Assembly: GCF_022014595.1 (NCBI RefSeq)
Contig: NZ_CP091740.1
Span: 1,116,001-1,180,000, forward strand
DNA from: Solitalea lacus
Lineage (GTDB): Bacteria > Bacteroidota > Bacteroidia > Sphingobacteriales > Sphingobacteriaceae
Length of the DNA stretch: 64,000 nt
Direction: 5' to 3'
Shown here: in pieces, positions 1-64,000 of the stretch
How positions within the stretch are numbered: the first letter of the stretch is position 1
Layout of the letters: every line of letters begins with the position of its first letter
The notes under the pieces: generated by a model
Told to the model about the DNA's origin: nothing
What the model saw: the letters and a program-made list of their open reading frames with translations, nothing else
Databases searched by the model: none
Program-made: the position numbers and the translations under genes

Positions 1-1
1 G

Positions 2-1456
2 GTTCATGATGTATCTGCATTGTTACTGGTTAATCAGTCTGATTATAGCGATGCAACAGCTCGTGTAGAGAATTGGGTGGCTGCTATCCCTTATCGTCAA
101 CGAGGTTTTGTGGGAAGAGCTAATTATGGTTATAAAGATAAATACTATGCCGAAGCGAATTTCGGTTATACTGGTTCCGAAAACTTTTCGCCTGCTAATC
201 GTTTTGGATTTTTCCCCTCAGTTGGAGCCGGTTGGGTAGTATCAAATGAGAAGTTCTTTAAATCAATAAGCGAATACATTCCTCATTTAAAACTGCGTTA
301 CTCATACGGTACTTCCGGGAACTCAAGTGTAAATAATCCCAATAACCGTTTCATGTATATTTCAAGGATAGAAAAGGGAGGTGGATATTCATTTGGCGAT
401 ACTCCATCTTGGTCTGATGGTTTCTATGAAAGTTGGATAGGAACTAATGTTCGTTGGGAAACTGCTTATCGTCAAAACTTAGGTTTTGAAATGAATCTTT
501 TCAGAAATGACCTGGAATTGATCGTTGAATTGTTCAAGGAAAACAGGAATGGTATTTTATTGGCCAATGACAATATCCCATATATGTCTGGTTTGGCAGT
601 TACTCCAATTGGCAATGTTGGTAAGACAAAGAATAAAGGAATTGATATTTCATTAAATTATACCCGTAACTGGTCTCCTGAAAACTTCATTACCTTCAGA
701 GGTACCTTCAATATGAACAAAAATTTAGCGGTTTATGATGGCAGACCTGCTTGGAAATATCCATATCAAGATCATATTGGCCATTCTATCGGCCAACGTT
801 TTGGCTATGTGGCGCTGGGTTTGTTTAAAGATCAAAATGAGATTGATAATGCAGCTGTGCAAACCGGAGATGTACGACCAGGTGATATCAGATATAAAGA
901 TTTGAATGGTGATGGTATAATCAATATGGACGACCAAACTGCTATTGGCTTGGGTAATACACCTCGTATTATTTATGGCTTAAATTTCGGTGCCGGTTTC
1001 AAAGGCTTTGATGTTAGTTTGTTTTTCCAAGGTGCAGGCATGATGGACTTTAGCTATTCATCCGGTTATGCAACCACACCATTCTCTCAGGGAGCAACTA
1101 TGGGAAACATGTATGATACAGTTCTTGATAGATGGACGCCTGAGAATCCTAATCCAAATGCGTTCTATCCTCGTTTATCAACAAGTGTGACTTCAACGAC
1201 CAACTATTACGAAAGCACCAGGTGGCTTCGTCGTGCCGACTATTTACGCTTAAAAAGCGCTGAGTTAGGTTATAATTTTGATGGACGCCTTTTGAATAAA
1301 ATTGCTGTAAAACGCTTACGCTTATTTGTAAATGGAACCAATTTATTAACCTTCTCTAAATGGAAATTCTGGGATCCCGAATTAGGTGATGGAAGAGGTA
1401 CTGCGTATCCAAACATATCAACCTATAACGTAGGTGTTCGTGCAAACTTTCAATAA
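2..1456 (+). CDS. SusC/RagA-type TonB-dependent outer-membrane transporter, C-terminal part
   Basis: This is the C-terminal half of a SusC-family TonB-dependent porin; the reading frame is already open at the left edge, so the N-terminus lies outside the window. The visible part is beta-barrel: alternating aromatic strands, motifs such as GWVVSNE, RYSYGTSGNSS and LNGDGIINMDDQ, and a terminal strand ending in a Phe-Gln pair (VGVRANFQ), typical for barrel insertion. SusC proteins import oligomers bound by their SusD lid. The SusD gene starts 11 bases downstream, so the two form one transcript. The substrate cannot be read from this sequence; the M60 protease three genes on suggests glycoprotein-derived material. 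Confidence 0.95.
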   Translation, partial: VHDVSALLLVNQSDYSDATARVENWVAAIPYRQRGFVGRANYGYKDKYYAEANFGYTGSENFSPANRFGFFPSVGAGWVVSNEKFFKSISEYIPHLKLRYSYGTSGNSSVNNPNNRFMYISRIEKGGGYSFGDTPSWSDGFYESWIGTNVRWETAYRQNLGFEMNLFRNDLELIVELFKENRNGILLANDNIPYMSGLAVTPIGNVGKTKNKGIDISLNYTRNWSPENFITFRGTFNMNKNLAVYDGRPAWKYPYQDHIGHSIGQRFGYVALGLFKDQNEIDNAAVQTGDVRPGDIRYKDLNGDGIINMDDQTAIGLGNTPRIIYGLNFGAGFKGFDVSLFFQGAGMMDFSYSSGYATTPFSQGATMGNMYDTVLDRWTPENPNPNAFYPRLSTSVTSTTNYYESTRWLRRADYLRLKSAELGYNFDGRLLNKIAVKRLRLFVNGTNLLTFSKWKFWDPELGDGRGTAYPNISTYNVGVRANFQ

Positions 1457-1466
1457 TTGACTTCAT

Positions 1467-3308
1467 ATGAAAAAGATATTAATAAAAGCAAGTTTTGTTT
1501 TTGCCTTAAGTGCAGCATTAACTACAATTACCGGGTGCAGGAAAGATTTTTTTGATACAGTTCCTGATGATATTGTTAAGACAGAAGAAGTTTTTACTAA
1601 CCGTGCTCAAACTGAAAGGTGGCTTGCCGGTATTTATAGCTCTGTACCTGACATTTGGGATATACGTTACACCTATCTATATCCTTTAATGAGTGACGAG
1701 TCTGATGCAAGTCAATGGATTAGTCCTTTAATCAATAGTGGAGCTATTGACCCCAATAATTCTCCGGTGAAATTCGAGGAGTATTATGAAAAAATTCGTC
1801 TAGCGACTATTTTGTTGGAGAACATTGATAAAAATCAAGAGATCGCATCTGCTGCTAATGGTGATAAAATCATCAACCAATACAAAGCCGAAGCTCGTTT
1901 TTTAAGAGCTTATTATTATTGGTTGATGATGAAAGAGCTGGGGCCGATTGCTATAGCACCTTTACATTCCGTAAAACCAGATGAGAACCTTCAAATTCCG
2001 AGAAGTTCATGGGATGAGTGTGTAAGCTTTGTTCTGTCAGAAATTGCCTTGGCTAAACAAGATTTACCCTTGCTTAATTACCGATACGGCGAGAGTACTG
2101 TTGATCCTCTACAAACGGGAAGGATTAATAAATTAATTGCACTGGCTATTGAGTCGCAGATTAAGTTATATCATGCCAGCCCATTATTTAACGGGAATAC
2201 CGAACTAGCTGATTTTAAGAATCTGGATGGTAAGCAGTTATTCAATCAAACGTATGATGCTTCACGTTGGTCACAGGCTGCAGAAGCTGCTAAAGCTGCA
2301 ATTGACGCAGCTGAGGGTGCAGGTAAGAGCTTATACAAAGTGACAAACTCTGATCCATTTAGAGCAGCATTTTTATCTTGTCGTGACCTGTATTGGGACG
2401 GTGTTAAAACAGAAGGCATTTGGTTAAGACCACAAACCAATATGTGGTTATACGAAGCACATGTGGCTCCTCGTTCAACCGAAGGGACAGGATGGAATGG
2501 CCTTTCTGTTGTTCAAAGTTTGGTTGATGATTTTAGAATGAAAGACGGCTCATCAATAACAGGAAATCCGTCATATAATGAAAATACTTATGCAGCTGCG
2601 GGGAACCAGTACTATGTTTCAGGAACAAACACCATGTACACTAACCGTGAGCCACGTTTTTACGCTTATGTAACTTTTAATGGTGCAGTAAATCCTTGCA
2701 TTGCTAAGGCTAGTACCGGTTCGATTAACAATTCACGTGTAGAGTTCTTCAATACAGGTAACTCAGGCAAGGCTGGACATCCCAGAGATTTTCCTAAAAC
2801 AGGCTATGTCATTCGCAAAAATCTTAATCCTTCATTTAGTATAAATTCCTCAGCGCTGTATCGGCCTACCATGATAATTCGTTTGGCTGAGTTATACCTG
2901 AATTATGCTGAAGCATTGAATGAAGCAAATCCTGGTCATGCAGATATCTTAATATACCTTAATAAGGTTCGTACTCGTGCCGGTTTACCTGCATTAACAG
3001 GGACAATTAGCCAGGATCAAATGCGTGAAGAGCTTCGTTTAGAAAGACGTATTGAACTATGCTTTGAAGCCGGTCATCGTTATTTCGATGTTCGACGTTG
3101 GAAAATTGCAGATAAACCAGGATCTAACCAAGGTGGTCAGTTCTTTGGGATGAACATTGAAAAGGGCACCTTTTTGTCAGATCCTGCTTTCCACACTCGT
3201 ACTGTTGCATTTACCAGGGCGGCATGGCAACGTAAATTCTATTTTATGCCGATGGCTCAATGGGAAATGGACCGTAATAAGCAACTGGTACAGTTTCCAG
3301 GTTATTAA
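1467..3308 (+). CDS. SusD/RagB-family nutrient-binding lipoprotein
   Basis: This 613-residue surface lipoprotein is the SusD partner of the upstream SusC porin and would cap it and bind glycan or peptide ligand. It has a signal peptide and lipobox (TITGC, Cys24). The family's helical TPR-like core is visible (YKAEARFLRAYYYWLMMKELG), as is the C-terminal RagB part (IIRLAELYLNYAEALNEA, RLERRIELCFEAGHRYFDVRRW). Length fits the family (500-650 residues). It sits 11 bases after susC and 83 bases before the DUF1735 lipoprotein gene, so all are probably co-transcribed. Confidence 0.95.
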   Translation: MKKILIKASFVFALSAALTTITGCRKDFFDTVPDDIVKTEEVFTNRAQTERWLAGIYSSVPDIWDIRYTYLYPLMSDESDASQWISPLINSGAIDPNNSPVKFEEYYEKIRLATILLENIDKNQEIASAANGDKIINQYKAEARFLRAYYYWLMMKELGPIAIAPLHSVKPDENLQIPRSSWDECVSFVLSEIALAKQDLPLLNYRYGESTVDPLQTGRINKLIALAIESQIKLYHASPLFNGNTELADFKNLDGKQLFNQTYDASRWSQAAEAAKAAIDAAEGAGKSLYKVTNSDPFRAAFLSCRDLYWDGVKTEGIWLRPQTNMWLYEAHVAPRSTEGTGWNGLSVVQSLVDDFRMKDGSSITGNPSYNENTYAAAGNQYYVSGTNTMYTNREPRFYAYVTFNGAVNPCIAKASTGSINNSRVEFFNTGNSGKAGHPRDFPKTGYVIRKNLNPSFSINSSALYRPTMIIRLAELYLNYAEALNEANPGHADILIYLNKVRTRAGLPALTGTISQDQMREELRLERRIELCFEAGHRYFDVRRWKIADKPGSNQGGQFFGMNIEKGTFLSDPAFHTRTVAFTRAAWQRKFYFMPMAQWEMDRNKQLVQFPGY

Positions 3309-3391
3309 ATCTAGGCATGATGCCTTTCAAGATTTATTAATTGAAAAATGATGTCAAACTAAAGTCATTCACTAATTCTAAAAGATTTATA

Positions 3392-4360
3392 ATGAACATA
3401 GCAAAAATATTAGCTCCGGCATTTATACTTGCAAGTATAGCACTAAGTGCATGTGAGCAAGCTCCGGAACCTTATAATGAACTAACAGATTCTAAAGAAG
3501 GTGCATTCGTGTACATGGGTCAGGTAAAATCATCAGTTAATGAGTTATCCCTTCTCCCATTTACAAATGAAGAACGCACGTTTACTTTCAGTGCAACTTT
3601 TGGCGCTTTAGGCTATCCAAAAAATGATATACCTGTTAAGTTTATAATTAACGACAGGGCATTTGATAGTGTTAATACAGTTCGCCAGGCAGCAGGACTT
3701 CCTTTGTATGAGAAATTCCCTACGAATGCTTATACACTTTCAGGTACTGAAGCCACTATTCCTGCAGGTCAGTTAACTTCAAATCAGCTAACGCTGAAAT
3801 ATATTGCAAATAAATTTAATCCTAGTAAAGAATATTTAATGCCAATTACACTTCAGCAAGCAGGCGGATATGCTATTACTCGAGAGAAAAGTACCGCTTT
3901 TGTTATAGCCAAAGTAGCTGAGAAACTTGCCAACAGAACAGGTTGGATTGCAACAGCTTCTTCTGAGCAACCAGGGGAAAATACTGGTTTAGCTTCGGCA
4001 GTATTAGATGGTAAAGGAGAAACATATTGGCATTCAAGGTGGCAATCACCAGCGCCAGTATTTCCTCACTGGTTAAAGTTTGATATGAACACTGCAAGAA
4101 CGGTAACCAAAATTGCATTACGTACGCGTGAGTGGGACGATAGGGGATTTACCAAATTTAAGATTGAAGGCAGTTTGGACGGTACAACATGGACTACATT
4201 AGGGAATAATCTAATATTTGATCCGTATAAGTATGACCCAGAAGACCCTGACCAGGAGTATCCTCTTGCGCCTACTGAAGTACGCTATTTAAAACTTACG
4301 ATGCTTGAAGGTAATATGTCCTCAACGTTTTTGTCTGAGTTTATTGTTTATCAATTTTAA
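3392..4360 (+). CDS. DUF1735 / F5/8 type C (discoidin) surface lipoprotein
   Basis: This is a 322-residue lipoprotein if translated from the ATG at 3392. I chose this start because it places a signal peptide and lipobox (LSAC, Cys21) at the N-terminus; an upstream ATG at 3341 would add 17 polar residues before it. The first part (about residues 30-170) resembles DUF1735, a beta-sandwich found in Bacteroidota glycan-use lipoproteins. Residues about 180-322 form an F5/8C (CBM32-like) module (TGLASAVLDGKGETYWHSRW ... VRYLKLTMLEG). It lies between susD and the M60 protease gene, so it probably acts as a cell-surface glycan-binding accessory of this locus. DUF1735 is assigned by recall, the F5/8C part more firmly. 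Confidence 0.85.
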   Translation: MNIAKILAPAFILASIALSACEQAPEPYNELTDSKEGAFVYMGQVKSSVNELSLLPFTNEERTFTFSATFGALGYPKNDIPVKFIINDRAFDSVNTVRQAAGLPLYEKFPTNAYTLSGTEATIPAGQLTSNQLTLKYIANKFNPSKEYLMPITLQQAGGYAITREKSTAFVIAKVAEKLANRTGWIATASSEQPGENTGLASAVLDGKGETYWHSRWQSPAPVFPHWLKFDMNTARTVTKIALRTREWDDRGFTKFKIEGSLDGTTWTTLGNNLIFDPYKYDPEDPDQEYPLAPTEVRYLKLTMLEGNMSSTFLSEFIVYQF

Positions 4361-4399
4361 GCCAAATTGTTTTTGGAATTATAAAGTGAAAAAGGAGGG

Positions 4400-4428
4400 A
4401 GGGATACAAAAGTATCCCTTCTTCTTTA
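4400..4428 (+). terminator. stem-loop, possible terminator or attenuator
   Basis: An 8-bp inverted repeat (AGGGATAC, loop AAAA, GTATCCCT) is followed by a pyrimidine-rich run (TCTTCTTTAT). It lies between the DUF1735 lipoprotein gene and the M60 protease gene. It could end the susCD transcript or only weaken readthrough. Confidence 0.5.
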
Positions 4429-4460
4429 TCTATTAAAACCACTTAAGACGGAAAATCACC

Positions 4461-5909
4461 ATGTCTTTTAAACATACTTTTGGCTATTTAGCCTTTCTTT
4501 TAGTATTATCAGTTTCGTCTTGTTCTGATGATAGTATAAATCCTGCTCCAGTTAAGCCCAATCCGATTCCCAATCCTAATCCTGGGTCAAACGTAACCTT
4601 TGTAGGTTTTAAGGTCGACTCGGTATTAACAGTTTCCGAAATGGTTTCAGCTGAAAAAGAGCGCGTTCGCTTGGGCTATAGCTTCGGTCATACAGATTTT
4701 GAACCTACAGGTTTTTATCTGCCTGCTAATGGAACATTAAAGATAAAGGTTGAACAGGTTGCCGGAAATCGCTTACCTAAATTAATGATTGGTACTTACT
4801 CAAGGTATTTGTCTCTGCCAACAGGTTGGTCGACAGGTATTCCTGAGATTCAGTTGGTAGCTGGTGAAAATACGATTAAAGATGTGAAAGGTCAGGGTGG
4901 TTTACTGTACATTAGGTATGCAAACTCCAGTCCTACTGCCAAAGCAAAAGTGTTATTTATTAGTGGTTTTAAGCCGGTTCCTTTCTATATAAAAGGGAAA
5001 ACGAAAAAATCGGAATGGTTAAGTATGTTGGCTCAGCTTAATAATGTGCCGGATGTTCAGTTGGTCGGTGACAAAGCATTTATCGTTTCATCATTTTCCA
5101 AGGCATTACAATATAAAGATGAAGATCAGGATGCGGTGCTGAATAAAATTGATGAAGTGGCACATTTAGAAAATGTTATTTCCGGGCTGGATAATTCCTC
5201 ATATGAACATCAGGAAAGTCCGTTGAGAATAATGATGACTGAGCATGATGATCCCAACGCTTTTATGTACGCTTGGAACTTAAGAACGGCATACACCGCA
5301 AGTGAGATGGATAAATTATTAACACTTAAAGGAATTGGAACCAACGGGTGGGGGCCATGGCATGAGCTCGGGCACCTGCACCAGCAAAGTGCTTGGACCT
5401 GGGGCGCATTGGGAGAAGTAACCGTTAATATATACAGTTTAGCTGTTCAACGCTCTTTGGCACCTACAACTAATCGTCTTAGAGATGAAAAGGATTGGGG
5501 TAGAGCTATTGATTACCTGAAGTTACCTAATGAGGATAAGGATTTTAATGGATCTACTGATGGTAAAGATGCTGCTGGTCATGATATTTATCGTTATAAA
5601 TCTCCAGTAACCGATGTGTTTGTACGCTTGTGTATGTTTCAGCAATTGCAAATTGCTTTTGGAGATCAGTTTTATACTTCATTGCATAAATACACTCGTT
5701 CATACCCTCCAGTAATTAACAATGATGACGACAAGATGAAGTATTTTATGACCAGGGCTTGTAAAATTGCTGATAAAGATTTAAGTGATTTCTTCAAAAA
5801 ATGGGGATTAAGGCTTTCTTCTCAGGCCCTTACAGACGACGCGTATAAGGCCATTAGTGATTTACAGCTCACTAAACCTGATAAAGATCTGACTTTGTTA
5901 ACTGATTAA
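4461..5909 (+). CDS. M60 (enhancin/mucinase-like) zinc metalloprotease, lipoprotein
   Basis: This 482-residue lipoprotein (lipobox VSSC, Cys21, then a Pro/Asn-rich linker) is a peptidase M60 homologue. It carries the family signature HExxH with a downstream Glu: HELGH at residues 301-305 and Glu319 in GALGEVTVN, which would be the zinc ligands and catalytic Glu302. M60 proteases of gut and mucosal bacteria cut O-glycosylated mucin-type proteins, for example BT4244 of Bacteroides thetaiotaomicron. The N-terminal region looks like a carbohydrate-binding beta-sandwich. Placed after SusC, SusD and an F5/8C lipoprotein, it suggests capture and cleavage of glycoproteins at the cell surface. Family assignment is strong; the substrate is inferred. 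Confidence 0.92.
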   Translation: MSFKHTFGYLAFLLVLSVSSCSDDSINPAPVKPNPIPNPNPGSNVTFVGFKVDSVLTVSEMVSAEKERVRLGYSFGHTDFEPTGFYLPANGTLKIKVEQVAGNRLPKLMIGTYSRYLSLPTGWSTGIPEIQLVAGENTIKDVKGQGGLLYIRYANSSPTAKAKVLFISGFKPVPFYIKGKTKKSEWLSMLAQLNNVPDVQLVGDKAFIVSSFSKALQYKDEDQDAVLNKIDEVAHLENVISGLDNSSYEHQESPLRIMMTEHDDPNAFMYAWNLRTAYTASEMDKLLTLKGIGTNGWGPWHELGHLHQQSAWTWGALGEVTVNIYSLAVQRSLAPTTNRLRDEKDWGRAIDYLKLPNEDKDFNGSTDGKDAAGHDIYRYKSPVTDVFVRLCMFQQLQIAFGDQFYTSLHKYTRSYPPVINNDDDKMKYFMTRACKIADKDLSDFFKKWGLRLSSQALTDDAYKAISDLQLTKPDKDLTLLTD

Positions 5910-5954
5910 TTGCGTTTAAATAAGTTTTTTATATTTTCTCGTTTAAGATCAATA

Positions 5955-5976
5955 AAGGCTCCTGAAAAGGAGCCTT
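5955..5976. terminator. bidirectional intrinsic terminator
   Basis: A 9-bp stem (AAGGCTCCT, loop GAAA, AGGAGCCTT) lies between two convergent genes, the M60 protease gene and fabI. A-rich and T-rich flanks let it work on both strands. Confidence 0.85.
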
Positions 5977-5992
5977 ATTGCATTTTAATTAT

Positions 5993-6808
5993 TTATCCAA
6001 TACCCAATTTTTCCATAATGGCATTGCTTACACCTGTTGACGAGTAACCGCCATCATGATATAAATTCTGCATGGTAACCATACGGGTCAAGTCTGAAAA
6101 TAAAGTGATACAGTAATCAGCACATGATTCGGCATCTGCATTTCCTAGCGGAGCAATAGCATCGGCATAATCGTAAAAATCACCAAAACCTTTAATTCCT
6201 GTGCCTGCTGTTGTTTTGGTTGGGGATTGCGAAACGGTATTGATACGTACCTTTTTTTCTACTCCATAATGATACCCGAAACTACGGGCAATTGATTCTA
6301 ACATGGCCTTGATATCGGCCATATCTGTATAAAAAGGATATGTGCGTTGTGCCGCCATGTAGGTCAGGGCTACAACGCTTCCCCATTCATTAATTGCATC
6401 TAACTTTTTTGCAACGCTTAACATTTTATGTAATGACATTGCCGATACGTCAATGCCTTTCATAAAGTAATCGTAGTTTGACTCCGTATATGGGATGTTT
6501 TTACGAATATTCACACTCATCCCGATTGAATGAAGAACGAAGTCAATTTTTCCACCCAAAATTTCTTGAGATTGGGTAAACAAATTTGTTAATTCATCTA
6601 CGTTGGTAGCATCGGCAGGTATAATTTGCGAATTTGTTTTCTCTGCCAATAGGTTTATTTCGCCCATTCGCATTGCAATAGGGGCATTAGTTAACACAAA
6701 GGTAGCGCCCTCCTCGTGTGCTTTTTCAGCAACTTTCCACGCAATTGAGTTTTGATCAAGTGCACCGGTAATAATACCGCGCTTTCCTTTTAATAAGTTG
6801 TATGCCAT
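5993..6808 (-). CDS. fabI: enoyl-[acyl-carrier-protein] reductase (NADH), FabI type
   Basis: FabI reduces the trans-2-enoyl-ACP double bond, the last step of each fatty-acid elongation cycle, in the cytoplasm. The 271-residue protein has the SDR fold of this family: the modified nucleotide-binding motif GIITGALDQNSIAW (residues 11-24), VLHSIG at 91-96, and the catalytic Tyr160 and Lys167 spaced Y-x6-K (YTDMADIK). The stretch NTVSQSPTKTTAGTGI matches the substrate loop region. Length is normal. A second, unrelated enoyl reductase of the FabV/TER class lies 1.7 kb away at 8521-9711. Confidence 0.95.
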   Translation of the reverse strand: MAYNLLKGKRGIITGALDQNSIAWKVAEKAHEEGATFVLTNAPIAMRMGEINLLAEKTNSQIIPADATNVDELTNLFTQSQEILGGKIDFVLHSIGMSVNIRKNIPYTESNYDYFMKGIDVSAMSLHKMLSVAKKLDAINEWGSVVALTYMAAQRTYPFYTDMADIKAMLESIARSFGYHYGVEKKVRINTVSQSPTKTTAGTGIKGFGDFYDYADAIAPLGNADAESCADYCITLFSDLTRMVTMQNLYHDGGYSSTGVSNAIMEKLGIG

Positions 6809-6834
6809 TTGAGTAAACTTTTATGGTTTAAGTG

Positions 6835-6842
6835 CAAAAATA
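6835..6842 (-). promoter_or_regulatory. candidate -7 box of the fabI promoter
   Basis: Read on the minus strand this is TATTTTTG, matching the Bacteroidota -7 consensus TAnnTTTG, followed by a C/A start region 26 bases upstream of the fabI ATG. No convincing -33 TTG lies at the usual distance, so the call is tentative. Confidence 0.4.
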
Positions 6843-7028
6843 AATTTATTATTTGTCTTCTTCCGGGCCGTTCAATCGTTCATGTTTTTTTGTTGGTTTG
6901 CAAGGAGTTAGCAGGTCTGTAAAATCCTTGATGAGCATAGCTTTTTATTTTAAAAGAAAGATGAATTGTTATATACTTGCGCAAAATTTCTTGTCTTTTA
7001 AGAGGATAATTTAATCATTAGTACGTCT

Positions 7029-8438
7029 ATGTTTCATTCTAATTATCGCAATACCTTTCTAATTGCAGCGATATTTCTATTAAATGCTTGTGCAACAGCA
7101 GTTAAGCCAGTTAAACCAGCCGCCGATTATTCCAATACCAAGGTGATTTATACCAAAGAGTTGTCAACCATCCAACTACCGGTAGAAATGTCACTTAAAG
7201 AAATTCAAGCCCAAATTAATAAGCAACTAAACGGTTTGTTGTATGAAGATAATTCATTAGAAAACAACAATAAGGACAATGTAATGGCTAAGGTTTGGAA
7301 GGTTGGTGATATTCAGGTTGATGGCAGTGGAAATCAGTTTAATATTGTGATGCCAATAAAAGTGTGGGCAAAAGTTGGCTGGGAGGTAGAAAAGCTTGGA
7401 ATTAAGCTTTCTGATTTTCGTGAGGTTCAGCTTGCCGCCAATATTAATATTACTTCAAAACTGAATGTGTCTAACTGGAAAATGCAAAGTACCACGCAAA
7501 TCAATTCGGTTGATTGGCTCGAGTCTCCTACTGTTAAAATTGCAGGACGTGATGTACCGGTAACTTATTTGGTAAACCCCGTCATTAGCATGTTTAAAAC
7601 CCGTATTGCTAAAATGGTTGACGAGCAGGTTGAAAAGAATGTTGATTTTAAGCCGCAGGTTGTTGGTGCCCTGAAAAAACTTACTACCCCTATGGAAGTT
7701 TCTAAAGAGTATAACACTTGGCTCAATTTTCAACCACAATCATTTTATGCAACTCAGCCGGTAGTGGTGAATAAGCAGCTCAAATTAGGATTAGGATTAA
7801 AAACCTATATTGAAACAGCTATAGGGCAGAAACCAACTGTAACTAATGCTAAGTTTGAACCCGAAATGTTTAACGTTGCCAAAATTAATGATGAGTTTAA
7901 TATTAACCTGGTTTCCTTTGTTACTTATCAAAATGCAGCAAAGCTCTTACAACAGTCAATGGGTGGTAAGATTTTTGAATTTCAGGATGGGAAGAAAAAA
8001 GTTAAAATAGAACAAATTGATTTGTGGGGAAACCAAGGTAAACTGATTACTGCAGTAACCCTCTCAGGCTCGTTAAATGCGACTGTCTATTTAACTGGAG
8101 TTCCTGTTTACGATCCTAAATCACAGGAATTAAGTTTGCAACAAGTAGACTTTGAATTGGATACTAAGAATAAGTTAATAAAGGCTGCAAATTGGTTGGC
8201 TCATGGCACCTTTACTAAAATGATTGAGAGCCAGTCTAAGTTCTCTATTGCAGATCAAATGAAGGAGTCAATGCAGACTGCTCAATCTTACCTAAATAAT
8301 TATCAAATAACTAAAGGTGTATTTGTTAAAGGTAAAATTTCCAATTTGAGTCCAGATAAAACTTACCTCACCGAAAATGCTATTGTAGCTACCGTTTTAG
8401 CTAAAGGTAATATGGCAATTAAAATTGAAGGAATGTAG
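7029..8438 (+). CDS. DUF4403 family lipoprotein
   Basis: This 469-residue protein belongs to the DUF4403 family, common in Bacteroidota and some proteobacteria and of unknown function. It starts with a hydrophobic signal and a lipobox (LLNAC), so it is probably anchored in the periplasm or outer membrane. Family features include the opening strand with paired repeats and WKVGDIQVDGSGNQFNIVMPIKVWAKVGW. The fold may resemble lipid-transfer tubular domains (inference). It is a single-gene unit between fabI (divergent) and fabV (convergent), closed by a strong terminator. Confidence 0.8.
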   Translation: MFHSNYRNTFLIAAIFLLNACATAVKPVKPAADYSNTKVIYTKELSTIQLPVEMSLKEIQAQINKQLNGLLYEDNSLENNNKDNVMAKVWKVGDIQVDGSGNQFNIVMPIKVWAKVGWEVEKLGIKLSDFREVQLAANINITSKLNVSNWKMQSTTQINSVDWLESPTVKIAGRDVPVTYLVNPVISMFKTRIAKMVDEQVEKNVDFKPQVVGALKKLTTPMEVSKEYNTWLNFQPQSFYATQPVVVNKQLKLGLGLKTYIETAIGQKPTVTNAKFEPEMFNVAKINDEFNINLVSFVTYQNAAKLLQQSMGGKIFEFQDGKKKVKIEQIDLWGNQGKLITAVTLSGSLNATVYLTGVPVYDPKSQELSLQQVDFELDTKNKLIKAANWLAHGTFTKMIESQSKFSIADQMKESMQTAQSYLNNYQITKGVFVKGKISNLSPDKTYLTENAIVATVLAKGNMAIKIEGM

Positions 8439-8459
8439 GTTCTGATCCTTAATTGAATC

Positions 8460-8494
8460 AAAAACGGTTCATGTAATTAACATGAACCGTTTTT
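8460..8494. terminator. strong bidirectional intrinsic terminator
   Basis: A perfect 15-bp stem (8460-8474 with 8480-8494, arms starting AAAAACGG and ending CCGTTTTT) has a 5-base loop. It lies between convergent genes and has A and T runs at the base, so it should stop transcription in both directions. Confidence 0.92.
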
Positions 8495-8520
8495 GATTTA
8501 TTAGAAAAATCAGGGGATAT

Positions 8521-9711
8521 TTACACCAATCCCGGAATTTCTACCATTTCACTTACATCGGCTTTGTAATCAACGTTAGCTAAATCAAATCCGAATAAGT
8601 TTAAGAAATCTGATCTATAACCAGCTAAATCACCAATTGCTGGTAATGCTTCAGTAGTTGATTGTTCCCACAAAGTAGCAACTTGAGCCTGCACATCCTC
8701 ACGCATTTCCCAATCATCAATACGGATTCTGCCTTTTTCATCTAATGGTACTGTGCTGCCGTTGTACAAACGCTGTTGGAATAAGCGTTGGATTTGCTCA
8801 ATACAACCTTCATGGATGTTATTTTCTTTCATCACTTTGTACAATAAAGAAATGTATAAAGGAATTACCGGAATGGCTGAACTGGCTTGCGTTACTAATG
8901 CTTTGTTAACGGATACGTATGCAGTACCATTAATATCTTTTAACTTTTCAGTAATGGTAAATGCTGTAGCTTCTAAATGATCTTTAGCACGTCCAATGGT
9001 ACCTTTGCGGTATACAGGCTCCGTTAAAGCTGGGCCAATATACGAGTAAGCAACTGTTGTTGCTCCCGGTGCCAGGACACCGGCTGCTTTCAAATCATCA
9101 ATCCACATTTCCCAATCTTCACCGCCCATAACAGCTACTGTATTTTCAACATCCTCTTCTGTACAAGGTTGAATGGTGATATCTGATACTACGCCGGTAT
9201 GAAAATCTACAGTTTTATTGCTAAACGGCTGGCCAATTGGCTTTAAAACAGAACGATGAGTAACACCGGTTTTAGGGTTAGTTCTAACAGGAGACGCTAA
9301 GCTGTAGATAATCAAATCAATCTGACCTAGATCTGCTTTGATTAGATCAATGGTTTGTTGTTTTATTTCGTTTGAAAACGCATCGCCATTAATGCTTTTT
9401 GCATATAAACCTGCTTGATGAGCCTGTTTTTCGAATGCAGCAGTGTTGTACCATCCTGGAGATGCTGTCTTGCCTTCTTGCGGTGGTTTTTCGAAATACA
9501 CTCCTATCGTAGCCGCATTTGAACCAAAGGCTGCAGTAATTCTCGATGCTAATCCGAAACCAGTTGAAGCCCCAATTACCAATACTTTTTTTGCTCCTTC
9601 AATTAAGCCTTTTGATTTTACATAGTTGATTTGATTTATTACGTTTTGTTCACATCCATTAGGATGTGCAGTCAAACAAATAAATCCTCGCATTCTAGGT
9701 TCTATAATCAT
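8521..9711 (-). CDS. fabV: trans-2-enoyl-CoA/ACP reductase, FabV/TER family
   Basis: This 396-residue NADH-dependent enoyl reductase is of the large SDR class that includes FabV (ACP substrates) and TER (CoA substrates). The glycine-rich cofactor site is GASTGFGLASR (48-57). The catalytic Tyr234 and Lys243 have the class-specific Y-x8-K spacing (YRKGTIGRAK). The N-terminal RGFICLTAHPNGC and the C-terminal FNLFGFDLANVDY are also typical. Length is exactly in the family range. Sequence alone does not tell fatty-acid synthesis from crotonyl-CoA reduction. Its presence beside fabI gives the cell two unrelated enoyl reductases. Confidence 0.93.
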   Translation of the reverse strand: MIIEPRMRGFICLTAHPNGCEQNVINQINYVKSKGLIEGAKKVLVIGASTGFGLASRITAAFGSNAATIGVYFEKPPQEGKTASPGWYNTAAFEKQAHQAGLYAKSINGDAFSNEIKQQTIDLIKADLGQIDLIIYSLASPVRTNPKTGVTHRSVLKPIGQPFSNKTVDFHTGVVSDITIQPCTEEDVENTVAVMGGEDWEMWIDDLKAAGVLAPGATTVAYSYIGPALTEPVYRKGTIGRAKDHLEATAFTITEKLKDINGTAYVSVNKALVTQASSAIPVIPLYISLLYKVMKENNIHEGCIEQIQRLFQQRLYNGSTVPLDEKGRIRIDDWEMREDVQAQVATLWEQSTTEALPAIGDLAGYRSDFLNLFGFDLANVDYKADVSEMVEIPGLV

Positions 9712-9779
9712 GTTTTGTGTATGTTTTCGATTTTAGTTTAGTTATGATGAATATTATTAAATAAAATTCCCGCAAAAGA

Positions 9780-11447
9780 TTAGTTGGCTTGAGTTAAAAG
9801 CTCCCGGGCATTTAATAAGGCATTTTCCCCCGGATTCTCGCCACTCAACATTACGGCAATCTCTTTTATACGTTCTTCCTGGTTCAATTTTCGGATGCTT
9901 GTAGTGGTTTGTCCGTTTTTACTTTCCTTGTAAACAAAGAAATGCGATTGTCCTTTGCTTGCAATTTGAGGAAGATGGGTAATGGTAATTACCTGCATGT
10001 TATCTGCATATTTATGCATTACATTACCTACTTTTTTAGCCACTTCGCCAGATACACCGGTGTCAATTTCGTCAAATACAATGGTTGGTAAGGCATTATA
10101 TTTAGCAGAAAGACCTTTGATAGCCAACATTAATCTTGATAACTCTCCACCCGAGGCAACTTTATGAAGCTCCTGTGGTTGAAATCCTTGATTAGCTGAG
10201 AACAAGAACTTAACTAGATCCAATCCGCTTGCAGTAATTTGGTCATCAGACAAGAGTTGAATTTCTATTTTAAAAATAGCATTGTTAAGACCTAATTCTT
10301 TCAACAAATGATTTACCTGTTGTTCAACTGACTCAACAGCTTTAAGACGTTGATTTGACAACTTTTTAGCTAACTGAATCAATTTGTCAAACTCTTCTGC
10401 CAATTGCTTTTGTAAGCGCTCTATTTCTTCGTCAACATTACTGACACTCAAAATTTTCTCATTAAGTGATGCCTGGAAGGTCAATAATTCAGTTATTGAA
10501 GTCAGCTTATGTTTTTGTTGTAAGCGATAAATTAGGTCTAAGCGTTCATTAACAAAATCCAGTCGTTCAGGATCAATAAGAGTTCGTTCAGATAGTCCTT
10601 CAATTTCAGCGGCTACATCTTTTAACTCAATTTGCACGCTGCGTAAACGTTCTGCAATTGAGGCTAGCTGAGGATTGTATTTCTCTAATGTTGAAATATG
10701 ATGAACGGCTTCCTTTAACTGTCCAATAACAGGTGTTTCACCCTCATTAAGCAGGAATGCTGTATTTGATAGGTTGCCTTTTATTTCTGCAGCATGCGAT
10801 AGCAATTGTTGCTCATTTTCTAGCTCACTTTGTTCACCTTCAGTTAATTTTGCCGATTCAAGTTCGTTGAATTGAAATTGTAAATAGTCAATTTCTGACT
10901 TACCCTCATTACTTCGTTCAATTAAGGTAGTAAGTTGCTGTTGCTGTTGTTTGAAAGCTTTAAAGCGTTGTTTAAACTGCGCTACTTCTTCCTTATGTTG
11001 AGCAAATCCATCAACAACTAATAATTGAAATGCAGATGAATTTATCTGTAGGGTCTGGTGTTGAGAGTGAATATCGATTAATTGTTCACCCAACTCTTTT
11101 AATAGAGTCAGATTTACCGGCGTATCATTTACAAATGCTCTTGAGCGTCCATCAGTAGTAATCTCTCTGCGAATAATAGTACTATGGTCATAATCTATGT
11201 CGTTTTCAACAAAGAAATCCTGAATAGCGTATTTTGCAATATCAAATGCACCTTCAATTACACATTTAATATCACCTTTAAATAGCGATTTAGAGTCAGC
11301 TCGTTCACCCAAAATCAATCCCAGTGCTCCTAATATAATGGATTTTCCGGCTCCGGTTTCTCCGGTTATAATTGAAAGATGGTTTGAAAACTCTATGTCG
11401 AGTTTATCAATTATCGCATAATTACGAATTGAAAGACGGTTTATCAC
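9780..11447 (-). CDS. recN: DNA repair protein RecN
   Basis: RecN is an SMC-like ATPase that acts in recombinational repair of double-strand breaks. The 555-residue protein has the N-terminal Walker A GETGAGKS (29-36), the conserved LIDIHSQHQTLQI region, a central coiled coil (about 150-350), the signature VASGGELSRLMLAIK and Walker B IVFDEIDTGVSG, in the order expected. It starts 49 bases after the porD gene and is probably the last gene of a coaBC-porD-recN transcript. Confidence 0.96.
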   Translation of the reverse strand: MINRLSIRNYAIIDKLDIEFSNHLSIITGETGAGKSIILGALGLILGERADSKSLFKGDIKCVIEGAFDIAKYAIQDFFVENDIDYDHSTIIRREITTDGRSRAFVNDTPVNLTLLKELGEQLIDIHSQHQTLQINSSAFQLLVVDGFAQHKEEVAQFKQRFKAFKQQQQQLTTLIERSNEGKSEIDYLQFQFNELESAKLTEGEQSELENEQQLLSHAAEIKGNLSNTAFLLNEGETPVIGQLKEAVHHISTLEKYNPQLASIAERLRSVQIELKDVAAEIEGLSERTLIDPERLDFVNERLDLIYRLQQKHKLTSITELLTFQASLNEKILSVSNVDEEIERLQKQLAEEFDKLIQLAKKLSNQRLKAVESVEQQVNHLLKELGLNNAIFKIEIQLLSDDQITASGLDLVKFLFSANQGFQPQELHKVASGGELSRLMLAIKGLSAKYNALPTIVFDEIDTGVSGEVAKKVGNVMHKYADNMQVITITHLPQIASKGQSHFFVYKESKNGQTTTSIRKLNQEERIKEIAVMLSGENPGENALLNARELLTQAN

Positions 11448-11496
11448 AATAAAACAGCTCTAAATTTTGAGGCGCTAAGGTAAAAAAAACGAACGT

Positions 11497-12402
11497 TTAA
11501 TTTTTACTTCCTTGCTCGTATTTACTATAGTTTGATGGATCTACATTTTTTAGCACGGCTAAAATTTTAGTTTTCTGCGTTATATCAGCCTTTTGCAATA
11601 TATGGGCTATCTCTTCGTTTTTGGCAGTAAAGAAAACCGAAAAAATAAAAGCGGTTGGTTTATCTCTGTAAGGTCTTTCAAATAAAAGGAGCGAGTTTAG
11701 CAGATCGCCTCTTCCTTTATCAATGTTCGAATTAAATGCATCTAATCCCTTGCGATGGTAAACGTAATTGGCGTCTCTTACAGGCTTAAACATTCCGTTT
11801 AATAAATTTTCGGCCAGCCAATAACGATTAGTATTGTTTTCAAAGGCTTTCCACCCAACGAAAGGTGAATTTTGAGCCTGATTAACCACATTTTGGGCCT
11901 TAGTGAAATTAGGCGTTCCACCCTCTAAAGAAAATGTATCGTAATCCATCCCAACAATAATATTCGCATAAAATGCTAGTAACATAGCCAAGTTGCTATT
12001 GTTAGACGAGTTTTCACTGTATTCAAGCGTTTCAAGCTCTGAGTAAGTGAACTTCCAATCGCGATCTTGAATATTTAAAACAGGTGTATTATAAGAGGTT
12101 CCATAAACTGGGCGGGAGGATTGAATTTGTGCACTTGCATCAAATTGCGAACTTCCATCCCAATTGTTAACAGTAATTATTATGCTTGCTTCAATGCGCT
12201 CTTGTGGTTGAATATTATCATTAGCCCATTTTTTACCATTCATGAAATTGGTTATCTGGGTTTCCAATGTTTGAAAAACACGGGTATCCTGAGTAGAGAC
12301 CTTGGCGAAAACTACTGAAACACGACAGTTTAAATCTTGAGCAAAAGAGCTAAAACTAAGTAGGAGAGCGCCGAATAATGGAATAATAATTCGTTTAAGC
12401 AT
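11497..12402 (-). CDS. porD: DUF4835 protein, PorD-like type IX secretion/gliding component
   Basis: This is a 301-residue exported protein of the DUF4835 family, which in Bacteroidota is linked to the type IX secretion system as PorD. I chose the ATG at 12402 because it gives a clean signal peptide (MLKRIIIPLFGALLLSFSSFAQ); an ATG 15 bases upstream is possible. The chosen start overlaps the coaBC stop by 8 bases, which implies translational coupling. Recognisable stretches are ASIIITVNNWDGSSQFDAS and NPSFVGWKAFENN-like NSPFVGWKAFENN. The neighbourhood coaBC-porD-recN with rpoZ and bamD nearby is conserved in the phylum. The PorD role is from family knowledge; no catalytic residues are evident. 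Confidence 0.8.
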   Translation of the reverse strand: MLKRIIIPLFGALLLSFSSFAQDLNCRVSVVFAKVSTQDTRVFQTLETQITNFMNGKKWANDNIQPQERIEASIIITVNNWDGSSQFDASAQIQSSRPVYGTSYNTPVLNIQDRDWKFTYSELETLEYSENSSNNSNLAMLLAFYANIIVGMDYDTFSLEGGTPNFTKAQNVVNQAQNSPFVGWKAFENNTNRYWLAENLLNGMFKPVRDANYVYHRKGLDAFNSNIDKGRGDLLNSLLLFERPYRDKPTAFIFSVFFTAKNEEIAHILQKADITQKTKILAVLKNVDPSNYSKYEQGSKN

Positions 12403-13597
12403 GTAAAGTTGATACAATTTTGTTTACAATATCTTGAGCTACCTCTTGTTTGGTTTTTAGCTCAAAGGTTTCAGTTTTTCCATTTTTGTCCAATATAGTA
12501 ATCTTATTGGTATCTCCCTGAAAACCTGCTCCTTTATCATTCAATGAATTAAGTACGATAAAGTCAAGATTTTTCTTTTTCAGCTTTCCGGTAGCGTTTT
12601 CGATTTCATTAGTTGTTTCCAAGGCAAAACCTACCAGAAGCTGTTCCGGTTTTTTAAGTTTTCCAAGCTCAGCTAAAATATCTTTGGTTTTGGTGAGTGA
12701 TAAAGAAAACTCATTTTCTGTTTTTTTTATTTTCTGAGTCGCCACTTCGACGGGAGTGTAATCAGCAACGGCTGCGCTCATTATGGCAATATCTACTGAT
12801 GGAAAATAACGAACACATTGCTCGAACATTTCACCTGCCGACGTTACTCGCTTTATTGATATATTTTTGTGATTTGTCAGCAAATGAGTAGGCCCGCTAA
12901 TAAGGGTTACATGAGCACCTTGATCGGCTAGTTCTTCCGCAAGAGCAAATCCCATCTTTCCACTTGAATGATTGCCGATAAATCTAACCGGATCAATAGC
13001 TTCATAAGTAGGGCCTGCAGTAACCAAAATGTTTTTATTTAACAGAGGCTTTTCTGCATTCAGCTGAATTTGTAGAAAATCAAAAATATCTTCCGGTTCG
13101 GCCATACGACCTTCGCCAATTAATCCACTTGCCAGTTCGCCGTGTGTAGGTTTTATCAATGTGTTACCATAAGCTACCAGTTTGCCAATATTTTTTTGAG
13201 TTGATGGATGCTTCCACATGTCTAAGTCCATGGCGGGAGCAAAATAAACCGGACATTTAGCTGAAAGGTAAACAGCCGAGAGTAAATTATCACAAATACC
13301 ATTGGCAAACTTTGCAATGCTATTGGCACTTGCCGGGGCAATAATAAAGGCATCTGCCCAAAGACCAAGTTCAACATGGTTGGTCCATTCTCCAGCGTCG
13401 TTTTTTACAAAATCTTTGTTTACCGGATTTTTTGAAAGCGTAGCTATTGTTAAAGGGGTAATGAACTCTACAGCGCTTTGAGTCATTACCACTTTTACTT
13501 CCGCTCCCGACTTTATGAATAGGCGTATCAGTTCTGCAGATTTATATGCTGCAATACTTCCGCATATTCCAATCAATATTTTTTTAGATGATAGCAT
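12395..13597 (-). CDS. coaBC: bifunctional phosphopantothenoylcysteine decarboxylase / phosphopantothenate-cysteine ligase
   Basis: CoaBC makes 4'-phosphopantetheine from phosphopantothenate, cysteine and a nucleotide in coenzyme A synthesis. The 400-residue protein has the N-terminal flavoprotein CoaC domain (GICGSIAAYKSAELIRLF; the PAMDLDMW motif with its Asn/Asp and Met) and the C-terminal CoaB domain (NHSSGKMGFALAEELADQGA; KIKKTE). Length is standard. It follows the rpoZ terminator and overlaps porD at its 3' end. Confidence 0.96.
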   Translation of the reverse strand: MLSSKKILIGICGSIAAYKSAELIRLFIKSGAEVKVVMTQSAVEFITPLTIATLSKNPVNKDFVKNDAGEWTNHVELGLWADAFIIAPASANSIAKFANGICDNLLSAVYLSAKCPVYFAPAMDLDMWKHPSTQKNIGKLVAYGNTLIKPTHGELASGLIGEGRMAEPEDIFDFLQIQLNAEKPLLNKNILVTAGPTYEAIDPVRFIGNHSSGKMGFALAEELADQGAHVTLISGPTHLLTNHKNISIKRVTSAGEMFEQCVRYFPSVDIAIMSAAVADYTPVEVATQKIKKTENEFSLSLTKTKDILAELGKLKKPEQLLVGFALETTNEIENATGKLKKKNLDFIVLNSLNDKGAGFQGDTNKITILDKNGKTETFELKTKQEVAQDIVNKIVSTLHA

Positions 13598-13681
13598 TAA
13601 TCAAAAATGCGTGAAAAATGATTGAGAACAAAAAAGAAATTAGAAATAAGTTTAAGACAATCAAAGAGGTGTAAAACTAAA

Positions 13682-13702
13682 AAAGGCAGCTAAGCTGCCT
13701 TT
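13682..13702 (-). terminator. intrinsic terminator of the bamD-rpoZ transcript
   Basis: Read on the minus strand, a 9-bp stem (AAAGGCAGC, loop TTA, GCTGCCTTT) is followed directly by a T run. It begins 2 bases past the rpoZ stop and separates bamD-rpoZ from coaBC. Confidence 0.88.
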
Positions 13703-13704
13703 CA

Positions 13705-14031
13705 TTAGTTATTTTCTTTTGAAGGATTTCTGAAGTAAACTCTATCATCCAGAAATTCCTGTGTTGCAATTAAGGTAGGCTTTGGAAGGCGCTCGTAATA
13801 TTTAGAGATTTCGATTTGCTCTCTGTTTTCAAACACTTCTTCCAGGTTGTCATTCGAAGTTGCAAACTCCGATAATTTGTTTCCTAACTCCTCTTTAAGA
13901 GCAGATGAGATTTGATTTGCTCTTTTTGAAATAACAACAACACTTTCGTAAATGTTGTCGGTATCTTTATCAAGCATTCTCACATCACGAGTTACTGTCG
14001 AATTAGGAACGGTACTTTTTAAATTAGACAT
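13705..14031 (-). CDS. rpoZ: RNA polymerase omega subunit (Bacteroidota type)
   Basis: This 108-residue protein is the Bacteroidota version of RNA polymerase subunit omega, which helps assemble and stabilise the beta' subunit. The core helix signature is NIYESVVVISKRANQISSALKEEL (about residues 26-49), followed by the acidic C-terminal extension typical of the phylum. It begins 16 bases after bamD and shares its transcript. The same pairing is seen in related genomes. Confidence 0.88.
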   Translation of the reverse strand: MSNLKSTVPNSTVTRDVRMLDKDTDNIYESVVVISKRANQISSALKEELGNKLSEFATSNDNLEEVFENREQIEISKYYERLPKPTLIATQEFLDDRVYFRNPSKENN

Positions 14032-14047
14032 ATTCGTATATTCTAAA

Positions 14048-14950
14048 TTATTGATTATTTACTTGTTTGTTTTCTGTACTTTGTTGAGCCTTAGTAATAA
14101 TTTCCAGTTGCTTTACTGAAGCAGTATAGTACTGTTTGGCTTCTTTTAAGTAACGGCTTTCCGGAAATGTTTCAGCAAATGAGTTGTATGAGTCAACAGT
14201 AATATTGTAGCGTTCTTCCTGTCTTTGCTCAATACTATTTTTAGCATACAAATAATTGCTCTTTACAATCAAGAACTCAATCTCTTCGCGGTAAGGTGTA
14301 TCTGGGAAATCTCTTAAAGAGTTTCTAAATGCAATTACTGCTGATTTATATTCACCAATAGTTAAATACAATTTAGCATTTTGGAATGACTTTGATTCCA
14401 ATTTGTTTCTCAGAGCATCAATCATTCGGTTGCATTCTGTTACTTTTTTGCTCTGAGGATAAAGCTCAACAAAAAGCTGAATAGCTTCTAATGCTTTATA
14501 GGTACTGGCTTGGTCTAACGAATAAGCTGAAGGGGATTCTTCATATAAACATTTTGCAGCCATAAACCGAGCTTCTTCGGCATACTTACCTCCCGGGAAT
14601 TCATCTGCCAATGTTTTAAACTGAAAACGAGCATCCATTAAATCGGCTCCTAAAAAGTAAGTGCTATAAGCCATACCATAGGAAACATCTTCGGCTTTGG
14701 CAGTTCCTCTATAAGGAACCAGCAACGACTCGTACAAATCGTGCGCACGTTGAAAATAAGTGAAACTTCCGCTTTTCTTGTTTTTTACTAATTCTCTTCC
14801 TTTATTAAAGTACTCCACAGCCTTCTCGTACTTCTGCAAGTTGTCTCCACTTTCTTTCAGCTTCTCATACTTACTCTTACAGCCGCTAAGTACAGCAATA
14901 GAAATTGCTCCAAATATATATATGCGTTTAATAGATTCAGTTTTAAACAT
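14048..14950 (-). CDS. bamD: outer membrane assembly lipoprotein BamD
   Basis: BamD is the essential lipoprotein of the BAM complex that folds outer-membrane beta-barrels. The 300-residue protein has a signal peptide with lipobox (LSGC, Cys23) and TPR repeats: KYEKAVEYFNKG, DARFQFKTLADEFPGGKYAEEARFMAAKCLY, and EYKSAVIAFRNSLRDFPDTPYREEIEFLIVKS. It heads the bamD-rpoZ pair and is transcribed away from the rRNA operon. Confidence 0.93.
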   Translation of the reverse strand: MFKTESIKRIYIFGAISIAVLSGCKSKYEKLKESGDNLQKYEKAVEYFNKGRELVKNKKSGSFTYFQRAHDLYESLLVPYRGTAKAEDVSYGMAYSTYFLGADLMDARFQFKTLADEFPGGKYAEEARFMAAKCLYEESPSAYSLDQASTYKALEAIQLFVELYPQSKKVTECNRMIDALRNKLESKSFQNAKLYLTIGEYKSAVIAFRNSLRDFPDTPYREEIEFLIVKSNYLYAKNSIEQRQEERYNITVDSYNSFAETFPESRYLKEAKQYYTASVKQLEIITKAQQSTENKQVNNQ

Positions 14951-15363
14951 CCTGCAAAGATAGATTTTAATTTTATTTATATCAATTGGTTAATATGTAT
15001 AATTATATAAGCCCAGTAGCTATTATGCTTCGCAATATATAACGCAGAGATGAATAGTTTCTTGTTATCAAGGCAACTTTTTGTTATAACTTCTATATAT
15101 ATAATATAATGTCATGTATATAATATAAGGAGTGTCGCCATTAGTTTGCATTAGTAGTAGAGTGCTTGTTTAAAAGAAATATTAGGGAGAATTATAGTTG
15201 ATAACTGCTTATGAAGACCTATCAATACTATATATAGCAGAGAACAGAGTCTCTTAATAGATAGTAGAAGTGGAAATAAACTATCATTTTAATTCTTTTT
15301 GAAGTTTTTCCTGCAGTGCTCCAGGGTGTTAGGGGGTGATGGCGGAAAAAGGGGGAGAAAGGA
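14951..15363. other. AT-rich spacer between bamD and the rRNA promoters
   Basis: This 410-base stretch holds no credible gene. It is strongly AT-rich with TATATA runs near 15095-15130 and 15228-15235, then turns abruptly G-rich at about 15325. It must contain the bamD promoter on the minus strand and any upstream elements of the rRNA operon, but I could not place a clear box. Confidence 0.6.
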
Positions 15364-15394
15364 TTTGGAGGAACGGAAAAGAGTCGTACTTTTG
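15364..15394 (+). promoter_or_regulatory. rRNA operon promoter P1
   Basis: TTTG at 15364-15367 and TACTTTTG at 15387-15394 are 19 bases apart, matching the Bacteroidota primary sigma consensus (TTTG, about 19-21 bases, TAnnTTTG). It is the most upstream of three similar promoters before the 16S gene. Confidence 0.75.
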
Positions 15395-15516
15395 CGCTCC
15401 GCAATCGGAAGGAGGGCGGGAGGATTTGAGGGACGGAAGGACAGGTGAGGGGGAGCGAGCAGGAGGAAAGCCATCTGGAAACTTAAAAAGAGCGCCAAAA
15501 ATTATTTTAAAATAAA

Positions 15517-15548
15517 TTTGGCAGAAGAGAAAAAAAGTTTCACCTTTG
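15517..15548 (+). promoter_or_regulatory. rRNA operon promoter P2
   Basis: TTTG at 15517-15520 and CACCTTTG at 15541-15548 are 20 bases apart. The -7 box has C for the first T of the consensus, but the initiation region (TTTGCACTCCC) resembles that of P1 and P3. Confidence 0.65.
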
Positions 15549-15662
15549 CACTCCCGAAACGACGGGGACGCTGATGAGGAAGTCAACAGCGGAAGAAATT
15601 GAAAAACTGGCCTGAAGAGGAATCGAAAGCAGAAAAGCGAGAAAAAAAAGTTAAAAAAGTTC

Positions 15663-15692
15663 TTGCAGAAGTCAAAAAGATGCTTACCTTTG
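15663..15692 (+). promoter_or_regulatory. rRNA operon promoter P3
   Basis: TTG at 15663-15665 and TACCTTTG at 15685-15692 are 19 bases apart. It is the promoter nearest the 16S gene, about 270 bases upstream, and matches the consensus best of the three. Confidence 0.75.
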
Positions 15693-15824
15693 CAGCCCCG
15701 CTGAGACGGAAGGTCGGCAGCGAAAAAGAAGAAAGAAAAAACGACGAAGGATACAGGGAAGTCGCAAGACGAATCGGTTCGACTCCGGTACTATCCACGA
15801 CAGGTTAACAGCGGTTAACCGAAC

Positions 15825-15833
15825 GTTCTTTGA
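15825..15833 (+). promoter_or_regulatory. boxA-like antitermination element in the 16S leader
   Basis: GTTCTTTGA occurs here and again, identical, in the spacer before the 23S gene (17832-17840). The two positions are those of the boxA elements (TGCTCTTTA type) that load NusB/NusE-style antitermination factors in rRNA operons. Confidence 0.55.
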
Positions 15834-15907
15834 AGAGATGAGAATAGCGCAGCAACTTGTAGCAATACAAGAAGCTAGCATACAATAACTGTCAATCCAA
15901 GAGACAA

Positions 15908-15941
15908 TGGTTCTTCGGAACCACCTGTATCGCAAGATACA
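15908..15941 (+). other. paired tetraloop hairpins in the 16S leader
   Basis: Two hairpins follow each other: TGGTTC-TTCG-GAACCA (15908-15923) and TGTATC-GCAA-GATACA (15926-15941). One has a UUCG loop, the other a GNRA loop, both very stable. They sit between the boxA-like site and the 16S 5' end and probably shape leader folding or processing. Confidence 0.65.
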
Positions 15942-15960
15942 AGGAACAAACTTAAAGTAT

Positions 15961-17482
<1,522 letters not shown>

Positions 17483-17614
17483 AGAGAAGGATAGCAGTTA
17501 TCACTAGCTGCTGCGCTATACAATCTCATTTCAACACTTCAACAAGAGAAAACCCAAGTACCGGTAGGAAGGGTAGATGAATGAACAAGCCTACTGCCTG
17601 CAGGAACAATCCAA

Positions 17615-17692
17615 AGTCCCGTAGCTCAGTTTGGTTAGAGCACTACACTGATAATGTAGGGGTCAGCAGTTCAAGTCTGCTCGGGACTACCA
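17615..17692 (+). tRNA. tRNA-Ile (GAT)
   Basis: The acceptor arms AGTCCCG and CGGGACT pair, followed by discriminator A and an encoded CCA. The anticodon loop CTGATAA gives anticodon GAT at 17650-17652. It is in the 16S-23S spacer, its usual position. Confidence 0.97.
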
Positions 17693-17734
17693 AAGCGCAG
17701 GAAACGATAAAGCGGAAACAAGCGCACTTAACTT

Positions 17735-17808
17735 GGGGAATTAGCTCAGCTGGCTAGAGCACCTGCCTTGCACGCAGGGGGTCAACGGTTCGAATCCGTT
17801 ATTCTCCA
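17735..17808 (+). tRNA. tRNA-Ala (TGC)
   Basis: The acceptor arms GGGGAAT and ATTCTCC pair with one G-U; the anticodon stem CCTGC/GCAGG encloses CTTGCAC with anticodon TGC at 17769-17771. CCA is not encoded here (the next bases are CAC), unlike the adjacent tRNA-Ile. Confidence 0.97.
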
Positions 17809-17831
17809 CACTGAACCAAAGGGTTCATGAA

Positions 17832-17840
17832 GTTCTTTGA
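17832..17840 (+). promoter_or_regulatory. boxA-like element before the 23S gene
   Basis: GTTCTTTGA is identical to the leader element at 15825-15833 and begins the sequence GTTCTTTGACATATTG, which is common before 23S genes in this phylum. Confidence 0.55.
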
Positions 17841-17931
17841 CATATTGAAAGAAGTTACCTGAAAAGGTAAACGAGCAACAGATAGATTAATTTCTATAAT
17901 GTAAGCATTAAGACGCAAGTCTTAGTAATAA

Positions 17932-20804
<2,873 letters not shown>

Positions 20805-20879
20805 AAAAGAAAGCCTCGTTTACCAAAAAACAGCAGTAACTTCTTTCAACAATATGTCGAAACAGAACTGAAAAGATAT

Positions 20880-20990
<111 letters not shown>

Positions 20991-20996
20991 TTTTAT

Positions 20997-21033
20997 ACGA
21001 AGGGAACCCAACAAAGGTTCCCTTTCGTTTTTT
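20997..21033 (+). terminator. rRNA operon terminator
   Basis: The stem ACGA-AGGGAACC pairs with GGTTCCCT-T-TCGT (one bulged T), with a 7-base loop and a run of six T. It begins 7 bases after the 5S gene. Confidence 0.92.
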
Positions 21034-21355
21034 AGGAACTTTCATCTGCCCTATTTTTCAACTTTATTTTTAATTAGCTATTTTATTAAATCAATTTATT
21101 TTGGTGTCAAATTTTCCAATCGGCTTTTAAGCATCAAGTACAAAAGTTGTGGAGTAAGCTTTTAAGCAGTCTCCCCAATACTAAAATTGATTAAATTTAT
21201 TTACGCAATCGATTACGTATCTTTTTTATTATACTTTAGCTATACCCAATTATTCTACAGGCTTTTAATAATTTTATCTATTCATTAATACTTTGTTAAG
21301 ATTATTTAACGTGATTAATAAATTTGATAAAATCTGTAATTAAAACCATAATAAA
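21034..21355. other. AT-rich spacer, nothing recognised
   Basis: These 320 bases between the rRNA terminator and the GH31 gene contain stop codons in all frames and no RNA gene I can recognise. The GH31 promoter must lie here, but no TAnnTTTG box at a suitable distance from a TTG is convincing. Confidence 0.5.
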
Positions 21356-24300
21356 TTGAATAGTATAGTACAAACCAGAGCTATTCTATTGCTTGCATTT
21401 GTCATAATGCTGCCGAACCCAAAGGCACATGGGATACAAAGACAAAACGCTGTAAGAATAGAAAATCAACCTGCCACAAAAGTTGTTAAGGTCCAAAAGA
21501 TTAATCCTTCTACAATAGAGGTAGTATTTGCTAATAATGAGAATTTGACCTTCGACTTTTACGGGGAAAACATCTTTAGACTTTTTAGGGATAATTCTGG
21601 AAGAATTATTCGTGACCCGGAAGCTGTTCCTGAGGCAAAAATTTTGGTTGATAATCCAAGAAAACCCATTGAAAAAGTAAATTTCACCGATGAAAATAAT
21701 CTTATCTCTATCAACACAAAAGATATTTCGGTTTTAATAGATAAGAATACTTCAACTTTTAAAGTTATTAACCGCAAAAGAAATTCTGTTGTCCTGGAAT
21801 CAACAACGCCAGTTATTTTTGAAAAACAGAGTGTTGTAATGTCTTTAAAAGAGCAGCCGCAAGAATATTTTTATGGCGGAGGAGTTCAAAACGGTCGTTT
21901 TTCACATAAAGGGAAAGCCATCTCTATTGAAAATCAAAATAGTTGGACTGATGGCGGTGTAGCTTCTCCCTGTCCGTACTATTGGTCTACAAATGGTTAT
22001 GGCATCATGTGGCATACTTTTAAAAAAGGAAAGTATGATTTCGGTGCAAAAGAAAAAGGTGTTGTAAAATTAATGCACGAAACCAATTATCTCGATCTTT
22101 TTGTAATGGTCAATGATGGCCCGGTAGCGCTTTTAAACGATTTTTATCAACTCACGGGAAGTCCAGTTTTGTTACCCAAGTTTGGATTTTATCAGGGACA
22201 TCTGAATGCATATAATCGTGATTTTTGGAAAGAAGATACCAATGGAGTTTTATTTGAGGACGGTAAGAAATACAAAGAAAGCCAAAAAGATAATGGTGGC
22301 ATAAAGGAATCGCTTAATGGCGAAAAAAATAATTATCAGTTTTCAGCCCGCGCAGTTATCGATCGCTATAAAAAACAGGATATGCCATTAGGCTGGATAC
22401 TTCCTAATGATGGTTATGGTGCTGGCTACGGACAAACAGGAACCTTAGATGGAAATATTCAAAATCTTAAAAGCTTTGGAGATTATGCACGCAAAAATGG
22501 GGTAGAAATTGGTCTCTGGACGCAATCTGACCTCCATCCTAAACCTGAGGTTACCCCTCTTTTGCAAAGAGATATTGTTAAAGAAGTAAAAGACGCCGGT
22601 GTTCGTGTGCTTAAAACAGATGTGGCCTGGGTTGGCGATGGTTATTCTTTTGGATTAAATGGTGTGGCTGATGTGGCACATATTACCCCTTATTATGGAA
22701 ATAACAGCAGGCCATTTATTATTTCGTTAGACGGGTGGGCAGGAACGCAGCGTTATGCTACTATTTGGACTGGCGACCAAACCGGTGGTGTTTGGGAATA
22801 TATCCGTTTTCATATTCCAACTTACATAGGCTCCGGCTTATCCGGTCAGCCTAATATCACTTCAGATATGGATGGTATTTTCGGAGGAAGAAATGCAGCA
22901 GTTAACATTCGCGATTTCCAATGGAAAACCTTTACACCTATGCAGCTCAATATGGATGGTTGGGGTGCTAATGAAAAATACCCGCAAGCTCTTGGTGAAT
23001 CAGCTACTTCAATTAATCGTAACTATTTAAAGCTAAAATCAGCGCTTTTACCATACTCCTATAGTATTGCTAAACAAGCAATAAATGATTTGCCAATAAT
23101 CAGAGCAATGTTCCTTGAGTATCCGAATGCGTATACTCATAGTGCTGCAACTAAATATCAGTACTTGTACGGGCCATATTTTTTGATTGCTCCTATTTAT
23201 CAGGCAACCAAGTCAGATGAAAAAGGTAATGATATTAGAAATGGTATTTATTTGCCTGAGGGAACATGGATTGATTATTTCACTGGAGAAAAATATGAAG
23301 GGAACAGAATTATCAATGATTTCGATGCGCCTATATGGAAATTACCAGTTTTCGTAAAAAACGGAGCTATTATTCCAATGAGTAATCCAAGCAATAACGT
23401 TTCTGAAATCAACAATAAAATACGTACTTATGAAATTTATGCCAGTGGAAAAAATTCGTTTACAGAGTATGATGATGACGGTGTAAGTGAGGCCTACAAA
23501 TGGGGTACTGGTGTTTCTACCGTAATTGAAACACTGACTGGTGATAAGGGTAACGCAATTATTTCAATTCAACCGGCACAAGGTAATTTTGAAGGTTTTG
23601 TAAAATCAAAAGCTACAGAGCTTAGAATTAATGTTACAGAAAAGCCTAAAGATGTTTCTGCAAAAATTGGGCAGCAGAAATTAAAACTTTCAGAAGCAAA
23701 ATCATTAAGTGATTTTATCAATTCAGAAAATGTTTACTACTACAATGCTTCCCCAAACTTAAATCAATTTGCAACAAAAGGCAGTGAATTTGAGAAAGTT
23801 ACCATTGCTAAAAATCCACAGTTTTTAGTAAAATTAGCCCCAAATGATATCTCCGCTAATGGTACAATTGTTGAAATTCAAGGATTTAAATTTGAACCTT
23901 TAAATAAACAACGTGTACAAACCGGTGTATTATCAGCCCCGCTTAATGCAAAAGTAACAGATAAAAACCGTGGGCCATATACATTAAAGTCTACCTGGAC
24001 TAAAGTAGTTAATGCCGATTACTACGAGATAATGTTTAATGACATGAATTATAGTACTATTAAAGATACCATGTTATTATTCGAAGAATTATCTCCTGAA
24101 ACTACGTATGCGTTTAAGATACGTGCGGTAAATAAGGATGGTTATTCAAACTGGGAGCAATTTAGCGCAACAACTACCGCTAACCCGTTGCAATTTGCCA
24201 TTAAGGGTATTTCTGGTGAGACAACTGCCACAGACCAAGTAGGTGAAGAAATTAAAAATCTTTTTGATTTGGATGAAGGTAATACGTGGCATACCAAGTG

Positions 24301-25207
24301 GGATAGACAGTCAGTACCATTTGATATGGTGCTCGATTTAAAATCAATTAATCAGTTAGACAGGTTTGAATACTTGCCTCGTACAGGCGGGAGAAATGGT
24401 GTGTTATTAAAAGGCACCATCTACTACAGTAATAACAAAGAAACATGGACTAATGCTGGAACGTTTGATTGGAAAGGTAATAATGATGTAAAAACATTTA
24501 CGTTTAGCGGTCAGCCAAGTGCGCGTTACATCAAAATTGCTGTTACCAGTGGTGTTGGAGGCTTCGGTTCGGGCAGAGAATTGTATGTGTTTAAAGTACC
24601 TGGAACAGAAAGTTATATACCGGGTGATATTAATAACGACCGATTAATTGATGGTAATGACTTAACTTCTTACATCAACTATACCGGACTACAGAAAGGG
24701 GATGCTGATTTTGAAGGTTATATCAGCAATGGTGATATCAATAAAAACGATATTATTGATGCTTACGATATCTCTGTTGTGGCAACTCAATTGGAAGGGG
24801 GTATAGATGGCACTAAAACAGAAAAAGTAGGAGGACGCCTCGAATTAAGGGTCCCAAAACAGGACTATAATAAGGATGAAGTAATAGAAATTACGGTTAA
24901 AGGTGTAAATCTTTCTGCGGTAAACGCCCTGAGTTTTGCATTGCCTTATAATTCGTTAGATTATGAGTTTGTAGGCGTTAAAACGCTAAACACGAAAGGG
25001 ATGGAAAACTTAACCAATGACAGACTACATACCGATGGTAAAAAAGGGCTATATCCTACTTTTGTGAACGTTGGCAATAAGGAAACTTTAAAAGGTACAC
25101 AAGATTTGTTTGTTTTACGTTTTAAGGCGAAGAAGAAAATTAAGTATGACCTTAAGGCAGCTGAAGGCTTGCTGATAGATGCAAGATTGAATTCAGTTAA
25201 ATTTTAA
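21356..25207 (+). CDS. secreted GH31 alpha-glycosidase with Fn3, F5/8C, dockerin and cohesin-like modules
   Basis: This 1283-residue protein starts at a TTG (an in-frame stop at 21341 excludes an upstream ATG) with a signal peptide. The GH31 (beta/alpha)8 core spans about residues 240-600; the putative nucleophile is Asp422 (LKTDVAW) and the acid/base Asp474 (WTGDQTGG). After the GH31 beta domains (YDDDGVSEAY near 705) come an Fn3 domain (about 865-945), an F5/8C/CBM32-like module (about 950-1080), a type I dockerin with two calcium-loop repeats (GDINNDRLIDGNDL and GDINKNDIIDAYDI, 1087-1150), and a cohesin-like beta-sandwich (1161-1283). Substrate is open: GH31 includes alpha-glucosidases and the alpha-N-acetylgalactosaminidases with Fn3-CBM32 tails, which this architecture resembles. 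It appears to be a single-gene unit. Confidence 0.88.
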   Translation: MNSIVQTRAILLLAFVIMLPNPKAHGIQRQNAVRIENQPATKVVKVQKINPSTIEVVFANNENLTFDFYGENIFRLFRDNSGRIIRDPEAVPEAKILVDNPRKPIEKVNFTDENNLISINTKDISVLIDKNTSTFKVINRKRNSVVLESTTPVIFEKQSVVMSLKEQPQEYFYGGGVQNGRFSHKGKAISIENQNSWTDGGVASPCPYYWSTNGYGIMWHTFKKGKYDFGAKEKGVVKLMHETNYLDLFVMVNDGPVALLNDFYQLTGSPVLLPKFGFYQGHLNAYNRDFWKEDTNGVLFEDGKKYKESQKDNGGIKESLNGEKNNYQFSARAVIDRYKKQDMPLGWILPNDGYGAGYGQTGTLDGNIQNLKSFGDYARKNGVEIGLWTQSDLHPKPEVTPLLQRDIVKEVKDAGVRVLKTDVAWVGDGYSFGLNGVADVAHITPYYGNNSRPFIISLDGWAGTQRYATIWTGDQTGGVWEYIRFHIPTYIGSGLSGQPNITSDMDGIFGGRNAAVNIRDFQWKTFTPMQLNMDGWGANEKYPQALGESATSINRNYLKLKSALLPYSYSIAKQAINDLPIIRAMFLEYPNAYTHSAATKYQYLYGPYFLIAPIYQATKSDEKGNDIRNGIYLPEGTWIDYFTGEKYEGNRIINDFDAPIWKLPVFVKNGAIIPMSNPSNNVSEINNKIRTYEIYASGKNSFTEYDDDGVSEAYKWGTGVSTVIETLTGDKGNAIISIQPAQGNFEGFVKSKATELRINVTEKPKDVSAKIGQQKLKLSEAKSLSDFINSENVYYYNASPNLNQFATKGSEFEKVTIAKNPQFLVKLAPNDISANGTIVEIQGFKFEPLNKQRVQTGVLSAPLNAKVTDKNRGPYTLKSTWTKVVNADYYEIMFNDMNYSTIKDTMLLFEELSPETTYAFKIRAVNKDGYSNWEQFSATTTANPLQFAIKGISGETTATDQVGEEIKNLFDLDEGNTWHTKWDRQSVPFDMVLDLKSINQLDRFEYLPRTGGRNGVLLKGTIYYSNNKETWTNAGTFDWKGNNDVKTFTFSGQPSARYIKIAVTSGVGGFGSGRELYVFKVPGTESYIPGDINNDRLIDGNDLTSYINYTGLQKGDADFEGYISNGDINKNDIIDAYDISVVATQLEGGIDGTKTEKVGGRLELRVPKQDYNKDEVIEITVKGVNLSAVNALSFALPYNSLDYEFVGVKTLNTKGMENLTNDRLHTDGKKGLYPTFVNVGNKETLKGTQDLFVLRFKAKKKIKYDLKAAEGLLIDARLNSVKF

Positions 25208-25228
25208 TTAAGACTGCCAATCATTATT

Positions 25229-25269
25229 AAACTGCAAGCCTTATGAGTACTTCATAAGGCTTGCAGTTT
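25229..25269. terminator. strong bidirectional intrinsic terminator
   Basis: A perfect 18-bp stem (25229-25246 with 25252-25269) with a 5-base loop is flanked by A and T runs. It lies between the convergent GH31 and tsaD genes. Confidence 0.92.
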
Positions 25270-25346
25270 TTATGAGATAATTGAGTTGGAAATGGTAGTC
25301 GCAAATGAGTGTCATGATACTAACTCAAAGTTGAAAGTTTAACTTA

Positions 25347-26348
25347 TTAAACACTCCAACGAGCTAAAGGACTTACTTCTTGTCCAACAAATTCTCCTTT
25401 TAAGTATTTATGATAGCCCACTATGGCAATCATGGCAGCATTATCTGTGCAGTATTGAAATTGTGGAATAAATACTTGCCATTTCCATTTTTTTTCGGCC
25501 TCAAGCAATGCATTTCTCAAACCAGAATTTGCTGAAACACCTCCTGCAATAGCAACCTGATTAATCCCCGTTTCTTTCACTGCTTTCTTTAATTTGTTAA
25601 TTAACACCGAAATGATCCTGTATTGAATTGATGCGCATACATCGGCCATATTTTCTTCCAAAAAGTTTGGGTTCTCTTTTTGTTTGTCTCTTACAAAATA
25701 GAGGAAAGCGGTTTTTAAACCACTGAAACTAAAATTTAACCCAGGAATTTGCGGCTCAGGGAATTGATAAGCATTAGGATTTCCCTCTTTTGCATACTTG
25801 TCAATTAATGGCCCGCCGGGATAAGGTAAGCCTAACATCTTAGCTGCCTTATCAAAGGCTTCTCCGGCAGCATCATCGGTAGTTTGGCCAATGAGTTCCA
25901 TGTCAAAATAGTCGTTTACTTTAACTATTTGCGTATGTCCTCCTGAAACAGTGAGGCATAAAAATGGGAATTGAGGCTTGGGATCATCGATAAAATGAGC
26001 CAAAATATGAGCCTGCATATGATTTACATCGATAAGGGGAATATTTAACCCCAAGGCGAAAGATTTTGCAAAAGATGTGCCCACCAAAAGAGAGCCTAAA
26101 AGGCCCGGACCGCGTGTAAAAGCCACTGCATTTATATCTTTTTTGCTTATTTTAGCGTCGCTTATCGCCTTATGGACAGCGGGAATGATGTTTTGTTGGT
26201 GAACACGGGAAGCCAGTTCGGGTACTACACCACCAAATGCTTCATGAACAGTTTGATTGGCAATCACATTAGATAAAATTTGACCATCAACACAAACGGA
26301 TGCTGATGTTTCATCACATGATGATTCAATTCCTAAGATCACTGGCAT
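25347..26348 (-). CDS. tsaD: tRNA N6-adenosine threonylcarbamoyltransferase TsaD
   Basis: TsaD transfers the threonylcarbamoyl group to A37 of tRNAs that read ANN codons. The 333-residue protein from the ATG at 26348 begins MPVILGIESSCDET, the family N-terminus; an upstream ATG at 26378 would add 10 atypical residues. The metal-binding HMQAHILAH motif, the LTVSGGHTQIV loop and the C-terminal IAGGVSANSGLR and CTDNAAMIA motifs are all present. It is divergent from tamB. Confidence 0.96.
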   Translation of the reverse strand: MPVILGIESSCDETSASVCVDGQILSNVIANQTVHEAFGGVVPELASRVHQQNIIPAVHKAISDAKISKKDINAVAFTRGPGLLGSLLVGTSFAKSFALGLNIPLIDVNHMQAHILAHFIDDPKPQFPFLCLTVSGGHTQIVKVNDYFDMELIGQTTDDAAGEAFDKAAKMLGLPYPGGPLIDKYAKEGNPNAYQFPEPQIPGLNFSFSGLKTAFLYFVRDKQKENPNFLEENMADVCASIQYRIISVLINKLKKAVKETGINQVAIAGGVSANSGLRNALLEAEKKWKWQVFIPQFQYCTDNAAMIAIVGYHKYLKGEFVGQEVSPLARWSV

Positions 26349-26426
26349 AATTATTTCAATAATTAAAGAATAATACAAAGAGATATCGGCAAAGTTATTA
26401 AAATATTAGGCAAAACGCTTTTATAC

Positions 26427-29400
26427 TTGTTCAGCTTGGTTATTATCTTGCTGGTGGTATTGTATTTTGCCGGCCAAACCAAGTGGTTTCAAACCAAAGC
26501 TGCTCAGTATGGTGCCGAATATCTAACAAAAGAACTCAAAACCCGTGTTGAAATTAAGGGGCTTTATATCAAGTTCGTAAAATCGGTGGTTATTGAAGGT
26601 CTTTACATTGAAGATCTAAGGAAGGATACTTTATTGTATTCCGGACTAATTGAGATCGACTTAAATAAGCTTAATATCAAAGGACGAAAAATATTAGTTG
26701 ATGACCTTAAGCTTTATGATGCTCATTTTGCATATAAGGACTTCAAAAACAATACTTCTAACCTAAGTTTCCTTATCAATTACTTTAGTGGAACACCCGA
26801 TACCACTAAAAAAGTCCCGACAAAACCCTTTGAATTTTGGGTTAACTCAATTGATATCAAGAATCTGACCTTTATCTATTTTGATGAGAAAAATGCAGGA
26901 AAGGCACGAGGCATGGATTATGCCGATATCAGAGCATCAAAGGTAAATCTACAAGCTGAAAACGTAAGTATTGATGGTGATGTAATATTAGCTGATTTAA
27001 AGAATTTAAGTGCAAATGAAAAGTGTGGATTTGTTCTGAACAAATTAGCAGGCCGGGTTAAGTATACTCCTAAGGAAATTGAAATCAATAACTTGAAGAT
27101 TATAACTCCAAATAGTAGAATCAGTAAATATCTTGCATTCAGATATAAAAAGATTAGTGATTTCAATGACTTTGTTGACAAGGTTTATATGGATGCCAAT
27201 TTTAGCAAAACCCATGTTGACTTTAAAGACATTGCATACTTTGCACCTGCAATAAAAAACTATACGCTTGAAGTTGATTTAGATGGAATGATCAAGGGTA
27301 CGGTTACTGATTTACGTACCAAGAATGTAACATTCAGAGCAGGGAATGAAACATTGATTAAAGGAAATATAGCGGTTAAAGGATTGCCTGATATCAATAA
27401 AACTGATTTTGATCTTGAATTTGCTCAACTACAAACCAACAGAGATGATATCAATAGAATTTTAGCCAGTGTTGATCAAAAGGAAGCGGAATTGCCTGAA
27501 GTTCTAAAAACGGTTGGCAATGTAAATTTCAAAGGTACTTTTATTGGGCAATACAATAATTTTAAAGTTAAAGGCGCGTTAGTAACAGCAACTGGTACGG
27601 CATTAACCGATTTGGCAATGGATTTACGAAATATGAAGAAACCATTGTACAAAGGTTTTGCTAATGCTCAAGATCTGGACTTAGGGAAATTAACCGGAGT
27701 TAAATCATTAGGAAAAACTTCCTTTGTTGCTAATGTGGACGGTCATGGTTTTAGCATAGATAATCTCAAGGAAGATTTGAACGCTAAAATTGCTTACTTC
27801 GATTATAATGGCTATCGCTATCAGAACGTATCCATATCGGGTAAGTTAGAGCAGAAAAAATTTAACGGAGCGTTTGATATAAATGATAAAAACATTGCAA
27901 TTGATTTTGATGGGAGGCTAAATTTATCTGGTAAGCGCCCTATATATGACTTTACAGCCGATGTAAAACATGCCGATTTCAGAGCTATTAAATTAATGAA
28001 TGATACACTGGCAGTGTCAACCTATATTACTAGTGATTTTTCTGGAGCCAATATTGATAACATTTTAGGTTCATTAACATTTGCCAATACTAATTTAAAA
28101 ACCAAAGTTGGTTCGTTTAAGATTGATAGCATCCAACTGACTTCTGTTAAAAGGGGTGATACCGCCCAAGCATTGGTGCTACGTTCCGACATGTTGGATG
28201 CATCCTTTAGAGGCAAATACTCTCTTACTCAATTAGAAGGGGCCACCAAAGGTCTTTTGTCATCATATTTGCCATCATTTAAGTGGAAGCAATTAAAAGC
28301 TCCGGTTCCACAGAATTTTGATTTTGAAATTGCTATTAAAGATGTTAAACCTATTACGTCCATCTTTCTGCCAGATTTGAAAATTGAAGATGGTGGCAGA
28401 TTTATGGGTAATTTCAATTCCGCCAAAAATCAAATTACTATTAACGGGTCAATTGAAAAGTTACAATATCAAAAGTTTGAAATAGAGAATCTTATTCTTG
28501 ACCAAGGTAACAGTGATGAATCTTTGTTTTTGAATATTGCCTTGGGAACGTTAGAGGTTGATAGCCTGAAGTTTAATGATGTGGCAATGTCGAATTATGT
28601 AAAGAATGACCGAGTAACTTCCAACCTGAAAGTTACTGACCCTGCCCAGATGAACTCTATTGACTTAAACTCTGAGATTCGTTTTACAGCTGATTCCACT
28701 ATATTCAGTGTACTGCCTTCAGAACTGAAACTTAATAATGAGAGCTGGAAAATTGACGATAAGTTTAGGATTTTATTTGCAAAGGAAGGTTACCTAGTGG
28801 AGGATTTCACCCTAAGAAACAATGACCAAACCCTTGAAGTGCATGGAGCCATTTCCAAGAAGGATGATGAAGCATTAATTGTCAATTTAAGAAATCTGAA
28901 TTTAAATATTCTTAATCCATTTCTTAAAGGGGAGGGGTTAGTAGTAGGCGGATATGTAACCGGTAATGCAAGTACCTCTGCAGTATTAAAAGCTCCTAAA
29001 GTAGGTTCAGATATGATTATTCATGAACTTTCGTTAAATAATAATATGCTTGGCGACGCAGAGATTTCATCACGTTGGTACAGCGAAACTAATGACATTA
29101 ACTTTTCTATAAATGTTACCCGCGATAACCTAAATACTATAAGTGTTTCTGGAAACGTTCTGCCTAATAAGAAAGAAGATAATTTATTTGCAGATATTGA
29201 ATTGAATGAAACCAGTTTAGTTATATTTCAACCTTTTTTGACTGGGTTAGTGTCTGACCTAACCGGAAAAACATCTGCCAATATATTAGTAAGAGGCAGC
29301 ATTTTAAAGCCCCAATTGAATGGTAATATTGCCTTCAATAATGCAGGGGTAAGGGTTGATTATTTAAATACCCGATACACTATTAACGATAAAGTGGGGA

Positions 29401-30929
29401 TAGAAAATGGAAAAATTCTGTTTGATAATTTCATTCTCACTGATGTGAAAAAAAACAGAGGAACAGCTAATGGAATTCTCGATCTATCCGATCTTAATAA
29501 CGTAAAGCTTGATCTTAGATTGAATGCAACACGGTTCCAAGCTTTGAACACTACCTTTAAAGATAACCAGTTGTATTATGGAACAGCTTATGCCTCAGGT
29601 AACTTCTTGTTCAAAGGAACATTAGACAACATGGCCATTACAATTAATGCTACTACTACTGAAGGTACAAAGTTTTTCTTGCCGATATCAAGTGAAAGTA
29701 GTATCGGGAGCGATGATTTGGTGGCATTTGTTACGCGTGATACAATTTCCACTAAAAATATTAAAGAGAAGAAAGAGATGGCTTTACAACTAAATTTTGA
29801 TTTAACTGTAAACCCAACTGCCGAAGTTTCTATTTTATTAGGGGAAAATTCTGGTGGAACAATGACCGGTAAGGGTAATGGAAGCCTTCAGCTGCGCATT
29901 AATACCCTTGGTGATTTCCGCATGTTTGGTTTGTATACTTTAACAGAAGGGAAATATAACATGAGTATTCCGGGAGTTAAAGAAGAGTTCATTATTAATA
30001 ATGGTAGTACTGTTAGGTTTAATGGTGATCCTTATGAAGCCCGTATGAATGTAAGTGCTTATTTTCCTACCCGTGCAAGTTTAACCAATCTGTATACTGA
30101 AGCGCGTATTCAGGAATCTACGGAAAAAATGAATCAGAAGATTATTGTTAATACCATTATTAATGTAACCGGAAGCTTAACAGATATGGCTTATGATTTT
30201 AAGATTGAGTTTCCGCAAAACGAATCATTATATCAAAATACTTTTGCCTCTTACTTTAGTGGAGAAGGTAATGTTCAAAAACAAGCTTTTGGCTTATTGT
30301 CTACTGGAGGGTTTACTACAGAAAGTGGTCTAGGAATAGGGGGGGGAGCTATTGCAGGTTCAATGGTTGACCTAGTGTCTTCTAAACTTTCAAATTTGTT
30401 AAATGAAGCTATCGGATCACAGAATTTTGATATTAACGCAAACGTATCAGCTACAGGCGAAACGGAGGTAGGTGGAAATGTTCGTTTGTTGAATCAACGC
30501 TTGATCATTAACGGTTCATTTACCTCGAGAGATAAAAACACCACAGGCACTACTATGAGTACTAACAACAGTTCTGCCTTAAGTAGTGATATTGATATTG
30601 AATATTTGATCTTTCCTGATGGAAGCCTGCGTTTGAAGGCCTACAATCACTCAAATACCACAAATAACAGTGATTTCTTTTATGACTCAGAATATAAACA
30701 AGGGATAGGAGTACTTTACCGGAAAGATTTTGACTCCTGGAGGGAGTTTTTTGAAAATACCCGCAAAAAGGAACGTCAAAGGGAGCTGAGGCGACAACAA
30801 CGAGCAGAAGAGCGAAAGAAAGAACTGGAAGAAAAAGAGAAGCAGGAGAAAGAAAAAAAGGAACAGGAAGAAAAAAACAAACAACAAGTTGATGATAATT
30901 CTGACAGTGAGCCTGTTGAGTTTGAATAA
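26427..30929 (+). CDS. tamB: TamB-like translocation/assembly protein (DUF490)
   Basis: This inner-membrane-anchored periplasmic protein of about 1500 residues belongs to the AsmA/TamB superfamily, thought to move phospholipids or help outer-membrane biogenesis. An N-terminal membrane segment (LVIILLVVLYFAG) is followed by long beta-rich repeats and the C-terminal DUF490 domain (about 1150-1440; EVSILLGENSGGTMTGKGNGSLQLRINTLGDF). A charged coiled-coil tail (RKKERQRELRRQQRAEERKK) ends it. No ATG exists at the N-terminus: the frame opens after a stop at 26364 and the first standard start is TTG at 26427; an ATT at 26397 would give a more typical N-terminus (KILGKTLLYLFSL). It is divergent from tsaD. 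Confidence 0.88.
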   Translation: MFSLVIILLVVLYFAGQTKWFQTKAAQYGAEYLTKELKTRVEIKGLYIKFVKSVVIEGLYIEDLRKDTLLYSGLIEIDLNKLNIKGRKILVDDLKLYDAHFAYKDFKNNTSNLSFLINYFSGTPDTTKKVPTKPFEFWVNSIDIKNLTFIYFDEKNAGKARGMDYADIRASKVNLQAENVSIDGDVILADLKNLSANEKCGFVLNKLAGRVKYTPKEIEINNLKIITPNSRISKYLAFRYKKISDFNDFVDKVYMDANFSKTHVDFKDIAYFAPAIKNYTLEVDLDGMIKGTVTDLRTKNVTFRAGNETLIKGNIAVKGLPDINKTDFDLEFAQLQTNRDDINRILASVDQKEAELPEVLKTVGNVNFKGTFIGQYNNFKVKGALVTATGTALTDLAMDLRNMKKPLYKGFANAQDLDLGKLTGVKSLGKTSFVANVDGHGFSIDNLKEDLNAKIAYFDYNGYRYQNVSISGKLEQKKFNGAFDINDKNIAIDFDGRLNLSGKRPIYDFTADVKHADFRAIKLMNDTLAVSTYITSDFSGANIDNILGSLTFANTNLKTKVGSFKIDSIQLTSVKRGDTAQALVLRSDMLDASFRGKYSLTQLEGATKGLLSSYLPSFKWKQLKAPVPQNFDFEIAIKDVKPITSIFLPDLKIEDGGRFMGNFNSAKNQITINGSIEKLQYQKFEIENLILDQGNSDESLFLNIALGTLEVDSLKFNDVAMSNYVKNDRVTSNLKVTDPAQMNSIDLNSEIRFTADSTIFSVLPSELKLNNESWKIDDKFRILFAKEGYLVEDFTLRNNDQTLEVHGAISKKDDEALIVNLRNLNLNILNPFLKGEGLVVGGYVTGNASTSAVLKAPKVGSDMIIHELSLNNNMLGDAEISSRWYSETNDINFSINVTRDNLNTISVSGNVLPNKKEDNLFADIELNETSLVIFQPFLTGLVSDLTGKTSANILVRGSILKPQLNGNIAFNNAGVRVDYLNTRYTINDKVGIENGKILFDNFILTDVKKNRGTANGILDLSDLNNVKLDLRLNATRFQALNTTFKDNQLYYGTAYASGNFLFKGTLDNMAITINATTTEGTKFFLPISSESSIGSDDLVAFVTRDTISTKNIKEKKEMALQLNFDLTVNPTAEVSILLGENSGGTMTGKGNGSLQLRINTLGDFRMFGLYTLTEGKYNMSIPGVKEEFIINNGSTVRFNGDPYEARMNVSAYFPTRASLTNLYTEARIQESTEKMNQKIIVNTIINVTGSLTDMAYDFKIEFPQNESLYQNTFASYFSGEGNVQKQAFGLLSTGGFTTESGLGIGGGAIAGSMVDLVSSKLSNLLNEAIGSQNFDINANVSATGETEVGGNVRLLNQRLIINGSFTSRDKNTTGTTMSTNNSSALSSDIDIEYLIFPDGSLRLKAYNHSNTTNNSDFFYDSEYKQGIGVLYRKDFDSWREFFENTRKKERQRELRRQQRAEERKKELEEKEKQEKEKKEQEEKNKQQVDDNSDSEPVEFE

Positions 30930-30961
30930 AAAAACGATCCTGATTATTCAGGATCGTTTTT
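30930..30961. terminator. bidirectional terminator overlapping the ribBA stop codon
   Basis: A perfect 14-bp stem (30930-30943 with 30948-30961) has the 4-base loop TTAT. The ribBA stop codon, read on the minus strand, lies in the loop, so the last ribBA codons form one arm. It follows the tamB stop directly. Confidence 0.9.
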
Positions 30962-32155
30962 CATTATAGCATGACCCATTTTATCTCGCTTGGTTAATAA
31001 GTAATTTTCATTATGCTCATTATGTTCAATCTCAATAGGCACAGTTTCAACTACTTCTAAACCATAGCCAATTAAGCCGGCACGTTTAGTAGGATTGTTT
31101 GACATTAAGCGCATTTTGGTAACGCCAAGTGAACGAATAATTTGAGCTCCCACACCGTAATCACGTTCATCCATTTTAAAGCCTAATTGAAGATTGGCTT
31201 CAACCGTATCGAGGCCGTTTTCTTGCAAATGGTAAGCCTTAAGTTTATTAATTAAGCCAATACCACGACCTTCCTGGTTCATGTAGATTATAAGACCCTT
31301 GCCTGCTTTTTCGACCATTTCCATAGCTTTATGTAATTGAGGTCCACAATCACAACGACAAGATCCAAAAATGTCGCCTGTAATACATGATGAATGTACT
31401 CGAACCAAAATTGGTTCATTTGGTTCCCATGTTCCTTTGGCTAACGCTATATGGTGTTCTCCAGTATCGATTTGAGTAAAGGCAACCATTTCAAAATTGC
31501 CCCATTCAGTAGGTAGTTTTACTGAAACTTCTTTTTTAATAAGTGATTCAGTATTTAACCTGTGTGAAATCAGGTCTTCAATAGAAATGATTTTCAGGTT
31601 GAATTTTTCAGCCATTTTCAGAAGATCAGGCAACCTGGCCATTGTGCCATCATCATTCATGATCTCACAAATTACACCAGCCGGATAAAGGCCTGCCATA
31701 CGAGGCAAGTCAACAGCTGCTTCGGTATGCCCGGCACGACGAAGTACACCACCTTCAACAGCTCTTAAAGGGAAGATATGCCCCGGACGACCTAATTCAT
31801 CAGGGTGGATATTCGGATCGATCATTGCCTTGATCGTTTTGGCTCTATCCTGAGCCGAAATGCCGGTTGTGCAACCATGACCTAATAAATCAACTGAAAC
31901 AGTGAAATTGGTTTCGTGAGTAGCGGTATTTCTACCTACCATCATTTCGAGTTTTAACTCATCACAGCGCTGAGCAGTAATGGGGGCGCAAACCAACCCT
32001 TTACCATGAGTAATCATGAAGTTGATAGCCTCAGGAGTTACCATGTCGGCAGCCATTAAAAAATCACCTTCGTTTTCGCGGTCTTCATCATCAACCACAA
32101 TCAGCATTTTTCCTGCCTTAATATCTTCAATTGCTTCCTCTATCGTATTAAGCAT
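30944..32155 (-). CDS. ribBA: bifunctional 3,4-dihydroxy-2-butanone-4-phosphate synthase / GTP cyclohydrolase II
   Basis: RibBA supplies both committed precursors of riboflavin. The N-terminal RibB domain (residues 1-200) has [21 protein letters not shown] and [12 protein letters not shown]; the C-terminal RibA domain has the zinc site [15 protein letters not shown] and NQEGRGIGL. Length (403) is normal. It is 75 bases downstream of lptG and likely co-transcribed with it. No FMN riboswitch is apparent in that gap. Confidence 0.96.
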
Positions 32156-32230
32156 TATTATAAAGTTTATTGATTGAACAACGATAAAAGCAATAAAGTT
32201 TTACAAGCTGTTCAAGTGGATTATTAATTA

Positions 32231-33661
32231 TTAATCTTTCTTTTTTGGGAAAAACTTATTGAAAAAGCGTTGGTATTTTTCAACGTCGAAAATAGCCGAA
32301 TCTGTTGCAGCTTTATATGTTAAAAATATACCCATGGGAACCAATACTATTGTGGCTAACCACATCCCCTGATAGGCTTCAAGTTGACCTTGTTTTGCAA
32401 ATTTTTCACCTGTCATTGATAATACGTGGAAAACCAAGAAAAATAGAATTGAAATAATTACCGGTAATCCTAAGCCTCCTTTGCGCACGATTGCACCCAT
32501 AGGAGCCCCTATGAAAAACAAAACAATACAAGCAAATGATAGGGTAAATTTACGGTGAAACTCTACCATATGTTTACGTAATAATTCGTTGGTTGATTTG
32601 TTTTCATCCTTTGCTGTACTCAGATAGCTTTTTACATTCCGCATTGAGTTTATAGCATCATCGGCTACTACCATACGGTCAGTGGCCGGCATATTATTTA
32701 AGATATCCGAGTTTTTCCATTTTAAGGCTGTGTCTGCTTTTATTTTAGTATAGTTTTCATTGCGCCTGAAAATTAGAAAGGTTGGCTCGATATATGCATC
32801 CAGATTTTTTTGTTTTGATTTAAGAAGGGTTTGTAAGGAGTCTTCTTTTGAGATCAATTGCTTAACATTAAGCATCTGATAATGATCTTTAAAGAGTTCT
32901 TCTTTGGTTCGTTCAAGGTTAAAGCCAGAGAGATCAAACTTTAAGCCATATTCTTTAAAACGGATACGTGTTTGGCGCTGACGTTCATTATAACCTTTTT
33001 CTCCCGGGTTTTCAGAATACCGAACTCCGTCGTATAAGTTTAGTACCAGAAATCTGCCATCATCTGACTTAAACATTTCACCCTTTTTAGCCATCACTAC
33101 ATTCATATTGCCATTACCCTGGGTATGATCATAAATCATTAAGCCATGCAAGGTTTTTTCATCATGGTCTTTGCGGTTAACCCTTATAGAGTAGCCGTCA
33201 AGATCATTGTAAAAAACTCCTTCAGGAATGTTAAATGCTGCCTTCTTTTGCTTAACATCATACAACAACGATCCCATTTTAAGAAATGAGTGAGGCATTA
33301 CTATGTTGGAAAAATAGAAAGCAGCTATACTGAGAAGAATCATAACTCCAACCAAAGGGAGCATTGCACGTGAGAGGGAAATGCCAGAAGCTTTAATTGC
33401 AACGAGTTCATACTGCTCTCCTAAGTTGCCAAAAGCCATAATCGAAGCCAATAAAATAGCCAACGGCAATGCCAATGGCACATTTACTGCAAAATTATAA
33501 CCAAGTAATTGAAGTATAGTGTACCACTCAAGTCCTTTGCCCACCAGTTCATCAATGTATTTAAATAAAAATAACATTGACAAAATGAATGAAACAATAA
33601 AAAAAGTTGCAGCAAACGGCCTTAAATAGGATAATATAATAAGTTTATGGAGTTTCTTCAT
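32231..33661 (-). CDS. LptG/LptF (YjgP/YjgQ) family permease
   Basis: This is a 476-residue inner-membrane protein of the LptF/LptG family that with LptB extracts lipopolysaccharide for export. I chose the ATG at 33661 (MKKLHKLIILSYLRPFAATFF); one 18 bases upstream is less typical. Three membrane segments precede a large periplasmic beta-jellyroll domain, and three follow (SFACIVLFFIGAPMGAIVRKGGLGLPVII), as expected. Whether it is F or G cannot be decided here. It lies 47 bases after the START-like gene. Confidence 0.92.
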   Translation of the reverse strand: MKKLHKLIILSYLRPFAATFFIVSFILSMLFLFKYIDELVGKGLEWYTILQLLGYNFAVNVPLALPLAILLASIMAFGNLGEQYELVAIKASGISLSRAMLPLVGVMILLSIAAFYFSNIVMPHSFLKMGSLLYDVKQKKAAFNIPEGVFYNDLDGYSIRVNRKDHDEKTLHGLMIYDHTQGNGNMNVVMAKKGEMFKSDDGRFLVLNLYDGVRYSENPGEKGYNERQRQTRIRFKEYGLKFDLSGFNLERTKEELFKDHYQMLNVKQLISKEDSLQTLLKSKQKNLDAYIEPTFLIFRRNENYTKIKADTALKWKNSDILNNMPATDRMVVADDAINSMRNVKSYLSTAKDENKSTNELLRKHMVEFHRKFTLSFACIVLFFIGAPMGAIVRKGGLGLPVIISILFFLVFHVLSMTGEKFAKQGQLEAYQGMWLATIVLVPMGIFLTYKAATDSAIFDVEKYQRFFNKFFPKKKD

Positions 33662-33708
33662 TCCACCTTTTTGAGGCACAAAGGTATTAAATAAGATGCA
33701 AAATACCT

Positions 33709-34089
33709 TTATGCACCAATAACACTTAACAGGCTATCGACCTGACTATCCCAAATTAATTTTCGTTCACCCTTTTCAGCTTCTGTAGTAAAATCAGTGA
33801 CAGCCAGTGCTACATCTCCGGTAAGTTCGTCTTGTAATATCTCTAATTCAAAGTAACAGTAAGGCTCATCGTCTTCCCACTTAAATTTCACCGATTTGTT
33901 TTCTCGAAGCCCTAATAGCCGAGCTCTTTGTTGCTCATTATCCCACTTGAAGGTATACATATCATCCCTAACTGTGACGTCATCAGCAAACCATTGGGCT
34001 AAACCATTAGGTGTACTGATAAAATTGAATAAAATTTTTGGAGATGAATGTATCTCATACTCAAGGTTGTATTTCTTTTTAGCTCCCAT
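33709..34089 (-). CDS. START-like (SRPBCC/AHSA1-related) domain protein
   Basis: This is a small cytoplasmic protein of about 126 residues. The ATG at 34089 (MGAKKKYNLEYEIHSSPKILFNFI) is preferred over one 9 bases upstream because it matches the domain start. It has the helix-grip pattern of the SRPBCC superfamily (STPNGLAQWFADDV; KFKWEDDEPYCYFELEI). The family, common in Bacteroidota, has no known ligand. It heads a probable START-lptG-ribBA transcript. Confidence 0.8.
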   Translation of the reverse strand: MGAKKKYNLEYEIHSSPKILFNFISTPNGLAQWFADDVTVRDDMYTFKWDNEQQRARLLGLRENKSVKFKWEDDEPYCYFELEILQDELTGDVALAVTDFTTEAEKGERKLIWDSQVDSLLSVIGA

Positions 34090-34148
34090 CCAGCACAAAA
34101 AAATTAAATTTTTACTCGAACATATTTTTAAAGTACGTGATTTCCCCT

Positions 34149-34156
34149 TATATTTG
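34149..34156 (+). promoter_or_regulatory. candidate -7 box of the tRNA-Met promoter
   Basis: TATATTTG matches TAnnTTTG exactly and is followed by GCAAACC, like the rRNA promoters' TTTGC start. It lies 53 bases upstream of tRNA-Met. A -33 TTG is not evident (ATTTTTA instead). Confidence 0.55.
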
Positions 34157-34209
34157 CAAACCTTTTAAGAAAAGGGGTATCGGTAAAGATACAAATAAAA
34201 ACCATAATT

Positions 34210-34283
34210 GGCGGGGTAGCTCAGATGGTTAGAGCGCAGGATTCATAACCCTGAGGTCACGGGTTCAACTCCCGTCTCCGCTA
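34210..34283 (+). tRNA. tRNA-Met (CAT), elongator type
   Basis: The acceptor arms GGCGGGG and CTCCGCT pair (two G-U), with D-arm GCTCAGATGGTTAGAGC and T-arm ACGGGTTCAACTCCCGT. The anticodon loop TTCATAA gives CAT at 34244-34246. CCA is not encoded. It marks the left edge of an accessory region; a shortened copy of its 3' half recurs at 39931. Confidence 0.95.
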
Positions 34284-34291
34284 CAAATGAT

Positions 34292-34324
34292 AAAAGGCTT
34301 TTAGAGGTAATCTAAAAGCCTTTT
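34292..34324 (+). terminator. tRNA-Met terminator
   Basis: The stem AAAAGGCTTTTAGA pairs perfectly with TCTAAAAGCCTTTT around a 5-base loop, with a T run. Related copies at about 37591-37620 and 39967-39996 mark the repeated element junctions. Confidence 0.9.
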
Positions 34325-34401
34325 TTAGTTTTTGTACAACTTAAGCTACTTCTAGCATTTTATGGTCTTTTTTTGCCTTGTTCGCCAACAGATGCGCCAA
34401 A

Positions 34402-34647
34402 ATGTTTACAGGTCCTAAGGTCAAATTTAGTAACGAAAGAGCTTACATTGAGTACTATTACGATGGCAAGTGTTACAGGGAGTACAACGCGAACAAGCTG
34501 CAATTATCTATTTTTCCTAACAAAGGCAAGAGCGGAAAGGAGCAGTTAAAACTCCTGATCAAATTAAAGTTCGAGTTTCAGAAAGCTTTAGAAAAAGGAT
34601 GGAATCCTTACACCCAATTGGAACCTTCTAAAAAGCAAAACCCCTAA
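34402..34647 (+). pseudogene. tyrosine integrase, N-terminal arm-binding fragment (copy 1)
   Basis: Only 81 codons remain, starting at ATG 34402 (MFTGPKVKFSNERAYIEYYYDGK). The stretch resembles the N-terminal arm-binding region of Bacteroidota phage-type integrases (KLKFEFQKALEKGWNPYTQLEP, near the end). The core-binding and catalytic R-H-R-Y domains are missing; downstream to 34865 nothing is recognisable. Its position right behind tRNA-Met is what is expected for an integrase of a tRNA-targeting element. A second, more decayed copy lies at 37630-37870. The family call is by pattern and location. Confidence 0.65.
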
Positions 34648-34865
34648 GTACAACGGCAACAGCGGATCAACCATCGGGTAAAAGAATTATGGCTGGTGAA
34701 AGAAGAGGTGATTAGAGAGCGTATTTGTTTACCCTGACTGGGCACCCGAAAAACTGTATCAACAATAATAAAACAATACTTAAATCGTTTCAAGAGGAAC
34801 AGCTATCAAGAGAAGTTTTTAAGAACTAAATCATTTACCTTTTTATCATCTGAATTTCAATAACT

Positions 34866-36182
34866 ATGATGAATTTTATTTCTAAGTATATCAAAATAAC
34901 ATTGTTTTTTGCTTTGGCTTACATGTTGCCATTTTCATTACTAGCTCAAGATGAACTGGTTACTGCTATTAACAATAAACTAATTCCTGTTAATACGCTA
35001 TCTCCCAGTGATGATTTTTCTGACCTTGAGCAGCTAAAGAATATATTTAAGGACAAAAAAATTGTTGGTCTTGGGGAAGCTACACACGCAACCAAAGAGT
35101 TCTTTGATTATAAACATCGATTATTACGATTTATGGTAACTGAACTCGGGTTTAAAACATTTATTATTGAGGCTGATTTTGCAGGCTCAAAGGTAATGAA
35201 CGATTATGTCTTATATGGAAAAGGCGACCCTTATACCGGTCTAAAAAAAATGGGAATAGGGGTTTGGATGATGACCGAATTTTTGGAGATGGTGGAATGG
35301 ATCAAGGAGTATAATTCAACAAAAGCATTGGAGGATAAGGTGAAATTTTATGGTTGTGATATGCAGGTGGGTTTGTTTGCAGCGCAAGCCATTAAAGAAG
35401 GTTTAGGATCAAAAATAGAATTGCTTTCTGATGATAGCAAAAAAGGGTTGGACATGATCATTAACTGGCGCTACCATGTATCCACGGGTGCTGAAAATAG
35501 TTTATTGAAAAATACCATTTCAGAGTTAAACAGATATTTTCCTGCTAAAGCTGATACAAATCAATTGGAATTATTCAAACAATACATTCGTGTATTAGAG
35601 CAAAACATAGAGTTTATTCATGCTAAAGATTGGTTTCAACAGGATAAAGTAAGAGATAAATACATGGCAGAGAATTGTAAATGGATTTATCAGTTTGAAT
35701 CAAAAGGAAAAGCAATTATCTGGGCGCACAATGGCCATGTTTCAAAGGATATTACGATGAACAACAATCTACCAATGGGGAATTACTTAGCAAAAGTATT
35801 TCCACAAGAGTACTATGTAATGGGCTTTGGATTTAATTCGGGTAAATTAGGAGGGTTCAAGCAAAAAGACGGAACATGGATTCGTGTTACTTATTCAATT
35901 CCAGATGTTCAAATTAAAAACTCTAGTGATTATGTATTTAAACAATGTGATAAGCCTAATTTCATCTTAGATTTTAATACGGCATCTACTAATCCCATTA
36001 TTGCTGATTTTCTTAATAAAAAAGTAAACTCTCGTTTAATCGGAGGGGTTTATCATGCAAATAAACAAGCTAAAGGTGGAGATGGAGCATATCAAGCACT
36101 TATAAAAATGTATGATGCAATTATCTTTATAAGAGAAACTAATGCATCCACTGCATTGAAAATGAGCCATTTTCTAAATTAA
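34866..36182 (+). CDS. erythromycin esterase family protein, exported
   Basis: This 438-residue protein has a signal peptide (to about LLAQ) and the erythromycin esterase (Ere) domain: GLGEATHATKEFFDYKHRLLRFM holds the conserved Glu and His, followed by FIIEADFAGSKVMNDYVLYGKG and AIIWAHNGHVSKD. Ere enzymes hydrolyse macrolide lactones, but many homologues have other, unknown substrates, and a periplasmic location is unusual for the resistance enzymes. Resistance should not be assumed. It lies between the first integrase fragment and the IS remnant, so it is probably cargo of the tRNA-Met element. Confidence 0.82.
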   Translation: MMNFISKYIKITLFFALAYMLPFSLLAQDELVTAINNKLIPVNTLSPSDDFSDLEQLKNIFKDKKIVGLGEATHATKEFFDYKHRLLRFMVTELGFKTFIIEADFAGSKVMNDYVLYGKGDPYTGLKKMGIGVWMMTEFLEMVEWIKEYNSTKALEDKVKFYGCDMQVGLFAAQAIKEGLGSKIELLSDDSKKGLDMIINWRYHVSTGAENSLLKNTISELNRYFPAKADTNQLELFKQYIRVLEQNIEFIHAKDWFQQDKVRDKYMAENCKWIYQFESKGKAIIWAHNGHVSKDITMNNNLPMGNYLAKVFPQEYYVMGFGFNSGKLGGFKQKDGTWIRVTYSIPDVQIKNSSDYVFKQCDKPNFILDFNTASTNPIIADFLNKKVNSRLIGGVYHANKQAKGGDGAYQALIKMYDAIIFIRETNASTALKMSHFLN

Positions 36183-36369
36183 TATAATACTTTTACCAGG
36201 GTAGGTAAAATAAACTGTGTCAAGAGGCTTTGTTGTAATTATTATTTGGGTGTGGGAATGTGGTAAACTCGTATGAGTTTTCCATATTTCCACACCTTGT
36301 TCGTTAATTCAAATCTAACTGAAAACAAATGGAAAGTTCGGATCTGGATCAAAAACTGTGGAGTAAGTT

Positions 36370-36960
36370 TAGTTAGCCTGAAACGGAAAAAAATTAACAT
36401 TTCCTACGCCCCCATATTGCACCCTGAAGGCATTAATTTTTGCATTGAAAGATTCCGCAGAGGCATTGGTGCTTTTGTTGTCAAATAATTGAGTATGTTC
36501 TTGTGGTGATTGATGATCCATCGTTCTGGATAGGGTATTGAAGGTCTAGAATCCAGGTTGTTCTACCTGCTCATTCCACCAATCTTGCAAAGGCATATAA
36601 CTTATCCTTTGTATCGCTAAATATCCACGATAGTTTCTGAACTAAATCATAGGTTTTTCTTAGGGCAGGTTATTTTTCAAATAGGAGTTTGGCTCTCACT
36701 ACCTGCTCAGCAGGTAGAAACCTCTGGCATGTAGTTGTTTTAACTGAATGTTTTAGCATCTTCTAATGCTTGATTTTCCACCTCGATTGCCTCCCACCGG
36801 TATTTAATTCTGATCTCCTGTAAAGCTTCGCTGGTCAGTTTTTGAACATAGAGGGGATTTTTAGCAACAAGGGGATGATATTATCGGACTTTGTCCCTTC
36901 CATAATAGCCACCAAAGTTCCCGCCTTACCTTTTGCTTGTTTTATCTTAATTCTATTCGT
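36370..36960 (-). mobile_element. ISAon1-type transposase remnant
   Basis: The minus strand, read with frame changes and stops, gives pieces that line up with DDE transposases of the ISAon1 group: KAGTLVAIMEGTKS, then KNPLYVQKLTSEALQEIRIK and YRWEAIEVENQALEDAK, then AEQVVRAKLLFEK and TYDLVQKLSWIFSDTKDKLY, then NASAESFNAKINAFR near 36400-36450. Order and spacing fit the C-terminal two thirds of such a protein; the N-terminus is lost. It occupies the 900-base gap between the esterase gene and the hipB-like gene. Confidence 0.75.
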
Positions 36961-37023
36961 GTTAAATATACTATTCGGCTGTAGATCAATTTGTATCCAC
37001 AGCCAAAAGTTGTTGTTTTAATA

Positions 37024-37065
37024 TAGATTTGGCTCCGGATCTATTTTGATCCACAGCCAAATCTA
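37024..37065. repeat. imperfect inverted repeat beside the IS remnant
   Basis: Arms of 18 bases (37024-37041 with 37048-37065) pair with two mismatches around TATTTT. A related imperfect repeat (GGCTGTAGATC ... TATCCACAGCC) lies just upstream at about 36978-37003. They may be the remains of IS ends or a folded terminator for the hipB-like gene. Confidence 0.5.
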
Positions 37066-37118
37066 GGCTTTGAAAGTATCTGCTTAAAACATACCAGCCA
37101 GATTAAAAAAGCAGTTGG

Positions 37119-37415
37119 TTACGACTTCCCAATCAATTTTAAATCCTGCAACTTCCGTCCAAACTCATCATCTGCAGCCAGCTTTAGAAAATCATCCTGC
37201 AAACCCAGCACTCTGAACACATTAAAGTAAGCCCTTAGGGATACACTCGGATTGCCTTTTTCTATATGATACAAAGTTGTACGGTCTATGCCTGCCCGTT
37301 CGGCCACTTGTATGGTTGTTAGGGTACGTCTTTTTCTGGCAAGCTTGATATTTTCTCCCATTTGCTCTAATACTTTTTGAAATTTGGGAAGAAGTGGTTG
37401 CTTTTTGGAACGCAT
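37119..37415 (-). CDS. XRE-family HTH regulator, HipB-like, without a HipA partner
   Basis: This 98-residue protein (start ATG at 37415) contains one Cro/C1-type helix-turn-helix (LTTIQVAERAGIDRTTLYHIEKGNPSVSL). Its C-terminal tail LAADDEFGRKLQDLKL is typical of HipB-like antitoxins whose gene precedes hipA. No hipA follows: downstream on this strand come inverted repeats and the IS remnant. A 7-1-7 palindrome in its upstream region suggests autoregulation. It is either an orphan antitoxin or a regulator with a new role. Confidence 0.75.
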   Translation of the reverse strand: MRSKKQPLLPKFQKVLEQMGENIKLARKRRTLTTIQVAERAGIDRTTLYHIEKGNPSVSLRAYFNVFRVLGLQDDFLKLAADDEFGRKLQDLKLIGKS

Positions 37416-37451
37416 ATAAATGTTGTTTATTTTCAACAAATATGACTTTAT

Positions 37452-37466
37452 TGTTTATAATAAACA
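37452..37466. promoter_or_regulatory. palindromic operator candidate near hipB-like gene
   Basis: TGTTTAT-A-ATAAACA is a perfect 7-1-7 inverted repeat, 37 bases upstream of the hipB-like start. It lies between a plus-strand TTG (37451-37453) and TATCTTTG (37472-37479), which together look like a promoter pointing rightwards. A second half-palindrome (TTGTT...AACAA) is closer to the gene. Confidence 0.55.
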
Positions 37467-37587
37467 GCATTTATCTTTGAGTAATAGCATGCATTCATTC
37501 ATTAAAGAGAAAAGCTTCTGATAGAATCTATTAGTTTAAAATCCCCTTCAAGTGTTCAAACAATTTCTCATCAGGGCTACGAAAGAA

Positions 37588-37870
37588 AAAAGACTTTTAG
37601 AGTTTATCTAAGAGCCTTCGCCAAATTTTTACAGAACCAGAAATTAAAATTACATCTAACATCGCTTACATTGAGTAGTATTTTCTATGGCGCTCCGAAG
37701 AAAATACATGGAAACCGAATTTCTTTATCCAGCTTTCCTAAAAAAGAAAGAATGAAAAGGAAAAGTTTTAGCTTTTAAACAAATTGAAATATGGATTTCA
37801 GAAAGCCTTAGAAAAAGGCTGGCCTCCAATAACTGAAGCTAAACAAAAAATCATAAGAAGTTTAAAGTAA
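37588..37870 (+). pseudogene. tRNA-flank terminator plus integrase N-terminal remnant (copy 2)
   Basis: This is a decayed second copy of 34292-34647. It begins with a terminator-like stretch (GACTTTTAGAGTTTATCTAAGAGCC), continues into TTTTTACAGAACC and TCGCTTACATTGAGTA, and ends in CAGAAAGCCTTAGAAAAAGGCTGG, matching copy 1 codon by codon. A stop (TAG for TAC) and frameshifts break it. The encoded tail FQKALEKGWPP parallels FQKALEKGWNP of copy 1. The rest of 37416-38021 holds only this and the upstream promoter of the next gene. Confidence 0.75.
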
Positions 37871-38021
37871 ACGATACATGCATCTTTAAATAATAAACTG
37901 TCGGGTAATTACAGCTCTCCATGTGTTTGTAAGGAGAGGTTATGAGCATATACGAAAAGTCTAATATAAAACCAAAATTGCTTATTTTCATTAATTTAGT
38001 ATTACTCAAATAATATCAATT

Positions 38022-39092
38022 ATGGCACTTTTTATGGATTTGCATAAAGCTTCCGAAGGTGAGGAAGGAATGCCCAGCATTGAAGAGATAAAATGTTGTC
38101 ATATGGCCGACTTGAAAATACAAGCTAAATACGGAGTTCGGTTTATACAATATTGGATTAACACTGAAGCAGGATTGTTCTTTTGTTTGATGGAAGGTCC
38201 GGATAAGGAATCGTGTGCTGCCGTACATCACGAAGCACATGGTAATATGGCGTGTAATATAATTGAACTGCAAGGCGGCGATTACAACGCGTACATGGGT
38301 AATGAAAGCACTAAAAATGAATTTGATTTAGTTGAAAACCCCGATGGAACATTGGATACTGGGATTAGAGTGATTTTAATGGTTGATATTATCACGCCGG
38401 TTAATGGCCAAAATCTCTATGATCAAATTAAAAATGCATTTAAAAAATTTAAAGGCAGGGAAGCAAACCACGGAGGCGATCGGATAATGTGTGTTTTTAA
38501 CTCCAGTTCACATGCAATTGATTGCGCAAAAACAATCCTTACTGATTTCGAAATTGCAAATAAAGATGGGGTAGAAGTGCGCATTGGTATAAGTGCGGGC
38601 GGACCGGTAAACGACGGGATTGATTTTTTTGGCAGCAGCATTCGACTCGCAAATAAGTTATGCGATATAGCGCAAAGCAATCAAATTATTGTATCCACAG
38701 AGGTCAAGGAGTTAACTAAAGGCACTCTCATCACAACTGACAATGAAAACGGCGTATTAAGAATCATTACTCCGGTTGATGAAAAGTTTGTAAACGCATT
38801 GATTGAAGCGGTTGAGTCAATGGAAGGCAATTCAACATTTAGTGTGGAGAGTCTAAGCAAAAGCGTCGGCATGAGCAAAGCTCAACTCTATCGAAAAACG
38901 ACCTCTTTAACAGGCCATTCCCCCAACTATTTTATCCAGGAACAACGGCTGAAAAAAGCCTTGAAATTGATTAAGAAGAAATCAGGCAACATAGCCGAAA
39001 TCGCCTTTGAAGTGGGATTTAGCAGTCCGTCCTATTTTACAAAGAGTTTCCAAAACCGTTTTGGGATATTACCCACTCAAGCTCAGAGGTAA
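38022..39092 (+). CDS. DUF4242 - class III cyclase homology domain - AraC HTH fusion regulator
   Basis: This 356-residue cytoplasmic protein fuses three parts. Residues 1-85 are a DUF4242 domain (SCO4226-like, nickel-binding family) with HHEAHG at 69-74. Residues 115-230 resemble a class III nucleotidyl cyclase: Asp122 (MVDI) and Asp153 (GGDRIMCVF) sit where the two metal-binding Asp belong, followed by VRIGISAGGPV and DFFGSSIRLANKL. The usual catalytic Asn and Arg of the VNxAAR motif are replaced (Arg208, Lys212), so cyclase activity is doubtful. Residues 262-356 are an AraC DNA-binding domain with both HTHs. It probably senses a metal or small ligand and regulates the adjacent DUF4242 lipoprotein gene, 186 bases downstream. 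Confidence 0.85.
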   Translation: MALFMDLHKASEGEEGMPSIEEIKCCHMADLKIQAKYGVRFIQYWINTEAGLFFCLMEGPDKESCAAVHHEAHGNMACNIIELQGGDYNAYMGNESTKNEFDLVENPDGTLDTGIRVILMVDIITPVNGQNLYDQIKNAFKKFKGREANHGGDRIMCVFNSSSHAIDCAKTILTDFEIANKDGVEVRIGISAGGPVNDGIDFFGSSIRLANKLCDIAQSNQIIVSTEVKELTKGTLITTDNENGVLRIITPVDEKFVNALIEAVESMEGNSTFSVESLSKSVGMSKAQLYRKTTSLTGHSPNYFIQEQRLKKALKLIKKKSGNIAEIAFEVGFSSPSYFTKSFQNRFGILPTQAQR

Positions 39093-39278
39093 CCTCTGTC
39101 TCTACCCTAATGGGATGAGGTGATCCAAAATTGCTAGCATTTGAATGAAATGTGAAAGCCTTCCAGCAAAGTTCCACCTAATTTTATATCAGTTAATCAA
39201 GGTTTGAACTTAAAACAAATTAACATGGAACGAGTAATTTCAGTTATTCACATTAATTCATCTTTAAAATTTAAACCC

Positions 39279-39929
39279 ATGAAATCTTTAATTTCGCTTT
39301 TCGCAGTATTTGGATTGTTTTTTCTTGCCTGCGGCGCTAATGCTAAAAACGTAGAAACCGACATGGATCTGGCGGGTATTCAGGATTCTAACTCTAACAA
39401 AGCGCATTATTACATTGATGTACATAATCTGGAGCCAGGCAAAGTTTCCCTGGCCGATGTACAGGACGCACATAAAAAAGACCTTGCCGCCCAAGGCAAA
39501 TACAATGTAAGCTTTATTAACTTTTGGGTCGACGAGCAACAAGGCAAGGTGTATTGCCTCTCGAAAGCCAATGATGAAGAATCAATAACAAGTACCCATA
39601 AAGAAGCACATGGTCTACTGCCTTCCGCGATTTACGAAGTAACCGAAGGGCAAGCAGCCGCGATGACAGGTAAAAAACAGTTATTCATTGATGTTCATGA
39701 ACTAGGCCCAGGCAAAGTAACTGCAAAAGATGTAGCCGGCGCACACGCTAAAGATTTGGCCGTGGAAGGCAAATACGGCGTCAACTTTATTAACTATTGG
39801 GTCGACGAAAAAAACGGTGTAGTGTTCTGTTTGTCTGAAGCTGCCAATTCAACCGCAATCATAAACACTCATAAAGAAGCTCATGGTTTAGTGCCTGCTT
39901 ATATTATGAAAGTGAAACAAGGCGAATGA
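39279..39929 (+). CDS. exported protein with two DUF4242 (nickel-binding-like) domains
   Basis: This 216-residue protein starts at the ATG 39279, which opens a signal peptide with a likely lipobox (FFLAC). Two tandem DUF4242 domains follow (about residues 40-125 and 128-213), each beginning YIDVHNLEPGKVS/FIDVHELGPGKVT and ending THKEAHGL. The family prototype SCO4226 binds nickel. The domain is the same as the N-terminus of the upstream regulator, so the two genes likely form a sensor and target pair. No transporter gene is adjacent. Confidence 0.82.
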   Translation: MKSLISLFAVFGLFFLACGANAKNVETDMDLAGIQDSNSNKAHYYIDVHNLEPGKVSLADVQDAHKKDLAAQGKYNVSFINFWVDEQQGKVYCLSKANDEESITSTHKEAHGLLPSAIYEVTEGQAAAMTGKKQLFIDVHELGPGKVTAKDVAGAHAKDLAVEGKYGVNFINYWVDEKNGVVFCLSEAANSTAIINTHKEAHGLVPAYIMKVKQGE

Positions 39930-39930
39930 T

Positions 39931-40001
39931 AGAGCGCAGGTTCAACTACCGTCTCCGATAAGAAAAAAAGGCTTTTAGAGAAATCTGAAAGCCTTTTTTA
40001 G
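39931..40001 (+). repeat. deleted copy of tRNA-Met 3' half with its terminator (att-like)
   Basis: AGAGCGCAGG then TTCAACTACCGTCTCCG repeats the tRNA-Met D-arm and T-arm sequence, with 22-23 bases around the anticodon missing and a few changes. It is followed by a terminator (AAAGGCTTTTAGA with TCTGAAAGCCTTT) that matches the one after tRNA-Met, and by CACAGATGTACCAAATG, similar to the start of integrase copy 1. It cannot be a functional tRNA. It is best read as an old integration junction. Confidence 0.8.
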
Positions 40002-40082
40002 TTTGGGGCGGTTTTGAGTTACTTCAGCTTTTATTGTCTTTTTTCCAGTGTGCCACAGATGTACCAAATGATTATAGAAGGT

Positions 40083-41369
40083 TTATTTTAAGAAATTAGG
40101 CTTAATCCCAATCATTATATAAGCCCAATTGCTTATTTCGTCAGTTTGTCCGCCCCGTAAGGCCTTCATACTTTCCGTTCCAAACATTTGTGAATAACCA
40201 CCAGAGATAACGAATGTAGGATTAATTGCATAGTTAAGGGTTAAATCAATCTCCGTTCCTAAATAGGAATTCATCGCCTTATATTCTCCTGTTGCGGCAA
40301 ATTCCTTTTTGTCCAACACTCCAGCTGCAGAAGAAAACCCATGTACGTCAGTGGTAGTCCACCATTTTTCGGTTTTATATTTTAACCGCAGAAAAATATC
40401 TTGCAGCCCCACACTATTAAGATGATTTCCTGAATAAAAATAATCCATATAGCCGTTGAATGGATGATTGGTTCCAAAGACCGGATTAAACGAGTGATTA
40501 ACCTTATTATATTTGGTGCTCGTATTAGTCTGACTTTGGCCGGATTGAAATTCATAACCTGCAGTTACAGAAAATTTATGTAAAGAACCATAGGTTAAAT
40601 CCCCCCCAATTAGAAAGGCCTGTATGTCTTTCTTATTTACATCAATGCCTCCCGAATAATATCCTTTTCCAACAGCTGCTAATTTTCCGATCTTATATGT
40701 TAGGTGTGTTCCGGTTGTAAAGCTATGTCGGGAATCACTATTTATTTCAGGCGATTGCTGTCCCACATTAAGAAATAGGTAACTTAATGCAAGGTTACTC
40801 CATTTTTTATTCAGCCATAAATACTGCATATCTTTATAACTGTTGGCAATAGTATATTTTGTTGTTTTGAATTGCTCTTGGTCCTGGTTAAATGCAAAAC
40901 CAATATGCATGGTCAGTGTGCTGTCAACATATTTTAAAACAGCTGCATCATGCGACCTGCCTTGCTGACTCCAGTTAACCGCTCCCATTATTCTTTCGTC
41001 ATCATAAGCAATTTCCTGGCGTCCCAATTTGGCAGAAAATCTTTTTGTAAACGCATATTCTCCCCATGCTTCATGTAAAGAAAATAATGCGTCACTTGCA
41101 TTTAGTTGAGATTGGTTTCCCCAAACTCTCACGTCCTGTAATGCCAATTTGGTTTGTAATTTATCGTTTGCATATCCCAAATTCAGACGGGTACGTTGAG
41201 AAATGAAGGCCGCAGCGTCCATATTCGTTTCTGACAAAGCTTTATATCCATGCCTGTATTCAAAACGAGGACGTAATTCTCCTGTTAGTGTAATTTGTGC
41301 ATTTGAAGTAATGGCTATTAAAACTATAACTGTCATTAGTATAGTACCTTTAGTAAAAGTTTTCATCAT
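40083..41369 (-). CDS. alginate-export-like outer-membrane porin
   Basis: This 428-residue protein has a signal peptide (MKTFTKGTILMTVIVLIAITSNAQ, either of two consecutive Met codons could start it) and a beta-barrel sequence that begins ITLTGELRPRFEYRHGY and continues with FISQRTRLNLGYANDKL and FSAKLGRQEIAYDDERIMG. This pattern belongs to the alginate export (AlgE-like, PF13372) porins, which Bacteroidota often encode near respiratory or nitrite/nitrous-oxide genes. Cargo is unknown. It precedes the FNR-like gene on the same strand with a 272-base gap. Confidence 0.82.
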   Translation of the reverse strand: MMKTFTKGTILMTVIVLIAITSNAQITLTGELRPRFEYRHGYKALSETNMDAAAFISQRTRLNLGYANDKLQTKLALQDVRVWGNQSQLNASDALFSLHEAWGEYAFTKRFSAKLGRQEIAYDDERIMGAVNWSQQGRSHDAAVLKYVDSTLTMHIGFAFNQDQEQFKTTKYTIANSYKDMQYLWLNKKWSNLALSYLFLNVGQQSPEINSDSRHSFTTGTHLTYKIGKLAAVGKGYYSGGIDVNKKDIQAFLIGGDLTYGSLHKFSVTAGYEFQSGQSQTNTSTKYNKVNHSFNPVFGTNHPFNGYMDYFYSGNHLNSVGLQDIFLRLKYKTEKWWTTTDVHGFSSAAGVLDKKEFAATGEYKAMNSYLGTEIDLTLNYAINPTFVISGGYSQMFGTESMKALRGGQTDEISNWAYIMIGIKPNFLK

Positions 41370-41641
41370 CTGTAATTGATTAAGGTTGTCCTACTTTTTA
41401 GTTCTTCTTTGTTCTTTGCAATATTATAGGGACAACAAATTTTAAACTATGCCAGCCATCATAGAATTATCTGTAATGCTGCATGATTTAGGATAGAAAA
41501 TAGAGATGAATTTGTAAGGAGGCAGGAAGTTGCTTTTATATTTCAGCATTAGGAAAGCAACTTCAATTTATGAAATAGAGCAATTTTGATAAGTCAAAAG
41601 AAGTCTCCTTTTGAAAAAAAATGCTCCTGGAATTGGATTGT

Positions 41642-42361
41642 CTAATCGACAATGCGAGCAATTTTTATCAATTGCGTCATATCAATGATGGTAATTTTTT
41701 TTCCAGTCAGCTTTATCATTTTTTCCTTATTGAAGTCTGATAGAGTACGTATCGCCGATTCGGTAGTTGTACCCGCAAGATTACCGATATCTTCTCTGGT
41801 TAAGATTGCATTAATTGTTTTGCAGTCTTTTTCTGTACCATAAAATTCTTTAAGGGCCAATAATGTTGCAGCCATGCGCTCGCGAACAGGTTTTTGCGCC
41901 ATGCTCATTATTAAACGTTCAGCAGTTTTAAGATCGGCGGAAAGTTGTTGAATTGTTTTCATCGAGAGTTCTGGATTATTCATTAATATATCAAAGTATG
42001 CGCTTTTTGAAAGGTGACAAACCACAGTGTCTTCAATGGCTGTGGCTGATGCCCCGTAAGGCTCATTGCTGAGCAAAGCTCTGTAACCTATTATATCACT
42101 CTTCTTTGCAAGTCGAACTATTTGATCTTTTCCATCCTCACCAATCTTCTGAATTTTAACTTTTCCAGAATAAATGCAAAACAATCCATTGGGTCTTCCT
42201 CCTTCGTGAAAAATTTCCTGACCTTTTTTAAAAAAAATATTTATTTTATTAAGACTTAGCTTCTGTAAATCCTCATTGCTTAAAGAGCAGAAAAAAGATT
42301 GAGATTTACTTTCACATTTATCGCAGGAAGGGACGCAAACTCGCTGGTACAGATTTCTCAT
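41642..42361 (-). CDS. Crp/Fnr-family regulator with N-terminal cysteine cluster (FNR-like)
   Basis: This 239-residue protein (start ATG 42361) has a cyclic-nucleotide-binding-type sensor domain and a C-terminal winged helix (LTREDIGNLAGTTTESAIRTL). The N-terminus carries Cys9, Cys13, Cys16 and Cys25, like the cluster-binding cysteines of FNR, so it may sense oxygen or nitric oxide through an iron-sulfur cluster. It is divergent from nirK, with an 18-base palindrome in the shared upstream region. It is the likely regulator of the NirK module. Confidence 0.85.
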   Translation of the reverse strand: MRNLYQRVCVPSCDKCESKSQSFFCSLSNEDLQKLSLNKINIFFKKGQEIFHEGGRPNGLFCIYSGKVKIQKIGEDGKDQIVRLAKKSDIIGYRALLSNEPYGASATAIEDTVVCHLSKSAYFDILMNNPELSMKTIQQLSADLKTAERLIMSMAQKPVRERMAATLLALKEFYGTEKDCKTINAILTREDIGNLAGTTTESAIRTLSDFNKEKMIKLTGKKITIIDMTQLIKIARIVD

Positions 42362-42631
42362 AATTAGTGCTTTGAAAAACAATATAAAACACGGCATTAT
42401 CATCCTGTTTTTGTATGACATCGATCATGTTTTTCTGGTAGACAAAAGCCCTAAACAATACAGACTTACTCCTAAAAAGCTATTCTGCATAGCAAACTAC
42501 ACTAAAAACGTCCTTTATATAAACCCAATTAGTACGAATCAAAGACCTTTAATTCGTCTTTGAGGTCTATGATGGGCATCATTAAAAAGGCTGGTTGAAA
42601 TAAATGTTTATACATGATTGCGAACATAATT

Positions 42632-42649
42632 TCGGACAGTTTTGTCCGA
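42632..42649. promoter_or_regulatory. perfect palindrome upstream of nirK, candidate Crp/Fnr site
   Basis: TCGGACA-GTTT-TGTCCGA is a perfect 7-4-7 inverted repeat ending 34 bases before the nirK ATG. Size and spacing fit a Crp/Fnr dimer site, although the half-site differs from the E. coli FNR TTGAT. Half-sites TTGTCC (41386) and GGACAA (41430) also occur upstream of the porin gene. Confidence 0.6.
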
Positions 42650-42683
42650 TACTTTTACAAAAAAAACCAAAACAATTTTTGTC

Positions 42684-44297
42684 ATGAAAAGAATACTCAA
42701 AACTACCACTTATGTGCTTGCTGGAGCTGCTTTAACGTTTGGATTCCTCTCTTTCAAAGACGATCCTATAAAAGATTATTCGAAAATTCCAGTTGTCGGT
42801 CAATCTGTAGCCGAACTGACTGCGCCACCATTCGTTCCGAAACCTGTTGGAAATCGGGCGGCCACCAAATTAATTGTAAACATGGAAATTAAGGAACAAG
42901 AAGGGGAAATGGCAGATGGCGTGAAGTATACTTACTGGACTTTTGGAGGTACGGTTCCTGGAAGCTTCATAAGGACACGTGTGGGTGATGAGGTAGAATT
43001 CCATCTGAAAAACCATCCTGATAACAAATTGCCTCATAATATCGATTTACATGCCGTAACCGGACAAGGAGGTGGCGCCGCATCATCATTAGTGGCACCT
43101 GGACATGAAAAAACGTTTAGTTTCAAAGTAATCAATCCCGGCTTATATGTGTACCACTGTGCAACAGCCCCGGTAGGAATGCATATTGCAAACGGAATGT
43201 ATGGATTAATTCTGGTTGAGCCTGAGGGTGGATTGCCTCCTGTAGATAAAGAATATTACATTATGCAAGGCGATTTTTACACCAAAGGAGCTTATGGTGA
43301 AGAAGGAAGTCAACCATTTGATATGGATAAAGCAATTAAAGAACAACCGGATTATGTTGTTTTTAATGGCAAAGTAGGGGCTTTAACTGGTGCAAACGCC
43401 ATTACGGCAAAAGTAGGAGAGACAGTTCGTCTTTTTGTAGGTAACGGCGGGCCTAATTTGGTTTCCTCTTTCCATGTGATCGGAGAGGTATTTGACAAAA
43501 TATATTTAGAAGGGGGAGAAAAGATAAATGAAAATGTTCAAACTACATTAATACCTGCAGGCGGTTCAGCAATTGCTGAATTCAAAGTGGATGTGAATGG
43601 CACATTTATTTTAGTTGACCATTCAATATTCAGAGCTTTTAATAAAGGAGCTTTGGGCATGTTAAAGGTTGAAGGACCGGAAAATAAAACAATTTACTCG
43701 GGTGTTATCAAGGAAGAAACCTACAACCCAGAGAGTAGAAATGTGGAAAAAGTAAAAGATGAAAAAACAGCTGCTCCTACCAAGCCTGCTTCCGTAAAAA
43801 ATACACAAACTGCCCCTGCAAAACCTGCTCCGGCAAAAACTGCAAAATCTGCCCCTGCAAAACCTTCTGCTCAAAATTTACGAACAGAATCTACTCCTTT
43901 AAAACCTGCCCCTCATTTACAAACACAAACTGCTAGTAATTTACAAGCAAAAATCGCTGCAGGAAAAAACGTTTTTAGCAAAACTTGTTTTGCATGTCAC
44001 CAATCAGAGGGACAAGGAATCCCAAATGCTTTCCCACCATTAGCAAAATCTGACTTTTTAAATAATAACCCTAAAAAAGCAATTAATGCCGTCATACATG
44101 GACTAAGTGGAGACCTTACAGTCAATGGCAAAAAATACAACAGTGTTATGACACCGCAAAACTTAACTGACGAGGAAATTGCAAATGTATTAACATACGT
44201 TTACCACAGTTGGGGTAACAGCAAAAAAGTAATTACCGCCAGTATGGTTAAAAATGAAAGAAAAAATAAACCTGTTAGTGTGGCCTCTGCGCATTAA
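42684..44297 (+). CDS. nirK: copper nitrite reductase NirK with C-terminal cytochrome c domain
   Basis: NirK reduces nitrite to nitric oxide in the periplasm. The 537-residue protein (ATG 42684, exported) has two cupredoxin domains with all copper ligands: type 1 His118, Cys159, His167, Met172; type 2 His123, His158 and His313; catalytic Asp121 and His264. A Lys/Pro/Ala-rich linker (about 345-415) leads to a class I cytochrome c (CFACH, Cys435/Cys438/His439; distal Met489). The fused cytochrome would deliver electrons directly to the type 1 copper. It is divergent from the FNR-like gene and followed by SUMF1-like and SCO genes. Confidence 0.95.
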
Positions 44298-44309
44298 TAT
44301 ACCCTAAGT

Positions 44310-44348
44310 GTCATATTGCCTGAACATTATTGGTCAAGGCAATATGAC
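44310..44348 (+). terminator. stem-loop after nirK
   Basis: An 11-bp perfect stem (GTCATATTGCC with GGCAATATGAC) encloses a 17-base loop and is followed by TTCTT. It may end the nirK transcript or act as a processing barrier before the SUMF1-like gene, which starts 28 bases on. Confidence 0.55.
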
Positions 44349-44375
44349 TTCTTAAAACATTAAACTATCCTGTAT

Positions 44376-45197
44376 ATGAATCCGTATCTATTTGTAGCCC
44401 AAAAAAAATATCTTTTGCTATTAACACTGCTAGTAGCTACTATAAATGTAAGGGCACAAGATTCCACAATGGCTTACATCAAAGAGGGAAGCTATATTCC
44501 GCTCTATGGAAATGCAGATAAACCGCCGATAACAGTTTCAAGTTTTTATATAGATAAGTATCCAGTAACCAATGCGCAATTCCTAGAGTTCGTAAAAAAG
44601 CATCCGGAGTACTCCAAGTCTGAATTAAAAGGAATTTATGCAGAAAAAAACTACCTGTATTATTGGTTGGGAAATTATGATTACGGGAGTCAAAAAGGCA
44701 ACGCTCCTGTGACAAATGTTTCCTGGTTTGCAGCAAAGTGTTATTGCGAATGCCAGGGAAAACGGCTGCCAACAATGGATGAATGGGAGTATATAGCAAT
44801 GGCGGATGAGTACAGTGTTGATGCACGAACAAAAGAGGAGTTCAATAAATTCATCTTGTCGTGGTATGAAAAACCACAAACATTTTTAAATCAAGTCGGA
44901 TCTACTTATAAAAACAAATGGGGGGTGTTTGATATGCACGGACTTGTTTGGGAATGGACATTTGATTTTAATAGCATTTTTCTTTCGGGAGAATCAAGGA
45001 AGGATAAAGACACCGATAAACTTTTATTCTGTGGTAGTGGTTCAGTGAATGCAAGTGATCTGATGGATTATGCGGCCTTTATGCGTTTTGCTTTCAGAGG
45101 TAGCTTGAAAGCAAACTTTACAACAAGAAACTTAGGATTCAGATGCGCAAAAAATCTATCTCCTGGTAGGTTAACAGTTAATTCTCAAGCAAAATGA
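44376..45197 (+). CDS. SUMF1/formylglycine-enzyme-like protein in the NirK cluster
   Basis: This 273-residue exported protein (signal to about VRAQ) has the FGE-sulfatase fold: FYIDKYPVTNAQFLEFVKK, PVTNVSWFAAKCYCECQGKRLPTMDEWEY, WGVFDMHGLVWEW and RNLGFRCAKN. It lacks the two catalytic Cys spaced as in true formylglycine enzymes (only FCGSGS is found there), so it probably does not mature sulfatases. Family members often lie next to nirK in Bacteroidota and may help nitrite reductase function (inference). It has extra cysteines (KCYCEC). Confidence 0.8.
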   Translation: MNPYLFVAQKKYLLLLTLLVATINVRAQDSTMAYIKEGSYIPLYGNADKPPITVSSFYIDKYPVTNAQFLEFVKKHPEYSKSELKGIYAEKNYLYYWLGNYDYGSQKGNAPVTNVSWFAAKCYCECQGKRLPTMDEWEYIAMADEYSVDARTKEEFNKFILSWYEKPQTFLNQVGSTYKNKWGVFDMHGLVWEWTFDFNSIFLSGESRKDKDTDKLLFCGSGSVNASDLMDYAAFMRFAFRGSLKANFTTRNLGFRCAKNLSPGRLTVNSQAK

Positions 45198-45260
45198 ACA
45201 AGCAGTTCCGGTAAAAAAGGCCAGGGTTGAATTTAATGTGCCATTAAAAAAAAACAAAAC

Positions 45261-45860
45261 ATGAAAACAATTTATTCAGGATTTTTAATAATCCTTTTAA
45301 CATTACAATATGCCGTAGCACAATCGCAGGAAGGCCCAAATAAAAGTCAAAACTTTACAGATTTATCAATTTATAATCTCCCATCAAAATGGACAAACCA
45401 AAATGGGAATGAAATCGAATTGAAAGAATTGAAGGGAAAAGTGTTAGTAATGGTAATGATTTATACTTCCTGTAAAGCTGCATGTCCTCGATTGGTAGCT
45501 GACATGAGAAATATCGAGGCACAACTACCCAAAGATATAAAAGGAAAAGTAAAATTAATTTTAGTAAGCATCGACCCGGCAACTGATACGCCAAAGCGCT
45601 TAAAGGAGTTTTCAGTTGTAAATAAAATGGAAGGAGATCAGTGGGTATTCCTCCAGTCAACCGAAGAAAATACAAGGGAGTTTGCGGCAGTGTTAGCTGT
45701 CAACTATAAACGAATATCTCCGATGGATTTTTCACATTCAAACATCATAAGCGTATTTAATGCAGATGGAGAATTGATGCATCAACAGGAAGGTTTAAAT
45801 GTAAATAATGAAGAAACAGTAAAATATATTATTGAAGAAGCATACAGGATAAAGCCTTAA
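45261..45860 (+). CDS. SCO1/SenC-family copper chaperone
   Basis: This 199-residue exported thioredoxin-fold protein has the copper-binding CxxxC (SCKAAC, Cys71 and Cys75) and the distant His159 (DFSHSN). SCO proteins load copper into cytochrome oxidase CuA; in this setting the target is likely NirK or a related copper enzyme. It is 63 bases after the SUMF1-like gene and closes the nirK gene group. Confidence 0.92.
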   Translation: MKTIYSGFLIILLTLQYAVAQSQEGPNKSQNFTDLSIYNLPSKWTNQNGNEIELKELKGKVLVMVMIYTSCKAACPRLVADMRNIEAQLPKDIKGKVKLILVSIDPATDTPKRLKEFSVVNKMEGDQWVFLQSTEENTREFAAVLAVNYKRISPMDFSHSNIISVFNADGELMHQQEGLNVNNEETVKYIIEEAYRIKP

Positions 45861-45949
45861 TGCTAAAAACAGTCAAAATCACATTTACGCTGGTCTTACA
45901 GATGCAAGTAGGCTATACAAAATGGGTCCAGGTGGATTTTGCAGTTGTA

Positions 45950-46250
45950 TTATATAAAGTTGTTTTTTGACTTTAGCCTGCTAAGTTTCTCTTGCGAAAT
46001 TCCAAGGTAGTCTGCAACGATTCTCGCAGGAACATGCTTAATAATCTCTGGGTTATTTTTAATCAATAGACGATAGCGATCAGCTGACTTCATTGTGACA
46101 AATGTCTCAATACGCTGGATTGAAGAACTATAAGCAAGTTCAACTTGCTTGCGGCTCATTGTTCCAAAGCCAGGTATTTGTTTTATCAATTTTTTTCTCG
46201 AATCATAGCTGAGCATCAATATTTCGGTTGATGGAAGTTTGGCTGTTTTA
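45950..46250 (-). pseudogene. truncated Crp/Fnr-family regulator
   Basis: The frame keeps only the end of a Crp/Fnr protein: LPSTEILMLSYDSRKKLIKQ is the end of the sensor domain and SADRYRLLIKNNPEII with ARIVADYLGISQEKLSRLK is the helix-turn-helix. The first 100 or so residues, including most of the ligand-binding barrel, are missing, and no good start exists; an ATG at 46219 would give 89 residues. It is probably a fragment left from element decay. Confidence 0.7.
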
Positions 46251-46376
46251 TTTTTGTTATCACCAAATAAAAGTCTGGTAGAACAACGCAGTTGACACCA
46301 GTAGCTAATTAGTTAATTTTAAAAAGCCGTTACAAATTAAATGTGAGATTTTTAGTTTTGAATACCTGTTGTAAAA

Positions 46377-46871
46377 TTACTTTATCCTTTTTCCTTTAAC
46401 ATCAAAATAAATTTCTTCAGATGATTCGTTTTCCTTTGCAGCAATTTTTCCATTAATAACATCACTAAGCTGTTCAAATTTTATTGGGATGATTACCTCA
46501 TTTTTAAAATTGATGTAGCCATATTTGTCTGCCTTAATCACTTTTAAAAGTTCTTTGTTTTTACAGAAAGAAATAAGTTGATAGCCTTTTGAAAAATTAA
46601 TTACAAAATTTCCATTGCCGTCAATTATCGCAAATTTCTCGTACGGACTTAAAACCTTTCCCCTTGTTACAATATAATAGCCATTATTAGAAAAAGTTGT
46701 TCCTGATGAAAACCGAGGTTTTACAATCACTTCATTTTTAATGTTTTTATAGCCAGTTTTTCCGCTATGTGAATCCCTGTAGGCAAACAATTCATTGTTT
46801 TTTGAATTTTTCGTTGCCACTTGACAAGAAACTAAAAACAATAAAACAACTGCACTTATTAATGATTTCAT
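46377..46871 (-). CDS. WG-repeat lipoprotein
   Basis: This 164-residue lipoprotein (lipobox LVSC) contains degenerate WG repeats, short beta-motifs of the kind YGYINFKNEVIIPIKFEQ, KTGYKNIKNEVIVKPRF and KFAIIDGNGNFVINF. WG proteins are common in Bacteroidota and have no known function. It is single, with unclear regulation. The 480 bases downstream of its start (46872-47351) hold no gene, only the hairpin at 47116. Confidence 0.75.
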   Translation of the reverse strand: MKSLISAVVLLFLVSCQVATKNSKNNELFAYRDSHSGKTGYKNIKNEVIVKPRFSSGTTFSNNGYYIVTRGKVLSPYEKFAIIDGNGNFVINFSKGYQLISFCKNKELLKVIKADKYGYINFKNEVIIPIKFEQLSDVINGKIAAKENESSEEIYFDVKGKRIK

Positions 46872-47115
46872 GGTTTGAGATGATTGTTTTGATTTAGTTT
46901 TTATTTTTTTCCATTATCTATTCCAAGTATTTTTTTCTTATTTGATATTTGCGCTAATATTCGCATTGCCAATCCTCTGCTTACTATATTGTTTAAACAG
47001 CTTATAATCAAATGGAATATTGACAGAAATACATAGCAGATAAGAGCAAATTATGAGGTTGATAGAAGGCATTCTTTGATAAATTTTGTTTTGTTGGATT
47101 CAAACCTCAAAAAAA

Positions 47116-47155
47116 ATCCCTTGCGAATTTAAGTTGATATAAATTCGTAAGGGAT
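47116..47155 (-). terminator. 15-bp hairpin with T run on the minus strand, no gene attached
   Basis: 47116-47130 pairs with 47141-47155 (one G-U), with a 10-base loop. Read on the minus strand it is followed by TTTTTTTTGAGG, a textbook intrinsic terminator. No credible minus-strand gene ends here; a 91-codon frame at 47129-47404 looks non-coding. Confidence 0.7.
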
Positions 47156-47351
47156 GAACGGATATTTGCTAAAAACTGTTTTAGATTCGCATCTATTAAT
47201 AACTACGTTAATAATATTTATTATTTTACCTAAAGAGTGTATACTTAATGATTGTTGGAGTCCGCCAGTTGTAGTGAAGATGAAGTGATACAAAATTATT
47301 GATGGCATCAACATCATAATGGAAAACAGTATCAAATCATAGACGAAGAGT

Positions 47352-48701
47352 ATGAAAAACACAATCATAGCATTGCTGGTCATATCAACATGTATCGCTT
47401 GCAATCAATCTACCCAAACCAGGGCCGGAAATTCAACTGTAATTGATACCTCCACTACAACTATCCCTACTGACCAGGAGATTATAGATGCATGGACCTA
47501 TCTGTACGGACGCTACCTGGTGATTCAACAGGAAAATATTGACATCAACAAGGAGAAAGTGGGTTACAATAAGATAAAATACAACCCGATCGGTTCGGCA
47601 GCTTTTGTAAATCCCAACCTTGATGTTGCCTGCCTGGAGGCATGGATAGCCACAGATTCATCGCATGCAGTGATACTGAATGTTCCACGGATAACTGGCC
47701 GCTATTATACAGCGCAACTGCTGGATGGATGGGGTGAAGTGATTACCAATATTAATGAACATAATTATCCAAAACATCCTTATGGTAAATTTGCCTTGGT
47801 CATCAAAGGAACTAATCCATCCATTCCTTCTGATGCAGCATGTATTAATCTGCCGGCGGGTAAAATAAAAATGCTGGCCCGTGTTGAATTAAAAGACAGC
47901 CCTGCAAAAGCTGTGAAGCTTCAAAAACAATTTACACTCACCGTACCAGAAGGCATACGAATCGATTCACCCCTTGCCATTCCTGATTTTACTCCTGGCA
48001 AACCTATCGGCGGAGAAATTTTTGATAAGGCAGATATGGTGATCGCTTCCTATCCGGATTTAATGCCTAAAGCGCCACAAATGAAGGATATAGTTAGAAA
48101 AGTAACGGTTTATGCCAATTCAGGCACCACGGCCAGACAGTATATTGATTCGGTGATAAAGGCCAAAGCCATTCCTGAATTTTTGGCAGACGCGAAGGGT
48201 TTTGGTACCCAAAACGGTGGGTGGTCGGTGTCGTACGCTGCAGGCCATTTTGGTAATGATATATTGGCAAGAGCTATTATTAATTACGGAGGTTTATGGG
48301 CAAATGAGATAAAAGAGGCAATCTATTTTGTAGGATTGACCGATAGCAATAAAGAACTGTTGAATGGCAGCAATGTCTATGAGATAAAATTCCCTGCAAT
48401 GCAGTTACCCGATTCGATGGTAAATGCATTCTGGTCGGTCACCTTATATAGCACCCCTGATTACCGGGTGGTGGATAATTCTTTGAAGCGGTATGGTCGC
48501 AACAATATTTCAGGCATGAAAATGAATGCCGACGGATCATTAAGCATTGTGCTGGCGCCTACAATGCCCAAGAATATTCCTCAAGCTAACTGGTTGCCAA
48601 CGCCGATGGGAAAGGGTTTTGCATTAACCTTTCGCATGTATGCTGCTAAGCCGGATGTTTTGAGTGGTAATTGGTTCCCGGCTCCAATTGAAAAAAAGTA
48701 A
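47352..48701 (+). CDS. DUF1254/DUF1214 domain lipoprotein
   Basis: This 449-residue lipoprotein (lipobox CIAC) has an N-terminal DUF1254 domain (AWTYLYGRYLVIQQENI ... LNVPRITGRYYTAQLLDGWGEVI) and a C-terminal DUF1214 domain (KFPAMQLPDSMVNAFWSVTLYS ... GKGFALTFRMYA). The pair is widespread and of unknown function. Its base composition is a little richer in GC than the region around it, which may hint at transfer. It is not obviously in an operon. Confidence 0.88.
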   Translation: MKNTIIALLVISTCIACNQSTQTRAGNSTVIDTSTTTIPTDQEIIDAWTYLYGRYLVIQQENIDINKEKVGYNKIKYNPIGSAAFVNPNLDVACLEAWIATDSSHAVILNVPRITGRYYTAQLLDGWGEVITNINEHNYPKHPYGKFALVIKGTNPSIPSDAACINLPAGKIKMLARVELKDSPAKAVKLQKQFTLTVPEGIRIDSPLAIPDFTPGKPIGGEIFDKADMVIASYPDLMPKAPQMKDIVRKVTVYANSGTTARQYIDSVIKAKAIPEFLADAKGFGTQNGGWSVSYAAGHFGNDILARAIINYGGLWANEIKEAIYFVGLTDSNKELLNGSNVYEIKFPAMQLPDSMVNAFWSVTLYSTPDYRVVDNSLKRYGRNNISGMKMNADGSLSIVLAPTMPKNIPQANWLPTPMGKGFALTFRMYAAKPDVLSGNWFPAPIEKK

Positions 48702-48717
48702 ACTGACGGTATGAATT

Positions 48718-51138
48718 CTATTTAATTTTTATTGATCTTAAATTGATCGGCGATGTATTTAGTGCTTTCCAAGGGTCGTCAAAGCTTTTTAACATATCAG
48801 GCACGTTGAAGATTGTGTAATCATTCATTGAAAGGCTCTTGTTTACCTGATTCCAATGCAGGGGCCACGAAACGGTTGCTTTAGGTTTGGGGCGTAAACT
48901 GAAAGGGGCTGCAATAGTTTGACCCTTTCTGTTTTGCAAATAATCGATATAAACTTTTTTTTGCCTTTTTTGAGGGCTTCTCTCTACACTGGTAAACTTT
49001 GGTATGCGGTTATGCACCGTGTTTGCCAGCCATTCTGCAAATATTCTCGAGGAGTCGTAAGAGTACTTAGCTCCCAAATACATGTAAATATGCAGCCCCG
49101 TAGAGCCTGACGTTTTGATAAAGGATGTAAATCCCAGTTCATTAATTACATCATAAGTTGTAAGTGCAGTATCAATTACATAATTAAAATCAATGTCTTC
49201 AGGATCAAGGTCAATAACAAGGTAATCGGGATTTTCGGGTTTGCTGATACGAGAAAGCCAGGGATTTATTTCAATGCAACCTAAGTTGGCCATGTAGAGT
49301 AGTGTTGCTTTAGTATTGCAAATTAAATAATCGATGTGTTTATCATTGCTTTCTGAATAGATACTCACCGTTTTTAACCAGGAAGGAGAGGATTCAGGCA
49401 TATCTTTTTGATAAAAACTTTCACCATGAATGCCATTCGGGTGCCGATTTAAGGATTGGGCCCTGTTCATTAAATAAGGAAGAATATAATTACTGACTGA
49501 ATCGTAGTAATCGATTACTTGTCCTTTGTTGATTTTTAATTCAGGAAAGTAGATTTTATTTTGATTGGTGAATTTTAGGGTTATTCCTCCAATTTTTACT
49601 TTTCGCTCATTAGGAAGATCTTCTGGTTCCATTTTATCAAATCTTACATCTTTTAATACTGGGTGCCTTAGTTTTCCATCCTGTGTTCGCTCTGCAAATT
49701 TTACAGTACAAACTATTGAGGGATGTAAATAATGGACCTTGGTTTTATTTACAAATTGCTCTACAAAAGGTTTTTGAGAAATCTCAAGTGAGGTTAATAG
49801 GCTGCGCATTTCTTTTGCAGTTTTATTGCTCCAGCCTGAGCCACATTTTCCTCTGAATATAAACTCATTTCCTTTTTTTTCTACTAAAAGTAGTGCCCCT
49901 AGGTAATCATTTTCATTTTCAGGATCAGTATAACCGGCGATTAGAAATTCATCCTCACTTTCCTTTTTTATTTTTAACCATTGGGTACTCCGTTGACCAC
50001 TATTGTATTTACTTTCAATGTGTTTGGCCATAAAACCTTCTGTACTAATTTTCTTAAGATTTTTCGCCAGCTCTTTGACATTGTTGTAAAAAGGGGTGAA
50101 TATTATTTGCGGGTTGTTAATTTGGTCAATCAGTTTTTTTAGTACTTCCTTCCGCTGCAGCAATGTTAAATCTGTTAATGAATAGCCATTGAGGTAAATG
50201 AGGTCAAAAACATAATAGAAAAGCTTTCCTGAAGGGTTGCTGTTAAAGTTTTGCAAAGCAAGGAAATCAACTACGCCTCTTTCATTTAGTTTTACAATTT
50301 CACCGTCTAATATCACATCGTGGGGTAAGTGTTTGAATATGTCAGCTATTTGTTCATATTTTACTGTGTAGTTCTGCTCGTTGCGGCTATAAAGTTGAAC
50401 CACACCGTTTTCAACCACACAAATAATTCTGTAACCATCCAGTTTGGGTTCATATATCCAGTTTTCTCCTTTCTCCGTTGCCGATGATAGAGTTGCTAAC
50501 ATTGGTTTAATAAATTTCAGGGTATTTCTGATTGGTTTACTTGTTTTTTTGGGGGAGGAGGGAGTTGGAGTATTGGAAGTTGTATTCTTCTTTTTTTTTA
50601 TTGCGGATGATACATAATCCTCACTATTATAGGCTTTACTTACCGAATGCTTATCATTGTGTTTTATAAGCAGCCAGGTATTCTCATCCTCGCTTTTTAT
50701 TTTCACCAGTACAAATTCGCCTTTAAGCTTGGAGCCGTTGAGAATAATTTTTAAATCACCTTTTTTTAAGCCAGTTTTAATTGCTTTTTGAGGGTCTTTG
50801 GTGTTTTCTAAAGGTTGATAATAACCTTTGTCCCAAATAGTTACATTGCCGGCTCCGTAATTTCCTTTGGGTATTTCCCCTTCAAAATATTGATAATCTA
50901 AAGGATGATCTTCTACCATGATAGCCAAGCGTTTATCAGTTGGGTTTAGCGAGGGCCCTTTGGGGACGGCCCAGCTTTTTAATACCCCCTCCAATTCCAA
51001 ACGGAAATCATAGTGCAGACGAGATGCATGATGACGCTGCACAACAAAAGCCAGTTCTTTTCCGCTGCTTTTCCCTTCCAGGGGTTCTGAAGTCTGGGAG
51101 AAATCTCTTTTTTTATAATATTTCTCCAGTTTAGCCAT
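48718..51138 (-). CDS. ligD: ATP-dependent DNA ligase LigD (non-homologous end joining)
   Basis: LigD seals double-strand breaks together with Ku. The 806-residue protein has, in order, the 3'-phosphoesterase domain (residues about 10-165; FVVQRHHASRLHYDFRLE), the ligase domain (about 205-520; nucleophile Lys232 in EPKLDGYR) and the primase-polymerase domain (about 525-800; DLDPEDIDF holds the metal-binding Asp pair). The order PE-Lig-Pol is one of the known arrangements; Mycobacterium has another. It starts 1 base after the Ku stop. Confidence 0.95.
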   Translation of the reverse strand: MAKLEKYYKKRDFSQTSEPLEGKSSGKELAFVVQRHHASRLHYDFRLELEGVLKSWAVPKGPSLNPTDKRLAIMVEDHPLDYQYFEGEIPKGNYGAGNVTIWDKGYYQPLENTKDPQKAIKTGLKKGDLKIILNGSKLKGEFVLVKIKSEDENTWLLIKHNDKHSVSKAYNSEDYVSSAIKKKKNTTSNTPTPSSPKKTSKPIRNTLKFIKPMLATLSSATEKGENWIYEPKLDGYRIICVVENGVVQLYSRNEQNYTVKYEQIADIFKHLPHDVILDGEIVKLNERGVVDFLALQNFNSNPSGKLFYYVFDLIYLNGYSLTDLTLLQRKEVLKKLIDQINNPQIIFTPFYNNVKELAKNLKKISTEGFMAKHIESKYNSGQRSTQWLKIKKESEDEFLIAGYTDPENENDYLGALLLVEKKGNEFIFRGKCGSGWSNKTAKEMRSLLTSLEISQKPFVEQFVNKTKVHYLHPSIVCTVKFAERTQDGKLRHPVLKDVRFDKMEPEDLPNERKVKIGGITLKFTNQNKIYFPELKINKGQVIDYYDSVSNYILPYLMNRAQSLNRHPNGIHGESFYQKDMPESSPSWLKTVSIYSESNDKHIDYLICNTKATLLYMANLGCIEINPWLSRISKPENPDYLVIDLDPEDIDFNYVIDTALTTYDVINELGFTSFIKTSGSTGLHIYMYLGAKYSYDSSRIFAEWLANTVHNRIPKFTSVERSPQKRQKKVYIDYLQNRKGQTIAAPFSLRPKPKATVSWPLHWNQVNKSLSMNDYTIFNVPDMLKSFDDPWKALNTSPINLRSIKIK

Positions 51139-51139
51139 G

Positions 51140-51910
51140 TTAGGATATTTTTTTCTTTTGCGATAAGCTTTCCATCAGCTGAGACATAAGATCTTCTGAT
51201 TTTTTTGGTACTACTTTGAGCTTTCGAATTGACGGTCTTTTTCCATTTGCTTTCGCTTTAATAATGTTCATTAATGATTCAGTGTATGAATCATGATAAT
51301 TAGTAATATTAAAAGGACTTGAATATTGTTTTACAAGTTCAACAGCCATCTCTAGCTCTTTTTTGGAGATGGTTTCATTTTCAACGTGCAACTCATCATG
51401 GTTTCTAATTTCTTCAGGAAACCTGATTTTTTGAATTATAATCATCTTATCTATTGCCCGGATTAAACAGAGATTTTCGGATGATCTTAAAACAAATCGG
51501 GCCAAACCCGCTTTATGAGTTTTTTCAAGTGCCTGAAACAATAATGAATATGCCTTTATCCCGCCTTTTTCAGGTTCCGTATAATAAGGCGCTTCATAAT
51601 AAATAGGGTCCACTTCGTTGAGGTCGAGGAAGTTTTCTATTTGTATGATTTTATTTTTTTCAGGAGCAGCCTCCTCGAAATCACTATCCTCTAAAATCAC
51701 ATAATCATCCTTGTATTTAAATCCTTTTACAATATTTTCCCAAGCGACTTCTTTACCACTTTCTTCATTTACGCGTTTATAACGTATATGTGCATGATCT
51801 TTCCTGTCGAGCATGTCAAGATCTAATGAGCTTGATTGTGTAGCACTATAAAGCTTAATCGGTATATTAACCAAGCCAAAACTTATACTTCCTTTCCAAA
51901 TCGCTTTCAT
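51140..51910 (-). CDS. ku: Ku protein, DNA end-binding
   Basis: Bacterial Ku binds broken DNA ends as a homodimer and recruits LigD. The 256-residue protein begins MKAIWKGSISFGLVNIPIKLYSAT and has the core stretch HIRYKRVNEESGKEVAWENIVKGFKY. The C-terminal extension is short and basic. With ligD directly behind it, this is a complete NHEJ operon. Confidence 0.96.
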   Translation of the reverse strand: MKAIWKGSISFGLVNIPIKLYSATQSSSLDLDMLDRKDHAHIRYKRVNEESGKEVAWENIVKGFKYKDDYVILEDSDFEEAAPEKNKIIQIENFLDLNEVDPIYYEAPYYTEPEKGGIKAYSLLFQALEKTHKAGLARFVLRSSENLCLIRAIDKMIIIQKIRFPEEIRNHDELHVENETISKKELEMAVELVKQYSSPFNITNYHDSYTESLMNIIKAKANGKRPSIRKLKVVPKKSEDLMSQLMESLSQKKKIS

Positions 51911-52098
51911 TGTAATTTGCAGGTTTTAAGATATTATGCAGGATTTGCCGATGCTTCTGTTAAATACAATCCGGCAATGGTTTGTGGAGTATAAGTAATT
52001 CGATAATGTATTTTATTGATATACTGTAAGTTAGTGAAAAAATATCATTTCGTCCACCTTTTAGATATTGCTTGATTTTCAATTCTTTTATGTATGGA

Positions 52099-52128
52099 AA
52101 AGGCTTCTAGATTTCTCTAAAAGCCTTT
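52099..52128 (-). terminator. stem-loop after the 783-residue protein gene
   Basis: AAAGGCTT pairs with AAGCCTTT with an inner loop. It lies 12 bases past the stop of the 52141 gene on the minus strand and is probably its terminator. It also lies just upstream of ku. Confidence 0.6.
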
Positions 52129-52140
52129 GGTTCATGTGTT

Positions 52141-54492
52141 TTATGCCTCTTTTTTCTTTTTCTTTGTTGTTTTTGTTGAAGTAGTTTTCTTCTTTTTCGG
52201 TTTGCTTTGCTTTTTGAACTCCTTCAATTTGGTCTCATCCGGAACAATATCTATAATTTGGACACTGTTCAAGTTAATTGCCTGAGGGTCCAAGCTTACC
52301 TCTTTCCCATCTGTTAAAACTACTTTTGCATAGTATTTCGCTGTTTTATCAACAAGGTATTTATTAAGCATTAGTGCATACTTAATTTGTACCAAACTAT
52401 TACGATCAGTTAAAGCCACTTGTTGTTGAGGCAGATCAGATACACAAACAAACACATCGATCTGCTTTATTCCGTAGTCTTTAAAAATATTTGACGGACA
52501 AGTGACCAACACCTCATCGGTTATTGTTTGTGCTTCTGAAACGTCAACGTTTAAAACATTTTTGGCATCTGGTTTCATTTCATAATCAGAAATGATTCTG
52601 GCAGTTGAGTTGGTTAAGACAATGCTGTTTTCAGCCAAAACAAAAACTCCGTCTGTATTAATTAGTTTCTCAATTTTCTTTTCTTCAAAGGTGTTATCCC
52701 CATTAATTAAGAATATTTTTTTCAGAAAGACAGGAAAAGGCGAAATGTTTGTTAATGATTGTTTGTCATCAGCTTGTCTTAGCGCTGGTCCGGCAAAGCT
52801 GTTAAAGCTCAAGGAGAATGTGGTTTGCTTTTCTAAATTCTTGTCAATATTGAAGCAAACATTTGCTGATAAAGGTGCTATTCGAGCGGTCATAGCATCG
52901 GTAAAGAAGTTTGCCTGCAATAAATCAATATTCAAAAGATTAAAGCCGTAACATTCTCCCCAACCCAATTCATATTTACCTTTGCCAGTTTCAAAAACAA
53001 CTTTTGTTTCAGGATTGGCTATTAATCCCGATTTCTCTTTAATAATCGAAGTCGGAAATTCAAGATTAATCTTCGGATTGGCCGGATTAATAGTCCCTTT
53101 CGTTGAGGCAATCCTTCTTTCAATCTGAAAAATATTCCAATCAGTTAAGGCAGGTGCAACATTGAAATGAAACTGGGCAAAACAGTTTTCTGCATTTATT
53201 GCATCCATATTCATGGAGATTCTTGCACAAGGGATGTAATGCTCTGAATTGTTCTCGCGTGAAGCCTTTACCATCATGATTTTGTAGAGCTTTGGTACGA
53301 CCAAAAATGTGTTCTGCAATTTCAATGAACGATAAACGGCTGAAACACCGTAGCTGTCCAATAGTTGGGTTAGCTCTTCATGAAATTCATAAGAATTTAG
53401 CTGAAGTTCCGTATTCTTCCATGGTGGAATAGCGCCTATTTGCTTATTTTCACCTGTTGCAGGGTTTTGGTTTTCAAACAAATAAGGGTATTCATTTACT
53501 GAAACATTTAAGTTGAAGTGGTTGCCTGCTCTGCATATCCTCGCTTCTTTTTTAGGAACGAAAACCTCTTTTGTTTGTACTTCATCGATTTCCTGCTCAG
53601 CAACTTCAGCCTGATCGAGTTGGTCGAGCTTATAAAGAGGTAAATTTACCCGTGGTCTGCGTCTAATTACAATGGATTCCACCCTCTTTTCGGTCCAGGT
53701 TTTTAAACCATCAAAAGAAAATGAAATATCAATAGATTTATATGTTTCAGCGTTAGCAAAGGAATGATACAATAGTTTAGTACCATCAAACAAAGATTCA
53801 ATTATCAACTCTAAATCTTGATTCGATAGAATAGTGTACTTTTTAATATCAATGGTTTCAGTCTGTTCAACTCCTTTATCGTTATAGTAACGAACTTGCA
53901 GTTTGCCTTCGAATTTATTCAGATTCACTTCCTGGTATTGATACTGCGGATTACTATCCATGAATTGCTGAACTGCCGGATGTTTCGATTTACTCAGTAC
54001 TATCTTTGTTTCTGCACTGTAAATTTGTTCGCCTCCTACGGTTTTATTCCCTGTATTCTTAATAGTGAATTTAAATCCTCCTTGTTCAGGGCTTTTAATG
54101 GAATAGAATGGTAAATACCAATAGGCATTAGCAACAGATGCATCGGCAAACATTTTTCCTAATGCATCGTAATTACTAAAATCGGTAATGTCCTCCACTT
54201 TAGGACAGGTTAGTTCCTGGATAAAGACCACTGGTCTTTGAGGTACAAATGGAGGTGAAGTGATAACCGGTGGCGGCTCTGCCGTAACCGGAAGGGGAAC
54301 TTGTACAACAGGAGGGGGCGTACTCACAACTGGGGTAACAATAACGGGTGGTTGTTCAATTACAACTGGCGGCGCAACAACTACCGGTGGAGGTATCACC
54401 ACTGGAATGCTTTCAGGTTCCATTGGTTCTACTTGCCTTATGGGTCTTCTGATGATGGGCTCGCCGCCCTCATCTTCGTTTCTTTTTCTCAT
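52141..54492 (-). CDS. unrecognised 783-residue protein, Pro-rich N-terminus, Lys-rich C-terminus
   Basis: I do not recognise this family. Residues about 20-90 are low-complexity Pro/Val (PPPVVVAPPVV type), the middle (about 90-755) is a globular beta-rich protein with pieces such as YWYLPFYSIKSPEQGGFKFTIKN, ICRAGNHFNLNVSVNEYPYLF and GKYELGWGECYGFNLLN, and the last 25 residues are Lys/Thr-rich. There is no signal peptide or membrane segment. It follows the M15 peptidase gene by 54 bases and the 642-residue protein gene is beyond that. Motifs in the first third (YLPFYSIK) are similar in feel to the other large protein (FYYMPDKV), but I cannot show homology. Confidence 0.6.
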   Translation of the reverse strand: MRKRNEDEGGEPIIRRPIRQVEPMEPESIPVVIPPPVVVAPPVVIEQPPVIVTPVVSTPPPVVQVPLPVTAEPPPVITSPPFVPQRPVVFIQELTCPKVEDITDFSNYDALGKMFADASVANAYWYLPFYSIKSPEQGGFKFTIKNTGNKTVGGEQIYSAETKIVLSKSKHPAVQQFMDSNPQYQYQEVNLNKFEGKLQVRYYNDKGVEQTETIDIKKYTILSNQDLELIIESLFDGTKLLYHSFANAETYKSIDISFSFDGLKTWTEKRVESIVIRRRPRVNLPLYKLDQLDQAEVAEQEIDEVQTKEVFVPKKEARICRAGNHFNLNVSVNEYPYLFENQNPATGENKQIGAIPPWKNTELQLNSYEFHEELTQLLDSYGVSAVYRSLKLQNTFLVVPKLYKIMMVKASRENNSEHYIPCARISMNMDAINAENCFAQFHFNVAPALTDWNIFQIERRIASTKGTINPANPKINLEFPTSIIKEKSGLIANPETKVVFETGKGKYELGWGECYGFNLLNIDLLQANFFTDAMTARIAPLSANVCFNIDKNLEKQTTFSLSFNSFAGPALRQADDKQSLTNISPFPVFLKKIFLINGDNTFEEKKIEKLINTDGVFVLAENSIVLTNSTARIISDYEMKPDAKNVLNVDVSEAQTITDEVLVTCPSNIFKDYGIKQIDVFVCVSDLPQQQVALTDRNSLVQIKYALMLNKYLVDKTAKYYAKVVLTDGKEVSLDPQAINLNSVQIIDIVPDETKLKEFKKQSKPKKKKTTSTKTTKKKKKEA

Positions 54493-54546
54493 AACAGTAT
54501 GATTGTGTTAAGTGTAGATGCTTTAGTTAGGTAGATGTAATAAGGC

Positions 54547-55320
54547 TTACTTTAGTACAGCGATTTCGAAATGCATTCCATCTTGGCGAGAGAAATGTCC
54601 ACCCCAGTAAAATCCGTTCTCATTAGCAATTTGTACCAACTCACGCACACAGCCTTTTTGTCCCACCAATGCAGGTACGGCTCCCAATTTGTTCCATGCA
54701 TAATTGATATCAAAAGCAGATCCGAAAGAGTGATTGCTAAGCGTGGTAAGACTTCCTCTTACAAAACGAGGTACATATGAGCCTTCCCAGGTCAATACGT
54801 TGTGAAGTAAATTGGCTTTTTCCCAATCTTGCCATAATTTTTTAAGTTGGGGAGTAGCCTTTTTGTGAAATTGTATTTTTGATGAACCTCTGATGCTTTT
54901 TAGTTGAGGTATATCCACCGTCTCAATGTTTTTGACTACCCAATCATCTGTGATTTTTATGTTTTCAGGATCCTTAGGTAAGGGAGCTGAAACATAATTA
55001 AATTTCCCAAACAGCTTTTCACGCTCTTCATTTGTTATTACAGGATTAAATCCGGGTTTTGCTGGCCACGCCTCGCCGGTTTTTGTTTCACGGTTATCGG
55101 TTACTGTTCCGAAGCCTAATAACATAGCCGTTCCAACAGTTTTGTTTCCTACAATACCGTCGGGTTGTAAACCATTCAAGCGTTGAAACATAATTGTTGC
55201 CGATTTTGTTGCAAGATCAAACTTGCCGGTTACTAAACCTTCATACAGCTGCTGGCCAATTAAGAAATATTGCCAATTGATTACATCCTGGCCCTGAGAG
55301 CCAATTAAAATTACTTTCAT
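54547..55320 (-). CDS. peptidoglycan-binding / M15 D,D-carboxypeptidase-like endolysin
   Basis: This 257-residue protein has an N-terminal peptidoglycan-binding (PG_binding_1) domain (GQDVINWQYFLIG ... FDLATKSATIMFQRLNGLQPDGIVGNKT) and a C-terminal M15 metallopeptidase with both zinc motifs: NHSFGSAFDINYAWN (His and Asp) and GMHFEIAV (His). M15 enzymes cut D-Ala or L-Ala-D-Glu cell-wall bonds. It has no signal peptide, as in phage endolysins, so export would need another system. It lies between two unrecognised large proteins. Confidence 0.85.
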   Translation of the reverse strand: MKVILIGSQGQDVINWQYFLIGQQLYEGLVTGKFDLATKSATIMFQRLNGLQPDGIVGNKTVGTAMLLGFGTVTDNRETKTGEAWPAKPGFNPVITNEEREKLFGKFNYVSAPLPKDPENIKITDDWVVKNIETVDIPQLKSIRGSSKIQFHKKATPQLKKLWQDWEKANLLHNVLTWEGSYVPRFVRGSLTTLSNHSFGSAFDINYAWNKLGAVPALVGQKGCVRELVQIANENGFYWGGHFSRQDGMHFEIAVLK

Positions 55321-55370
55321 AAAATAGAAGTCTTAAAAAATAAGGTAGATAAATAGATAATGATAATAGT

Positions 55371-55417
55371 AAGAAGTAGCCTCAAAGGGCTCTTTAATAA
55401 CTCTAAGACTACTTCTT
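55371..55417 (-). terminator. long-loop stem after the 642-residue protein gene
   Basis: AAGAAGTAG (55371) pairs with CTACTTCTT (55409) across a 29-base loop that itself can pair partly. It lies between the 642-residue protein gene and the M15 gene and might weaken transcription between them. Confidence 0.35.
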
Positions 55418-55436
55418 GATTTATAAAAAACTTGGG

Positions 55437-57365
55437 CTATGCTTCTTCCATTTCCGCCAACAGTTCATCAACAGCTGCGGCATATTTTTTAGGAACAGGA
55501 GGTACAACTGCAACAAGAGGTCCGTTGCCCACCGATTTAATTTCTTCACCCTTCCATCTGATTGCAGGCTTTAATGGTTTGTTCTTCACAACAACCTCAA
55601 CCTGATAACTCCATGGAATATCTTCAGTGTCACTCTTCATAAATACTTCAAAATACCTTTCCTCTTCTAGATTGGTAGTGTTGAACTTCATGATTTCTTT
55701 GCGTTTACCCTGTTTAAAGATGATTAGTACATCGATATTGTCAACCAAGGTGGTGTCAATTGTTATAGGGCCTACTCTAAGTGTTCCCAATGTATCGGCA
55801 AACACTTCTATCGAATGCTGATCAGTAAGTTCTTCAATATCGATTTTCTTGCTGGTAATTAATACTTTAGGATTGGCTTTGTAATAAATGTGTTTTTTTA
55901 CCAAAATTTTATCTGCATTAGGACCGCTAATTTTAGGGAAATCAAAAAGGAAAATGGCGTTTGGATTATCTTTGGTCCATACAGCAGGTTTTGTAACGTA
56001 TTTTCCAGTTGAATTAGTTGTAATTTCTCCTGTGCTATCCGGCATATATAAAGCAGAGTTTTTTATAACCATTTTGCCTTTAGAATCAGGGTAGCCGACT
56101 TCGATCATTATTTTATCAATCGGATCTCCCAGCACACCTTCTTCAGGCCAGAATGCACGTGAAGTAGCCTGAATGTGTACTTTTTGATAAGCCTCACCAA
56201 GAAATACTTCTCTGAAATACTTATCCTTGGCGTCGACGTTTGCTTTTATTTCATTAAATAAACCTTCCAGTGTACCGCCAATTATATTTTCTTGAATATA
56301 GGCTTCACGGATTTCCTCATTATAAGACAGATTAATTTGTTTTGTATTAACTTCAGCTTTAAAAGAAAAACCAACTCCCCATAGTTTTCCTATGCCACCA
56401 CTTTTTGTTTCGGCAGCTTTAGGCGGTTCTGGTTTTTTATCCATCATTGTAGTTTCTATCCATTTCATGAACTTGTCATATACCATATCAAGTCGTGCTA
56501 AATAGACAGCTTTATCCGCTTCTTTTAGAAACTGAGGATCCATAGTAACACTTCTTTTGATAACTCCTTTTTCAACAGCACTGTTATATGCACCTTTCAG
56601 ATCGGCAGAGGCAAACATATAATGCCCGCCTAATGCCGCCGAGAAATGCTTATAAATCGCAGTGTAATCCCCTTCGAGTGTTGCTTTATACGGTTCAACT
56701 TTAAACTTAGCTTTAACAAGGTTTCTTACTGAAATATTGCCAGTCGCTCCTTTAAAGCCCTCTTCAATAATGCTTGCGGGAATGACACCCATTGTTGCCG
56801 ACATTGCCGATACTCCGTTCGCATCGCAATTGTTTTTTCCCTTGCCCCAAACTTTAAGTGCAGTGCTTGTGCCGGTATCATCTTTTACTATTTCAGGCAA
56901 TGAGGTGGCAATTTCATCAAGGTTTACCTCCATTTCGCTTTCAATAATTGGCACTTGTCCTAGTTCAATTGCAATATCGCTACTTATTCCCTTGTCGGTG
57001 CGTATTTTTTGCTTGGCTATTTGCATCACTGCTTCCGGAACTTTAAGGGTAACTCCAAAATTTACAATGCCACCCCCGGGTTCAAGCTGTCCTTGCTCAA
57101 TGCCCATATTATAGTCCTTATTAAGCACACCTTTAAATCTTAAAAAACTGAACTGATAATCGTTATTATCAGTTCTGGCCAAGCGCACCTTATCAGGCAT
57201 GTAATAAAAGTGCATCTTTTTTTGTGGCCCTGTTTTCATTGCCTCATTGTTAAAATCAGGAAAAACAATTAAAGAGTAGTTGATGCCAGCTTCCTCAGCC
57301 TTTACAACAATTGTGTCCGAGCAATAGAGCGGACCCGCAGGTAGAAATTCATTTGATAATGACAT
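55437..57365 (-). CDS. unrecognised 642-residue protein
   Basis: I do not recognise this family. The protein has no signal peptide or membrane segment. The first 200 residues look beta-rich (CSDTIVVKAEEAGINYSLIVFPDF; MHFYYMPDKVRLARTDNNDYQFSFL), a middle section is helical with a short Pro/Lys linker (TMMDKKPEPPKAAE), and the end is again beta-rich (about 500-620). A stretch at about 265-285 contains SVTMDPQFLKEADKAVYLAR. It leads the probable three-gene set with the M15 peptidase and the 783-residue protein. No clear homologue to a known toxin, secretion or phage protein was seen. Confidence 0.6.
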   Translation of the reverse strand: MSLSNEFLPAGPLYCSDTIVVKAEEAGINYSLIVFPDFNNEAMKTGPQKKMHFYYMPDKVRLARTDNNDYQFSFLRFKGVLNKDYNMGIEQGQLEPGGGIVNFGVTLKVPEAVMQIAKQKIRTDKGISSDIAIELGQVPIIESEMEVNLDEIATSLPEIVKDDTGTSTALKVWGKGKNNCDANGVSAMSATMGVIPASIIEEGFKGATGNISVRNLVKAKFKVEPYKATLEGDYTAIYKHFSAALGGHYMFASADLKGAYNSAVEKGVIKRSVTMDPQFLKEADKAVYLARLDMVYDKFMKWIETTMMDKKPEPPKAAETKSGGIGKLWGVGFSFKAEVNTKQINLSYNEEIREAYIQENIIGGTLEGLFNEIKANVDAKDKYFREVFLGEAYQKVHIQATSRAFWPEEGVLGDPIDKIMIEVGYPDSKGKMVIKNSALYMPDSTGEITTNSTGKYVTKPAVWTKDNPNAIFLFDFPKISGPNADKILVKKHIYYKANPKVLITSKKIDIEELTDQHSIEVFADTLGTLRVGPITIDTTLVDNIDVLIIFKQGKRKEIMKFNTTNLEEERYFEVFMKSDTEDIPWSYQVEVVVKNKPLKPAIRWKGEEIKSVGNGPLVAVVPPVPKKYAAAVDELLAEMEEA

Positions 57366-57666
57366 AAGTTGAATTTTTAGTTAAAAAAGTTAGATGTATT
57401 TTGTTTTTCATTACTAAAGTAAGCTTGATGCACAATTTCTCCGATTCACTAGTAAGTATACCAGAGAAAACATGGTATCAATTATTTCATTTCGTGAGTG
57501 CGTTAGAGAGTGGTAGATTGCAGGTGTGGAAGATCCTTTGACTGCGATGCAAAGCTATAAGCATCAGTGGGTTATGGCAATAGTAGTAATACCTGATTTA
57601 TACTAAGTAGTAGTACGTAATTAGCTAATATTTATGAATAAAAATGAGTAGAATTGAAATAAACAA
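57366..57666. other. spacer, nothing recognised
   Basis: This 300-base AT-rich stretch between two minus-strand genes shows no gene or RNA. The promoter of the 642-residue protein gene must lie at its left end. Confidence 0.5.
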
Positions 57667-57692
57667 ACGATCCCAATTGTAATTGAGATCGC
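57667..57692 (-). terminator. intrinsic terminator of the 57713 gene
   Basis: CGATCCCAATT pairs with AATTGAGATCG (one mismatch) across a very short loop; on the minus strand a T-rich stretch follows. It lies just past the stop of the lipoprotein gene at 57713. Confidence 0.75.
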
Positions 57693-57712
57693 TTGTCAAA
57701 TTTGCATGCCAA

Positions 57713-58483
57713 TTATTTTTTGATTGTTAAAGAAATTAATTCAAGTCTTTCTTTACCCTGTACTTCCAGCACCGAACCTACTCCTGGAGCATAGAACTTG
57801 AATTCACGGATGCTAGGATCAAGAGGGGTGGTATCAAGGGTTTTTAAACAATTATTAAAATTGCCGAAAGGGACTTCAACTGTTTCAGAAAGGCTTAGTA
57901 CCTTGGCTCTGTCTTCGGCAACATCTTCGGCAAACTCCTGTTGATATTTTAAACCAATTTTAGGCTCAGCCAACATGATTATACCAGGCGTAGCTCCGTT
58001 AATACCGGCGCGCCAGGTGCCTTCCGTACTCACTACTTGCCCATTTTCGAGTTCTTTGGTGTCTTCTCCAAAATACCAGACATTTCCCTGCTTGTCTTGA
58101 GCATAATAATCGAAAGTGTCCTCAATAAGTTCTCCATCAAGAAAGGCCCGATCATGGATAACTCTTGCAGTTACACCCAATATGGGTTTTGTTTTAGTGG
58201 TGACTTCAACAATATCTATTTCGGTGCCTTCGTCGGTTACAGATTTATATTTATAAATGGTCTTTGGAATAAGTGGGAAATAAGGGTTAGTAATGTTGTC
58301 TACAAACTTAGATGCACCAGGGAAGGAAGGTATTCCATTCATTACGCACTCAACTGCCTTACTTAACTCACTATTCTCAGTTAATTCAGCATCTTGTTGA
58401 TTAGTTATAGGCTCATCCTTCCCACAGCCTGTAAGCATGATTGCAGTTATGAAAACCATAATCACTGAATGTTTACATTTCAT
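57713..58483 (-). CDS. lipoprotein of unknown function
   Basis: This is a 256-residue lipoprotein (lipobox LTGC). The body carries the phrase NITNPYFPLIPKTIYKYKS and a second half with ELENGQVVSTEGTWRAGINGATPGIIMLAEP and KFYAPGVGSVLEV. Proteins with NPYFPL and YAPGVG motifs occur in many bacteria but have no assigned role. It is a single-gene unit with its own terminator. Confidence 0.6.
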   Translation of the reverse strand: MKCKHSVIMVFITAIMLTGCGKDEPITNQQDAELTENSELSKAVECVMNGIPSFPGASKFVDNITNPYFPLIPKTIYKYKSVTDEGTEIDIVEVTTKTKPILGVTARVIHDRAFLDGELIEDTFDYYAQDKQGNVWYFGEDTKELENGQVVSTEGTWRAGINGATPGIIMLAEPKIGLKYQQEFAEDVAEDRAKVLSLSETVEVPFGNFNNCLKTLDTTPLDPSIREFKFYAPGVGSVLEVQGKERLELISLTIKK

Positions 58484-58618
58484 AATACCTCCTTTTTTAA
58501 GTTTGGCTTTAAGGATGTGGTTTTTAGATAGTTAGTGTTGAATGGTCAAAGTTAAGGCCTTTTTAAACAAGCTGCCCTATAAGTACTAAATAATTTGAGC
58601 TAACAAACAAACGCAAAA

Positions 58619-58643
58619 AAAAGCCGCGTTATCTGCGGCTTTT
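58619..58643 (-). terminator. intrinsic terminator
   Basis: AAAAGCCGC pairs with GCGGCTTTT around GTTATCT. On the minus strand a run of T follows; it serves the lipocalin-like gene whose stop is at 58685. Confidence 0.9.
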
Positions 58644-58684
58644 AACATTTTGATATCGGGTTCAAAGCTTGATCCAACAACAAT

Positions 58685-59200
58685 TTAAAATGTCTGAAGC
58701 GTAGCTGAAACAGTTTGAGTGTGCTGCTGTCCTTCTTCATCTTCAAATGTTTCAGTGTAGCTAACTTTAAATGTGTTGTTATTGAGAGAAACAATATTCC
58801 AGATGAAAGTTTCCCCTTCACTGTCTACCACTTTCATTTTAGTATTATTCGACTCTAAAGCCCAGGTTCCGTTTTCAACAGCCCCGTCTTCTCCGATGCA
58901 TAAATTAGGACCAGAATAGGCTTCGGACTTGCCATTGTCCTTAAAAATTACGTAATCGTCTTTGGTACAGGTTGGAGTATAGTTATACAAATCTGTTTCT
59001 AAATCCCCATCACCGTCAAGGTCAAATCCCGGAGCAATGGCCATTGCAGTAATTTTCCATTTTTTTCCTACTAATTGAGTCTTAGTGCCATTAGATGGGG
59101 ATAGTGTGGTATCATCATCATTGTCACTATTGCAAGCAGAGAATCCGCTGATTAATAAAATACCTGTCAATAGCAGAGTAATCATTTTGTTCGTTTTCAT
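58685..59200 (-). CDS. lipocalin-like lipoprotein
   Basis: This is a 171-residue lipoprotein (lipobox FSAC, then an Asp-rich linker) of the Bacteroidota lipocalin-like type: LVGKKWKITAMAI opens the barrel, DYVIFKDNGKSEAYSG and GTWALESNNTKMKV follow. The insert DLDGDGDLETDLYN looks like a calcium loop. Ligand unknown. It is divergent from the histidine kinase gene across a 370-base spacer (59201-59568) in which no confident promoter could be placed. Confidence 0.7.
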   Translation of the reverse strand: MKTNKMITLLLTGILLISGFSACNSDNDDDTTLSPSNGTKTQLVGKKWKITAMAIAPGFDLDGDGDLETDLYNYTPTCTKDDYVIFKDNGKSEAYSGPNLCIGEDGAVENGTWALESNNTKMKVVDSEGETFIWNIVSLNNNTFKVSYTETFEDEEGQQHTQTVSATLQTF

Positions 59201-59568
59201 ATTCGTGTTTTTTTATTTTTAATTAATTTGTTTTGCGTTAGCCTTTCCCTCATTCGAGAGCAAAGAATTAGTGGACAAGCAACGTGACAGGTAGATGCTT
59301 CAGCGTTAAAATTTAAAGTAATACCAAATTTATTTGGTGAAAACCCGGATGTTTTTCGTTGTCACTTTTGTATTATTATTATTTCAATGTGTATTAGTAA
59401 ACAATAACTTATTAAGTTTACTGAAGCAAAATTAGCGGCTAATGAGCAGCGATTTTTCTGTGGAAATACTGAATTGCCAGTATAAGTAGTAGTACTTAGG
59501 ATAATACAGAGTTCTGCAGATAATGAATTACCTGGCTATTTTTACCTATAAAAGCCCTGTTGAGAGAA

Positions 59569-61524
59569 ATGTTATTCAAAAAACTATTCTGTTTTTATGC
59601 AGTTGGTTGTTTATCTGTGGGGAGTGCAACAGCTGTGTATGGACAAGCAAAACAAGACAGCAATACAGTCAAGAATTTACTAGATTCGGCCTTGGCGCTT
59701 GAAAGTAGTAATAAACAAACTGCCTTAAACTGTTACCAAACTGCCATTACAGTAAGTAAAAAGATTAATTATGCTTTGGGGGAAGCCAAGTCATTGCACA
59801 ATTCAGGTTTAGTGCAATATGATTTAGCGCAATATGAGGCCGCCCGGCGTTTCTTCAATAGTGCAATTTCACGGTACAGAACCATAAGGAATGGTAAGGG
59901 TATGAGCTCGTGCTATAGTAATATTGGCAACTGTTACCAGCTTCAGGATAAATTTGACAGCGCCTTAATTTATTATCAGAAGGCTATTGATGTTTCGCAA
60001 CAGTATGGGCTTACAGAATCTGCCGGACGCGGATACAATAACATGGGAATGGTATTCCGTAAGCTTAAACAATCCCAAAAAGCTTATGATTATTATTCCA
60101 AAGCGTTTCAGCTGGCCCAAAAAAGTAAAGACTCCTTAAACATGGGAATTGCCTTAATTAATCAGGGAACGATTCTGGATGATTTGGGTAAAAAAGAGGA
60201 GTTTTATAAAAAGCAATTACAGGCGCTTAAACTTGGAGAGCTTTCTAATAATAATTATTTAATGAAGCTTACTTCTTTTAATATTGGGGAGTATTTCTGT
60301 TTAAAGAAAGATTATAAATCAGCTATTCAATATGGTGAAAAAAGTTTGGAGTATTCATTAAAACTGGGAATTCCATATGAAACCGAACGAATTAAACCCA
60401 TATTGGCTAGGTTTTATTTTTTAAATGGAGATTATGCAAAAGCAAAATCCATTTTATTGGAATCGCTTAAACAATCAAAAAAAATTGATGCCTCTGATAT
60501 TACGCTCGATGCTTATTCCATTTTACAAGAGCTTTATGAAGCTAAAGGCGATTATAAACAGGCTTATAAATATCAATCTCTTGCCAAACAATTAAATGAC
60601 AAGATATTTAATGAAACCCAGGTTAAAGCCATTCATGAGCTGGAAGTTAGATATCATACCTCTCAAAAAGACAAGCAGTTAGCCAATAATAACTTGCAGC
60701 TTGCACAAAAAGATCTGCAAATTCAGCGTAAAAACTCATGGATAATTATTACCGTATCGGCCATAGGGTTGTTGTTAACTATTGTTTTGATCATTTACCA
60801 GACTTACATAAACAAGCAAAAATTGCATCAGCAAAAATTGATTGCTTTGGCAAAAGAAAAAGAAGTACAGGTGCTTGAGGCCATGATAAATGGAGAAGAG
60901 AAGGAACGGACCCGAATTGCTAAAGATTTACATGATGGCGTTGGAGGAATGCTTTCAGCTGCTAAAATGCATTTCAGTGTGTTTAAAACTGATAATCCTC
61001 AAATGGTCAACCTTAGCGGTTTCGACAAGGCTCTAGGGTTGCTTGATGAATCGGCTAATGAAGTGCGTAAAACGGCTCATAACCTGATGCCTGAGTTGCT
61101 CATCACCCATGGGCTAAAAGATGCCCTTTCTTTTTTCTGTCAACGGATATCGACCCCTATAACCACAGTTGAATTTGTTTCTATTGGAGGGGTGCCGCGT
61201 TTTAAGCAAAGCTTTGAACTTTCAGTGTATCGCATTGTTCAGGAATTGATGAATAACGTTATTAAACACTCCGAAGCGAAGGAGGCCATTGTACAGATCA
61301 GTTGCCATGACGATTTATTGGCGATCACCGTTGAAGACGATGGAAAGGGGTTTAATCATAATGGAGCCGGTAAAAACGGAATTGGCTTGTCAAGTCTTCA
61401 TTCGAGAGTAGAATCGTTTAATGGTAGTATGAAAATTGATTCAGAAGAAAAAAGAGGAACAACCATTTATCTCGAATTCGACATAGCCAAATTAAAGGTA
61501 CTTGCCGGAAGTGAATTAGTATAA
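59569..61524 (+). CDS. TPR-containing sensor histidine kinase (HisKA_3 / NarX-DegS type)
   Basis: This 651-residue kinase (start ATG 59569; a TTG 9 bases upstream is possible) has a signal peptide, a periplasmic sensor of six or so TPR repeats (about 30-370; for example SSCYSNIGNCYQLQDKFDSALIYYQKAI), one membrane helix (SWIIITVSAIGLLLTIVLIIY), a coiled coil, and the cytoplasmic kinase: phospho-acceptor His455 in IAKDLHDGVGGML and the ATP site DDGKGFNHNGAGKNGIGLSSL. It is followed after 15 bases by the response regulator gene. Confidence 0.93.
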   Translation: MLFKKLFCFYAVGCLSVGSATAVYGQAKQDSNTVKNLLDSALALESSNKQTALNCYQTAITVSKKINYALGEAKSLHNSGLVQYDLAQYEAARRFFNSAISRYRTIRNGKGMSSCYSNIGNCYQLQDKFDSALIYYQKAIDVSQQYGLTESAGRGYNNMGMVFRKLKQSQKAYDYYSKAFQLAQKSKDSLNMGIALINQGTILDDLGKKEEFYKKQLQALKLGELSNNNYLMKLTSFNIGEYFCLKKDYKSAIQYGEKSLEYSLKLGIPYETERIKPILARFYFLNGDYAKAKSILLESLKQSKKIDASDITLDAYSILQELYEAKGDYKQAYKYQSLAKQLNDKIFNETQVKAIHELEVRYHTSQKDKQLANNNLQLAQKDLQIQRKNSWIIITVSAIGLLLTIVLIIYQTYINKQKLHQQKLIALAKEKEVQVLEAMINGEEKERTRIAKDLHDGVGGMLSAAKMHFSVFKTDNPQMVNLSGFDKALGLLDESANEVRKTAHNLMPELLITHGLKDALSFFCQRISTPITTVEFVSIGGVPRFKQSFELSVYRIVQELMNNVIKHSEAKEAIVQISCHDDLLAITVEDDGKGFNHNGAGKNGIGLSSLHSRVESFNGSMKIDSEEKRGTTIYLEFDIAKLKVLAGSELV

Positions 61525-61539
61525 GAAATAGAAACAAAA

Positions 61540-62175
61540 ATGCCAATTAAAGTAACTATTGCAGATGACCATATAGTCGTATTAAATGGATTGAAAATGA
61601 TGCTGGAGAATCAACCAAACATCAGCATTATTTCAACCAATATAAATGGGACAGAACTGTTGGACTCATTGGCCATTCAGCAGCCTGATGTCTTATTGCT
61701 AGATATTCAAATGCCTGGTATGACCGGATTGGAGCTTAGTCCGATTATTGCTAAAACTTATCCGGAAGTGAAAATCATTACTCTTACCAATTTTGAAGCG
61801 TCTCATTATGTGAAGCAAATGATTAGAAATGGTGTTGCCGGCTATCTTTTAAAAAACACAGATCGGGAAACATTAATTAAAGCCATTGAAACGGTTTATG
61901 AAGGTGAGCAATTCATCGACCGACATATTCAGAAAGTATTACTTGAAGAAAGTCTTTCAGGGAAGAAGGTATCATCCTATGAGGTTCCTTTAACCAAACG
62001 TGAAAAGGAAATTTTGAAACTGGTAGCAGAAGAGAAGAGCAATCAGGATATAGCTGACATGCTTTTCATTAGTTTACGAACAGTTGAAACGCATCGTTTA
62101 AACCTTTCACAAAAACTAAATATTAAAAATACGGCCGGGTTAGTTAAGGAAGCTATTAAAAGGGGATTAGTTTAA
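61540..62175 (+). CDS. NarL/LuxR-family response regulator
   Basis: The 211-residue protein has a receiver domain with phospho-acceptor Asp55 (VLLLDIQMPGM), acidic pocket Asp9-Asp10 and Lys105 area (GYLLKNTDR), and a C-terminal LuxR-type HTH (LTKREKEILKLVAEEKSNQDIADMLFISLRTVETHR). It is the partner of the upstream kinase and likely controls transcription of nearby or distant genes. Confidence 0.95.
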   Translation: MPIKVTIADDHIVVLNGLKMMLENQPNISIISTNINGTELLDSLAIQQPDVLLLDIQMPGMTGLELSPIIAKTYPEVKIITLTNFEASHYVKQMIRNGVAGYLLKNTDRETLIKAIETVYEGEQFIDRHIQKVLLEESLSGKKVSSYEVPLTKREKEILKLVAEEKSNQDIADMLFISLRTVETHRLNLSQKLNIKNTAGLVKEAIKRGLV

Positions 62176-62217
62176 ACTTCGATAGATTTCTGACTTATTT
62201 TGCATCCTCTTTACATC

Positions 62218-63167
62218 ATGAAAAAAATCTTATCTCTGGTTTTTCTTGTTTTCGTTGTACTTTCAGTTTCAGGACAAAATACAAAAGTGGCCAATAGCAG
62301 GCCTAATGTTATTTTTATTTGTGCCGATGATTTGGGGTATGGTGATTTGAGCTGTTATGGGGCCTCGAAAATTAGAACGCCAAATTTAGATCAGTTGGCT
62401 GCTACCGGAATTCGTTTTTCAGATGGACATTCTACTTCCGCAACATGTACTCCATCTCGTTACGCACTTATGACAGGAGAATATCCGTGGCGTAAACAAG
62501 GTACCGGTATTTTACCGGGTGATGCAGCCTTAATTATTCCAACTAACAAAACAACGTTACCTAATCTCTTTAAGAAAGCTGGTTACAAAACAGGTATTGT
62601 AGGTAAATGGCATTTGGGCTTAGGTGAAGCTGTTGCTAAAGATTGGAATGGGGATATTAAACCTGGGCCGAATGAAGTTGGTTTTGATTATTCCTTTATT
62701 TTTCCAGCTACTGCAGATAGGGTGCCGACTGTGTTTTTGGAAAACCATAAAGTAATTGGTTTGGATGCTAATGACCCTATGTATCCTCAGCTCTAATCTG
62801 TCAGATCGATATGATGGCCTCGTTCTCTAAACTGATTAATCAATTCATTCCTAAAGGGGATGCACCAGATAGTGAAAACCAGCTTGACGCTTTGCTTGGC
62901 AAATCCTTAAAAGGTCGCTCAGTATTGATTGGACAGGGTGGGGCATTGTCAATCATAAAAGATGGCTGGAAATACATTACTCCAAGTAAAGGGGCAGCAT
63001 ATGATAAAATGGTAGGAATAGAAACAGGCAACGATAGGGGTCCTCAGCTGTATAATCTTAAGGAGGATTTAGGCGAGAAAAATAACCTTGCGGCAAAATA
63101 TCCGGAGAAAGTTAAAGAATTGGCAGATTTACTAATGTCTATCAAACTGAAACCAGAGGAAATGTGA
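62218..63167 (+). pseudogene. sulfatase with internal deletion
   Basis: The N-terminal part (62218-62796) has a signal peptide and the sulfatase core with ICADDLGYGD and the Cys-type active site CTPSRYALMTG. It stops at 62796 after DPMYPQL. The C-terminal part (DMMASFSKLINQFIPKGDAPDSENQLDALLG ... DGWKYITPSKGAAYDKM ... KNNLAAKYPEKVKELADLL) resumes within 10 bases in another frame. About 150-200 residues of a normal 450-500 residue sulfatase are missing, including part of the metal site. It is probably inactive. Confidence 0.85.
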
Positions 63168-63254
63168 GGTGTACTTGGCCATTTATACATGGATAATGCT
63201 TTAAGGAAACCTCTTTAAACTTTGTACTTAGAATATTATGAAGCAATAAGAAAA

Positions 63255-63277
63255 GGCTTTTAAATAATTTAAAAGCC
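63255..63277. terminator. intrinsic terminator between convergent genes
   Basis: GGCTTTTAAA pairs with TTTAAAAGCC across a 3-base loop. It lies between the sulfatase pseudogene and the convergent 63304 gene and may serve both. Confidence 0.75.
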
Positions 63278-63303
63278 CTTTGGGACAAGGTTGCTTGCTT
63301 CAT

Positions 63304-63996
63304 TTATTGAGCTTGCTCATTATAAGTGTTTTCCATTTGTAGCATTTTCTTATAAAACCCTGCAGATTGCATTGTAATATCCTTGGCAATGTTTTGCATG
63401 TCAACAATGGTTTTAAGCAATGTAATTTGATAATTAGCCAATTGTGCCAGTTCTTTAGATTGTTTTGACGATTGAGACGGAGCTCCGTAATTGCCTTTAG
63501 CTAAGAAGCTATCATAAGGGGCCACCGAGCGTTTGTAAGCAGCTATAAGGTCAAGAAGTCCATCGCGATAAAACTGTAATTTGGTTTCATACGTAGCACT
63601 TCTAATATTAAACTCGTGAAAATCGATTTCTTTGAGTCTTTTGTTTATCCATTCAGGTGCATTCTCGCCAACCATGTTTATAAGCTTTGATTTTTCAACC
63701 ATAATTGGAGCAAGTGTCTTAAGTTCTTTTTTATCCAATTCTTTCATCTTTCTTTCACTTTCGGTCTCAAATGTAGAGTATGCCTTTTTGATAAACTCTT
63801 CCGTGAATAGATTGAGCATCATAGCCGCTTCAACAGTTGCAGTAATGCCTTTTTGTGTGGATATTTCTTGTATTAAAACTGCATTTTGATAAGGTGTTTT
63901 TTTAGATGTGGGGTCTTCCATTTTTGCTGCCAATACAAACCTTGAATTGCTTGCTTTTGTAGAATTTTGAAGATTGTCATTTTCTGATGAATTCAT
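63304..63996 (-). CDS. unrecognised coiled-coil protein, near the window edge
   Basis: This 230-residue protein has no recognised domain, signal peptide or membrane segment. It is rich in helices and charged residues (LDKKELKTLAPIMVEKSKLI; LQFYRDGLLDLIAAYKRSV) and its C-terminal third looks like a coiled coil. The ATG at 63996 is 5 bases from the window end, so the true start could be further upstream. Context to the right is not visible. Confidence 0.5.
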   Translation of the reverse strand: MNSSENDNLQNSTKASNSRFVLAAKMEDPTSKKTPYQNAVLIQEISTQKGITATVEAAMMLNLFTEEFIKKAYSTFETESERKMKELDKKELKTLAPIMVEKSKLINMVGENAPEWINKRLKEIDFHEFNIRSATYETKLQFYRDGLLDLIAAYKRSVAPYDSFLAKGNYGAPSQSSKQSKELAQLANYQITLLKTIVDMQNIAKDITMQSAGFYKKMLQMENTYNEQAQ

Positions 63997-64000
63997 TGAT

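Follow-up and report, generated by a model that had tools for sequence, protein, structure and literature searches.

The window analysed here is a stretch of 64,000 nucleotides of Solitalea lacus (assembly GCF_022014595.1, contig NZ_CP091740.1, positions 1,116,001‒1,180,000; genome G000 hereafter). At 34.2‒40.1 kb, it carries a tRNA-Met gene followed on its right by two short cargo-bearing units and a partial copy of the tRNA (Table 1). A START_2 gene is the left neighbor of tRNA-Met. The array runs from the tRNA through an integrase stub and its cargo and a second stub and its cargo to a displaced tRNA-Met fragment (39931‒39959) with a terminator at the far end. Unit 1 comprises about 3.3 kb and unit 2 about 2.4 kb. 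As the preliminary description of this DNA had it, the cargo differs between the junctions; Pfam assigns PF05139 and an HTH protein to unit 1, and PF14026 with an AraC-type regulator to unit 2. No recombinase, relaxase or secretion type protein was detected by Pfam among the five larger ORFs scanned. The remnant on the minus strand of unit 1, judged by eye, is probably an insertion sequence. The nirK group, onto which the third junction had been said to open, indeed lies beyond copy 3, but it is outside the array, since copy 3 is the last att copy found.

Table 1 Features of the tRNA-Met region in window coordinates.
Feature	Position	Strand	Basis
tRNA-Met (CAT), insertion target, with its 3' half recurring as the att region	34210..34284	+	ARAGORN
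Terminator hairpin directly 3' of tRNA-Met, recurring at copies 2 and 3	34289..34331	+	repeat search, alignment
Paired repeat of the TGCGCCAA type, one mismatch, immediately 5' of the integrase stub; putative arm-type site	34381..34400	+	
Junction copy 1: tyrosine integrase 5' stub, 81 aa, without the catalytic part	34402..34647	+	
Unit 1 cargo: erythromycin-esterase-family protein (PF05139), 438 aa	34866..36182	+	Pfam
Remnant of a multicopy sequence of G002 (8 places)	36339..36942	-	DNA matches
Unit 1 cargo: HTH (Cro/C1-type) protein, 106 aa	37119..37439	-	Pfam
43-bp dispersed repeat with 3' end GGGCTAC; left edge of junction copy 2	37536..37579	+	
Junction copy 2: terminator and decayed integrase 5' region with three in-frame stops	37585..37870	+	
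Unit 2 cargo: SCO4226-like (PF14026) and AraC-type regulator, 356 aa	38022..39092	+	Pfam
Unit 2 cargo: double SCO4226-like (PF14026) protein that resembles a lipoprotein by eye	39204..39929	+	Pfam
Junction copy 3: tRNA-Met fragment without anticodon arm, terminator, decayed leader	39931..40079	+	BLAST, alignment, att profile

Three junctions homologous beyond the terminator

When the sequence at 34200‒34700 of the window was used as a whole-genome BLAST query, copy 3 was matched at 39939‒40077 (75%, E 1.9e-16) and copy 2 at 37725‒37822 (74%, E 3.8e-9). A repeat search found 86 nt at 72% identity between 34522‒34607 and 37742‒37827, and a 43-nt terminator block in three copies. In the alignment, copy 1 is composed of the tRNA, terminator, leader and integrase start, and copy 2 of the terminator and integrase region. 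Past the terminator, the homology of copies 1 and 2 reaches the integrase 5' region, and that of copy 3 reaches the leader preceding the integrase. These observations confirm the earlier claim that the sequence adjoining tRNA-Met recurs at three junctions, which are real, beyond chance and homologous past the terminator, and the alignment also displays the tRNA-Met copy without the anticodon region at copy 3. The reading of all three as tRNA-Met/integrase junctions holds in part: copies 1 and 2 share the integrase homology and copy 3 has a tRNA fragment and the leader, but no tRNA body is recognizable in the alignment at copy 2.

Seven BLAST places lie outside the three junctions. Four are the terminator alone (query 93‒127), two are a single hairpin at 2.26 Mb matched on both strands, and one is a tRNA-Ala. 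The terminator hairpin alone was rejected as the repeated unit, since it is also solitary elsewhere and the homology extends beyond it. A candidate further junction copy at 3.66 Mb was rejected as well, being a tRNA-Ala with a similar terminator.

A profile of the att region (tRNA 3' half and terminator) was run over 34‒144 kb of G000 in window coordinates. It recovered the tRNA itself, copy 3 at 39931‒40006 (E 2.3e-18), a weak match at copy 2 (37575‒37619, E 5.1e-6) and a terminator-only match at 52098‒52128 (E 7.2e-5), together with weaker opposite-strand matches from the same hairpins. The best E in the reversed sequence was 0.27, while among real-sequence controls a tRNA-Ala with a similar terminator scored 1.4e-8 and terminator-only sites 5.5e-6 and 7e-6. 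Since the terminator-only controls score as well as copy 2, the profile match there is by itself evidence of a terminator only. The att region is thus clear at tRNA-Met and at copy 3, and copy 2 displays just GCTAC and the terminator.

The left flank of copy 2 is a separate 43-bp repeat, which is also found elsewhere without any junction. In a pattern search of 399 genomes allowing up to 2 mismatches, it occurred at four places in G000 and three in the same-genus genome G002, and it was absent from the others. Because of this flank and the terminator-level profile score, a tRNA-Met att at the right end of unit 1 is putative. The tRNA origin of copy 2 is presumed, and the case for this junction rests on the integrase homology, since the profile displays no more than the terminator.

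Integrase stubs and their full-length counterparts

The stub ORF of copy 1 (34378‒34647) encodes 89 aa without a Pfam match above the cut-off. With its 81-aa stub part as the query, matches were found in 62 of 399 family genomes, the window's own included, and 57 of the 70 stub matches listed sit in open frames of 351‒429 aa. A full-length integrase in the genome G140 is 59% identical to the stub over 79 aa. When three full-length integrases (about 360 residues) were used in tblastn, the window stubs were covered only to residues 86 and 107. The integrase region of copy 2 is interrupted by two TAG and one TAA in-frame stops, and decay rises away from the tRNA, from an open stub through the stub with three stops to the leader only. 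ARAGORN was applied to the fetched flanks of 30 loci returned by the stub search. A tRNA-Met was found at seven of them, upstream and on the same strand in six (including the window and the same-genus genome G001), a tRNA-Lys at three and a tRNA-Phe at one.

Comparison of the stub DNA over 158 columns gave identities of 62% between copies 1 and 2, 69% between copy 1 and G001, and 82% between copy 2 and G001. In 10000 bootstraps, the pair of copy 2 and G001 exceeded the pair of copies 1 and 2 in 100%, and the pair of copy 1 and G001 did so in 98%. Since copy 2 is nearer to G001 than to copy 1, the stubs belong to different lineages and do not reflect simple local copying of a junction. The stub query recovered no full-length member of its integrase family from the four genus genomes, so a source of mobility is missing there.

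Full-length integrases of the same family, which the preliminary description proposed to look for, are present directly behind tRNA-Met in three family genomes (G118, G120 and G146). These PF00589 integrases adjoin the tRNA on the same strand, with START_2 on the left as in the window. The integrase of G118 has 370 aa, and a second, perfect copy of 46 bp of the tRNA 3' half lies at the far end, 11.1 kb away. The 11-kb element between them, which is apparently intact, has further ORFs including a GmrSD-type protein (PF03235), with Pfam covering two of its proteins. The G118 integrase is immediately preceded by a pair of direct repeats of about 9 bp, and the pair recurs 78‒90 bp ahead of the far att, where one of the repeats has a single mismatch. 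G001 has a smaller version of this layout: 1.6 kb beyond the stub, 48 bp of the tRNA 3' half recur without a mismatch (48/48), and one and the same 20-bp pair precedes both the stub and, by 86 bp, the att repeat. Four places in G001 and G002 have this 20-bp pair in identical form. We consider such short repeat pairs to be putative arm-type sites; none was found at the right end of either window unit.

A search of seven selected whole genomes for the arm-pair pattern, tolerating one mismatch, gave 11 places in five genomes and none in the backward control. At this threshold it was not found in the whole genomes of G003 (same genus) or G120. Nine of the 11 places are the junctions described here, positions immediately 5' of full-length integrases (G146 and G140), or the far end of the G140 element, where the pair occurs as a doublet. 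One other place (G140:C1) is about 160 bp from a tRNA-Phe, with no queried integrase in the 14 kb fetched. The place in G146:C2, with neither a tRNA nor a queried integrase in 9 kb, may be due to chance.

The att repeats start at tRNA position 30 in G118 and 28 in G001 and extend to the 3' end, so exchange is possible anywhere in the tRNA 3' half. The tRNA of G140 is interrupted after about position 39‒42, which points to a possible exchange in the anticodon region. The G002 unit at a second site, described below, points instead to a possible exchange at the terminal GCTAC.

Stacks in related genomes and an integrase-less unit elsewhere in G002

The other genus members G001, G002 and G003 each have their own stack behind tRNA-Met with other att-bounded contents, and none carries the array of the window there. 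The comparison with an empty site, suggested in the preliminary description, succeeded to the extent that these relatives lack the array behind tRNA-Met, but no true empty site was found in the genus, as four of the four genomes examined have at least one extra att copy. Among 14 loci chosen by the START_2 match alone, ARAGORN found tRNA-Met at 13, and few genes to the right of the tRNA recur among these loci. Queries with three tyrosine integrases and two serine recombinases detected a recombinase or its remnant at the tRNA in four of the 14: a tyrosine stub in G001, large serine recombinases with the 3' end overlapping the tRNA in G002 and G036, and a 62-aa serine recombinase remnant in G004. 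G003 has att copies alone, without a match to the queried recombinases. The G002 stack begins with the serine recombinase and conjugation genes, including a TraG-type gene (PF19044) some 8 kb from the recombinase, and clear tRNA 3' copies lie at 206.9, 202.6 and 193.6 kb, with the tRNA at 270.8 kb. Since serine-recombinase elements use the same tRNA, the decayed material need not all be of one type.

The cargo of unit 1 has no DNA match among the matches listed in G001‒G003, where the first-look candidates scored were 40 of 56, 40 of 75 and 40 of 40, respectively. For unit 2, the 356-aa ORF is 88% identical at the nucleotide level to G002:C1:4480636-4481755, and the double SCO4226-like gene is 85% identical to G002:C1:4479647-4480465. 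This pair in G002 lies far away, behind a tRNA-Pro and, by eye, an apparent other integrase start, and its location there indicates that cargo can also move by other means.

On the right side, a VOC gene is common to G001 and G003, as is a 28-kb block lying beyond it. The best G000 match of these right-hand blocks lies near 2.15‒2.12 Mb on the other strand, so the right side of the window is useless as an empty-site control. No junction copy was found in G000 at 2.14‒2.18 Mb. The window at 45‒64 kb matches scattered places in the relatives. This arrangement would fit a large rearrangement with one end near the stack.

At 2.59 Mb, a second site, G002 also has a unit that is about 1 kb long and devoid of an integrase. 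It is composed of the 43-bp repeat with its GGGCTAC end, a terminator, a leader with a perfect arm pair, an ORF that is acetyltransferase-like by eye, the tRNA-Met 3' half and a second kind of terminator. Both flanks of this unit match a single stretch at 217.6 kb (left 78%, right 87% identity) in which they adjoin each other, and this stretch is accordingly a paralogous unoccupied site. The ORF and att of the unit share 92.5% identity with their counterpart in the tRNA-Met stack, at 207 kb. The second-site unit could be the part of these findings that is new. The same 43-bp repeat forms the left edge both of copy 2 in the window and of this unit; it is at most a candidate for the right end of the serine-recombinase element, the pattern being confined among the 399 genomes to G000 (4) and G002 (3).

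Origin of the array and comparison with known systems

The region looks like the result of at least two small mobile elements inserted successively at one spot. We consider that 34.2‒40.1 kb is very probably a fossil accretion array of tyrosine-integrase elements at tRNA-Met, decayed to CIME-like units. Successive insertion at one tRNA and subsequent decay, as first proposed, is supported and is still the best reading. Neither outcome named beforehand as contrary to it was obtained, as the copies align past the terminator and the genus relatives have other units behind tRNA-Met. The reading is based on the repeated junctions, the lost integrase ends, the distinct stub lineages, the G118 counterpart and the extra att copies in three genus genomes. 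Elements of one tyrosine-integrase family would have recombined with the 3' half of tRNA-Met, each carrying a copy of this half, by which the tRNA would stay whole, together with a terminator of its own and, directly adjoining, an integrase gene. A new insertion would push the older tRNA 3' end and the material downstream one step to the right. The elements would then have lost most of the integrase, with about the first 80‒110 codons left, and any transfer genes, and the cargo remaining between att remnants would form CIME-like units. Each unit of the window was presumably an independent element, and the newest insertion is probably the one nearest the tRNA.

A local segmental duplication, in which the junction (terminator and integrase start) of a single insertion was later copied within the region, would suit repeats that are short and lie within 6 kb, and the terminator hairpin could seed such recombination. 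However, the stub DNA comparison rejects local copying of one junction, since copy 2 is far closer to G001 than to copy 1, and neither the unlike cargo of the units nor the differently filled stacks of the three genus relatives fit a duplication, which we regard as very improbable. That the region is an ordinary chromosomal stretch, with a tRNA pseudogene, common terminators and small ORFs that are not integrase remnants, is hardly credible. The same hairpin is common in the genome and the 89-aa stub is not recognized by Pfam, but the stub matches full-length integrases of other genera, as in G140, and several of the matching integrases sit at the same tRNA, that of G118 with the far-end att repeat.

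Integrase-less units with a terminator, arm sites and att may also have been moved in trans by an outside integrase, which is compatible with the accretion array but unlikely as the explanation. The second-site unit of G002 with its paralogous unoccupied site, the close identity of its ORF and att to the stack copy, and the 20-bp arm pair conserved at four G001/G002 places favor mobilization in trans. In the window, on the other hand, the arm site is mismatched, the right-end arms are gone and the att of copy 3 is broken, and the stub query recovered no full-length integrase of the family from the four genus genomes; the second-site reading is one case and could predate the integrase loss. A broader proposal is that the genus keeps a tRNA-anchored array of tiny integrase-less units, each with one or two genes, a terminator and arm sites between two att, which an integrase not found in the strains sampled would excise and re-insert in trans at tRNA-Met or a second site as a slow cassette-like system, and we hold this to be quite unlikely.

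The tRNA-Met locus, marked by the conserved START_2 gene, is an insertion hotspot of the family for tyrosine and serine recombinases, which helps to explain the scarce sharing to the right of tRNA-Met among the relatives examined. The locus can be followed from an 11-kb full-length island down to bare junctions, which makes att, the putative arm sites and the order of decay readable from the sequence. If the integrase-less units still move, they would show how small gene units outlast their dead element.

Tandem accretion is described in passages of PMC5704250 and PMC7563491, in which CIMEs keep att, lose integration and transfer genes and lie at the 3' end of the target gene; cargo CIMEs measure 1.2‒13 kb, and the most decayed remnants are farthest from the target gene. 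The array in the window resembles this accretion as described there, with cargo remnants in tandem, the most decayed farthest from the target, and unit sizes within that range; att is clear at tRNA-Met and at copy 3 and putative at copy 2, whereas the first unit of G001 has clear att at both ends. Neither a functional integrase nor transfer genes lie inside the units, as both stubs are shortened and the five ORFs scanned in Pfam are clean. The differences from the CIME accretion include the target, tRNA-Met, and the host group, a Bacteroidota family to which Daejeonella also belongs. Every window unit further retains the 5' stub of an integrase together with a terminator, derivation from an ICE or IME is putative, and no full-length partner element was found at the site in the window genome. 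For S. salivarius, PMC7563491 reports that two IMEs of one superfamily were not observed in tandem, whereas both window stubs belong to one integrase family. The array differs from an integron cassette array in having no complete integrase between the junctions and in that its clear repeats are tRNA-derived.

Islands of the Islander kind (PMC4383910) combine a tyrosine integrase beside a regenerated tRNA with a displaced tRNA fragment at the opposite end, a layout that G118 reproduces in full. The window has the displaced fragment at its far end, but its integrases are shortened and its displaced fragments stacked; a complete integrase beside the tRNA is absent in the window (stub of about 81 aa) and present in G118, G120 and G146. 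The portions of PMC2297512 and PMC5704250 on SGI1 describe tandem integration and the use of a secondary site, as here, but the units of the present array are different elements and the second-site case, in G002, is integrase-less. At the level of titles, the literature on accretion, tandem islands and Bacteroidetes or Sphingobacteriaceae elements yielded no description of this tRNA-Met locus. Accretion with CIME-type decay is known; the site, the host group and the integrase-less second-site unit of G002 are new.

Repeats and the surroundings of the probable element stack in Solitalea lacus

A 43-bp repeat with GGGCTAC at or near its end lies at several places in the S. lacus genome (G000) and in the same-genus genome G002, with a terminator attached at some of these places and absent at others. 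A large inversion or another rearrangement of G000 involving 1.15 and 2.12‒2.15 Mb is possible, with one end near the stack of probable decayed integrative elements behind tRNA-Met.

Positions of the repeats, tRNA copies and elements considered here
Feature	Genome	Position
43-bp repeat	G000, window	37536-37579
43-bp repeat	G000	2259829, 2263298, 2065158
43-bp repeat	G002	217600, 2590472, 2607340
Membrane protein and AraC-like regulator pair	G000	C1:1180574-1182127 (window coordinate 64574 on)
Unit 2 gene pair behind tRNA-Pro	G002	4.48 Mb (L105 9648-12315)
Second tRNA-Met copy	G002	C1:193603-193678 (L102 19603-19678)
Locus with serine recombinase	G002	C1:254001-274000 (L031)
Locus with serine recombinase	G036	L036
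Locus with element in tRNA-Met	G140	C4:83001-102500 (L127)
TGCGCCAA pair	G140	C1 (L128 6792-7044)

Counterparts in G002

The stack of G002 holds at one junction a second, nearly whole tRNA-Met copy, upstream of which lies a perfect pair of the short direct repeats that are called arms by analogy. The DNA directly 3' of the last tRNA-Met copy in G002 shows 85% identity to a G000 segment just beyond the window, which was recognized by eye as a membrane protein and AraC-like regulator pair. Elsewhere in G002, tRNA-Pro is followed by a terminator, a stretch resembling, by eye, another integrase's start, and a counterpart of the window's unit 2 pair, the SCO4226-like/AraC-type regulator and the double SCO4226-like protein. 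The two pairs share 85‒88% identity, compared with 77% for the tRNA-Met left flank.

Other elements and possible remnants at tRNA genes

Large serine recombinases of G002 and G036, 30% identical to each other, have 3' ends that overlap the same tRNA-Met; conjugation genes lie near that of G002. In G140, a tRNA-Phe lies roughly 160 bp away from a perfect TGCGCCAA pair, which is possibly another remnant; none of the queried integrases was found in the 14 kb examined there.

An element of about 15 kb in G140, which encodes a full-length integrase, interrupts tRNA-Met after the anticodon region. A 39-nt 5' half of the tRNA is left, adjoining START_2 and the integrase, and the far end carries a complete tRNA-Met preceded by a copy of the tRNA upstream region. 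The 188-bp repeat (99% identity) consists of about 146 bp of upstream sequence and the 5' part of tRNA-Met, and it is the 5' half of the tRNA, not the 3' half, that this element appears to restore.
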